A stretch of 34,398 bases of DNA. Origin: Klebsiella pneumoniae. Its GTDB lineage: Bacteria; Pseudomonadota; Gammaproteobacteria; Ga0077536. Both the position numbers and the translations under genes were made by a program. The notes beneath the pieces were generated by a model. That model ran no database searches, had not been told where the DNA came from, and was given only the letters and a program-made list of their open reading frames with translations. Numbering within the stretch: position 1 is the first letter of the stretch; each line of letters begins with the position of its first letter. The stretch spans positions 1 through 34,398 of the forward strand of contig CAMATU010000020.1 of assembly GCA_945861225.1 (NCBI GenBank), in the 5' to 3' direction. Shown here one piece after another: positions 1-34,398 of this stretch.

Positions 1-920
1 GGCGCGAGCGGAAAAGTGCCGATTAGCCCGCTAATCAAGGCCGAGGTGACGAACGCGCCCAGCAAGGCCCAGGGGACACGCGGTGATAAATCGGTGATCG
101 GATAACGCGCCCACAACCATCGCCCGCTGAGGGTCAGCAACACCAGGCAATCGAATTCATCGAAATAAAAGTGACCAGTCCAAAACGCCAGATCGAGTAC
201 TGGTAGGGCAAGCGGCAGCACGAATAACCAGAGGAGTGGCAGGAAGTAGAGCGCACCTACATAGGCCATACCCACTGCCACAAGTAACGGCCCAAACTGC
301 GGAAGATCTGCCAGCGCAAACCCAGTGGTGATCACGCCCACCGCGCCGAGTACACGCAGTGGCAGCGAACCGGAGCGCCACCCGAGTTCCCGCGAGCGGG
401 TGGATTTGTGCGATTCCGGGCTGCGCGCCTGATTGCCGGTCGCCGTCGCGTCGGCAGGTTTTAAGGTTGCGGATGAAGCAGACGTGGTGGGAGCTGAAGC
501 GGCTTGGCCGAAGCCTCGAACTAGCCACTGACCCAACCACAGCCCGGGTGGACAAGCGGCAAGTTCGATCAGCGCGCTGGCCTGCCAAGCAGTCTCGCCG
601 GCGAACAGGACGCTTAAAAAAACGAGCACGTACGCGCCGGCTATACTCAAAATCAGCGGCGCGCGTATTCCGGCGAGCGTGAGAAGGAAACCAACTGGCG
701 CCCACAGGATGGCGGACTTGAGCAGCACGTAAAGGCGTTGCGCCGCCGTGGCGGCATGACCGCTCAAGCCCAGCGGGGTGAAGGCCTTCGGGACAGCATC
801 AAACCACGGAACGTTGGGTGTGAACGCGCAGGCCAGACCGAGGAGCGCGCCGTAGGCCCACAGTTGGGAGGTGCGGGATGACTTTATTGCGACTGGATAG
901 GCAGGCACGCGTTCGCTCAT
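1..920 (-). CDS. Polytopic membrane protein, partial (left edge)
   Basis: This minus-strand frame is open from ATG at 920 to the window edge (306 codons) with no stop, so the C-terminus is missing. It begins MSERVPAYPVAIKSS. It then has hydrophobic segments near residues 20-30, 60-90, 95-120 and 195-260, separated by a polar Ala/Ser/Thr-rich linker around residues 140-180. The segment RLYVLLKSAILWAPVGFLLT resembles the repeated core of VanZ-type proteins, and a later stretch reads FDEFDCLVLLTLSGRWLW. I infer an envelope or exopolysaccharide-locus membrane protein, possibly VanZ-like, because it follows the PEP-CTERM, ligase and VanZ genes on the same strand. The ribosome-binding site is a weak GGGAAG just before the start. 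The function is unproven. Confidence 0.6.
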   Translation of the reverse strand, partial: MSERVPAYPVAIKSSRTSQLWAYGALLGLACAFTPNVPWFDAVPKAFTPLGLSGHAATAAQRLYVLLKSAILWAPVGFLLTLAGIRAPLILSIAGAYVLVFLSVLFAGETAWQASALIELAACPPGLWLGQWLVRGFGQAASAPTTSASSATLKPADATATGNQARSPESHKSTRSRELGWRSGSLPLRVLGAVGVITTGFALADLPQFGPLLVAVGMAYVGALYFLPLLWLFVLPLALPVLDLAFWTGHFYFDEFDCLVLLTLSGRWLWARYPITDLSPRVPWALLGAFVTSALISGLIGTFPLA

Positions 921-1046
921 GCTTCCCGGTTAATACTCGGCGGAGAGTGTACCTCGGCAGTTGCGGTGACTCATCCGCGTCGTTGCGAGCGCGCGCTACC
1001 AGAAACCGAAAATTCTCGGACTGCCTTTGATGTACGTGAATCTTGC

Positions 1047-1080
1047 GCAGCACACCGCAGGGGGGATTGCGGTGTGCTGC
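1047..1080 (-). terminator. Perfect hairpin after the PEP-CTERM gene
   Basis: The arms 1047-1059 (GCAGCACACCGCA) and 1068-1080 are perfect 13-bp complements around an 8-nt loop. The hairpin lies 18 bp past the stop of the PEP-CTERM gene, where a terminator is expected. No T-run follows on the minus strand, so it may be a factor-dependent terminator or a 3' mRNA-stabilising stem rather than a textbook intrinsic terminator. Confidence 0.55.
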
Positions 1081-1097
1081 AGCGAATACTGGAGATA

Positions 1098-1892
1098 TTA
1101 GCCGATACGGCGCCGACGGCGTTGCGCTACCCATAGGCCGCACGCGGCGCCAGCCAGCAACGCGAGCGTGGTAGGTTCCGGCACCGCCGCTGCATCAGCA
1201 AAAAGCGTCGGGAAGTCCGAACCGGGCCGGTTCGTGTTTATCACGTAATACTGACCAACGACGGGAGTGCCAACCGGATCCCCGTTGCTGTCTAACGTCT
1301 CAAATGTAAAACCGCGTGCGTTATTGAAATCGAAGGTGTTGCCATCGACTGTGGTCACCGGAATCGGAACGTTGTTGGCATCTAGAACAGTCGGCAAAGT
1401 TAACGAAAACGTCAGCCGGAATGTGCCCCCGCCTCCTATTAGGCGACCACTGAGGCCGGCGACACTGCGCGCGACATCGCCGTTTTTGAGTGGTACTGGA
1501 AGCACATCGTCATTCAGAACGAGATCGAGCACCGGACCGGTGTCTGCCGGAGTGGAGACGTCAAGAATTTCTACCCCCGGCGGCACATCTACATCGGCCT
1601 CGCTGAGCTCGACTACGCCGGTGGTCCCCAGGCAGTCGGCAATGTTGAAACTCAAGTCTTGGAGGAGGATTTTGCCGGTTGGAATCTCGTCGGTTCTATC
1701 CAAAGTGAACCCGCCCTGTGCACAATTCTGGATCACGAATTTGCCGGCAGTAGTAGGATCTGCAATCTTCAAAATCACGTTGTAAGCGTCGGGAGCGTCG
1801 GCGTACACCGCTGAACTGCTGAGGCAGGCTCCAAGCACGGCAATCGCCTTTAGCCGCGGGGCGTTAAACATATCGATAATGCGCATGTTCAT
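1098..1892 (-). CDS. PEP-CTERM domain secreted protein
   Basis: This 264-aa protein has an N-terminal signal peptide (about residues 1-31, ending AVYADA) and a C-terminal sorting signal at 237-264: VPEPTTLALLAGAACGLWV followed by an Arg cluster. This is the PEP-CTERM architecture recognised by exosortases (known family property): the tail is cut and the protein delivered to the cell surface or an exopolysaccharide matrix. The middle is acidic and beta-rich with few cysteines and shows no catalytic motif I recognise. It sits between an exosortase-type ligase gene and a membrane protein gene, but with 225 bp upstream and a hairpin downstream it is probably its own transcription unit. The exosortase itself is not in this window. 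The sorting call is firm; the function of the mature protein is unknown. Confidence 0.9.
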   Translation of the reverse strand: MNMRIIDMFNAPRLKAIAVLGACLSSSAVYADAPDAYNVILKIADPTTAGKFVIQNCAQGGFTLDRTDEIPTGKILLQDLSFNIADCLGTTGVVELSEADVDVPPGVEILDVSTPADTGPVLDLVLNDDVLPVPLKNGDVARSVAGLSGRLIGGGGTFRLTFSLTLPTVLDANNVPIPVTTVDGNTFDFNNARGFTFETLDSNGDPVGTPVVGQYYVINTNRPGSDFPTLFADAAAVPEPTTLALLAGAACGLWVAQRRRRRIG

Positions 1893-2054
1893 AACTCTTC
1901 TCGCTCCGGGGTGTTTACCTAACCCACGATACTTCTTACGGGGTCAAATGGATTCCGTCTTTAGAGATTTGGGAGCAAGATTCATACCCGCTTACGGCAA
2001 GTCCCTATTTGTTATGGATTTACACTGGACTCTGAAAGTTGCCGAAGCCCTACG

Positions 2055-2071
2055 TGTAAAGTTTTTTGACA
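2055..2071. promoter_or_regulatory. Imperfect palindrome upstream of the PEP-CTERM gene
   Basis: The 17-bp element TGTAAAGTTTTTTGACA is near-palindromic (TGTAAA against the complement of TTTGACA). It lies about 165-180 bp upstream of the PEP-CTERM start, in an AT-rich island of an otherwise GC-rich region. Exosortase loci are often controlled by a PrsK/PrsR-type two-component system acting with sigma-54, and such activators bind palindromes far upstream. I found no convincing -24/-12 element between this site and the gene, so the regulator is only a guess. Confidence 0.3.
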
Positions 2072-2117
2072 AAAACTGCGGCGGCGGGCGTGGATCTCGC
2101 GCCTAAATGGAAAATTT

Positions 2118-3407
2118 CTAGACACCCCTGGGGACCTTACGCCCCGCAAGGTCGGCGCTGATAGCGGCGAGTGTGATGAGCCAGTACACCAGTTCCCAGT
2201 AAGCGATGCTCAGAAAAACCGCGCCAACCAAATAACCGAGCAATGCCAAGGCGAGGGTCGCCTGCACATCGCGCGGGTCTGCCATTGAGGGGAGTGTCCC
2301 GTTAACCACGCGTGGTTTTCTGAACGGCGCGAGCAGGCCAAGCAGAACGGTGCTCCCGAGCAACGCCGACCATAAGAGGAATCCAACGTAACCGTGTTCA
2401 GTGAGAATCTGGATATAGGCACTATGCCAGGCCATGCTGCTGCCCGTCGTTAAAGTCGAATAGATCCAACTTTTGAAGCCACCCCCAAGCCAAGGACGGT
2501 CGGCAGTGGCTTCCATCCCGAGTTGCCACACGGCCAGCCTGGAGAGCGCGGAACCCTCTCCTTGGTAGGAAACAATCGTGCTCATCCGGGTGAACCAATC
2601 CGCCGGGAGCACGACGAGTATCACGGCGATCAAGCCGGAGACGCCGGCCAGCAGGACCAGATTTCGCGCACGCTGTACCGCGAGAAGCAGGGACATGATA
2701 CTGATCGCGAGGAGGCCGCCACGTGACCAACTCGAGATTACCGCGATGTAGGTTAAAGCAACGAGGCAAATGATCGCGACGCTGAAGCGCCACGTTGAGG
2801 ATTCGCGAAGGATCAGCAACAACAACGGCAGACTCATCACCATGGCCACTGCGAACTCATTATTGTCGCCATACTGGCTGTGCGGCGGGCCATACACCCG
2901 GTCATGGAAACCCGTCATCACGGCCCAATACCCGCCTTTAAGCGTGACCAGTGCAATAGAGATTGCGATCACGAACAACAGCGCGCGCAGTTTCTCCGCG
3001 GTATCAATCAGCACGACCACCAGCACTAGTGCAGGCAGAATTTTCAGCACATCCCACAGGTATGGCCAGGCAGCCCAGTGGTTGATGCTATAAACGGTGG
3101 TGATCACGAACCAACCAAACAAGGCGAAGATCATCAGCATGCGCCAGTCCAACAAGGGCGTTAAGCGTGGACGAAATTGGTCGAATACCGCGGCTTTTCC
3201 CGCCGCAGCGAGCGTGATCAGAAACATTGTCATGACCAGCGGGTATTGTTGTACTGGTCCCTGTGCGTAACCTTGGGGGTGAAAAAAGCTCAGGAAAGCT
3301 AAGGCCAGTACGCCGAGCCAGGGACGTACCAAGACCGCGCCGGACATCAGCGCGAAGATCACCAACAACGCGATGTCGCGCGGTGGGAACCCTGCTAGTT
3401 CAGCCAC
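2118..3407 (-). CDS. O-antigen/O-glycosylation ligase, exosortase A-associated
   Basis: This 429-aa inner-membrane protein of the Wzy/WaaL (O-antigen ligase) superfamily most resembles the exosortase-A-associated putative O-glycosylation ligase family (TIGR03097). Its N-terminus FPPRDIALLVIFALMSGAV followed by RPWLGVLALAFLSFFHPQGY is the typical opening of that family. About ten transmembrane segments follow. The large periplasmic loop contains GGGFKSW and AWHSAYIQILTEHGYVG, the region carrying the conserved ligase His. I chose the GTG start at 3407 because AAAGGGGAAGG lies just upstream and the protein then begins at the family's usual N-terminus. The same frame stays open to 3599, but that part overlaps the VanZ gene and is Arg-rich and non-membrane. 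Predicted role: transfer or polymerisation of a polysaccharide at the periplasmic face. Confidence 0.82.
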   Translation of the reverse strand: MAELAGFPPRDIALLVIFALMSGAVLVRPWLGVLALAFLSFFHPQGYAQGPVQQYPLVMTMFLITLAAAGKAAVFDQFRPRLTPLLDWRMLMIFALFGWFVITTVYSINHWAAWPYLWDVLKILPALVLVVVLIDTAEKLRALLFVIAISIALVTLKGGYWAVMTGFHDRVYGPPHSQYGDNNEFAVAMVMSLPLLLLILRESSTWRFSVAIICLVALTYIAVISSWSRGGLLAISIMSLLLAVQRARNLVLLAGVSGLIAVILVVLPADWFTRMSTIVSYQGEGSALSRLAVWQLGMEATADRPWLGGGFKSWIYSTLTTGSSMAWHSAYIQILTEHGYVGFLLWSALLGSTVLLGLLAPFRKPRVVNGTLPSMADPRDVQATLALALLGYLVGAVFLSIAYWELVYWLITLAAISADLAGRKVPRGV

Positions 3408-3474
3408 GACCTTCCCCTTTCGTTCGCTGGGTAACCGTCTTTGCGAGAGAACGCGAAGCAATCCATGAATGCAC

Positions 3475-4878
3475 TCACGAACGCGGTTGCCGTAAATGCC
3501 GCGACGGCTTGCGCAGGCGTTCACGCTGTCGACGTTGGCGCGCGAGTAGGCGTGAGATACCCCACAAGCCGCCCCAACCGCCAATGATTTCAAGCACAAG
3601 ATCAGTCAGGTCCGCATTCTTATCCGGCAAGAGCAACTGGCCCGCTTCAATTCCCACCGCAAAGAGCGCGATGAAGCCCTGGGCGCAAAGGCGCGCGAAG
3701 CCGCGCGAGAGTGGGCTCTGCAAGGGTGCCACCGCGATTCCGAGCAAGATGCCAAGCGGGATGAACAAGCCCACTTTATGGAACACCTCGGTGATCGCGC
3801 GAAACTCGGTGCCGTAGTAGTAGGCCGTGAACGGCGCTTGTTTGAGCAAGTGCACGCGCTCGATCAACGCTGCGCGGTCAGTATGGAATTCGAACGGATA
3901 CCAGAACAGCGTGATCAGTCCACCGCACCACACTGCCGCGAATAGCAATGGCAGCCACGCAATTCCCTGGCGTTCGAGGGTAAGCGATCCTGGCGTTGGT
4001 GCGGCCGCCCCGCGCGCAACCGCGAAAATGCCGCAGATGATCCCAAGGCCAGCCGTGAAGATGTCGGTGATATCGCTAACCCGACTGTAAATCCCGAGCT
4101 GCAGGACTTCGAGCCCCACGGCGATCGTCGTCGCAGACAGCCACACCGCAACGCGCGTGCGCCGCGAACCCAGGCGCCACAGCGCCCCGACCGGAATCCA
4201 GATCAGCACATCCGTCGTGAGCCCGTATAAAGCTTCAAGCGGTTCTTTGAACACGAAGGAGAAGGGGATTAACACGACTCTTCCTTCGTGCCACTTGTGA
4301 TAGACCTCGACTGGGCTGATGGTGATGTCCAGCGGCAGCAAGCTGTAACCGATCAGCAGCGCGAGATAGGCGACGAGCAGGCGGGTCCACACGGAGGCGG
4401 GTTCGCTCTCCGCGCGCCAACTGCGCAGCCAAGTCAGGATTTTCGGGCCGGCAATCCACCAGGCGAAAACGCCAATCAAGGCGCCGAGTGATTCTGCGAT
4501 CAGATCGTTAATCGATACCGTGCGTGGCGGGAAGAACAGCTGTGTGAATTCGATCGCGAGGCTCAGACTTACTGCACACGCGATTACCAACGGTACAGCG
4601 AGTAGGTTCCACCAGAGGCGGCGCGACCACCAGGTGCCGCTCCACAGGAAAGTGAGAGGGATGAACAGCAAAATATTGGAGACCCAGTCGGCGCGCGAGC
4701 CGATCCCGAGATGCAGGTAGCGGATGCCGCGAAACATCTCGATTGCTTCGGTCCATGGCCGCGGTCGAAAATCTAACGGCACCAGGCTGCCGTAGATCAC
4801 GAACGCAGTGTAGGCCAGCGCCAGCCACACGAGAGGAAATCCGGTGGCGTGCGATTCAGCTTGGTGACGGTGTCTCAC
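3475..4878 (-). CDS. VanZ-family polytopic membrane protein
   Basis: This 467-aa inner-membrane protein contains at least three VanZ-like repeats: YTAFVIYGSLVPLDFRPRPW at the N-terminus, then WIPVGALWRLGSRRTRV, then HKVGLFIPLGILLGIAV. Each pairs a hydrophobic helix with a conserved polar motif (IEFTQLFFP, LEVLQLGIYSR, IEAGQLLLPDKNADLTDLVL). VanZ-domain proteins are common in exosortase and exopolysaccharide loci, but their biochemical role is not established. The start at 4878 overlaps the stop of the upstream beta-helix gene by four bases, indicating translational coupling. The ligase gene follows after 67 bp. The C-terminus is a basic Arg/Gln-rich tail, probably cytoplasmic. Confidence 0.82.
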   Translation of the reverse strand: MRHRHQAESHATGFPLVWLALAYTAFVIYGSLVPLDFRPRPWTEAIEMFRGIRYLHLGIGSRADWVSNILLFIPLTFLWSGTWWSRRLWWNLLAVPLVIACAVSLSLAIEFTQLFFPPRTVSINDLIAESLGALIGVFAWWIAGPKILTWLRSWRAESEPASVWTRLLVAYLALLIGYSLLPLDITISPVEVYHKWHEGRVVLIPFSFVFKEPLEALYGLTTDVLIWIPVGALWRLGSRRTRVAVWLSATTIAVGLEVLQLGIYSRVSDITDIFTAGLGIICGIFAVARGAAAPTPGSLTLERQGIAWLPLLFAAVWCGGLITLFWYPFEFHTDRAALIERVHLLKQAPFTAYYYGTEFRAITEVFHKVGLFIPLGILLGIAVAPLQSPLSRGFARLCAQGFIALFAVGIEAGQLLLPDKNADLTDLVLEIIGGWGGLWGISRLLARQRRQRERLRKPSRHLRQPRS

Positions 4879-6203
4879 GGGAGGTCGGGTTTGCGTGTTA
4901 GCTGTGGCTGCCAGCCTGAATTGACGCCCGGCGCTCCATAGGCGCCCGCGCTAGTTCCCTGGTGTGTGAGTCCGTCAAAGTCTTGTTCGAAATCGGGGAG
5001 AGGAAGTTGTTGATCGAGCGCAGCGAACGGGCTCGGTTGCCCGGTCGTGCGCAGATGTAAATCCAACGACGGCAGCGGGGCCCCTGGCGCGACCAGGTGC
5101 CGCGCCGCCGCCAGGTAATCGTTAGTAAGATTTTCGCGGTGTGTATGCCCGACGAGGGGCGGCGTTGCCATCACGATATTTCCTGAAATGCGCACCTGCG
5201 GCTTGGGATCTTTACTCCGCCTTAACAGTGTCACACCGGCGCCTTTGGCAACTACCGTGTTGAATAGAATCTGGATATTGCGCGGTCGATTATGATGCGG
5301 CTGGATGCGCACGGCATCGCCGTTATCGTTCACCATGAGGTTGTGATACAGCGCGATATTGCCTTCACCCTGAAACAAGGATTCGCTGGGATTCTGGTAA
5401 AAGAAATTACTATGGACGAGATACCGATCGTCCTTGCCCAAACCCCGTAGCGGCCAATGCCCCACCAACACATTCGGTCGTGCCAATTCGCCGCGCGACG
5501 AATTTGCTCCTTTGGAAAACACATTGTGGCGAATGACCGTCGCCTGCGGCGTCGCTGGCATGTCAGCTAACTAAGGTCTCGCCAGTTGATGCTTGATCTG
5601 CAGGTTGTAGCCCAAGGTGTCGGTGACGAGATTGTATTCGATGAGTCCGGCCACGAAGGGCGCGCTGCCATCTGAATTGCCGAAGTACATGCCAGTGCCT
5701 GCACCTTCGATCACATTCCTGCGCACTACCCAATTCCAGGCCGGGCACTTGGTTGAGATCCCCACGATTTGCTCATTCGCCCCATGGCCCACGATGGTCA
5801 GATTCTCGAGCGTAATGTGATGTGCCCAGTGTGCATCGCCTTCGGCTTTGACGGCGTCCACTGGCAGGCCCTGCCCATCGAGCATCAGATTGCGGACCAC
5901 GATGTAACTCGCGTCACGCAGGCTCACCGTATTGTGACCGTCACGCGCCGGGAACTTGGCGACCGCCCCGCTCGCGGGGCCAGTAATGACGATGGGCGTA
6001 TCCGCGGTGCCGTTGATGAATTGGATTGGCAGCCCCTGCAAGTATTGTCCGGGTGCGAGACGTAGCTCATCGCCGGGTTGCAAGGAGCGCACTGCAGCCA
6101 GATAAGTTTCGGGATTCACGGATTTGACCAGCGTGGCTGCTCCACAGACCAGCGCGCTCTGCGTCAGCATCAGGCACCACGCCGCCCATCCCCGCCAGTT
6201 CAT
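4875..6203 (-). pseudogene. Secreted parallel beta-helix protein, split by in-frame TAG
   Basis: Two open segments lie in the same frame and are separated by a single TAG at 5571-5573. The N-terminal part (6203 to 5571, 210 aa) has a signal peptide (cleavage near ALVCGA) and right-handed beta-helix repeats with N-rich turns (VRNLMLDGQGL, HHITLENLTIVGHGAN, GLIEYNLVTDTLGYNLQIKH). Translation past the TAG gives LADMPATPQATVIRHNVFSK, a natural continuation, then more helix repeats up to 4875. Read through, the protein would be about 442 aa, resembling the polysaccharide-lyase/C5-epimerase-like beta-helix proteins of exopolysaccharide loci. No base is gained or lost, so this is a nonsense substitution (or sequencing error), not a frameshift. 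Both ends overlap neighbouring genes by ATGA, so the operon is intact. A restart at ATG 5561 would give only the C-terminal half without a signal peptide. Confidence 0.78.
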
Positions 6204-6973
6204 GGTGCTGTGAGGAGTTTCATCACATGCCGGATGGGAATCGCATACGTAATCGCCGATGGATCTTTCAACAACCCTTCCTTCGATTGCCGCGCCAGCA
6301 CGCTGTTGACCACCCCAATCACTTGCCCGGATTTCAGATCAAACACTGGGCTGCCGCTGTTGCCGGGATAGGCAATGGCGTCCAGCTGGAACACTTCGAA
6401 GGGTTCGCGCAGGCGGCGGATTTGTTCCGCTGAGAGAGTTTGCGTGCTGGCCTGCGGCATCGCGATTGGGCTGATGGAGGACACGATGCCGGCGTTGGTG
6501 GAGGGGTAGAGGCCGAGGATGGCGCCGATGGGAAAGCCGATGAGTGCGATCGCCTGGCCTTCACGCACCACTGAATCACTCAACGCGAGTGCCGGGCCTG
6601 GCGCGCCTTCAATTTCGAGCAGTGCGAGGTCGTGAAAACGGTCTTGGCTGATGAGTTTGGCAGGTCGCACATCAGGGTTCTTGCCACGCCCCAGGAACAC
6701 CACCAGTTGGGTTTTTTCGGTGATGTCCTCCTGGGCGTGCGCGACATGGTAATTGGTGATGACCTGGCGCCCGTTACCGACGATGAAGCCGGTTCCTCCC
6801 AGCACATTGCGCGGCGCGCGCAAAGCTTCATAAGTCCCGATACCGACCACACTCGGGCGGGCGCGCTCGATGAGATCGGGTAAATCGAACGCCCTCACAG
6901 ACAATCCCAGCAGGGACAGCGCCAAGCCGATAGACAAATATCCGATGCTCAAGAAAAAGCCCAGCTGCTTCAT
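6200..6973 (-). CDS. Trypsin-like (S1C/DegP-type) periplasmic serine protease without PDZ domain
   Basis: This 257-aa protein has an N-terminal hydrophobic segment (about residues 5-28) that serves as signal peptide or anchor. The chymotrypsin-fold triad is visible: His76 in ITNYHVAHA, Asp115 in FHDLALLEIEG and Ser206 in YPGNSGSPVF, the last being the classic oxyanion-hole motif. It is much shorter than DegP/DegQ and ends shortly after the protease domain, so no PDZ domain is present. It lies between galE and the beta-helix gene with ATGA overlaps on both sides, so it is translated as part of the exopolysaccharide operon. A role in processing or quality control of secreted or PEP-CTERM proteins is inference from context. 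Confidence 0.85.
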   Translation of the reverse strand: MKQLGFFLSIGYLSIGLALSLLGLSVRAFDLPDLIERARPSVVGIGTYEALRAPRNVLGGTGFIVGNGRQVITNYHVAHAQEDITEKTQLVVFLGRGKNPDVRPAKLISQDRFHDLALLEIEGAPGPALALSDSVVREGQAIALIGFPIGAILGLYPSTNAGIVSSISPIAMPQASTQTLSAEQIRRLREPFEVFQLDAIAYPGNSGSPVFDLKSGQVIGVVNSVLARQSKEGLLKDPSAITYAIPIRHVMKLLTAP

Positions 6974-7977
6974 GTGCGTGCGCGTCCTTCTGCCACCAAA
7001 CCCGCCGCAATCTTACGTTCCCACGCCAAGGAGGTACGGACAATTTCAGTGAGGTCGTCGAACTTAGGCTGCCAGGCGAAGCGCGCATTCAGGGCCGAGG
7101 CATCTGCGACTAACTCTGGCGGATCGCCTGCGCGACGTGGTTCGTAGCGCACCGGCAGCGGCGCGCCGGTGAGCCGTTCGATAACATCAATCACCTGGCG
7201 CACGCTGTAGCCATGCCCATAACCGCAGTTCAAGGTCGTCGACTCACCATGACTTGCCAAATAGTCCATCGCACGCAGATGTGCAGTGGCTAAATCACAC
7301 ACGTGAATGTAGTCCCGTACGCCGGTGCCATCTGCAGTGGGATAGTCGGTCCCGAACACCAGCAACTCGGGGCGTTTGCCGGTAGCCACTTCGCAGGCCA
7401 CCTTGATGAGTAAGGTGGCGTCCTTGGTCGATTGGCCGATTTCTGCGTCCGGGTCTGACCCGGCCACATTGAAATAGCGCAGGATCACATGGCGCATGCC
7501 GCTTGCGGCACACGCATCACGCAGGATCTGCTCGGCCATTAGCTTGGACGACCCATACGGATTGATCGGCGCCTTCGGCGTGTCTTCGCGACACACCGGC
7601 GTCGCGGGAATGCCATAGACGGCCGCGGTGGATGAGAAAATGAAATGCTGGACCTCGGCCGCGACGCAGCACTCAATAAGCGTGCGCGCGCTGCAGGTAT
7701 TGTTGCGATAGTACTTGAGCGGATCGCTGACCGATTCAGGCACGATGGTCCACGCCGCGAAATGCATGACGGTCTCTATTTGATAGTCACGCAAGGTCTG
7801 CGTGACGAGCGCGCTGTCGCCGGTGTCGCCTACCACCAGCTCGCCGTAGAGGACGGCGCCGCGGTTGCCCTTGGAGAGATTGTCCAGGGTCACCACGTGA
7901 TGGCCGGCCTGACCGAGCAGCTTCACCACATGGCTGCCGATGTAGCCGGCGCCCCCGGTCACTAGAATGTTGGCCAT
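6970..7977 (-). CDS. galE: UDP-glucose 4-epimerase
   Basis: This 335-aa cytoplasmic extended short-chain dehydrogenase interconverts UDP-glucose and UDP-galactose (or the N-acetyl forms), supplying sugar nucleotides for polysaccharide synthesis. The NAD-binding motif GGAGYIGSH is at residues 8-16, the catalytic SST at 115-117, and Tyr141-x3-Lys145 lies in PYGSSKLMAE. Length and motifs match GalE throughout. A strong ribosome-binding site (AGGAGGG) lies 8 nt before the ATG at 7977. It is the first gene of the minus-strand exopolysaccharide operon and its stop overlaps the protease start by four bases. A possible promoter on the minus strand is TTTACC, 18 bp, TATAGA, at about 8020-8050. Confidence 0.93.
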   Translation of the reverse strand: MANILVTGGAGYIGSHVVKLLGQAGHHVVTLDNLSKGNRGAVLYGELVVGDTGDSALVTQTLRDYQIETVMHFAAWTIVPESVSDPLKYYRNNTCSARTLIECCVAAEVQHFIFSSTAAVYGIPATPVCREDTPKAPINPYGSSKLMAEQILRDACAASGMRHVILRYFNVAGSDPDAEIGQSTKDATLLIKVACEVATGKRPELLVFGTDYPTADGTGVRDYIHVCDLATAHLRAMDYLASHGESTTLNCGYGHGYSVRQVIDVIERLTGAPLPVRYEPRRAGDPPELVADASALNARFAWQPKFDDLTEIVRTSLAWERKIAAGLVAEGRART

Positions 7978-8025
7978 CGCGTGTACCCTCCTGGCAGTGC
8001 CGAATTAATACCGTCGATTCTATAG

Positions 8026-8093
8026 CGGCACTATTGCAGCGCGGTAAACTTTGTCGCGCGCAAAAATCACGACACGTACGCCGGCACTATTGC
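8026..8093. repeat. 12-bp direct repeat in the divergent galE/8184 intergenic region
   Basis: CGGCACTATTGC occurs at 8026-8037 and again at 8082-8093, 56 bp apart, in the 206-bp gap between the divergent galE and the small secreted-protein gene. The first copy overlaps the spacer of the putative galE promoter and the second lies upstream of a TATACT box (8129-8134) facing the plus-strand gene. A paired operator is possible; nothing else supports it. Confidence 0.35.
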
Positions 8094-8183
8094 CGAGAAG
8101 CGGCCGCAGTCTGACTGGGAAGTTGGGCTATACTCGGCCGCGGTTGCAGCGCGCGACCACTCATCCCGAAGGAGAAGGCAGGC

Positions 8184-8606
8184 ATGTTCCGACTTAAAGT
8201 TTGGCGGCTGGTGGGCTTACTCGCAGTTTGCACGCCGGTTTTCGCGCACGACTATCCCACCATGGATCGGGTCGACCAGGTGCTTACCTGCATGAAACTG
8301 AACGGCGGGCAGAACGTGGATAATCTCTTTCGTTGCGCGTGTGAAATAGATGCGATCGCCCAACAACTGAGCCTGGAAGATTTCAATACCGCGCGCACCT
8401 ACGAGATCTACAAGAACATGCCGGGCGAAAAAGGCGGCTTGTTTCGCGAATCCGCTGATGGCAGTGCCGCCGTCGCTAAGCTCGCTGCAGCGCGCCAAGA
8501 TGCCAAGAAGCGCTGCTTCGTCGGGGCCACCCGGCAGACCACCAGGCTGACCGATAAAGGCGTGCCGAAGGAGCCACAGAAAGCGGCTGCTAAGGCTGCC
8601 CAATAA
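8184..8606 (+). CDS. Small secreted protein upstream of xoxF, function unknown
   Basis: This 140-aa protein has a signal peptide ending VFA-H (about residues 1-21). The mature part begins HDYPTMDRVDQVLTCMKLNG and contains three clustered Cys (one in VLTCMK, two in FRCACEID) plus a later Cys in KKRCFVG, suggesting disulfides in the periplasm. The C-terminal tail is Lys/Ala-rich and probably disordered. The ribosome-binding site is AAGGAGAAGG before the ATG at 8184. Small proteins with this YPTxDRVxxVLxC pattern are, as I recall, encoded beside PQQ-dependent alcohol dehydrogenases, which would fit the next gene, but I do not know a biochemical role. It carries no CxxCH haem motif, so it is not the missing cytochrome. 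Confidence 0.75.
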   Translation: MFRLKVWRLVGLLAVCTPVFAHDYPTMDRVDQVLTCMKLNGGQNVDNLFRCACEIDAIAQQLSLEDFNTARTYEIYKNMPGEKGGLFRESADGSAAVAKLAAARQDAKKRCFVGATRQTTRLTDKGVPKEPQKAAAKAAQ

Positions 8607-8632
8607 GTGGTGCGAGTGATACTGCAAAGTGG

Positions 8633-8660
8633 TTGCCGGGGTGGATTTTTTCTCTATAAT
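8633..8660 (+). promoter_or_regulatory. Sigma-70-type promoter for xoxF leader
   Basis: TTGCCG (8633-8638) and a perfect TATAAT (8655-8660) are separated by 16 bp. It sits just downstream of the 8184-8606 gene and points toward xoxF. It is the best promoter-like match I noticed in the window. Transcription would begin near 8667 and give a 5' untranslated region of roughly 425 nt. Confidence 0.55.
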
Positions 8661-9090
8661 CGGTCGCGCCTCGCCAATAAAATTTCAGCGAAAAACGCAC
8701 ACGGCGAGACCACGAACAAGCACTGTCCGGACACCCCTGGTTGATGTGGTCGGGGCGCCCAAACAGCGCGACGGTAGACCCGCAAATAGGTTTGCCGGCA
8801 GCTCGTGGTTCGGAGAGAATCGTCTTAACCGAGAAGTCGTCCGCATGACCACAGCCCGCGAGGGATCCAGCGTCGAATCTATTTTTGCCAAGCACGCGCT
8901 GCGCGTTGTGCAGTGCGTCTTTACCCACCAACTCGCGAAATTTCGTGCGACTGCGCCGTCAGGCGAGTCGCGTGTCTTGTTCTCCATACTCTGTGCTGCG
9001 CCTCTGATCTCGGGTGCCGCGCGGAGTCAAAACTGCCTAGAGATCGACTCAAAACTGTTAACAGCAAAAAGTGTGAAGAAGGAGGAGGTC
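8661..9090 (+). other. Long leader region of xoxF
   Basis: No credible gene is visible here. The frame is open in phase with xoxF, but the translated sequence is not protein-like and has no ribosome-binding site. A strong hairpin lies at 8947-8972: GCGACT, bulged G, CGCC, loop GTCA, GGCG, AGTCGC. A moderately T-rich stretch follows it. The region ends in the strong ribosome-binding site AAGGAGGAGG. A long structured leader ahead of a highly expressed, metal-responsive gene could carry cis-regulation; this is inference. Confidence 0.4.
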
Positions 9091-10953
9091 ATGAGAAAAG
9101 CATCGTTCAAGCGATGGCTTCTAGCAGCGGCCTCTCTATCAGTAGTGACTGCATCTGGAACAGTCATGGCAAATGCTGAAATAGAGAAGCTGATGCAAGA
9201 CCCCAATTACTGGGCTTTCCCAGGCGGCAATTACTGGAACTGGCGGTATTCGGAGTTGAACCAGATCAACGCCACGAATGCGGGCAAGATCCAGGCGGCG
9301 TGGACGTTCTCCACGGGTGTTCTGCGTGGTCATGAAGGCGGTCCGCTGGTGCTACCAGCTGCGACTACCGGCCTGAAAGGCGACACCCTGTTTATCCATG
9401 CGGCATTCCCGAACAACGTCTTCGCGATCGATCTCGATACGCTGGAAGTTGTGTGGGAATACGTCCCGGTGCAGAACTACGATGAAACGGTGCCAGTCAT
9501 GTGCTGCGATACCGTCAACCGCGGTCTGGGCTATGGCGAAGGCAAAATCCTGCTGCAGCAAGCGGACACCACGCTGGTCGCGTTGAATGTCAAAGACGGC
9601 GCAGTGGTTTGGTCGATCAAGAACGGTGATCCGAAGCTTGGTCAAACCAACACCAACGCACCCCATGTGATTAAGGACAAAGTGTTTACCGGTATTTCGG
9701 GCGCCGAATTCGGCGTGCGTTGCTGGATGAACGCCTACAACCTGAAAGATGGCAAGCGCGCATGGCGTGCGTACAGCATGGGTCCGGATAGCGACATGCT
9801 GTTCGATCCTGCGAAAACCATGTCCATGGGACAGCCGGTTGGTGCGGATTCTTCGCTGAAAACCTGGAAGGGTGACCAGTGGAAAATCGGTGGCGGCTCG
9901 ACCTGGGGCTGGTGGCCATACGATAAAGAACAGAACCTGATGTTCTATGGCACAGGCAATCCGTCAACCTGGAACCCGGTGGTGCGGCCTGGTGACAACA
10001 AGTGGTCGATGAGTATCTTCGCCCGCGACGTTGACACCGGTGTCGCCAAATGGGTCTACCAGATGACCCCCCATGACGAATGGGACTATGACGGTATCAA
10101 CGAGATGATCCTCGCTGATATCAAAGTCAAAGGTGCCGATACCAAGGCGCTGGTCCACTTCGACCGTAACGGCTTCGGCTACACGCTGGACCGTACCAAC
10201 GGCGCCCTGCTGGTCGCTGAGAAGTTTGATCCGGCAGTGAACTGGGCGACCCACGTCGATATGAAGACGGGCCGTCCGCAAGTTGTCGCGAAATACAGCA
10301 CGCATCATGGCGGTGAAGACAACAACACCACGAACATCTGTCCGGCCGCGTTGGGTACCAAAGACCAACAGCCAGCAGCGTTCAGCCCGAAGACCGGCTT
10401 GTTCTATGTGCCGACGAACCACGTCTGCATGAACTATGAGCCAGTCAGCGGTGGTGAATATGTCGCAGGCCAGCCGTATGTGAATGCGGTACTCAGCATG
10501 TTCCCAGCGGGTCGCGTCTCGCCAGGTCCTGAATTCGGCAACAATGCCGAAAACAACAACCTGGGCAACTTCGTGGCTTGGGATGCGGGCGAAGGCAAAA
10601 TCAAGTGGTCGATTCCGGAACGCTTCTCCGTTTGGAGTGGTGCGCTGGCGACTGCGGGTGATGTGGTGTTCTACGGCAACCTCGAAGGTTACCTGAAAGC
10701 CATTGACGCCAACTCCGGCAAGCTGCTCTGGCAGTTCAAGACCCCGTCCGGCATCATCGGCAACGTCAACACCTGGGGCCATAAAGGCAAGCAGTTTGTG
10801 GGCGTGTTGTCTGGTGTGGGCGGTTGGGCTGGCATCGGCATGGCTGCCGGTCTCATCAACGACACCGATGGCTTGGGCGCTGTGGGAGCCTACAAGGGCT
10901 TGAACAACTACACCCGTCTCGGCGGCGTGTTGAGCGTGTTCAGTCTGCCCTAA
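9091..10953 (+). CDS. xoxF: Lanthanide-dependent PQQ methanol dehydrogenase, XoxF type
   Basis: This 620-aa periplasmic quinoprotein oxidises methanol to formaldehyde (possibly to formate). A signal peptide spans about residues 1-28 (cleavage after VMANA). The beta-propeller begins [19 protein letters not shown]. The PQQ-contacting vicinal disulfide is Cys138-Cys139 (VPVMCCDT). Predicted metal ligands are Glu206, Asn290 (YGTGN) and Asp332. The extra Asp334 in HDEWDYDG, two residues after the catalytic Asp, is the XoxF hallmark for lanthanide coordination; calcium-type MxaF has Ala there. The ATG at 9091 is set by AAGGAGGAGG and the signal peptide; the frame is open much further upstream (to 8629) but that is not protein-like. 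A strong terminator follows. The XoxF clade cannot be settled by eye. Confidence 0.95.
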
Positions 10954-11000
10954 GGGAAAATCAGCGGCTAATACTTTTAGGCGCTGATCTTAAAACCCGA

Positions 11001-11033
11001 ACCCGGCACCTTTCGAGGTGCCGGGTTTTTTTT
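11001..11033 (+). terminator. Intrinsic terminator after xoxF
   Basis: A perfect 11-bp GC-rich stem (ACCCGGCACCT, loop TTCG, complement) at 11001-11026 is followed by eight T residues. This is a textbook rho-independent terminator 48 bp past the xoxF stop. It separates xoxF from the blue copper gene. Confidence 0.92.
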
Positions 11034-11172
11034 GGTGGACCTGGCGTGGCGGTTGAGTTCAGGACGGATTAACGCCAATTACTGGATGATCGAAACCGCG
11101 CAGCCGATTACAGCTGGAAAATCGCCCGGCAGTGGAAGTCAAAACCAACAGAATTTGTGGAGAAGCAGGATC

Positions 11173-11628
11173 ATGATTGCGAAGAAGCTGGCCTATGGTT
11201 CAATTCTTGCGGGATTCATCAGCGCTAACGCACTCGCGGACGAGCACGCGATCAAGGCCGTAATCACCAACTGGATGCCGTTGGTGACCTATATCAAACC
11301 GGGTGACACGATCAAGTTCGTACAAATGGCAGGCCACGATACAGAAACCATTGAAGGCATGTTTCCCAAAGGCGCCAAGCCCTGGAAAGCCAAACTGGGT
11401 GAAGAGGCCTTCAGCGTAAAGCTGGAGAAGGAAGGCGCCTATATCTACAAGTGCAATCCGCACATGACCACCGGCATGGTGGGCGCCGTGGTAGTGGGTG
11501 AGGGTGTGCCCAAGAATCTGGCCACCCTCGAGGGCTCGCTGAACAAGGTGAAGGTGGGCAAGAACATGGTCAACCGCACGATCAGAAAGCTGAAGGAAGA
11601 TCTGAAGAAGACCGGGCGGATGAAATAA
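11173..11628 (+). CDS. Pseudoazurin-like type 1 blue copper protein
   Basis: This 151-aa protein has a signal peptide (about residues 1-22, cleavage after NALA). The cupredoxin ligands are clear: His55 in MAGHDTE, then Cys94, His97 and Met102 in YKCNPHMTTGM. The C-x2-H-x4-M spacing and the roughly 39-residue gap from the first His match pseudoazurin, a periplasmic one-electron carrier. Placement between xoxF and xoxJ, where a cytochrome cL (xoxG) gene is normally found, suggests it accepts electrons from XoxF; that is inference. The C-terminus carries an unusually Lys/Arg-rich extension (about residues 125-151) that could help docking to an acidic partner. GGAGAAG lies 7 nt before the ATG. 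It begins after the xoxF terminator, so it probably has its own promoter. Confidence 0.88.
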   Translation: MIAKKLAYGSILAGFISANALADEHAIKAVITNWMPLVTYIKPGDTIKFVQMAGHDTETIEGMFPKGAKPWKAKLGEEAFSVKLEKEGAYIYKCNPHMTTGMVGAVVVGEGVPKNLATLEGSLNKVKVGKNMVNRTIRKLKEDLKKTGRMK

Positions 11629-11666
11629 GGACAGCCATGTTTTTAACATCAAAGGCTGCCGTAGTT

Positions 11667-11826
11667 TTTATAGGGCGGATGAGCGGCGTCAGCCGCGTTA
11701 TCCGCCGCCAATCGTCTCAAGACTGGCAGGCCCATGAAACAACAAATCAGTTTCTATAGGGCGGATGAGCCCGAAGGGCGTTATCCGCCCACAATCGTCG
11801 GATGACGCTAACGCTTATCCGACCTA
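11667..11826. repeat. Cluster of REP-like hairpin elements
   Basis: Three related palindromic units occur in tandem. REP1 (about 11673-11706) and REP2 (11758-11790) both start TATAGGGCGGATGAG and end in TTATCCGCC around different inner stems. REP3 (11797-11823) pairs GTCGGATGACGC with GCTTATCCGAC. They fall in the 378-bp gap between the pseudoazurin gene and xoxJ. Such elements are dispersed, usually non-autonomous RAYT-mobilised repeats; no transposase gene is in the window. Confidence 0.75.
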
Positions 11827-12023
11827 TAACTGGCTTATTTATGGGACAAAGCATTGGCTTAAGCGCGTTGGTGGGAAGACACTCAAAGCCAGGCGGGCAT
11901 TTCGGTAGGAGCGGCTTTAGCCGCGAACAGCGCCGAATCGCCCATCGCGGCTAAAGCCGCTCCTACGGTCACAAGATCGATAAATAAACTTAAAAGTGAC
12001 AGGCCCATGAAACAACAAATCAG
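11727..12023 (+). repeat. 24-bp direct repeat duplicating the xoxJ start
   Basis: A 24-bp sequence (CAGGCCCATGAAACAACAAA followed by TCAG) occurs at 11727-11750 and again at 12000-12023, where it includes the real xoxJ start codon and first codons. The upstream copy opens an ATG frame that runs into REP2 and stops after about 24 codons. The 249 bp between the copies is filled by REP2, REP3 and an inverted repeat, so the simplest reading is insertion or local duplication at the 5' end of xoxJ. Confidence 0.8.
11905..11966. repeat. 22-bp inverted repeat upstream of xoxJ
   Basis: The left arm 11905-11926 (GTAGGAGCGGCTTTAGCCGC, then GA) and right arm 11945-11966 are perfect complements around an 18-nt loop. 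The same repeat class (GTAGGAGCGGCTTTAGCCGC) is, as known, dispersed in many gammaproteobacterial genomes. It ends about 40 bp before the xoxJ start, so it will fold in any transcript entering xoxJ. Confidence 0.8.
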
Positions 12024-12891
12024 GACTGGTGTCTTCAGTGCGTGCCTCGGCACGTGGCTCGCGCTCAACGCAAGCGGCGCGCTGGCGGAAGACGCGCCGC
12101 CGCGCACGGCGTTAAAAGTTTGCGCGCCGCCTTACAGCCTGCCGATGTCCGACAAAGACGAATCGGGCTACGAGAACAAAATCGCGCAGCTCTTCGCCAA
12201 GCAGTTGAAGTTGCCGCTCGAGTACACCTGGTTCCCGCAACGGATGGGATTCATACGTGGCACCTTGAAGAGCAACGAGACTGAAGACGGCAGTTATAAG
12301 TGCGATCTCGTGATGGGGGTAATCGATAATTTCGAACTGGCAGCGACTACTCAGCCGTATCTGCGCTCGGCGTGGTCCATGGTCTATATCAAGGGGCGTG
12401 GTCTCGATTTCATTCAGACCCAGGCAGATCTTAAAAATCTCAAGCCAGAACAGAAGCAACTCCTGCGGATCGGGATCTGGGACCAGGGTCCGACCACCGA
12501 ATGGATTTATCAACTTGGGTTGATTGATAACGCGACGCCATTTCCGATTATGTCCGGCGACGCACGTCAAGGTCCCGGTCACATCATCGAGAACGATCTT
12601 GCGCAGGATAAGGTCAACCTGACTTTCGTGTGGGGCCCGATCGCGGGCTATCTAGCGAAAAAGACCACTGCGCATGAGCTGGTGGTGATCCCCCTGCAGA
12701 ACGAGGCGGGTTTGAAGTTCGATTTTCAGATTGCGATGGCAGTGCGTCAGGCAGATACCGCCTGGAAGGGAGAGATCAATGCCTTGATCAGAAAGAACCA
12801 ATCCGCGATTGAGCGCATCCTTGCCGATTATGTTGTGCCCCAATTGGCCTTACTCCCCCCCAAGAGCAAACGGAAGGATGATGATGACTAG
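12007..12891 (+). CDS. xoxJ: XoxJ/MxaJ-type periplasmic binding protein
   Basis: This 294-aa secreted protein has a signal peptide ending GALA-ED (about residues 1-28). It has the fold of family-3 solute-binding proteins: ALKVCAPPYSLPMSDKDESG at the start of domain 1, CDLVMGVIDNFELAATTQPY, the domain-2 stretch LLRIGIWDQGPTTEWIYQLG, and LTFVWGPIAGYLAK. This matches the quinoprotein-dehydrogenase-associated binding proteins (XoxJ/MxaJ) that accompany methanol dehydrogenases and are thought to help assemble or activate the enzyme. It ends in an acidic KRKDDDD tail coded by GAT repeats that overlaps the start of the next gene. Its leader is disrupted by a duplicated start and REP elements, so its expression may be uncoupled from the pseudoazurin gene. 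Confidence 0.87.
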   Translation: MKQQIRTGVFSACLGTWLALNASGALAEDAPPRTALKVCAPPYSLPMSDKDESGYENKIAQLFAKQLKLPLEYTWFPQRMGFIRGTLKSNETEDGSYKCDLVMGVIDNFELAATTQPYLRSAWSMVYIKGRGLDFIQTQADLKNLKPEQKQLLRIGIWDQGPTTEWIYQLGLIDNATPFPIMSGDARQGPGHIIENDLAQDKVNLTFVWGPIAGYLAKKTTAHELVVIPLQNEAGLKFDFQIAMAVRQADTAWKGEINALIRKNQSAIERILADYVVPQLALLPPKSKRKDDDD

Positions 12892-13627
12892 TGTAGTGAG
12901 AACGGTCTGGGCGCTGGTGTTCGGTGTTGGGTTATGCTTTGGGAACGCGCACGCGGCAGCGCCTGGGGCACCGGAGGAGGCTGCGTTTTCGGAAGCCGAA
13001 AAGCTGCTCTGGACGGGCGATCAGTTAAAGGCGGTCACCGCGCCCTCGGTGCTCGAGTATCGCTTTATAAAATCTGGCACCTATGAAGCAGGGTTTTCAG
13101 ATTCGGTGGTGTTTACGATTCAGCAGGTAAAGCCGGATGGCATGAAGACCGCTTCGGTGGGATTTTTCACCGGCGAGCGCCGCTTCCCGATCCCCCCCGA
13201 AGACAGCACGAACATGAATCCGGTGCTTAAGATCTATCTCCAGGGCGATGTTTACGAGATGAATCGCCTGACTGATCCGGACGGCAAATCGCGTGAGCGC
13301 TGGCGCTATTTCCAGCGCCGAGTCAAATTCGCCTTGGCCGAGGCGGCGAAGATTGAGCCAACGCAGTTCGAGTTCGACGGAAAATCCTATGCCGGCAAGC
13401 GGGTCACTTTCACGCCCTACAGCCAAGACCCCAAACGCGATGCATTCGATAAATTCGCGAACAAGCTGTATTCGGTCATCGCGTCAGACGATCTACCCGG
13501 TTTCATCTACCAGATCCAAACGACGGTGCCGGCCAAGGTCGCCGGTGCGCCGCCGTTAATCGATGAAATTCTGCAGCTGATCGCGATTAAACCGTACAGT
13601 CCGGTGGTGGTGAAACGCCCCCAATAG
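12884..13627 (+). CDS. Secreted protein of unknown function in the xox cluster
   Basis: This 247-aa protein has a signal peptide (about residues 1-22, ending AHAAAP). The mature part has alternating beta-strand and helix character: SVLEYRFIKSGTYEAGFSDS, a repeated use of Phe/Tyr near VGFFTGERRFPIPPED, and a helical YFQRRVKFALAEAAKIEP. No Cys, lipobox, catalytic or metal-binding motif is evident. I do not recognise the family. Start choice: three consecutive ATG codons at 12878, 12881 and 12884 follow GGAAGG (12872-12877); the third has the best spacing (6 nt). The gene overlaps the xoxJ stop, implying translational coupling, and its own stop codon lies inside the following palindrome. A methanol-dehydrogenase accessory role is inferred only from position. 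Confidence 0.78.
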   Translation: MTSVVRTVWALVFGVGLCFGNAHAAAPGAPEEAAFSEAEKLLWTGDQLKAVTAPSVLEYRFIKSGTYEAGFSDSVVFTIQQVKPDGMKTASVGFFTGERRFPIPPEDSTNMNPVLKIYLQGDVYEMNRLTDPDGKSRERWRYFQRRVKFALAEAAKIEPTQFEFDGKSYAGKRVTFTPYSQDPKRDAFDKFANKLYSVIASDDLPGFIYQIQTTVPAKVAGAPPLIDEILQLIAIKPYSPVVVKRPQ

Positions 13628-13832
13628 GGCGGAAAAGCGCAGCGCCTTCCGCCGGATAAGGCCACCTCCGAAACTCCGTCATCCCGGAAACGGCGCAGCC
13701 GTTATCCGGGATCCATGCGGAACATTAAACGCCGATGGATCCCGGGTCTACGCCGCTATGCGGCTTCGCCCGGGATGACGGGGTTTCGGAGGTGGCATCA
13801 TCCGGCGGAAGGCGCTGCGCTTTTCCGCCCTA
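13625..13832. repeat. 208-bp nested palindrome between convergent genes
   Basis: The outer arms 13625-13657 and 13800-13832 are a perfect 33-bp inverted repeat beginning TAGGGCGGAAAAGCGCAGCG. The inner arms 13661-13687 and 13770-13796 match over 27 bp with one mismatch. Smaller stems fill the centre (around ATCCGGGATCCATG and its complement near 13734-13745). It separates the convergent xox and fdh operons and can fold on either transcript, so it probably acts as a bidirectional terminator or mRNA end block. It looks like several REP-type elements inserted into one another. Confidence 0.85.
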
Positions 13833-13858
13833 TGAAACCTATGAAACCGATGAGATCT

Positions 13859-16648
13859 TCATGCGTGGTTCGCGGTCTCAAACGCGTGCGTCTCCGGCGC
13901 TGCAAGCGCAGGCGAGATCCGCACCGCACAGAATTTAAACTCAGGAATCTTGCCGAACGGATCAAGCGCCTCGTTGGTCAGTAGATTGGCCGCCGCTTCC
14001 ACATAACAGAAGGCAATGAATACTGTCCCCCGCTGAACGCCAGCATCCGCGCGCACGCGCGCCGTCAATGCCCCGCGCCGGGATTCCGCGCGCACATAGC
14101 CCTCTGCGTGCAAACCTGCTTCGCGAATGTCGAGCGGATGCAGACTCATCACCGGTTCGGGTTCCAATGCATCGAGAACTGTTGCATGCCTGGTCATGCT
14201 GCCGGTGTGCCAATGTTCCAATTGGCGCCCGGTGATCAGTACCCAGGGATACTCGGGATCCGGCAATTCAGCGGCATGCGTATACGCCGCAGGCACAAAT
14301 TTCCCACGACCGCTGGCAGTCGGGAAGCCGGCCTTGAAGAGGATCGGTTCACCCGGATCGCCTTCCACCTCGCAGGGATAGGTCACCGAGTGCGTGGCCT
14401 CAAGGCGTTCCCAGGTGATACCGGCAATACTGGGCGCGGCGGTCCGCAATTCGGCAAATACTGCGCTGGCATCCGCGTAATCCCAGGCAAGGCCCAAGCG
14501 GCGCGCGAGCTCCTGGATAATCCACAGATCCTGGCGCGCCTCGCCGGGTGGTTGAATCGCCTGGCGTCCTAGCTGCACCCTGCGATCAGTGTTGGTGAAG
14601 GTGCCGGTTTTCTCGGGGAATGCAGACGCGGGAAGAATGACATCCGCGAAGCCAGCAGTTTCTGTGAAGAAGATGTCCTGCACCACCAGATGCTCGAGTT
14701 CGGCCAAGGCGTGGCGCGCGTGATTCAAGTTGGGATCAGACATCGCCGGATTCTCGCCCATGATGTACATGCCCTTGATGCGGCCCGCGTGGATCGCATG
14801 CATGATTTCCACCACCGTAAGTCCTGGCTGCGAATCCAGCGCGGTGCCCCACAGCGCTTCGAAGCGCGCGCGCACCTGCGGATCATCCACTCTTTGGTAA
14901 TCCGGAAACACCATCGGGATCAGACCGACATCCGACGCGCCCTGCACATTGTTCTGACCACGCAAGGGATGCAGGCCGGAACCGGGCCGGCCGATCTGGC
15001 CGGTCAACAGCGCGAGCGAGATGAGACACCGCGCATTGTCGGTGCCATGCACGTGCTGTGAGATCCCCATGCCCCAAAAAATCATCGAACCTTTGGAAGT
15101 CGCGTATTTGCGCGCAACCACGCGCAGGGTCTCGGCATCGATGCCACAGACCGGCGCCACTTTCTCGGGGCTGTATTCCGCTACGCCGCGCTTTAGTTCG
15201 GCAAAGCCTTCGGTGTAGCGCGCGATATAGTCCGTGTTCTCCAGTCCTTCCGCGATAATTACGTGCATCAGACTGTTCAGCAGGGGCACATCCGTATCGG
15301 GGCGAAACTGCAGATAGTGCGTGGCATGCCGCGCCAGATCCGAGCGATACGGATCCAGCAAAATAAGCGTCTTGCCGGCTTTCACGGCGTTCTTGATGAA
15401 AGTCGCGGCGACCGGGTGGTTGACGGTTGGTCGCGCGCCGATGATCACGATCACTTCCGCTTCGCTCACGTCCTCGACTTGATTGGAGACGGCGCCGGAA
15501 CCGATCGTCTCCAACAATGCCGCCACGGAGGAGGCGTGACACAGGCGCGTGCAGTGATCGACGTTATTGGTATGAAAACCCGTGCGCACCAATTTTTGAA
15601 ATAGATACGCTTCCTCGTTGGATCCTTTGGCCGAGCCAAAACCCGCCAGTGCAGCAGGGCCGTGCGTGTCGCGCAACTCGCGCAGACCGCTTGCCGCGAC
15701 GTGCAGTGCTTCGTCCCAGCTCGCCTCGCGAAAGTAATGATGCAATTGCGCACGCGGCACCAGCGCTGCAGTTTTCGGCATGCCTGCGCGGCGGATCAGC
15801 GGTTTGGTGAGGCGATCTGCATGGTGGATGTAATCGAAGCCGTAGCGTCCCTTCACACACAAACGGCTGTGATTCGCCGGTCCGTCGCGACCTTCCACGG
15901 CGATGATCCGCTCGTCTTTCACCTGAAAATTCAGCAGGCAGCCGACGCCGCAATAGGGGCACGCCGACGCCACCGAGCGATCGGGGATCTCGGCCGCGAC
16001 TGACTGCGCCGGCATCAGCGCACCCGTTGGGCAGGCTTGTACGCATTCACCACAACTCACGCAGGTGCTATCGCCCATTGGATCATTGAGATCAAACACG
16101 ATTGCCGACTGCGCACCACGGAACGCGAAGCCAATGACGTCGTTGACCTGTTCTTCGCGACAGGCGCGCACGCAGCGTCCGCATTGGATACAGGCATCGA
16201 GATTGACCGCAATGGCCGGATTCGATACATCACGCGGCGGCTGTTCGCGTGGCGCAAAGCGCGCGCCCTCAAGCTGCAGGAAATCGCTCCAGTGATCGAG
16301 CTCCGAACGCGGCGTGTAAGGCGAGCGGGCAGCTGGCATGTCCGACTTTAACAATTCCACCACCATGCGCTGTGAATGGCGCGCGCGCTCATTGCTGGAA
16401 TTAACTTCCATGCCCTCGCTGGGTGCGCGGCAGCAGGAGGGGGCGAGTACTCGTTCACCCTTGATTTCGACCACGCAGGCGCGGCAATTGCCGTCCGGGC
16501 GGTAACCCGCTTTGTAGCACAGGTGAGGGATCTCGATGCCCAGGCGTATCGCGGTTTGCAGGAGGGTTTCGCCGGCGGCGGCTTGCACTGCCTGACCATC
16601 GAGCGTGAAATTCGTGAGCGGCAAGCGTTCCGGCGTGGCGGCAGTCAT
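13859..16648 (-). CDS. fdhA: NAD-linked formate dehydrogenase, alpha subunit
   Basis: This 929-aa cytoplasmic Mo/W-bis-MGD subunit oxidises formate to CO2. In order: an N-terminal [2Fe-2S] ferredoxin domain (Cys44, 55, 58, 72/73); two [4Fe-4S] motifs at Cys153-156-159-163 and Cys196-199-202-206; the molybdopterin-domain cluster Cys230-233-237 with Cys264; and the active site in VDHCTRLCHASS, where Cys370-His371 stand in for the Sec/Cys-His pair. It uses Cys, not Sec. The C-terminal MGD-binding domain includes WVLITGRQLEHWHTGSMTR. The start at 16648 (MTAATPERL) overlaps the fdhB stop (TGATG); the frame is open to 16840 but that part lies inside fdhB and is not protein-like. Size and the fused partner fit the two-subunit FDH1 type of methylotrophs, known to use tungsten in Methylorubrum. 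Confidence 0.93.
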   Translation of the reverse strand: MTAATPERLPLTNFTLDGQAVQAAAGETLLQTAIRLGIEIPHLCYKAGYRPDGNCRACVVEIKGERVLAPSCCRAPSEGMEVNSSNERARHSQRMVVELLKSDMPAARSPYTPRSELDHWSDFLQLEGARFAPREQPPRDVSNPAIAVNLDACIQCGRCVRACREEQVNDVIGFAFRGAQSAIVFDLNDPMGDSTCVSCGECVQACPTGALMPAQSVAAEIPDRSVASACPYCGVGCLLNFQVKDERIIAVEGRDGPANHSRLCVKGRYGFDYIHHADRLTKPLIRRAGMPKTAALVPRAQLHHYFREASWDEALHVAASGLRELRDTHGPAALAGFGSAKGSNEEAYLFQKLVRTGFHTNNVDHCTRLCHASSVAALLETIGSGAVSNQVEDVSEAEVIVIIGARPTVNHPVAATFIKNAVKAGKTLILLDPYRSDLARHATHYLQFRPDTDVPLLNSLMHVIIAEGLENTDYIARYTEGFAELKRGVAEYSPEKVAPVCGIDAETLRVVARKYATSKGSMIFWGMGISQHVHGTDNARCLISLALLTGQIGRPGSGLHPLRGQNNVQGASDVGLIPMVFPDYQRVDDPQVRARFEALWGTALDSQPGLTVVEIMHAIHAGRIKGMYIMGENPAMSDPNLNHARHALAELEHLVVQDIFFTETAGFADVILPASAFPEKTGTFTNTDRRVQLGRQAIQPPGEARQDLWIIQELARRLGLAWDYADASAVFAELRTAAPSIAGITWERLEATHSVTYPCEVEGDPGEPILFKAGFPTASGRGKFVPAAYTHAAELPDPEYPWVLITGRQLEHWHTGSMTRHATVLDALEPEPVMSLHPLDIREAGLHAEGYVRAESRRGALTARVRADAGVQRGTVFIAFCYVEAAANLLTNEALDPFGKIPEFKFCAVRISPALAAPETHAFETANHA

Positions 16649-18306
16649 CACGCAAACTCCTGCGGAAAGTAACGGAGTGCGCAGCGCAACGGATTCGGCG
16701 CGGCTTGGCCGAGGCCGCAGATCGATGCGTCTTCCATCGCTCGCGCGAGGTCTTCTAGCAGCGGCTGGTCCCACTGCGGCTGGTTCATCAACACTGCCGC
16801 CTTTGCGGTGCCCACCCGACACGGTGTGCACTGACCGCACGACTCATGCTCAAAAAAGCGCATCGCGTTGAGCGCGGCATCGCGCGCCCGATCATGTTGC
16901 GAAAGAATGATAATCGCCGCCGAGCCGATGAAGCACCCATGGGGTTGCAAGGTATCGAAGTCGAGCGGCAGATTATCGAGTGTGGCCGGCAGAATGCCGC
17001 CTGAGGCCCCGCCCGGGAAATAACCGTAAAGCGTGTGCCCGGGTAACATGCCGCCGCAGAACTCATCGATAAGCTCGCGCACGGAGATTCCGGCTGGCGC
17101 GAGATGGACGCCAGGCTTGACCACTCTCCCGCTTACTGAGAAGGAGCGCAGACCGCTGCGTGACCGCCGGCCATGCGACGTGAACCAACTCGCGCCGCGT
17201 TCGAGAATATCGCGCACCCAGTACAGGGTTTCCAAATTGTGCTCGAGCGTTGGCCGCCCGAATAATCCCACCTGCGCGACATACGGTGGGCGCAGACGTG
17301 GCATGCCGCGCTTGCCTTCTATCGATTCGATCATCGCGGATTCTTCGCCGCAGATGTATGCGCCCGCACCACGGCGCAGCGTAATCGGCGGCAGTGCGCA
17401 GGGTGGATCACGCTGCAGTGCCGCCAGTTCGCGCTCCAGCATTGCGCGGCACCCTGCATACTCATCGCGCAAATACACATAGCACTCCGCCGCGTCGATG
17501 GCCCAGGCGGCAATCAGCATGCCTTCGAGGAAACGATGCGGATCGGTTTCCAGGTAATGGCGATCCTTGAAGGTCCCCGGCTCGCCTTCGTCGATATTCA
17601 CCGCCAGCAAACGCGGCGCCGCCTGCTGACGCAGAATCGACCATTTGGTACCGGCCGGAAAGCCCGCGCCGCCGAGCCCGCGCAATTTCGAATCCTGTAG
17701 TGACTTAATTACGCTGTCGCGATTGCGCTCGCCGCTGTGGCAGGCGAGCAAGGTGCGATAGCCGCCTCGCTCGCGATAGACCTCAAGACTCGTGTGCTGT
17801 GTGACTTCTGGCAGGACCCGCTTGGCAGCGACTGCTGATAACACCGCCGCCGTATTCGCATGCTCGATCGGATGTTGACCGACCACTGCTACCGGCGCCG
17901 CGTGACAGCGGCCAACACAGGGCACGCCCTGTAGCCGCGCCTGGCTGCCCAATGTGTGGGCCAGTTCAGCCTGCAGGGTGTGCGCACCAAACATCGCACA
18001 GGTAATGGATTCGCACACGCGCACCGTGATGGGCGGCGGTGGCGGCGCGCCGTCTTGCACGACATCGAAATGGTGATAGAAGGTCGCCACTTCATAGACT
18101 TCGGTCATCGCGAGTTTAAGTTCAGCGGCGAGTGCGACCAGGTGGGCGTTACTGAGATGGCCGAAATGATCCTGCATGCGATGCAGATATTCGATCAGCA
18201 AATCACGCCGCCGTGGCAGTTCGCCAAGCAGCGCGCAGATCGCCGCGAGTGCTGCCGGATCCACTGCGCGTCCACGCATCTGTCCCTTCCGCTTGCGCTC
18301 CGCCAT
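16648..18306 (-). CDS. fdhB: NAD-linked formate dehydrogenase, beta subunit (NuoE-NuoF fusion)
   Basis: This 552-aa protein joins a NuoE-like thioredoxin-fold domain (about residues 15-165; [2Fe-2S] ligands Cys98, Cys103, Cys130, Cys134) to a NuoF-like domain (about 175-552). The latter has the FMN loop RGLGGAGFPAGTKW near 209-222, the nucleotide motif GAGAYICGEE at 313-322, and [4Fe-4S] ligands Cys490, 493, 496 and 530. It passes electrons from FdhA to NAD+. The single-chain arrangement is as in FDH1 of Methylorubrum extorquens rather than the separate FdsG/FdsB chains. It starts 2 bp after fhcC with AGAGGGA before the ATG, so it belongs to the fhc operon. Confidence 0.93.
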   Translation of the reverse strand: MAERKRKGQMRGRAVDPAALAAICALLGELPRRRDLLIEYLHRMQDHFGHLSNAHLVALAAELKLAMTEVYEVATFYHHFDVVQDGAPPPPPITVRVCESITCAMFGAHTLQAELAHTLGSQARLQGVPCVGRCHAAPVAVVGQHPIEHANTAAVLSAVAAKRVLPEVTQHTSLEVYRERGGYRTLLACHSGERNRDSVIKSLQDSKLRGLGGAGFPAGTKWSILRQQAAPRLLAVNIDEGEPGTFKDRHYLETDPHRFLEGMLIAAWAIDAAECYVYLRDEYAGCRAMLERELAALQRDPPCALPPITLRRGAGAYICGEESAMIESIEGKRGMPRLRPPYVAQVGLFGRPTLEHNLETLYWVRDILERGASWFTSHGRRSRSGLRSFSVSGRVVKPGVHLAPAGISVRELIDEFCGGMLPGHTLYGYFPGGASGGILPATLDNLPLDFDTLQPHGCFIGSAAIIILSQHDRARDAALNAMRFFEHESCGQCTPCRVGTAKAAVLMNQPQWDQPLLEDLARAMEDASICGLGQAAPNPLRCALRYFPQEFA

Positions 18307-18308
18307 AT

Positions 18309-19121
18309 TTATCCCTCTGCCACGAGAATTTCGCCGAGGCCACCGCAGCCGCGGTCACCCACCCAGCGGGCGACCGCACTGAACGGGCGCAGGCGGCGGC
18401 GCAACGCGGGCTCAAGATCGGCGAGATAGCTGCTCAACACCGCGATAAAGGAAAGGGCGTATTGCCCGGTGTTGACAAAGGTTTCGGGCGCTTGAAAGCC
18501 GGCCTCATTGAGCAACAGCGAACCGCGGCGCATCCCCGTGGCGTAACCCGCCCCCGGTGTGCCCAGCACGACAATCGTGCCCGCTACCATTTGACTCGCG
18601 CAGCCGGCACCCGTGTTGCCGCTGATCGCGATCAGCCCGCGCCGCATGCGATCACCGGCTCTGGCACCCGCGTGCCGTGAGATCAGAATCGTGCCGCCCT
18701 TCATGCCGGTGGTGGCGCCAGGCAATCCGCCGCCGACAAAATCGCCAGTTGAACCCTCCACACGCAGCAGCCCACCGCGCATGCCGGCGCCCAGGCGATC
18801 ACGTGCCGTGCCGTGCACGATCAGCTCACCCCCTCGCATCTCACGCCCCACCTCGTCGCCGCAATGGCCTTCGAGGTGCAAGGTTCCGCTGCGCAGCTGC
18901 GCGCCCAAGCCTTGCAGATGCGGGGTGATGCCAGCAATGGTGAGCGAGGTATCCACCGTCCCCTGCAGCTTGAACAATTCGCCGAGCGCGACCTGGCGGC
19001 GACCATAGGCAAGTTTGAGGCGCTTGATGGCCTCGGGCTTCAAGGTCGCCAAGGCCTCGGGCGTGATGGCGGACATCTCTACCTGCGCGTCCAACGCAGC
19101 ATTCAAGGTGAGCACGATCAT
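18309..19121 (-). CDS. fhcC: Formyltransferase/hydrolase complex subunit C
   Basis: This 270-aa cytoplasmic protein is homologous to formylmethanofuran dehydrogenase subunit C. It consists of Gly-rich parallel-helix repeats of the GXXGXXXG type: LRSGTLHLEGHCGDEVGREM, LGAGMRGGLLRVEGSTGDFV, MKGGTILISRHAGARAGDRM and so on, the glutamate-synthase-alpha-like GXGXG domain. In bacteria it is part of the FhcABCD complex, which transfers formyl from H4MPT to methylofuran and hydrolyses it to formate. Its start overlaps the fhcD stop by ATGA and its stop is 2 bp from fdhB. Confidence 0.93.
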   Translation of the reverse strand: MIVLTLNAALDAQVEMSAITPEALATLKPEAIKRLKLAYGRRQVALGELFKLQGTVDTSLTIAGITPHLQGLGAQLRSGTLHLEGHCGDEVGREMRGGELIVHGTARDRLGAGMRGGLLRVEGSTGDFVGGGLPGATTGMKGGTILISRHAGARAGDRMRRGLIAISGNTGAGCASQMVAGTIVVLGTPGAGYATGMRRGSLLLNEAGFQAPETFVNTGQYALSFIAVLSSYLADLEPALRRRLRPFSAVARWVGDRGCGGLGEILVAEG

Positions 19122-20029
19122 TTTGCGCGCTCGCGTTTCAGAATTTCATGCAGCTTGAAATGATAGGGGCCGAGGCTGCCACCATAATTGCCGGCTGTAA
19201 TCGCGAGGATCCCGCCCTTGCGGCCTATGGTGCAGGCGGCGCGGATGCCGCGCGCGGTGGCGGTATCGATTGCCTCAACCGTCAAGCCATCTATGACAAT
19301 TTCGAGCACCGCGCCGGCTGCCGGCGGCAGCGCCGAATCAACGACCTGCTTTAACGTGGGGCAGTAGCGATGATTGGTCGATGCGGGGAGGGTTTTATAT
19401 TTCGATCCCACTTTCGAGCCGGAGCGCACGATGCCGCCCGGGAAGGGCATGATCACTGCTGGTACTTTGCGCATGGCGACGATCGCGCGTTCGCTGGCGC
19501 GCAGGGCCTGACTTTGAGTCTCGGCCACGATCAGGAAATTGCCGCCACCGATGGCCTTGTTCATATAGGTCACGTCCTGGCACAGGAACTCGCCATCCAT
19601 GACCGGGATGCGCCAGTAGCGCGCGCGCCCGAATTTCTTTGCGATCTGATAACCATCCCCAAAGAAGCGCAGGGTTTTGCCGAGTGGCAGCGGATCGCCG
19701 CTCGTGATCCCGGCAAAACACGCGCTGGTGGGCGAAGTCAGCACGCATTGTCCGACTCTATTCTGCAATTGCTTGGTGAGTTCCTTGGTGCTCATCGAGA
19801 ACAGCAGCACCGCCACACCAGGACGACCGTCCGGGGTTTCGCTGGGTTGCAGTACGCGCTCGATACCCGCTTCACAGCCGCAGGCAATGACCGAGGTCGC
19901 AAAGCCCGTGAGCGCGACGGCCGAATTCATCGCCCAGGTCGGGTTCAGCGCAGTGATGATGAGCCGTGTCGCCTTCATCGGGAAGGCTTCGGCAAACGTA
20001 TCCTCGATGAGGACCCCGTTGATCTTCAC
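19118..20029 (-). CDS. fhcD: Formyltransferase (Ftr-like) subunit D of the Fhc complex
   Basis: This 303-aa protein matches formylmethanofuran:H4MPT formyltransferase along its length. Characteristic segments are INGVLIEDTFAEAFPMKATR at the start, TGFATSVIACGCEAGIER, QVVDSALPPAAGAVLEIVI and the C-terminal ILAITAGNYGGSLGPYHFKL. It transfers the formyl group from formyl-H4MPT to the methylofuran cofactor. ATGA overlaps bind it to fhcA upstream and fhcC downstream in the conserved fhcBADC order. Confidence 0.94.
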   Translation of the reverse strand: MKINGVLIEDTFAEAFPMKATRLIITALNPTWAMNSAVALTGFATSVIACGCEAGIERVLQPSETPDGRPGVAVLLFSMSTKELTKQLQNRVGQCVLTSPTSACFAGITSGDPLPLGKTLRFFGDGYQIAKKFGRARYWRIPVMDGEFLCQDVTYMNKAIGGGNFLIVAETQSQALRASERAIVAMRKVPAVIMPFPGGIVRSGSKVGSKYKTLPASTNHRYCPTLKQVVDSALPPAAGAVLEIVIDGLTVEAIDTATARGIRAACTIGRKGGILAITAGNYGGSLGPYHFKLHEILKRERAK

Positions 20030-21705
20030 GCGCGCCGCCGTGGGGTATGACGGATTAACGGGCTGCCGCCGAGATCTTCGATCTCTGCATCCGAGACCAT
20101 GATGTTGCTGCGCCGAACGGTCATATAACGTTCGAAGTAGGCATCGAGGGTGCGCTCGATCGCCGGGTCATAAGCCACTCGCGACACATGCGTCGCACCC
20201 TGTGGCGTGGCGATAATCCGGCCGTCACGCACGATCATCTGCCCGGCTTTGAAAACGTATTTCGGGGTGGTGAACATGCGCTCACGATCCGGGTGGTCGA
20301 CATACACCGTCACATCGCCACGCGCGCCAAGCCCGAGGTGGCCGAGGTTCGTGAGCCCGAGGCTGCGGGCCGGGGCGGCGCGCGTCAGAATCGCGATTTC
20401 ATACAGACTGTATTCGCGCTCCAGGCTGCCGAGATGACTGGCGGCGGCGGCCTCGGGATTGATCGTGGCGAGCATTTCCTGGCGGAAGGTACGGTCCATC
20501 AACAGGCGAATCAAATGCGGATAGCTCGTGAACGGCGCGCCGTTCGGATGATCGGTGGTCAGGAACACGCGCCACGGATCGTTGATGCTTAAGAACAGTT
20601 CGAGCCCAATCGTCCATTGCAGCGCATTGACGAAATTCTGGTGTTTGTACTTGAAGGGCACGACGCCACAACCAGCCTCACACTCAATATCCATCAACAC
20701 GCTTTTCTTAGGTGATGCAAACGCGCTGCCCGCGTACTGGCGCATGCTGTCGCCGGATTCGGTGACCGTCTGGCCGAACATGATCTGCCCGATATCGACC
20801 GAAATATTCTTGGCACCGTTGATTGCTTCGGCAATCACCTGCGCACCGGACGAGAATTTACGATCGCCCTCTGCGCCATAGCTGTGAAACTGAATATGCG
20901 TGAAATGCGCGGGCAGTCCGGCAAGGGCGTTGATCGACGCCAGGGTGGTGTCCTGATTGCCCGGCACGCCAAGATTGCAGCCATGAATATGCAACGGATG
21001 GGCGAGGCCCAGGGTGTGGATATCTTCGGCCAAGGTCAGCAGGATTTGCCGCGGCGTAACGCCATAAGCGCTGTTCTGTTCGTCGAGATCGAGCTTTCTC
21101 TGATTGAACTTGAACGCGTTGATGCCACCGGGATTGACGACCTTGATGGCCAGTGCCTGCGCGGCGTGCAAGGTCCACGCGAGATAGTCTCTGAGCACGG
21201 CGCGATCAGCACCATTGGCGAGGTTGCGCAGGTAGAAGTCGTCGTTGCCGAGGAGCGCGTAGGCACCCTTGTCCACCATTGGCGTATCCGCCAGTTCCAT
21301 GTGCGCATGGCGCGCATTGGCCGGCAACATCGCGGGCTCGAAGCAGGCGGTATAGCCCATCTCCGCATAGCGATACCCCGCGGTGCGCGTGGAAGGCGTG
21401 GCAACGCCACTGCCGAGATGTGGATGTTGGCCACGTGCAGTGCGGGTTGCGAGATGTTCCTCCGGCAACAGCATGCGCGCGATATTGACCTTGCCGCCAC
21501 CGATGTGGGTATGGATGTCCACGCCGCCGGCCATCACAGCGCAACCAGTCACGTCCAGGACTTCGCGCACTTCAGCGGGATCGGCAGGTGCGGCCACGAT
21601 GCCAAGATCCGCGCTGAAGAAGAGCGATCGCGTTTCGCCATCAATGCCAGCTTGCGGATCGTAGATTCGGCCGCCGCGCAGTTCGGTGAGATGAGGGGTG
21701 GTCAC
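20026..21705 (-). CDS. fhcA: Formyl-methylofuran hydrolase subunit A
   Basis: This 559-aa amidohydrolase-superfamily protein is homologous to FwdA/FmdA. The metal-binding His65-x-His67 lies in GGVDIHTHIGGGK. A probable bridging Lys188 is in AIKVVNPGG, His239/His241 in PLHIHGCNLG, and Asp385 in LTTDHPNG. In the bacterial Fhc complex this subunit hydrolyses formyl-methylofuran to formate (established for Methylorubrum). Its stop overlaps fhcD by four bases; it starts 6 bp after fhcB. Confidence 0.94.
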   Translation of the reverse strand: MTTPHLTELRGGRIYDPQAGIDGETRSLFFSADLGIVAAPADPAEVREVLDVTGCAVMAGGVDIHTHIGGGKVNIARMLLPEEHLATRTARGQHPHLGSGVATPSTRTAGYRYAEMGYTACFEPAMLPANARHAHMELADTPMVDKGAYALLGNDDFYLRNLANGADRAVLRDYLAWTLHAAQALAIKVVNPGGINAFKFNQRKLDLDEQNSAYGVTPRQILLTLAEDIHTLGLAHPLHIHGCNLGVPGNQDTTLASINALAGLPAHFTHIQFHSYGAEGDRKFSSGAQVIAEAINGAKNISVDIGQIMFGQTVTESGDSMRQYAGSAFASPKKSVLMDIECEAGCGVVPFKYKHQNFVNALQWTIGLELFLSINDPWRVFLTTDHPNGAPFTSYPHLIRLLMDRTFRQEMLATINPEAAAASHLGSLEREYSLYEIAILTRAAPARSLGLTNLGHLGLGARGDVTVYVDHPDRERMFTTPKYVFKAGQMIVRDGRIIATPQGATHVSRVAYDPAIERTLDAYFERYMTVRRSNIMVSDAEIEDLGGSPLIRHTPRRRA

Positions 21706-21711
21706 AGGGCG

Positions 21712-23064
21712 CTACTTCAAGCCCGCGTGCAGGCGCATGAGGAGTTCGGCGGTGGAGGGGAGTGCGGACGCACGCAGCTGCTTCAGGGGCAAGGTGACCA
21801 CACCATCGGCGCGCACCAACTGGCCGGCATGATCAATCCCCGGCACGCCCACCGGCAAATAAACCGCGACCGGCGTCACACACTTGAATCCGGGCGGCGC
21901 CATTACGATGGTAGGTAGCTCGGAGACCGGTGGTTCACGGCGGCTGAAACTGCTGATAAACAGCACGAGATCCGCCAGTTCGTCGGTCACGATGCGGGCA
22001 GTGTTCAGGGTTGTCGGCGCGTATTCCAATTGCCCGCCTGCAAAGGATACGCCGCTCGGAAATCCCGTCAGCCAGGAGGACACCGCGATTGCGGACTGCG
22101 CGCCATCATCGCCACCCAGCGCGAGGCCGGCGGCCCGCCGGGTGCGGTTAATATCCGCCACCAGTTCACACACGGCGCTAATCGTGAGATCGCCATCAAC
22201 GGCCGGCAATTGACCTGGCGCCCACACCAACACCGTGTAGTCAGCGGCTTTTATTTGTTCGGCGAGCGCGTGTAACCCGGTGCCGCGCTTGCCGCGTGCG
22301 AGGTTCAACCGCTGGCCAGCGACAAGGCCTTGCAGCGCCCGCACATTGCTCGTGAGTTCTGCCGCTGTGCACGCGATGACTTCCAGCGGCAGGCCAGCAG
22401 CATCGCGCGGCGCCTGGGTGACTGGGCCGATATAGACAACCCTCCGCGCGGCCCGCCGTGCAGGTTGCAGGGCGTCTGCGGGGCTCAGGCAGCGGCGCAT
22501 GAAATTCTGATAATTACTGTTCAAATCGACGCCGACCAACACCACCAAATCTGCGCGATTGCGCACTTCGCTGAACGTGGTGGTCTGCCAGCCCCGGCTC
22601 TGCAGCACCCGGAGGTTGAGATTGGCCCCCGCACTGTGCAGATGATCGACCATGGCATGGCATTTCTCGGCGAGTGCCAAGGTCGCGCGGAGTCCGGCGA
22701 CATCGGTGCCTAGCCCGGCCAGCAAGGGGCGCCGACTTTTCTGCAGCAGCTGCAGGGCGTGCCGCATGGCCTGGTCCAAGGGGGTATTTTTGCCGTTGAC
22801 GGACGCTTGGCCGAGCGCACCGGCAGCCGCATAGGCGTTAAGCGCCTTCGGGCACGCGTTCGCGAGCGGTGTGACCTGCAGCTGATCGATACGCACGCTG
22901 AGATCGTCGCACAGCAATCCGCAGAAGGGACAGGCGACGTCACCATGCGTGACCGGAGTTTGCGCAGTAGACGTAGAGGTTTTGAGCACGGCGTTGCCAG
23001 CTGAAAAAAAATGGGACCAGCTTGGGTCTGCCCACGCTCGCATCGTCCGTGGCGACTGGGGCAT
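21712..23064 (-). CDS. fhcB: Formyltransferase/hydrolase complex subunit B
   Basis: This protein of about 450 aa is homologous to the molybdopterin-type subunit B of formylmethanofuran dehydrogenases. The N-terminal motif GDVACPFCGLLCDDLSV keeps CxxCxxxC (Cys45, 48, 52 with this start), but the rest lacks an obvious active-site Cys/Sec pattern. Bacterial FhcB is regarded as a structural relic without redox function. The start is uncertain. The frame is open to 23160; ATG at 23064 has AGGAG 14 nt upstream, ATG at 23043 has no clear site, and homologues usually begin nearer the CPFC motif (a GTG at 22989 is possible). It is the first gene of the minus-strand fhcBADC-fdhBA operon and is divergent from mptG. 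Confidence 0.86.
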   Translation of the reverse strand: MPQSPRTMRAWADPSWSHFFSAGNAVLKTSTSTAQTPVTHGDVACPFCGLLCDDLSVRIDQLQVTPLANACPKALNAYAAAGALGQASVNGKNTPLDQAMRHALQLLQKSRRPLLAGLGTDVAGLRATLALAEKCHAMVDHLHSAGANLNLRVLQSRGWQTTTFSEVRNRADLVVLVGVDLNSNYQNFMRRCLSPADALQPARRAARRVVYIGPVTQAPRDAAGLPLEVIACTAAELTSNVRALQGLVAGQRLNLARGKRGTGLHALAEQIKAADYTVLVWAPGQLPAVDGDLTISAVCELVADINRTRRAAGLALGGDDGAQSAIAVSSWLTGFPSGVSFAGGQLEYAPTTLNTARIVTDELADLVLFISSFSRREPPVSELPTIVMAPPGFKCVTPVAVYLPVGVPGIDHAGQLVRADGVVTLPLKQLRASALPSTAELLMRLHAGLK

Positions 23065-23197
23065 AAGGTAGCACAGTGCTCCTGCATCAACTACCCGTGC
23101 GCTAGTGATAAAGTGCGCTGCGCGCAACGGCAGCGTTAGTGACGATGAGACCTGCACCATGCACCACTTGGCATACGCCGCCCACGGTTAGGATTTG
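23065..23197. promoter_or_regulatory. Divergent promoter region, fhc-fdh versus mptG-fae operons
   Basis: This gap of about 133 bp separates the two head-to-head C1 operons, so it must hold both promoters (or one may lie inside an N-terminal extension of fhcB if that gene starts further upstream). I found no strong sigma-70 pair on either strand. A weak TTGATG box faces fhcB near 23090. Confidence 0.4.
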
Positions 23198-24154
23198 ATG
23201 CCGCCAATAATTCACGTTCGCGCACCGGCCCGGCTGCACCTCGGCTTTATCGACCTGCACGGCGGCATCGGGCGACGCTTCGGCAGTATTGGCCTCGCGA
23301 TCACCGGTCTCGATGCCGAAATTTCGGCGCAACTTACCACCAGCGAGGGACTGGAAGTGCACGGCCTGGAAATCGTGCGGGCGCGCGCGGCAGCAACCCA
23401 AACCTGGGCTTGGTTGCAAGCACGGCAGGGGCTAAGGCTTGAGGTTAGAGCCGTGGCGCCAAGTCACGCGGGTCTCGGTTCTGGCACGCAACTCGCGCTC
23501 GCGGTAGCGCAGGCGCTCGCCACACTCTTCGCGCGCGACTGCGACATCCGCACCCTCGCACCAGTCGTCGGCCGCGGCGCGCGCTCGGGGATCGGTATTG
23601 CTGCGTTCGCGCAGGGTGGTCTGCTGGTCGATGGTGGACGCGGGCCGTCGAGCCCACTTGCACCGCTCCTCGCGCGACTGGAATTTCCCCCTGCCTGGCG
23701 GATAGTGCTGGTGTTCGATCACGCTCACCAAGGGTTGAATGGGGCCGCTGAACGTAGCGCGTTTGAAAACTTGCCACCAATGTCGGAGCAAGCAGCGGCG
23801 GCCCTCGCCCGCTGGTGCCTGGTAGGGCTGTTACCCGCGCTCGCCGAAGGCGACTTCGTGGAATTTTCACGCGCCGTGGCTGAAATCCAAGCGCGGGTTG
23901 GTGCCTACTTTGCCCCAGCGCAGGGAGGCTCGGCCTATACTAGTGAAAGTGTGGCGACGGCGGTCGCCGAGATCGGGCACGCGTTCAATTTGCAAGGCAT
24001 TGGTCAGAGTTCGTGGGGACCGACGGCTTTTGTTTTCGCCCCGGATGAGGCTTGCGCCGCGGCCATTCGGGATTTTGGTGAAGCGCGTCACCCCGCGTTG
24101 CAGTTTCAAATCGTCGCCGGCTGCAATCACGGCGCCAGCGTTGAATCGCGTTAA
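23198..24154 (+). CDS. mptG: Beta-ribofuranosylaminobenzene 5'-phosphate synthase
   Basis: This 318-aa GHMP-kinase-superfamily enzyme condenses 4-aminobenzoate (or 4-hydroxybenzoate) with PRPP, releasing CO2 and PPi: the first committed step of methanopterin biosynthesis. Visible motifs are the N-terminal APARLHLGFIDLHGGIGRRF (residues 9-28) and the GHMP loop PSHAGLGSGTQLALA (88-102). A C-terminal QGIGQSSWGPTAFVF is typical of this family. The ATG at 23198 follows AGGA with 4-nt spacing. First gene of the plus-strand C1 operon; mtdB begins 5 bp after it. Confidence 0.92.
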   Translation: MPPIIHVRAPARLHLGFIDLHGGIGRRFGSIGLAITGLDAEISAQLTTSEGLEVHGLEIVRARAAATQTWAWLQARQGLRLEVRAVAPSHAGLGSGTQLALAVAQALATLFARDCDIRTLAPVVGRGARSGIGIAAFAQGGLLVDGGRGPSSPLAPLLARLEFPPAWRIVLVFDHAHQGLNGAAERSAFENLPPMSEQAAAALARWCLVGLLPALAEGDFVEFSRAVAEIQARVGAYFAPAQGGSAYTSESVATAVAEIGHAFNLQGIGQSSWGPTAFVFAPDEACAAAIRDFGEARHPALQFQIVAGCNHGASVESR

Positions 24155-24159
24155 GAGGT

Positions 24160-25071
24160 ATGAAGTTGAAAGATCCCTACCTGTTGCATATTTTTAGTCC
24201 GACCAAGTATGTCAGCCCGTTCGACATCAACATGGCCTATGAGGCGCATTACGATGCCGTGATCCCGTACTGCAATGTCACCTTGGAAGAAATTCATGCG
24301 CTGACCCAGGACACGATTTTCTCGCGCAGTCCGGAAGGCGTGCGGCGCACCGGAATCTTTGTGGGTGGTCGTGACTTCGAATTGGCGATTGAGATGTTGG
24401 AGGCGGCGCGCCGCGCGATGGTGCCGCCATTCGCAGTCTCGGTGCTGGCCGATCCCAGTGGGGCAATTACGACCGCTGCCGCAATGGTGGCGATGGCCGA
24501 GCATTGGTTGCACGTAAAGTTCAGCACGGATTTCGCCGGTAAGCGGGTGGTCATCTTTGGCGGAACGGGGCCGGTGGGCGCCTGCGTGGGGCTGCTCGCC
24601 GCGCGCTGCGCGGCGCAGGTTTATCTGGTCAGCAATCGTGGGACCGAACAAGCAGCGCAGGCCGCGCAACTTATTGCGCAACGCTTCGGATGCGAATTGC
24701 ACGGGGCCGATGGCGGCTCGCCTGCGGCGTTAGCGAAAATTCTCGATGACGCCGAGGTGATTTTCAATACCGCCAAGGCGGGTGTGCGCATCGTCGATCT
24801 CGAAGCGCTGCACAAGGCGCGCAAACTGGCGGTTGCCGTGGATGCGAACGCGGTGCCGCCCACCGGTATCGAGGGCATCAAACTCAAAGACAACGGCGCG
24901 CCATTACAAGCGCCGAGTGGCGGCGTCGGGATCGGTGCACTCGCGGTCGGTGATGTGAAGTATCGCGTCCACACTGGGCTTCTCACCCGCATGTATGAAT
25001 CGTCGGTGCCGATCTATCTCTCCTTTGACGAAGCGTTTGCGCTCGCCCGCCAGATCGTCGCCGCGCGCTGA
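24160..25071 (+). CDS. mtdB: NAD(P)-dependent methylene-H4MPT dehydrogenase
   Basis: This 303-aa cytoplasmic enzyme oxidises methylene-H4MPT to methenyl-H4MPT. The N-terminus (LHIFSPTKYVSPFDINMAYE, residues 9-28) is the family signature. The Rossmann motif VVIFGGTGPVGACVG is at 130-144, and NTAKAGVRIVD with VAVDANAVPPTGIEGI closes the cofactor site. The gene follows mptG by 5 bp with AGAGGT upstream of the ATG. MtdB is the bacterial H4MPT-specific type rather than MtdA. Confidence 0.94.
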   Translation: MKLKDPYLLHIFSPTKYVSPFDINMAYEAHYDAVIPYCNVTLEEIHALTQDTIFSRSPEGVRRTGIFVGGRDFELAIEMLEAARRAMVPPFAVSVLADPSGAITTAAAMVAMAEHWLHVKFSTDFAGKRVVIFGGTGPVGACVGLLAARCAAQVYLVSNRGTEQAAQAAQLIAQRFGCELHGADGGSPAALAKILDDAEVIFNTAKAGVRIVDLEALHKARKLAVAVDANAVPPTGIEGIKLKDNGAPLQAPSGGVGIGALAVGDVKYRVHTGLLTRMYESSVPIYLSFDEAFALARQIVAAR

Positions 25072-26182
25072 GACGATTATCGTCCTCGCCCAGGCGGGGC
25101 GCCAACTGGCCACTGCGGCACGCAGTGCCGGTTGCGTGCCAATCGTCATTGATCGCTTTGGTGATGCCGATACTCAGGCCGCCGCCGCGAGCGTCTCGGT
25201 GGTGGCGGCGAATACCGAAGGTTTATTGGATGCCGATGAGGTGTTAGCCGTCGTCGCGCGTGTACGCCGACAGATGCCCGATGCGACAGTCGTGTGGGGC
25301 GGTGGTCTCGAAGCGCAGCCCGAACTTCTAAGTACCCTCGCCCACGAGGGCGCTGTGCTGGGCAGCGATCTCGCGGCCCTGCAGTGGCTACGAAGCCCAG
25401 AATTACTGGCGCGTGAATTGGCCACGCTTGGTGTGCCTGTGCCGAGCGTCGTGCGCACGGCACAAGGGGATCATGGCTGGCTGCGCAAGCGTTGCGCGGC
25501 GGCCGGCGGTTGGCATGTGCAACCCTATGCGCCGGGATCGCCGGTACTGCCGGCGGAGTATTTACAGCGTGTGGTGACCGGGCAGTCGTATTCCTGCACC
25601 TTCCTCGCGATGCACGATTCAATCTTTGAACTGGGTTTCAATCAGCATCTGAACCTGCAACCCTCGCGCGCGATGCCGTATCGCTATGGGGGCGCGCTGG
25701 CCGGCGCGTTATTGCCGACCGAGGTGCAGCAGGCCTGCGCAGACTATGCGCGACGCATTACGCGACATTTTGCCTGGCGCGGACTGTGTGGCTTCGATTT
25801 CATCGCTGACGGTCGCGATCTGGCGGTGGTCGATCTGAACCCACGGCCGACGGCGACCTTTGATTTGACCTATCCCGCAGGCGCCGCTTTCGCAGCCCAT
25901 CTCGCCGCCTGTCGTGACCAACCATTACCGGCTTTGGTCGCACGCCAGACCGTTCGTGGGCATCTCGTGTGTTACGCGACGGATGCCATTCAAATTCCAA
26001 AATCGCTAGACTGGCCGCGTTGGGTAGCGGACCGACCACGCGCCGGTAGCGTGGTGTCAGCCGGCGCGCCACTGTGTTCGATTCAGGCTGCGAGTGGCAA
26101 TGCAGGGGCTACGCTTGCGCTGCTCAACTCGCGGCTCGCGAGCATTCAAAAAATCACCAGTTTCGGAGAGAAACCATGCTGA
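24995..26182 (+). CDS. ATP-grasp protein of the H4MPT C1 island (Orf5-type)
   Basis: This protein of up to 395 aa carries ATP-grasp-like features: GWHVQPYAPGSPVLPAEYLQ, GLCGFDFIADGRDLAVVDLN and PRPTATFD, a metal-binding DxNPR-type motif. Genes of this type lie between mtdB and mch in many methylotroph C1 islands. A peptide- or amide-ligase step in methylofuran or H4MPT synthesis is likely but unassigned; MfnD-like tyrosine/tyramine:glutamate ligation is one candidate. The start is unclear: recognisable protein begins at AETIIVLAQAG, right at the mtdB stop. The only starts are ATG 24995 (77-bp overlap) or TTG at 25025 or 25037. The 3' end overlaps mch by 7 bp. Confidence 0.8.
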   Translation: MNRRCRSISPLTKRLRSPARSSPRAETIIVLAQAGRQLATAARSAGCVPIVIDRFGDADTQAAAASVSVVAANTEGLLDADEVLAVVARVRRQMPDATVVWGGGLEAQPELLSTLAHEGAVLGSDLAALQWLRSPELLARELATLGVPVPSVVRTAQGDHGWLRKRCAAAGGWHVQPYAPGSPVLPAEYLQRVVTGQSYSCTFLAMHDSIFELGFNQHLNLQPSRAMPYRYGGALAGALLPTEVQQACADYARRITRHFAWRGLCGFDFIADGRDLAVVDLNPRPTATFDLTYPAGAAFAAHLAACRDQPLPALVARQTVRGHLVCYATDAIQIPKSLDWPRWVADRPRAGSVVSAGAPLCSIQAASGNAGATLALLNSRLASIQKITSFGEKPC

Positions 26183-27159
26183 CCGAGAATCTTTTGCCGC
26201 GCGCGAATGTGAATCTATGCGCGCAACCGTTAGTGCTTCGATTGCTGGCAGAGCCCGCGCGCTATCGCGTCGGCGTGTCCACCTTGCCGGGCGGCACCCG
26301 CATCATTGATGCCGGAATCGCGTATCCAGGCGGCCTGGAAGCGGGTCGTCTCATCAGCGAAATCTGCATGGGCGGGCTTGGTCAGGTCAGCTTGCGCGCG
26401 TCGTCGCCGTTTAAACGCTGGCTCTGGCAGGTGGATGTGCACGCGAGTGATCCGGTCACGGCCTGTCTCGCGTCGCAGTACGCGGGCTGGAGTCTCAATC
26501 ATGGCAAAGGCAAAGAAGGCTTTAATGCGCTCGGCTCGGGACCCGGGCGCTCGGTTGGTAGCCGTGAGGAGCTTTTTAAGGAATTGGCTTACCGCAATCC
26601 GCCGGCAGATACCTGCCTGGTATTAGAGGTCGATCGCATCCCGCCACCGGAAATCATCGATAAGATCACCAGCTATTGCGCAATCGAGCCCGCGCAGCTC
26701 ACGTTGATTCTCACGCCCACTTCGAGTCTTGCCGGTGGCGTACAAATTGTGGCGCGCGTCCTGGAAGTCGCGCTGCATAAACTTCACGCGTTGAAATTCC
26801 CGCTGGACAAATTGGTCGATGGCGCAGGCACGGCACCAGTGCCGCCGCCCTCGAGCGATTTCATCACTGCGATGGGCCGCACCAACGACGCGATTCTATT
26901 TGGCGGTAATGTACAGCTCTATGTTGATGTGGAAGATGACGTGGCGCGCGATCTCGCGGCAGCGCTGCCAAGCTCGGCCTCCAAGGATTTTGGCAAACCG
27001 TTCGGCAAAATTTTTAAAGACTACAAGTACGATTTCTATCAGATCGATCCGCTGCTGTTCTCGCCCGCGCAGTGCACTGTCACCGCGATGAAGTCCGGGC
27101 GCTCCTTTGCCGGTGGTGCGTTACGTGAAGATCTGTTGGATCTCTCCTTCGGCGGATGA
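26176..27159 (+). CDS. mch: Methenyl-H4MPT cyclohydrolase
   Basis: This 327-aa cytoplasmic enzyme hydrolyses methenyl-H4MPT to formyl-H4MPT. Family segments are visible throughout: GTRIIDAGIAYPGGLEAGR, ASQYAGWSLNHGKGKEGFNA, GSGPGRSV, DKLVDGAGTAPVPPPSSDFI, AMGRTNDAILFGG and FGKPFGKIFKDYKYDFYQID. The ATG at 26176 is set by GGAGAG 5 nt upstream and overlaps the previous gene's stop by 7 bp; the stop overlaps the next start by ATGA. Length is normal for the family. Confidence 0.95.
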   Translation: MLTENLLPRANVNLCAQPLVLRLLAEPARYRVGVSTLPGGTRIIDAGIAYPGGLEAGRLISEICMGGLGQVSLRASSPFKRWLWQVDVHASDPVTACLASQYAGWSLNHGKGKEGFNALGSGPGRSVGSREELFKELAYRNPPADTCLVLEVDRIPPPEIIDKITSYCAIEPAQLTLILTPTSSLAGGVQIVARVLEVALHKLHALKFPLDKLVDGAGTAPVPPPSSDFITAMGRTNDAILFGGNVQLYVDVEDDVARDLAAALPSSASKDFGKPFGKIFKDYKYDFYQIDPLLFSPAQCTVTAMKSGRSFAGGALREDLLDLSFGG

Positions 27160-28070
27160 GGGCGAGTTTCGCGCGCGATCCACGCATCGTTATTTTTACC
27201 GATGATCCGGGCTGGCACGGCAGGATGTTGGTGGCCGCGCTGGCTGCGCGCGGGCTCAAAGCTGAGTATTGCTCGCTCAAGGATTGCACCTTCGAAATCA
27301 CTGACGCACAGCCGCGCATGCTGTTGCCGGGTTTCGCCGGCGCGCTGCCCGCTGGCGCGTTTGTGCGCGGTGTGCCGGGTGGCAGCTTGGAGGAAGTCGT
27401 GCTGCGGCTCGATTTTCTGCATTGCCTTGCGCAGTGTGGCGTGCCGGTCTTCAACAGTGGGCGCGCGATTGAGCGTACCGTCGATAAAGCGCTGACGAGT
27501 TTCCAGTTGGCGCTGCAGGGCTTGCCCACCCCACGCACCTGGGTGTGTGAGTCGGTGGCCAGGGCAACAGAGATTGCGGCGCCATTATTCGCGGCAGGTT
27601 GTTCGCTGGTGATGAAACCGCTATTCGGTTCGCAGGGCGAAGGTCTGCTGCGCATTGATTCAACAGCCGCGCTCGCCGCGGCGGCGCCGGTGGGCGGTGT
27701 TTTTTATCTGCAGGAATATTTGTCGCGCGGCGGGCCGCCCTATCGCGACTGGCGGGTGCTCGTGATCGACGGCGTGGCGCGCTTCGCCATGGAGCGAATT
27801 AGCGCGCACTGGATTACGAACCGCGCCCAGGGCGCGACCTGTGTAGCAGCCCCGTTAGAACCAGCGCTGGCGCGACTGGCGGCCGCCGCCGCAGCGGCGG
27901 TGGAGATCGACTACGCCGGTGTTGATCTCATGCAGGATGCGCAAGGGCAGTGGTGTGTGGGTGAGGTGAATGGCGTGCCTGCGTGGTGGGGGCTCACCCA
28001 GGCAACCGGGGCGGCGGTGACCGACGCGCTGGTGGACGCCTTCTGCCGCCGTCTGCGTCCTGCGCGATGA
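27156..28070 (+). CDS. RimK-like ATP-grasp ligase of the C1 island (Orf7-type)
   Basis: This 304-aa protein has RimK/MptN-like organisation: an N-terminal domain (RIVIFTDDPGWHGRMLVAAL), a central FNSGRAIERTVDKALTSFQL and LPTPRTWVC, the ATP-grasp Lys loop LVMKPLFGSQGEGL (152-165), RDWRVLVIDG, and the metal-ligand motif CVGEVNGVPAWWGL. RimK-family ligases add glutamate to cofactors, including H4MPT (MptN) in archaea, so a glutamyl- or polyglutamyl-ligase role in H4MPT or methylofuran synthesis is a reasonable inference. It overlaps mch and the next gene by ATGA on each side. Confidence 0.83.
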   Translation: MRASFARDPRIVIFTDDPGWHGRMLVAALAARGLKAEYCSLKDCTFEITDAQPRMLLPGFAGALPAGAFVRGVPGGSLEEVVLRLDFLHCLAQCGVPVFNSGRAIERTVDKALTSFQLALQGLPTPRTWVCESVARATEIAAPLFAAGCSLVMKPLFGSQGEGLLRIDSTAALAAAAPVGGVFYLQEYLSRGGPPYRDWRVLVIDGVARFAMERISAHWITNRAQGATCVAAPLEPALARLAAAAAAAVEIDYAGVDLMQDAQGQWCVGEVNGVPAWWGLTQATGAAVTDALVDAFCRRLRPAR

Positions 28071-28981
28071 ACGACGGCGACGACGCGCCGCGGCGCGCGT
28101 GGGTGATGGACGCCTTTCGCACCGCCTGTCGTTACGACGTGTTGGCTGTGAAGCCTGGCAATGTCAGTGTGCTAAGTCCCGGGCATCGCATGACCGCACG
28201 AGATTTTTTGGTGAGCGCGGCGGTCGCGGTGGCGCCGGCGTCCGCGACTGGCGCGGGTGTTGGCGCCAGTGTCTGTGCAGCGGTGGACGCGACCTTGGCG
28301 GCCGTTGGCTGCAACACGAATCTCGGGATTTTGTTATTAGCAGTGCCCTTGATGCACGCGGCACTCCGCCGCCGCGCCAGTCAATCCTTACGCGCGAGCT
28401 TGCGCGAGGTTTTGGCGGGCACGACGGTGGCGGATTCCGTGGCCGTATTCACGGCGATTCGTCGCGCGAATCCTGCCGGTCTCGGCACCGCCGCGCGCGA
28501 GGACGTCGCTGACGCGCCCACCTTGCCTTTGCTTGAAATCATGGCACTTGCCAAGGCGCGCGATGCACTCTCTGCGCAGTACGCCAATGGGTTCGAGGCG
28601 GTCTTTCAGTTGGGAGTGCCCACCTTGCGCGCAAGCTGTCAGCAGGGATCTGTGCTGTCGCTGGCGACGACGGCCTGTTATATGGGTTTTCTGAGCGCTT
28701 TTCCCGATACGCACATCGCACGTAAGCTCGGCACCGCAGCCGCAGTCGAAATCCAGCAGCGCGGGCAGGCGGTGGAATCGACGTGGAAAGCGTGCCAGAA
28801 TCCAGCGCGTCGCAGGTCGCTCCTTTCAGCGTTCGATAACGCGCTAAAAAACGAGGGGGTGAATCCGGGAACCAGCGCGGATCTCACCGTGGCCAGCTTG
28901 TTGGCATGGCTGCTGGATACCGCCCCACCCAGACATCACGGGCTAAGCGTCCCGTCTGGCGCACAGGCGAACCCTAAATGA
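28067..28981 (+). CDS. Triphosphoribosyl-dephospho-CoA synthase-like protein (CitG/MdcB family)
   Basis: This 304-aa protein resembles CitG/MdcB, which make the triphosphoribosyl-dephospho-CoA prosthetic-group precursor from dephospho-CoA and ATP. Matching segments are AFRTACRYDVLAVKPGNVSV, VGCNTNLGILLLAVPL, PAGLGTAAREDVADAP, and a C-terminal NPGTSADLTVASLLAWLL. No citrate or malonate decarboxylase gene is nearby; instead it is coupled (ATGA) to the RimK-like gene and followed by fae, so a role in C1-cofactor synthesis is more likely. Homologues are known in other methylotroph C1 islands without an assigned reaction. The ATG at 28067 is preferred over the longer frame beginning 27983. Confidence 0.8.
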   Translation: MNDGDDAPRRAWVMDAFRTACRYDVLAVKPGNVSVLSPGHRMTARDFLVSAAVAVAPASATGAGVGASVCAAVDATLAAVGCNTNLGILLLAVPLMHAALRRRASQSLRASLREVLAGTTVADSVAVFTAIRRANPAGLGTAAREDVADAPTLPLLEIMALAKARDALSAQYANGFEAVFQLGVPTLRASCQQGSVLSLATTACYMGFLSAFPDTHIARKLGTAAAVEIQQRGQAVESTWKACQNPARRRSLLSAFDNALKNEGVNPGTSADLTVASLLAWLLDTAPPRHHGLSVPSGAQANPK

Positions 28982-29027
28982 CCCAAAAACGACTTAGGCA
29001 AAAATTCACATTAGAGGAGAACGCACA

Positions 29028-29537
29028 ATGGCTGTTGTAGATAGAGTATTAGTGGGTGAATCATTGGTGGGTGACGGCAACGAAGTCGCGCACATTGATC
29101 TCATCATGGGACCGCGCGGCAGCGCCGCCGAAACCGCTTTCTGTAATTGCATCACGAATAACAAGGACGGCTTCAGCAGCTTGCTGGCAGTGGTAGCACC
29201 AAATCTGGCGACCAAGCCGAACACCGTGATGTTCAACAAGGTGACCATCAAGGGCTCGAAGCAGGCAGTCCAGATGTTCGGTCCCGCGCAACGCGGTGTG
29301 GCCATGGCAGTCGCGGATTGTGTCGAAGACGGCACCATCCCGATGAATGAAGCGGATGACATCTTCATTTGCGTTGGCGTGTTTATTCATTGGCTCGCCG
29401 AAGACGACAAAAAAATCCAGGACTATAACTACCAGGCGGTGAAAGAGTCGATCAAACGCGCCATTGCGCGTGAGCCGAAGGCCGCCCAGGTCGTCGCGCA
29501 GAAGGGCAAGTCCAGCCACCCCTTCCAGGCCAAGTAA
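29028..29537 (+). CDS. fae: Formaldehyde-activating enzyme
   Basis: This 169-aa protein condenses formaldehyde with H4MPT to methylene-H4MPT, linking methanol oxidation to the C1 pathway. The catalytic His22 is in [14 protein letters not shown], followed by the invariant [20 protein letters not shown] and [20 protein letters not shown]. Full family length. AGAGGAG lies 9 nt before the ATG at 29028. It is separated from the upstream gene by 46 bp, so it may also have its own promoter, as fits a very abundant protein; it ends at an intrinsic terminator. Confidence 0.97.
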
Positions 29538-29564
29538 ACGTCGCCTTTCGGCGGTGAGACAAAG

Positions 29565-29590
29565 CCCCGCGCAAGCGGGGTTTTGCTTTT
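29565..29590 (+). terminator. Intrinsic terminator after fae
   Basis: A 6-bp stem CCCCGC/GCGGGG with a GCAA tetraloop (29565-29580) is followed by TTTTGCTTTT, 27 bp past the fae stop. It ends the mptG-fae operon and faces the convergent HisA-like gene. Confidence 0.85.
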
Positions 29591-29606
29591 AGCGATGTCG
29601 GTTGGG

Positions 29607-30320
29607 CTATGAGATGTCCGCTGCCGCCAGTGCTGGCGCGGACACTCGACCATCATGCAGCGCCGTCGCGAGCAGGACCGCAGCGACCCCTTGGGTGTGC
29701 AAGGCGTGTAGATCGGCGGCGTCCCGCACCCCCCCGGCCGCAATCACCGCGCAGTCCGGTGCGCTGTGCTGCAAGCGGGCGAGCAGGGCCAGATCTGGCC
29801 CGCGCGAACTCCCGACATAATCCAGATTCATCGCAATCACCCGCGAGGTCCACCAGGCGGGTTGCGTGAAAAGCGCAGAGGGCCCGAGCGCGGCGCCAGC
29901 CAGATGATCCAACGACAGGATCGGCTCCAAGCGTCCCGCGCACCGCGCGCGGCAGGCAAGATAGGCCGACAGATCCCGCAAGGATTCACTGCCGATCACG
30001 CAGCGCACATTGGGGGCCGCGAGATACACCGGCAAAGTGGTGCGCGCGCCAAAGGCGGCATCCACCCAAAACTCCAGCTGGGCGTGTTGCGCCACGAGGT
30101 CCGCTATCTCATGATCGCTCTCGCCACGTCCCTGCAGTGCGTTGAGATCGGCCAGATAGCAATGACGGAATGGATAGAGACCCAACAGTCCGGCCAGGAT
30201 TGCCGGCGCGTGCGAGGTCGGCGCGAGTGGCGTGTGCAGCGGTCGGTAAGCGGTGCGTTCGCCGCGCACGGCGTGCACGACCAGGCCATCCAGTAAATCC
30301 AATACGGGTACAGTGAGCAC
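29607..30320 (-). CDS. HisA/HisF-like TIM-barrel protein of the C1 island
   Basis: This 237-aa protein is a (beta/alpha)8 barrel related to phosphoribosylformimino-AICAR-phosphate isomerase: it opens VPVLDLLDGLVVHAVRGERT, with Asp8 matching the HisA general base, has SLDHLAG in mid-protein where HisA has its second Asp, and ends CAVIAAGGVRDAADLHALHT. It lacks the histidine-gene context, and HisA-like proteins of this kind recur in H4MPT gene islands with unknown function. The start is GTG at 30320 (an upstream stop and no ATG in frame). It is the only minus-strand gene between the two plus-strand C1 operons, divergent from the next gene with only 45 bp between. Confidence 0.78.
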   Translation of the reverse strand: MLTVPVLDLLDGLVVHAVRGERTAYRPLHTPLAPTSHAPAILAGLLGLYPFRHCYLADLNALQGRGESDHEIADLVAQHAQLEFWVDAAFGARTTLPVYLAAPNVRCVIGSESLRDLSAYLACRARCAGRLEPILSLDHLAGAALGPSALFTQPAWWTSRVIAMNLDYVGSSRGPDLALLARLQHSAPDCAVIAAGGVRDAADLHALHTQGVAAVLLATALHDGRVSAPALAAADIS

Positions 30321-30365
30321 GATGAGCAGCTCTCGATGTGATCCAGGAAGGCAATCTTAGAACCC

Positions 30366-31403
30366 ATGCGGGCGCAGTACTACGGTTGGGATGTGGGCGG
30401 CGCGCATTTGAAATTTGCTGCGCTGGATGCGGCTGGCGAGGTGCTCGTCGTGCGCCAGTTAGCCTGTCCGCTGTGGCAGGGCGCAAGCGTGCTGCGCGAT
30501 GCACTGTCCTTGCTGGTCGCGGAGTTCGGCTTGCAAACCGGCGTGCACGCCATTTCCATGACCGGTGAGTTGTGCGATGTGTTCGCCACTCGCACTGAGG
30601 GCGTCACGGCAATTTTGGCGGTGCTGGAAACGCAGCTTGGCGGGACCCTGTGGGTCTATCGGGCCGCCGGGTGGTCTAACGTGCGCGCCGCGCGCGATCA
30701 GGTGGAGGAGGTGGCGTCGATGAATTGGCATGCCACTGCCGCGTATGCGGCAACCCTGGTCGATGCAGGCTGGTTGTTGGATATTGGGAGCACCACGACC
30801 GACTTGATTCCATTGCGCGGTGGGCAATGCGCCGCGCGTGGCTTCACGGACGCGACGCGGATGGCGACGGGAGAGTTGGTCTATACCGGGGTTTGTCGCA
30901 CCCCGGTGATGGCAGTCAGTCAACGGGTTCCGTGGCGCGGTCAGTGGCGCGGAATGGCCGCGGAATTTTTTGCGAATATGGCAGATGTTTATCGCATCAC
31001 CGACGAATTGCCGGTGGGGGCCGATATGTTGCCGAGCGCCGATCAGCGTCCGGCTGATGTCGCCCACAGCCTGCAGCGCCTGGCCCGGATGTTAGGAGAG
31101 GACGCAATTCCTGCGGACTACGCCGCGCTCCGCGAGTGTGCACATTATCTCAGCGTCACTCAGCTCGTCAGCATTGTCGAAGCCATGTCGTTAGTCGCCA
31201 GCCGCATGCCTCCCGCTGCGGGCACCGTGCTAATCGGCGCTGGCGTCGGACAATTTCTCGCCCGCCGGGTGGCACTCATTCGCCAGTTGGAATACGTAGA
31301 CTTTGCGGATCTCGCCGGTATCCCGCGCCAGATTGCCGCCCAAGCTTCGCATTGTGCGCCCGCCATCGCGCTGGCGCGCCTGGCCGCGCTTGCTCACTTA
31401 TGA
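30366..31403 (+). CDS. H4MPT-linked C1 transfer pathway protein (TIGR03123-type, hydantoinase/ASKHA-like)
   Basis: This 345-aa protein resembles the uncharacterised H4MPT-linked C1-transfer protein family related to hydantoinase/oxoprolinase ATPases. The N-terminal phosphate-binding motif is YYGWDVGGAHLKFAAL (residues 5-20) and the second is LLDIGSTTTDLIPLRGGQ (137-154), followed by GELVYTGVCRTPV. The C-terminal VLIGAGVGQFLARRVA completes the ASKHA fold. The family is confined to organisms with H4MPT C1 enzymes, so cofactor biosynthesis is implied; the reaction is unknown. The stop overlaps the pabB start by ATGA. Confidence 0.84.
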   Translation: MRAQYYGWDVGGAHLKFAALDAAGEVLVVRQLACPLWQGASVLRDALSLLVAEFGLQTGVHAISMTGELCDVFATRTEGVTAILAVLETQLGGTLWVYRAAGWSNVRAARDQVEEVASMNWHATAAYAATLVDAGWLLDIGSTTTDLIPLRGGQCAARGFTDATRMATGELVYTGVCRTPVMAVSQRVPWRGQWRGMAAEFFANMADVYRITDELPVGADMLPSADQRPADVAHSLQRLARMLGEDAIPADYAALRECAHYLSVTQLVSIVEAMSLVASRMPPAAGTVLIGAGVGQFLARRVALIRQLEYVDFADLAGIPRQIAAQASHCAPAIALARLAALAHL

Positions 31404-32794
31404 CGGCAAGTGTCCGCGTAGAAAACTTGCCCTATGCACGCGACAGCGGACCGCTCGCCTCACGTCTGGTCGAGCGTCCGTGGTTCGTGTTTCTCGATAG
31501 CTGCCGGCAGGCAGGCGCGCGCGGACGTTACGATGTACTCGCGAGTGATCCCCAGACCATGTTGCTGACGCTCGGCGGCATAACCGAGATTCGCCACGGC
31601 GAGCAGGTGACACACAGCACTGACGATCCGTTTCGATTGGTGGCAAGCGCGCTCGCGGCGCTTGGCGAAGTGCCTTCGGAATTGCCGTTCGTCGGCGGTG
31701 CGCTCGGCTATTTTGGTTACGATCTTGGGCGTCGCATCGAACAGCTTCCGGTGCACGCCGAGCGCGATATCGACCTACCTGATATGGCGATTGGCATCTA
31801 CGAACACGCTATCGTGGTCGATCATGAGCGCCGCCAAGCTTTTTTGGTGTCGCATCCACGCGCGCAATCATCGCCGGAAATATTGCGCCATGCCGCGTGC
31901 GCGCAAACCTCGGTGACTCCTGCGGCGTTTGGAACTTCCTTTGAAGTGGTATCGCAGGTCCGACCGGAAATTGACTTTGCGCAATACGCCGCGGCTTGGC
32001 GCAAAATCAAGCGCTATATCGAAGAAGGCGATGTGTACCAGGTGAACCTTGCACAACGCTTTTCAGCGACAGTTCGGGGCTCGCCATGGGACGCCTATCA
32101 GCGTCTGCGCCACTTGAATCCAGCGCCGTTCTCGGCGTTCATGGCGCTCCCCGGCGGCGCGCTTCTGAGTTCCTCACCGGAGCGTTTCATTCGCATCGAG
32201 AATTTAGTGGTGGAATCCAAGCCGATTAAGGGGACACGGCGGCGTAGCCACGATCCGGCGGAAGACGCGGCGCTCGCCCAGGAATTGGCCGTGAGTGAGA
32301 AAGATCGTGCCGAGAACGTGATGATCGTCGATCTCTTGCGCAATGATCTCGGTAAAACCTGCCTCGTCGGCAGTGTCGAGGTGCCCGAGTTATTTGCCAT
32401 TGAGACTTACACCAAGGTCCATCACCTGGTGAGCACCGTGCGAGGGCGCATCGCGCCGGACTGCTCGCCCTTCACCGTGCTCCGCGCGTGCTTTCCTGGC
32501 GGTTCTATTACGGGCGCGCCCAAAATTCGCGCAATGGAGATTATTGAAGAGCTCGAGCCGTTCCGGCGCGGGGTGTACTGCGGCGCGATTGGATATGTGA
32601 GTTGCAACGGCAATATGGATACGAACATCGCCATCCGCACCCTCGTGCAGCATCGCGATCGCCTGTATTGCTGGGCGGGCGGCGGGATTGTGATGGATTC
32701 CGAACTGGAGGCCGAGTACCAGGAATGTTTCGCTAAAGCCGCCGCCATGCTGGAGGTCTTCGCGCATGCCGAGATTCAAGGGTTGGGTAGTTAA
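31400..32794 (+). CDS. pabB: Aminodeoxychorismate synthase component I
   Basis: This 464-aa chorismate-utilising enzyme converts chorismate to 4-amino-4-deoxychorismate on the way to p-aminobenzoate. The PabB-specific PIKGT (Lys277) is present instead of the PIAGT of anthranilate synthase. Other motifs are VYQVNLAQRFSA, LLSSSPERFI, ENVMIVDLLRNDLGKTC and CFPGGSITGAPKIRAME. p-Aminobenzoate feeds folate but is also a reported substrate of MptG, and the location between C1-island genes suggests a supply for methanopterin (inference). The amidotransferase partner PabA is not in this window. The ATG at 31400 overlaps the previous stop by ATGA. Confidence 0.93.
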   Translation: MTASVRVENLPYARDSGPLASRLVERPWFVFLDSCRQAGARGRYDVLASDPQTMLLTLGGITEIRHGEQVTHSTDDPFRLVASALAALGEVPSELPFVGGALGYFGYDLGRRIEQLPVHAERDIDLPDMAIGIYEHAIVVDHERRQAFLVSHPRAQSSPEILRHAACAQTSVTPAAFGTSFEVVSQVRPEIDFAQYAAAWRKIKRYIEEGDVYQVNLAQRFSATVRGSPWDAYQRLRHLNPAPFSAFMALPGGALLSSSPERFIRIENLVVESKPIKGTRRRSHDPAEDAALAQELAVSEKDRAENVMIVDLLRNDLGKTCLVGSVEVPELFAIETYTKVHHLVSTVRGRIAPDCSPFTVLRACFPGGSITGAPKIRAMEIIEELEPFRRGVYCGAIGYVSCNGNMDTNIAIRTLVQHRDRLYCWAGGGIVMDSELEAEYQECFAKAAAMLEVFAHAEIQGLGS

Positions 32795-33365
32795 GCTCGG
32801 CGGCAGTCTGGCGCAGGCGCCCGAACTGCCAGCCTGGCTCAAAATTTTGGCGACTACTGCCGAGCCGTGCGTCGTGGTGCCCGGTGGCGGACCCTTCACG
32901 CGTGCCACCCGCGAGATGCAGCAGCATTGGGATTATCCCGATGCTGCTGCGCATCCGATGGCGATCCTAGGGATGGCTCAGTTCGGTCTCATGCTGCAAG
33001 CCCTGGAACCGCGGCTGGCAGCGGCGAGTTCAGTGGCAGCGTTACAGGCGCGGCCTGACCATGTCGGCTGCACGGTCTGGTTGCCCAGTCTCGACGATGT
33101 GGCGTTGATGGATGATCTGCCGGCGGACTGGCGCGTGAGTGCGGACAGCCTTGCGTTATGGCTGATGGCCCAGCTGGGAGGTACAGATCTCGCGTTAGTG
33201 AAAGCGATCAGTCATCGCCCCAGCCTTGGTGTACTCGAGTTGGCTGCTGCCGGCGTGGTTGATCCGTTCTTTCCAAGCCTACATGCGCGCGTCGCTTGTC
33301 GACTCGAAATCTTTGGCCGCCATGAGATGGCCCGCCTCGCAGCGACGCTTGGCCATTCTGAATAA
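32766..33365 (+). CDS. Amino acid kinase-family protein, MfnE-like (methylofuran synthesis)
   Basis: This 199-aa protein has the amino-acid-kinase fold: VVKLGGSLAQAP (residues 8-19), VVVPGGGPFTRATREM (36-51), and the nucleotide-site stretches SADSLALWLMAQLGGTDLAL and GVLELAAAGVVDPFFPSL. In archaea the homologous MfnE phosphorylates aminomethyl-furan-methanol phosphate for methanofuran synthesis, and bacterial C1 islands carry a homologue presumed to serve methylofuran. The gene overlaps pabB by 29 bp and is the last of this operon. Confidence 0.82.
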   Translation: MPRFKGWVVKLGGSLAQAPELPAWLKILATTAEPCVVVPGGGPFTRATREMQQHWDYPDAAAHPMAILGMAQFGLMLQALEPRLAAASSVAALQARPDHVGCTVWLPSLDDVALMDDLPADWRVSADSLALWLMAQLGGTDLALVKAISHRPSLGVLELAAAGVVDPFFPSLHARVACRLEIFGRHEMARLAATLGHSE

Positions 33366-33398
33366 AAAAAGCCGGTGATCGGATACCCGATCACCGGC
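33364..33398 (-). terminator. Intrinsic terminator of the ribonucleotide reductase gene
   Basis: A perfect 12-bp stem, GCCGGTGATCGG at 33371-33382 and its complement at 33387-33398, closes on ATAC. Read on the minus strand it ends in a run of seven T (33364-33370), so it terminates the ribonucleotide reductase transcript. The plus-strand operon reads into the same hairpin without a T-run. Confidence 0.88.
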
Positions 33399-33447
33399 CA
33401 ATGCAGTGCGCTTAGCTCCATTTGAGGAGGTCTGGTCTAATGCCCAA

Positions 33448-34398
33448 TTAGTCCCAGCTAAGCGCGCCGCCAGTCTGATATTCCGTCACCCGTGTTTCGA
33501 AAAAATTCTTTTCTTTCTTGAGGTCAATGACCTCGCTCATCCACGGGAACGGATTGGTTGCTCCAGGGTATTGCTCGGCTAACCCGATTTGCGCACACCG
33601 TCGATTGGCGATGTAGTGCAGATACTCCTCGAACATGTTCGCGTTCAAACCAAGAATTCCCCGCGGCATGGTGTCCTGCGCATAGCGGATTTCAAAGGTA
33701 ATGGCATCCGTGATTAAAGCCGCAATTTCTCGTTGGAAGCCCTCGGTCCACAAGTGTGGGTTCTCCACCTTGATTTGGTTGATGACGTCGATGCCAAAAT
33801 TCATGTGCATCGATTCATCACGCAGGATGTACTGAAACTGTTCAGCAACCCCGGTCATTTTGTTGCGTCGGCCCATCGACAGCACCTGCACGAAACCGAC
33901 ATAGAAAAAAATCCCTTCGAACACCACATAGAACGCGATCAGATCGCGCAGCAGGCGCTGATCGGCGGCTGGGGTGCCAGTACGAAATAGCGGATCGCCC
34001 AGACTTTCCGTGAACCGCATTGCCCACGAGGCTTTGTCGTGGATCGCCGGGATTTCGCGGTACATGTTGAAGATTTCGGCCTCGTCGAGGCCTAGGCTTT
34101 CGATACAGTACTGGTAGGCATGCGTGTGCAGCGCCTCTTCGAAAGCCTGTCGCAGCAGGTATTGGCGGCACTCGGGATTGGTGATCAGTCGATATACCGC
34201 GAGCACCAGATTGTTCGCGACCAGGGAATCCGCAGTCGAGAAAAAACCAAGATTGCGCTTGATGATCAGGCGTTCGTCGTCGGTCAAGCCGTCGCGGCTT
34301 TTCCACAGCGCGATGTCGGCGGTCATGTTAATTTCCTGCGGCATCCAATGATTGGCGCAGGCGTTCAGATATTTTTGCCAGGCCCATTTGTACTTGAA
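33448..34398 (-). CDS. nrdB: Class I ribonucleotide reductase beta subunit, partial (right edge)
   Basis: The frame is open to the window edge; the first visible residues are [20 protein letters not shown], so the N-terminus is missing (317 aa or nearly so are visible). The di-metal ligands are visible: Asp in [12 protein letters not shown], Glu and His in [11 protein letters not shown] (Glu near 34136, His +3), Glu in FEGIFFY, and Glu/His in [10 protein letters not shown]. The radical-site position holds Tyr (34114-34116) where Chlamydia-type class Ic enzymes have Phe, and the first ligand is Asp rather than Glu. It therefore looks like a canonical tyrosyl-radical enzyme on a Chlamydia-like scaffold. 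It makes the radical for dNTP synthesis. Confidence 0.93.

Follow-up and report, generated by a model that had tools for sequence, protein, structure and literature searches.

The window, i.e. the whole 34,398-nt stretch of contig CAMATU010000020.1 that was analysed, encodes a lanthanide-type methanol dehydrogenase, XoxF, which is preceded by a long leader. This leader ends in a predicted H-type pseudoknot with the stems P1 and P2, here called the element. The features of the region are as follows.

8633..8660, + strand: sigma70-type promoter TTGCCG-N16-TATAAT, a conserved box pair before xoxF
8667..9090, + strand: xoxF leader of about 424 nt, with a start predicted some 7 nt downstream of the -10 box; no conservation in its middle
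8947..8972, + strand: hairpin named first, in an earlier note on this DNA; folds, sequence not conserved, no terminator
8988..9002, + strand: 5' strand of P1; covariation, 78 G-U versus 3 A-C cells
9006..9011, + strand: 5' strand of P2, the apical loop GAUCUC; covariation
9013..9027, + strand: 3' strand of P1; covariation
9028..9039, + strand: linker between P1 and P2; 12 nt in the window, 11-19 nt among 36 sequences, where the outermost P1 base may be counted in
9040..9045, + strand: 3' strand of P2, GAGAUC, predicted to close the pseudoknot; six core pairs in 36/36 sequences
9055..9064, + strand: small palindrome CUGUUAACAG, common to several relatives; CAUGAUCAAC instead in others
9079..9093, + strand: extended ribosome-binding site AAGGAGGAGGUC-AUG; ATG immediately preceded by GGTC in 32/36 element-bearing genes
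9091..10953, + strand: xoxF, lanthanide-type methanol dehydrogenase, 620 aa

The best solved relative of the xoxF product is the lanthanide-dependent methanol dehydrogenase XoxF 6dam. Both proteins contain the stretch DEWDYDG, the second Asp of which we take to be the mark of the lanthanide type. Read from position 9091, the N-terminus of XoxF is signal-like. An in-frame N-terminal extension from 8629 was rejected on account of this N-terminus and because only 2 of 12 leaders, that of the window and L004, keep the frame free of stop codons over more than 300 nt upstream.

A small Cys-containing protein of 140 aa, probably exported, is encoded 5' of xoxF (8184-8606). It has no Pfam or NCBIfam match, and tblastn relatives lie on either side of xoxF in 49 of the 94 xoxF loci searched. 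After xoxF follows a pseudoazurin-like cupredoxin (11032-11628), which has tblastn relatives in 35 of the 94 loci, duplicates counted, and which may be the electron acceptor of the XoxF of the window. From 10950 to 13860, the + strand encodes no CxxCH motif such as the cytochrome XoxG would have. Further downstream, 12007-12891 encodes a MoxJ-like periplasmic protein (TIGR03871) and 12809-13627 a protein that belongs to no known family; relatives of the latter protein are found in 29 of the 94 loci.

Promoter and leader of xoxF

The boxes TTGCCG (8633-8638) and TATAAT (8655-8660) are separated by a gap of 16 nt, as described in the earlier note, which had read them as a promoter. Taken alone, promoter-like sites in the 5-kb region are at chance level (3 found versus 2.5 +/- 1.5 expected from shuffles). 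The promoter is nevertheless regarded as real because conservation, not the site count, settles the question. Thirteen loci, that of the window and those of 12 relatives, were compared first; 12 of them have a box pair spaced by 16 nt, with TATAAT as the second box, at -228 to -512 from xoxF. The first box is GTGCCG in L012, and the remaining locus, L016 (61% XoxF identity), has no box pair of this spacing. In a set of 50 de-duplicated element-bearing leaders (62 loci before de-duplication; L157 and L161, missed by the pattern, are excluded), 20 including that of the window carry TTGNNN-N16-TATAAT at -296 to -512, and 30 are without the exact pattern. Spacings of 10-15 and 17-24 nt occur in 0 to 2 of these leaders each. 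Among 50 xoxF leaders without the element, spacing 16 was found in none and spacing 18 in one. A regulon signal was rejected since GGTTGYYG-N15-CTATAATC, searched with up to one mismatch, matches only once in the window's own genome. In L043 and L050, a box pair TTGACG-N15-GATAAT lies immediately 5' of P1 and would set the pseudoknot at the 5' end of the mRNA; similar letters are also present in L144, L149, and L154.

With a transcript start about 7 nt past the -10 box, the leader of the window would comprise about 424 nt, and twelve leaders range from 194 to 478 nt. A long leader free of a credible gene had been claimed, and this description holds for the predicted transcript: by eye, no conserved ORF is present in the 12 leaders, and control by a leader peptide was rejected on the same grounds. 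A lack of conservation among relatives, which would have spoken against the leader, was not found: both ends are kept and the middle is not, with about the last 110 nt before ATG being common to relatives. Two further candidates were dismissed. The fold of the whole leader reaches a z of -1.93, with 3/100 shuffles equally good, and the mid-leader long-range helix UGUGGUC/GACCACA is complementary in 4/5 leaders and weaker in the fifth, with both 5-mers occurring together in few others.

The hairpin at 8947-8972 folds at -19.1 kcal/mol, and the segment 8940-8985 has a z of -2.87 with 1/200 shuffles equally good. It is surpassed within the leader by a hairpin near -204 that folds at -19.7 kcal/mol, a value reached by 4/60 shuffled leaders. 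The tail of the hairpin contains 7 T per 14 bases (8973-8986). The list of terminator-like sites on the + strand has no entry between 8660 and 9091, nor does it contain this hairpin; thus, the intrinsic terminator of a transcription attenuator is absent from that list. Across five aligned leaders the hairpin sequence is not conserved. Some hairpin below -15 kcal/mol, of unrelated sequence, is found within 80 nt 5' of P1 in 5 of 10 family members, including the window. The hairpin was therefore rejected as a regulator, being neither conserved in sequence nor a terminator. The idea of a stable, structured leader survives in altered form: a structured cis-acting RNA does appear to be present, but the hairpin originally put forward is the wrong one, and the conserved structure is the pseudoknot at 8988-9045, which begins 16 nt downstream of it.

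A conserved pseudoknot upstream of the ribosome-binding site

In the predicted H-type pseudoknot at 8988-9045, the 3' end of which lies 45 nt before ATG, the P1 loop GAUCUC pairs with GAGAUC. The P1 hairpin was obtained from single-sequence folds and from RNAalifold. Several single-sequence folds are no better than shuffles, so that the case rests on comparison. The covariation test that had been suggested for leaders of related xoxF genes gave the following values. In an alignment of 18 sequences, 90.0% of the cells of P1 and P2 are paired and double-change cells number 61 versus 21.0 +/- 4.6 in shuffles. With 36 sequences, these values are 91.4% and 137 versus 44.4 +/- 7.0, and the joint score is 0.545 versus 0.243 +/- 0.015, falling to 0.135 or less when the stems are slid by 1-3 columns. 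The shuffles keep relatedness, and the covariation numbers are not to be read as probabilities. The larger alignment (A5) includes 18 sequences of the seed. The seed alignment (A3) was chosen partly by the pattern GRTCTY...GAGRYY, which favours P2 and leaves P1 unselected. When one search was repeated under a stricter cut-off, L086 no longer served as a source, and L086 itself and two antisense matches disappeared from the result.

For P2 alone, counted as a seven-pair helix, there are 8 double-change cells versus 2.9 +/- 1.3 in shuffles. Four of these are in the core, where GAUCUC/GAGAUC is replaced by GGUCUC/GAGACC in L063, L126, and L133 and by GGUCUC/GAGACU in L044. Two of five measures, the number of pairs with a double change and that of pair types, are not above shuffles; the former is 2, which 243/500 shuffles reach. 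G-U cells outnumber A-C cells by 78 to 3 in P1, indicating that it is the xoxF-sense RNA that folds; in P2, the numbers are 10 and 5. Judged by eye over 36 sequences, the 3-6 nt between the 5' strands of P1 and P2 and the linker of 11-19 nt allow an H-type topology. On the basis of these alignments, the fold and its strand are well supported, and the element can be described as an H-type pseudoknot in which covariation backs both stems, P1 strongly and P2 more weakly on two measures. By eye, the unpaired positions conserved in A5 are mainly a G that follows the loop strand, together with flanks rich in A.

The element also keeps its place: P2 ends 29-47 nt before ATG in 36/36 sequences. The ribosome-binding site downstream is a further common trait. 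GGTC precedes the start in nearly all element-bearing genes (32/36; deviations at this site occur in L007, L009, L134, and L135) and a start-like codon in 1 of 62 genes without the element, although the search windows differ, extending from -90 to the start for the latter and covering the position directly before ATG for the former. Five independent comparisons are available, of which 4 are concordant, which is not significant, and shared ancestry of the element and GGTC accounts for part of their association. In L055, L045, L122, and their relatives, the segment between P2 and the ribosome-binding site carries CAUGAUCAAC at the place of CUGUUAACAG in the family of the window, and CAUGAUCAAC can pair with the start-codon sequence GGUCAUG.

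Distribution of the element

Genomes were surveyed with the covariance model R1, the E-values of which are rough; surveys of more than 40 genomes used stricter filters. R1 recovered the element in sequences outside its build, e.g. L006, L014, L115, L123, and L130. Matches were found in 10 of 58 genomes of relatives (10 places), in 15 of 369 genomes of a class sample (17 places), and in 35 of 53 genomes of the order of genome G153 (39 places). In a phylum sample of 398 genomes the single match (1 place) was that of the window's own genome, and a spread across the phylum was therefore rejected. The four surveys together comprise 59 distinct places. Of these, 57 are located before xoxF. Of the other two, L121 is a match of 43 nt at the end of a contig, and L132 is a weak false match (E 0.04) with no xoxF nearby. 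Places before xoxF were assigned by tblastn or adjacent coordinates, in G781 and G782 via a partial xoxF match whose distance from the element, within one contig, is suitable, and in L142 and L160 via the same context of ribosome-binding site and start codon at a contig end. The genes at the survey matches are xoxF and its paralogues only, with no uptake, PQQ, or cytochrome gene among them.

The element is present in 18 of 80 named loci. Its bearers include the named strain Methylohalomonas lacus HMT 1, a Ga0077536 MAG, RBG_16_51_14, and MAGs titled Thiotrichaceae and Legionellales, and real matches in the class sample fall into seven family codes (f1, f12, f29, f67, f119, f133, and f140). Four genomes (G153, G268, G810, and G824) have two xoxF genes with the element at each. 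In the order of G153, where xoxF was scored at E up to 1e-150, 29 genomes have both the element and xoxF, 2 have only xoxF, 6 only the element, and 16 neither. In the six element-only genomes xoxF is cut by a contig end, and the two xoxF-only genomes are G783 and G799, the xoxF of the latter being 5'-truncated. This association has a p of 5e-7 with relatedness disregarded. Mapped onto a XoxF tree, the element needs 5 changes versus 20.7 for shuffled labels. The tree is without 37 loci uncaught by the ORF filter (35 element-less or unlabelled, plus the element-bearing L135 and L160), without L079 and L084, which were lost at the BLAST step, and without L005, L010, L034, and L059, which were left out beforehand. 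The tie to xoxF is thus evident from these comparisons. No clear element is seen in the close relatives L011, L012, L035, and L086, even when the filters are switched off, and none reaches the cut-off in G783 or at C73, the second xoxF of G800. The element is therefore not essential.

Possible functions of the element

Control of xoxF at the RNA level is likely. The element probably regulates, and it would do so at translation. The explanation as a whole, for which the evidence speaks slightly better than evenly, is that the xoxF leader ends in a cis-acting pseudoknot RNA which most likely sets translation of xoxF, with its loop as a competitor under a cellular signal. The P1 hairpin loop would close the pseudoknot through P2, with the start codon and its strong ribosome-binding site following 29-47 nt on. 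In one state, the loop (U)GAUCUC would pair with GAGAUC and leave the ribosome-binding site free; in the other, its partner would be GAGGUC(A) of the ribosome-binding site and start codon, and translation would be blocked. Some cellular signal might shift the balance between the knotted and the blocked state.

The competition step is put forward tentatively. A two-state switch is suggested by the fact that, in the common sequence, the loop has similar predicted pairing energies with the ribosome-binding site and with GAGAUC (-7.4 kcal/mol for the loop duplex with the ribosome-binding site versus -6.3 kcal/mol for P2), a comparison which favours the former as its window covers 17 nt versus 6 nt of the P2 strand. 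Against the switch, P2 is kept by compensation in L063, L126, and L133 but the ribosome-binding site has not changed in step, which leaves its pairing with the loop weak in these loci (-3.8 kcal/mol for the loop duplex versus -8.3 kcal/mol for P2). Blocking the P2 strand in nested folding had no general effect on the accessibility of the ribosome-binding site (mean unpaired 0.524 versus 0.531), and the notion that P2 frees this site in nested folding was dropped. Two anti-start sequences were also discarded: the far one, AUGACC, occurs in 6 of 50 loci versus 3.9 expected, which is not significant, and the near one, AUGAYC (CAUGAUC), stands between P2 and the ribosome-binding site in 22 of 50 loci versus 0.5 in shuffles, but its occurrences are concentrated among relatives and the window lacks it.

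Other explanations differ in whether they involve sensing. The element might stabilise the xoxF mRNA as a barrier to RNase E or 5'-end decay for bulk protein production, without sensing anything. The strong ribosome-binding site would suit such a role, as would the box pair right before P1 in L043 and L050, with which the RNA would begin at the hairpin. The promoter of the window's family, however, lies about 330 nt 5' of P1, making the element internal, and a barrier does not obviously need the near-invariant sequence of P2, so that this role is considered unlikely. The single target gene and the near-invariant sequences of P2 and the ribosome-binding site would also fit a binding site for a trans-acting protein or small RNA, be it a repressor or an activator of xoxF; this possibility, too, is given little weight. 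A DNA site, i.e. an operator or a second promoter, was considered in view of the TATACTCT-like start of P1 in several relatives, where CATACT or TATACT resembles a -10 box. It is highly improbable, as P1 varies freely in sequence with its pairing kept and the excess of G-U over A-C cells points to selection on the sense RNA.

More specific is the proposal that the pseudoknot is a riboswitch aptamer for a lanthanide ion, PQQ, or a C1 metabolite which gates xoxF translation. A conserved, structured leader RNA does precede the gene, located just 5' of the ribosome-binding site of a lanthanide-type enzyme, and the near-invariant sequence of P2 stands against the freely changing P1. Against it, A5 seems by eye to offer few conserved unpaired nucleotides for a ligand pocket, there is no Rfam match, and the survey matches lie before xoxF alone and not before several genes of a pathway, the latter being common but not obligatory for riboswitches. 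A riboswitch is therefore rated as rather improbable. Still less credence is given to its boldest form, a new metal-sensing RNA class in which binding of a lanthanide ion to the pseudoknot would free or block GAGGUC-AUG and thereby switch xoxF translation. To our knowledge, no natural lanthanide riboswitch has been described, and none was found in the open-access literature searched. The preferred reading remains a cis-acting RNA that would set the translation of xoxF.

Searches against Rfam 15 gave no match at gathering score for the whole window or for 8 relatives, and a permissive search with the leader gave three matches, all far below gathering score. Searches of open-access full texts, a body of literature outside which most subscription papers and all bioRxiv preprints fall, turned up neither a title nor an abstract that deals with a structured leader of xoxF. 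By their general description, preQ1-I and SAM-II riboswitches resemble the element in having a small hairpin, pairing of its loop with a downstream strand, a linker, and a position just before the ribosome-binding site. Their 3' pseudoknot strand includes or abuts the Shine-Dalgarno sequence, whereas that of the xoxF element ends 29-47 nt before ATG; moreover, the element has one target gene and matches no Rfam model. Pseudoknots at the start site of mRNAs are also known from the ribosomal-protein transcripts rpsO (S15) and the alpha operon (S4), where they control translation of one transcript and are bound by a ribosomal protein. XoxF, in contrast, is an exported enzyme, and autoregulation of this kind is therefore unlikely. 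The MxaY/MxaB lanthanide switch of gammaproteobacterial methanotrophs likewise regulates xoxF and mxa, but it is a two-component system acting at the level of transcription and not an RNA element. It was through XoxF that lanthanides became a biological metal, and regulation of this enzyme is generally treated as a matter of transcription. For Methylophaga nitratireducenticrescens GP59, a c-di-GMP riboswitch is annotated at pqqA (PMC12530212). This RNA is similarly placed at a gene of the cofactor pathway of methanol dehydrogenase, but it belongs to a known class and is not located at xoxF.

Even without metal sensing, the element is a candidate for a new RNA family with one target gene. Its conserved pseudoknot, which accompanies xoxF in seven families within the class of the window, narrows the leader to a defined piece of 60-110 nt, and RNA-level control of the rare-earth enzyme XoxF thereby becomes directly testable.
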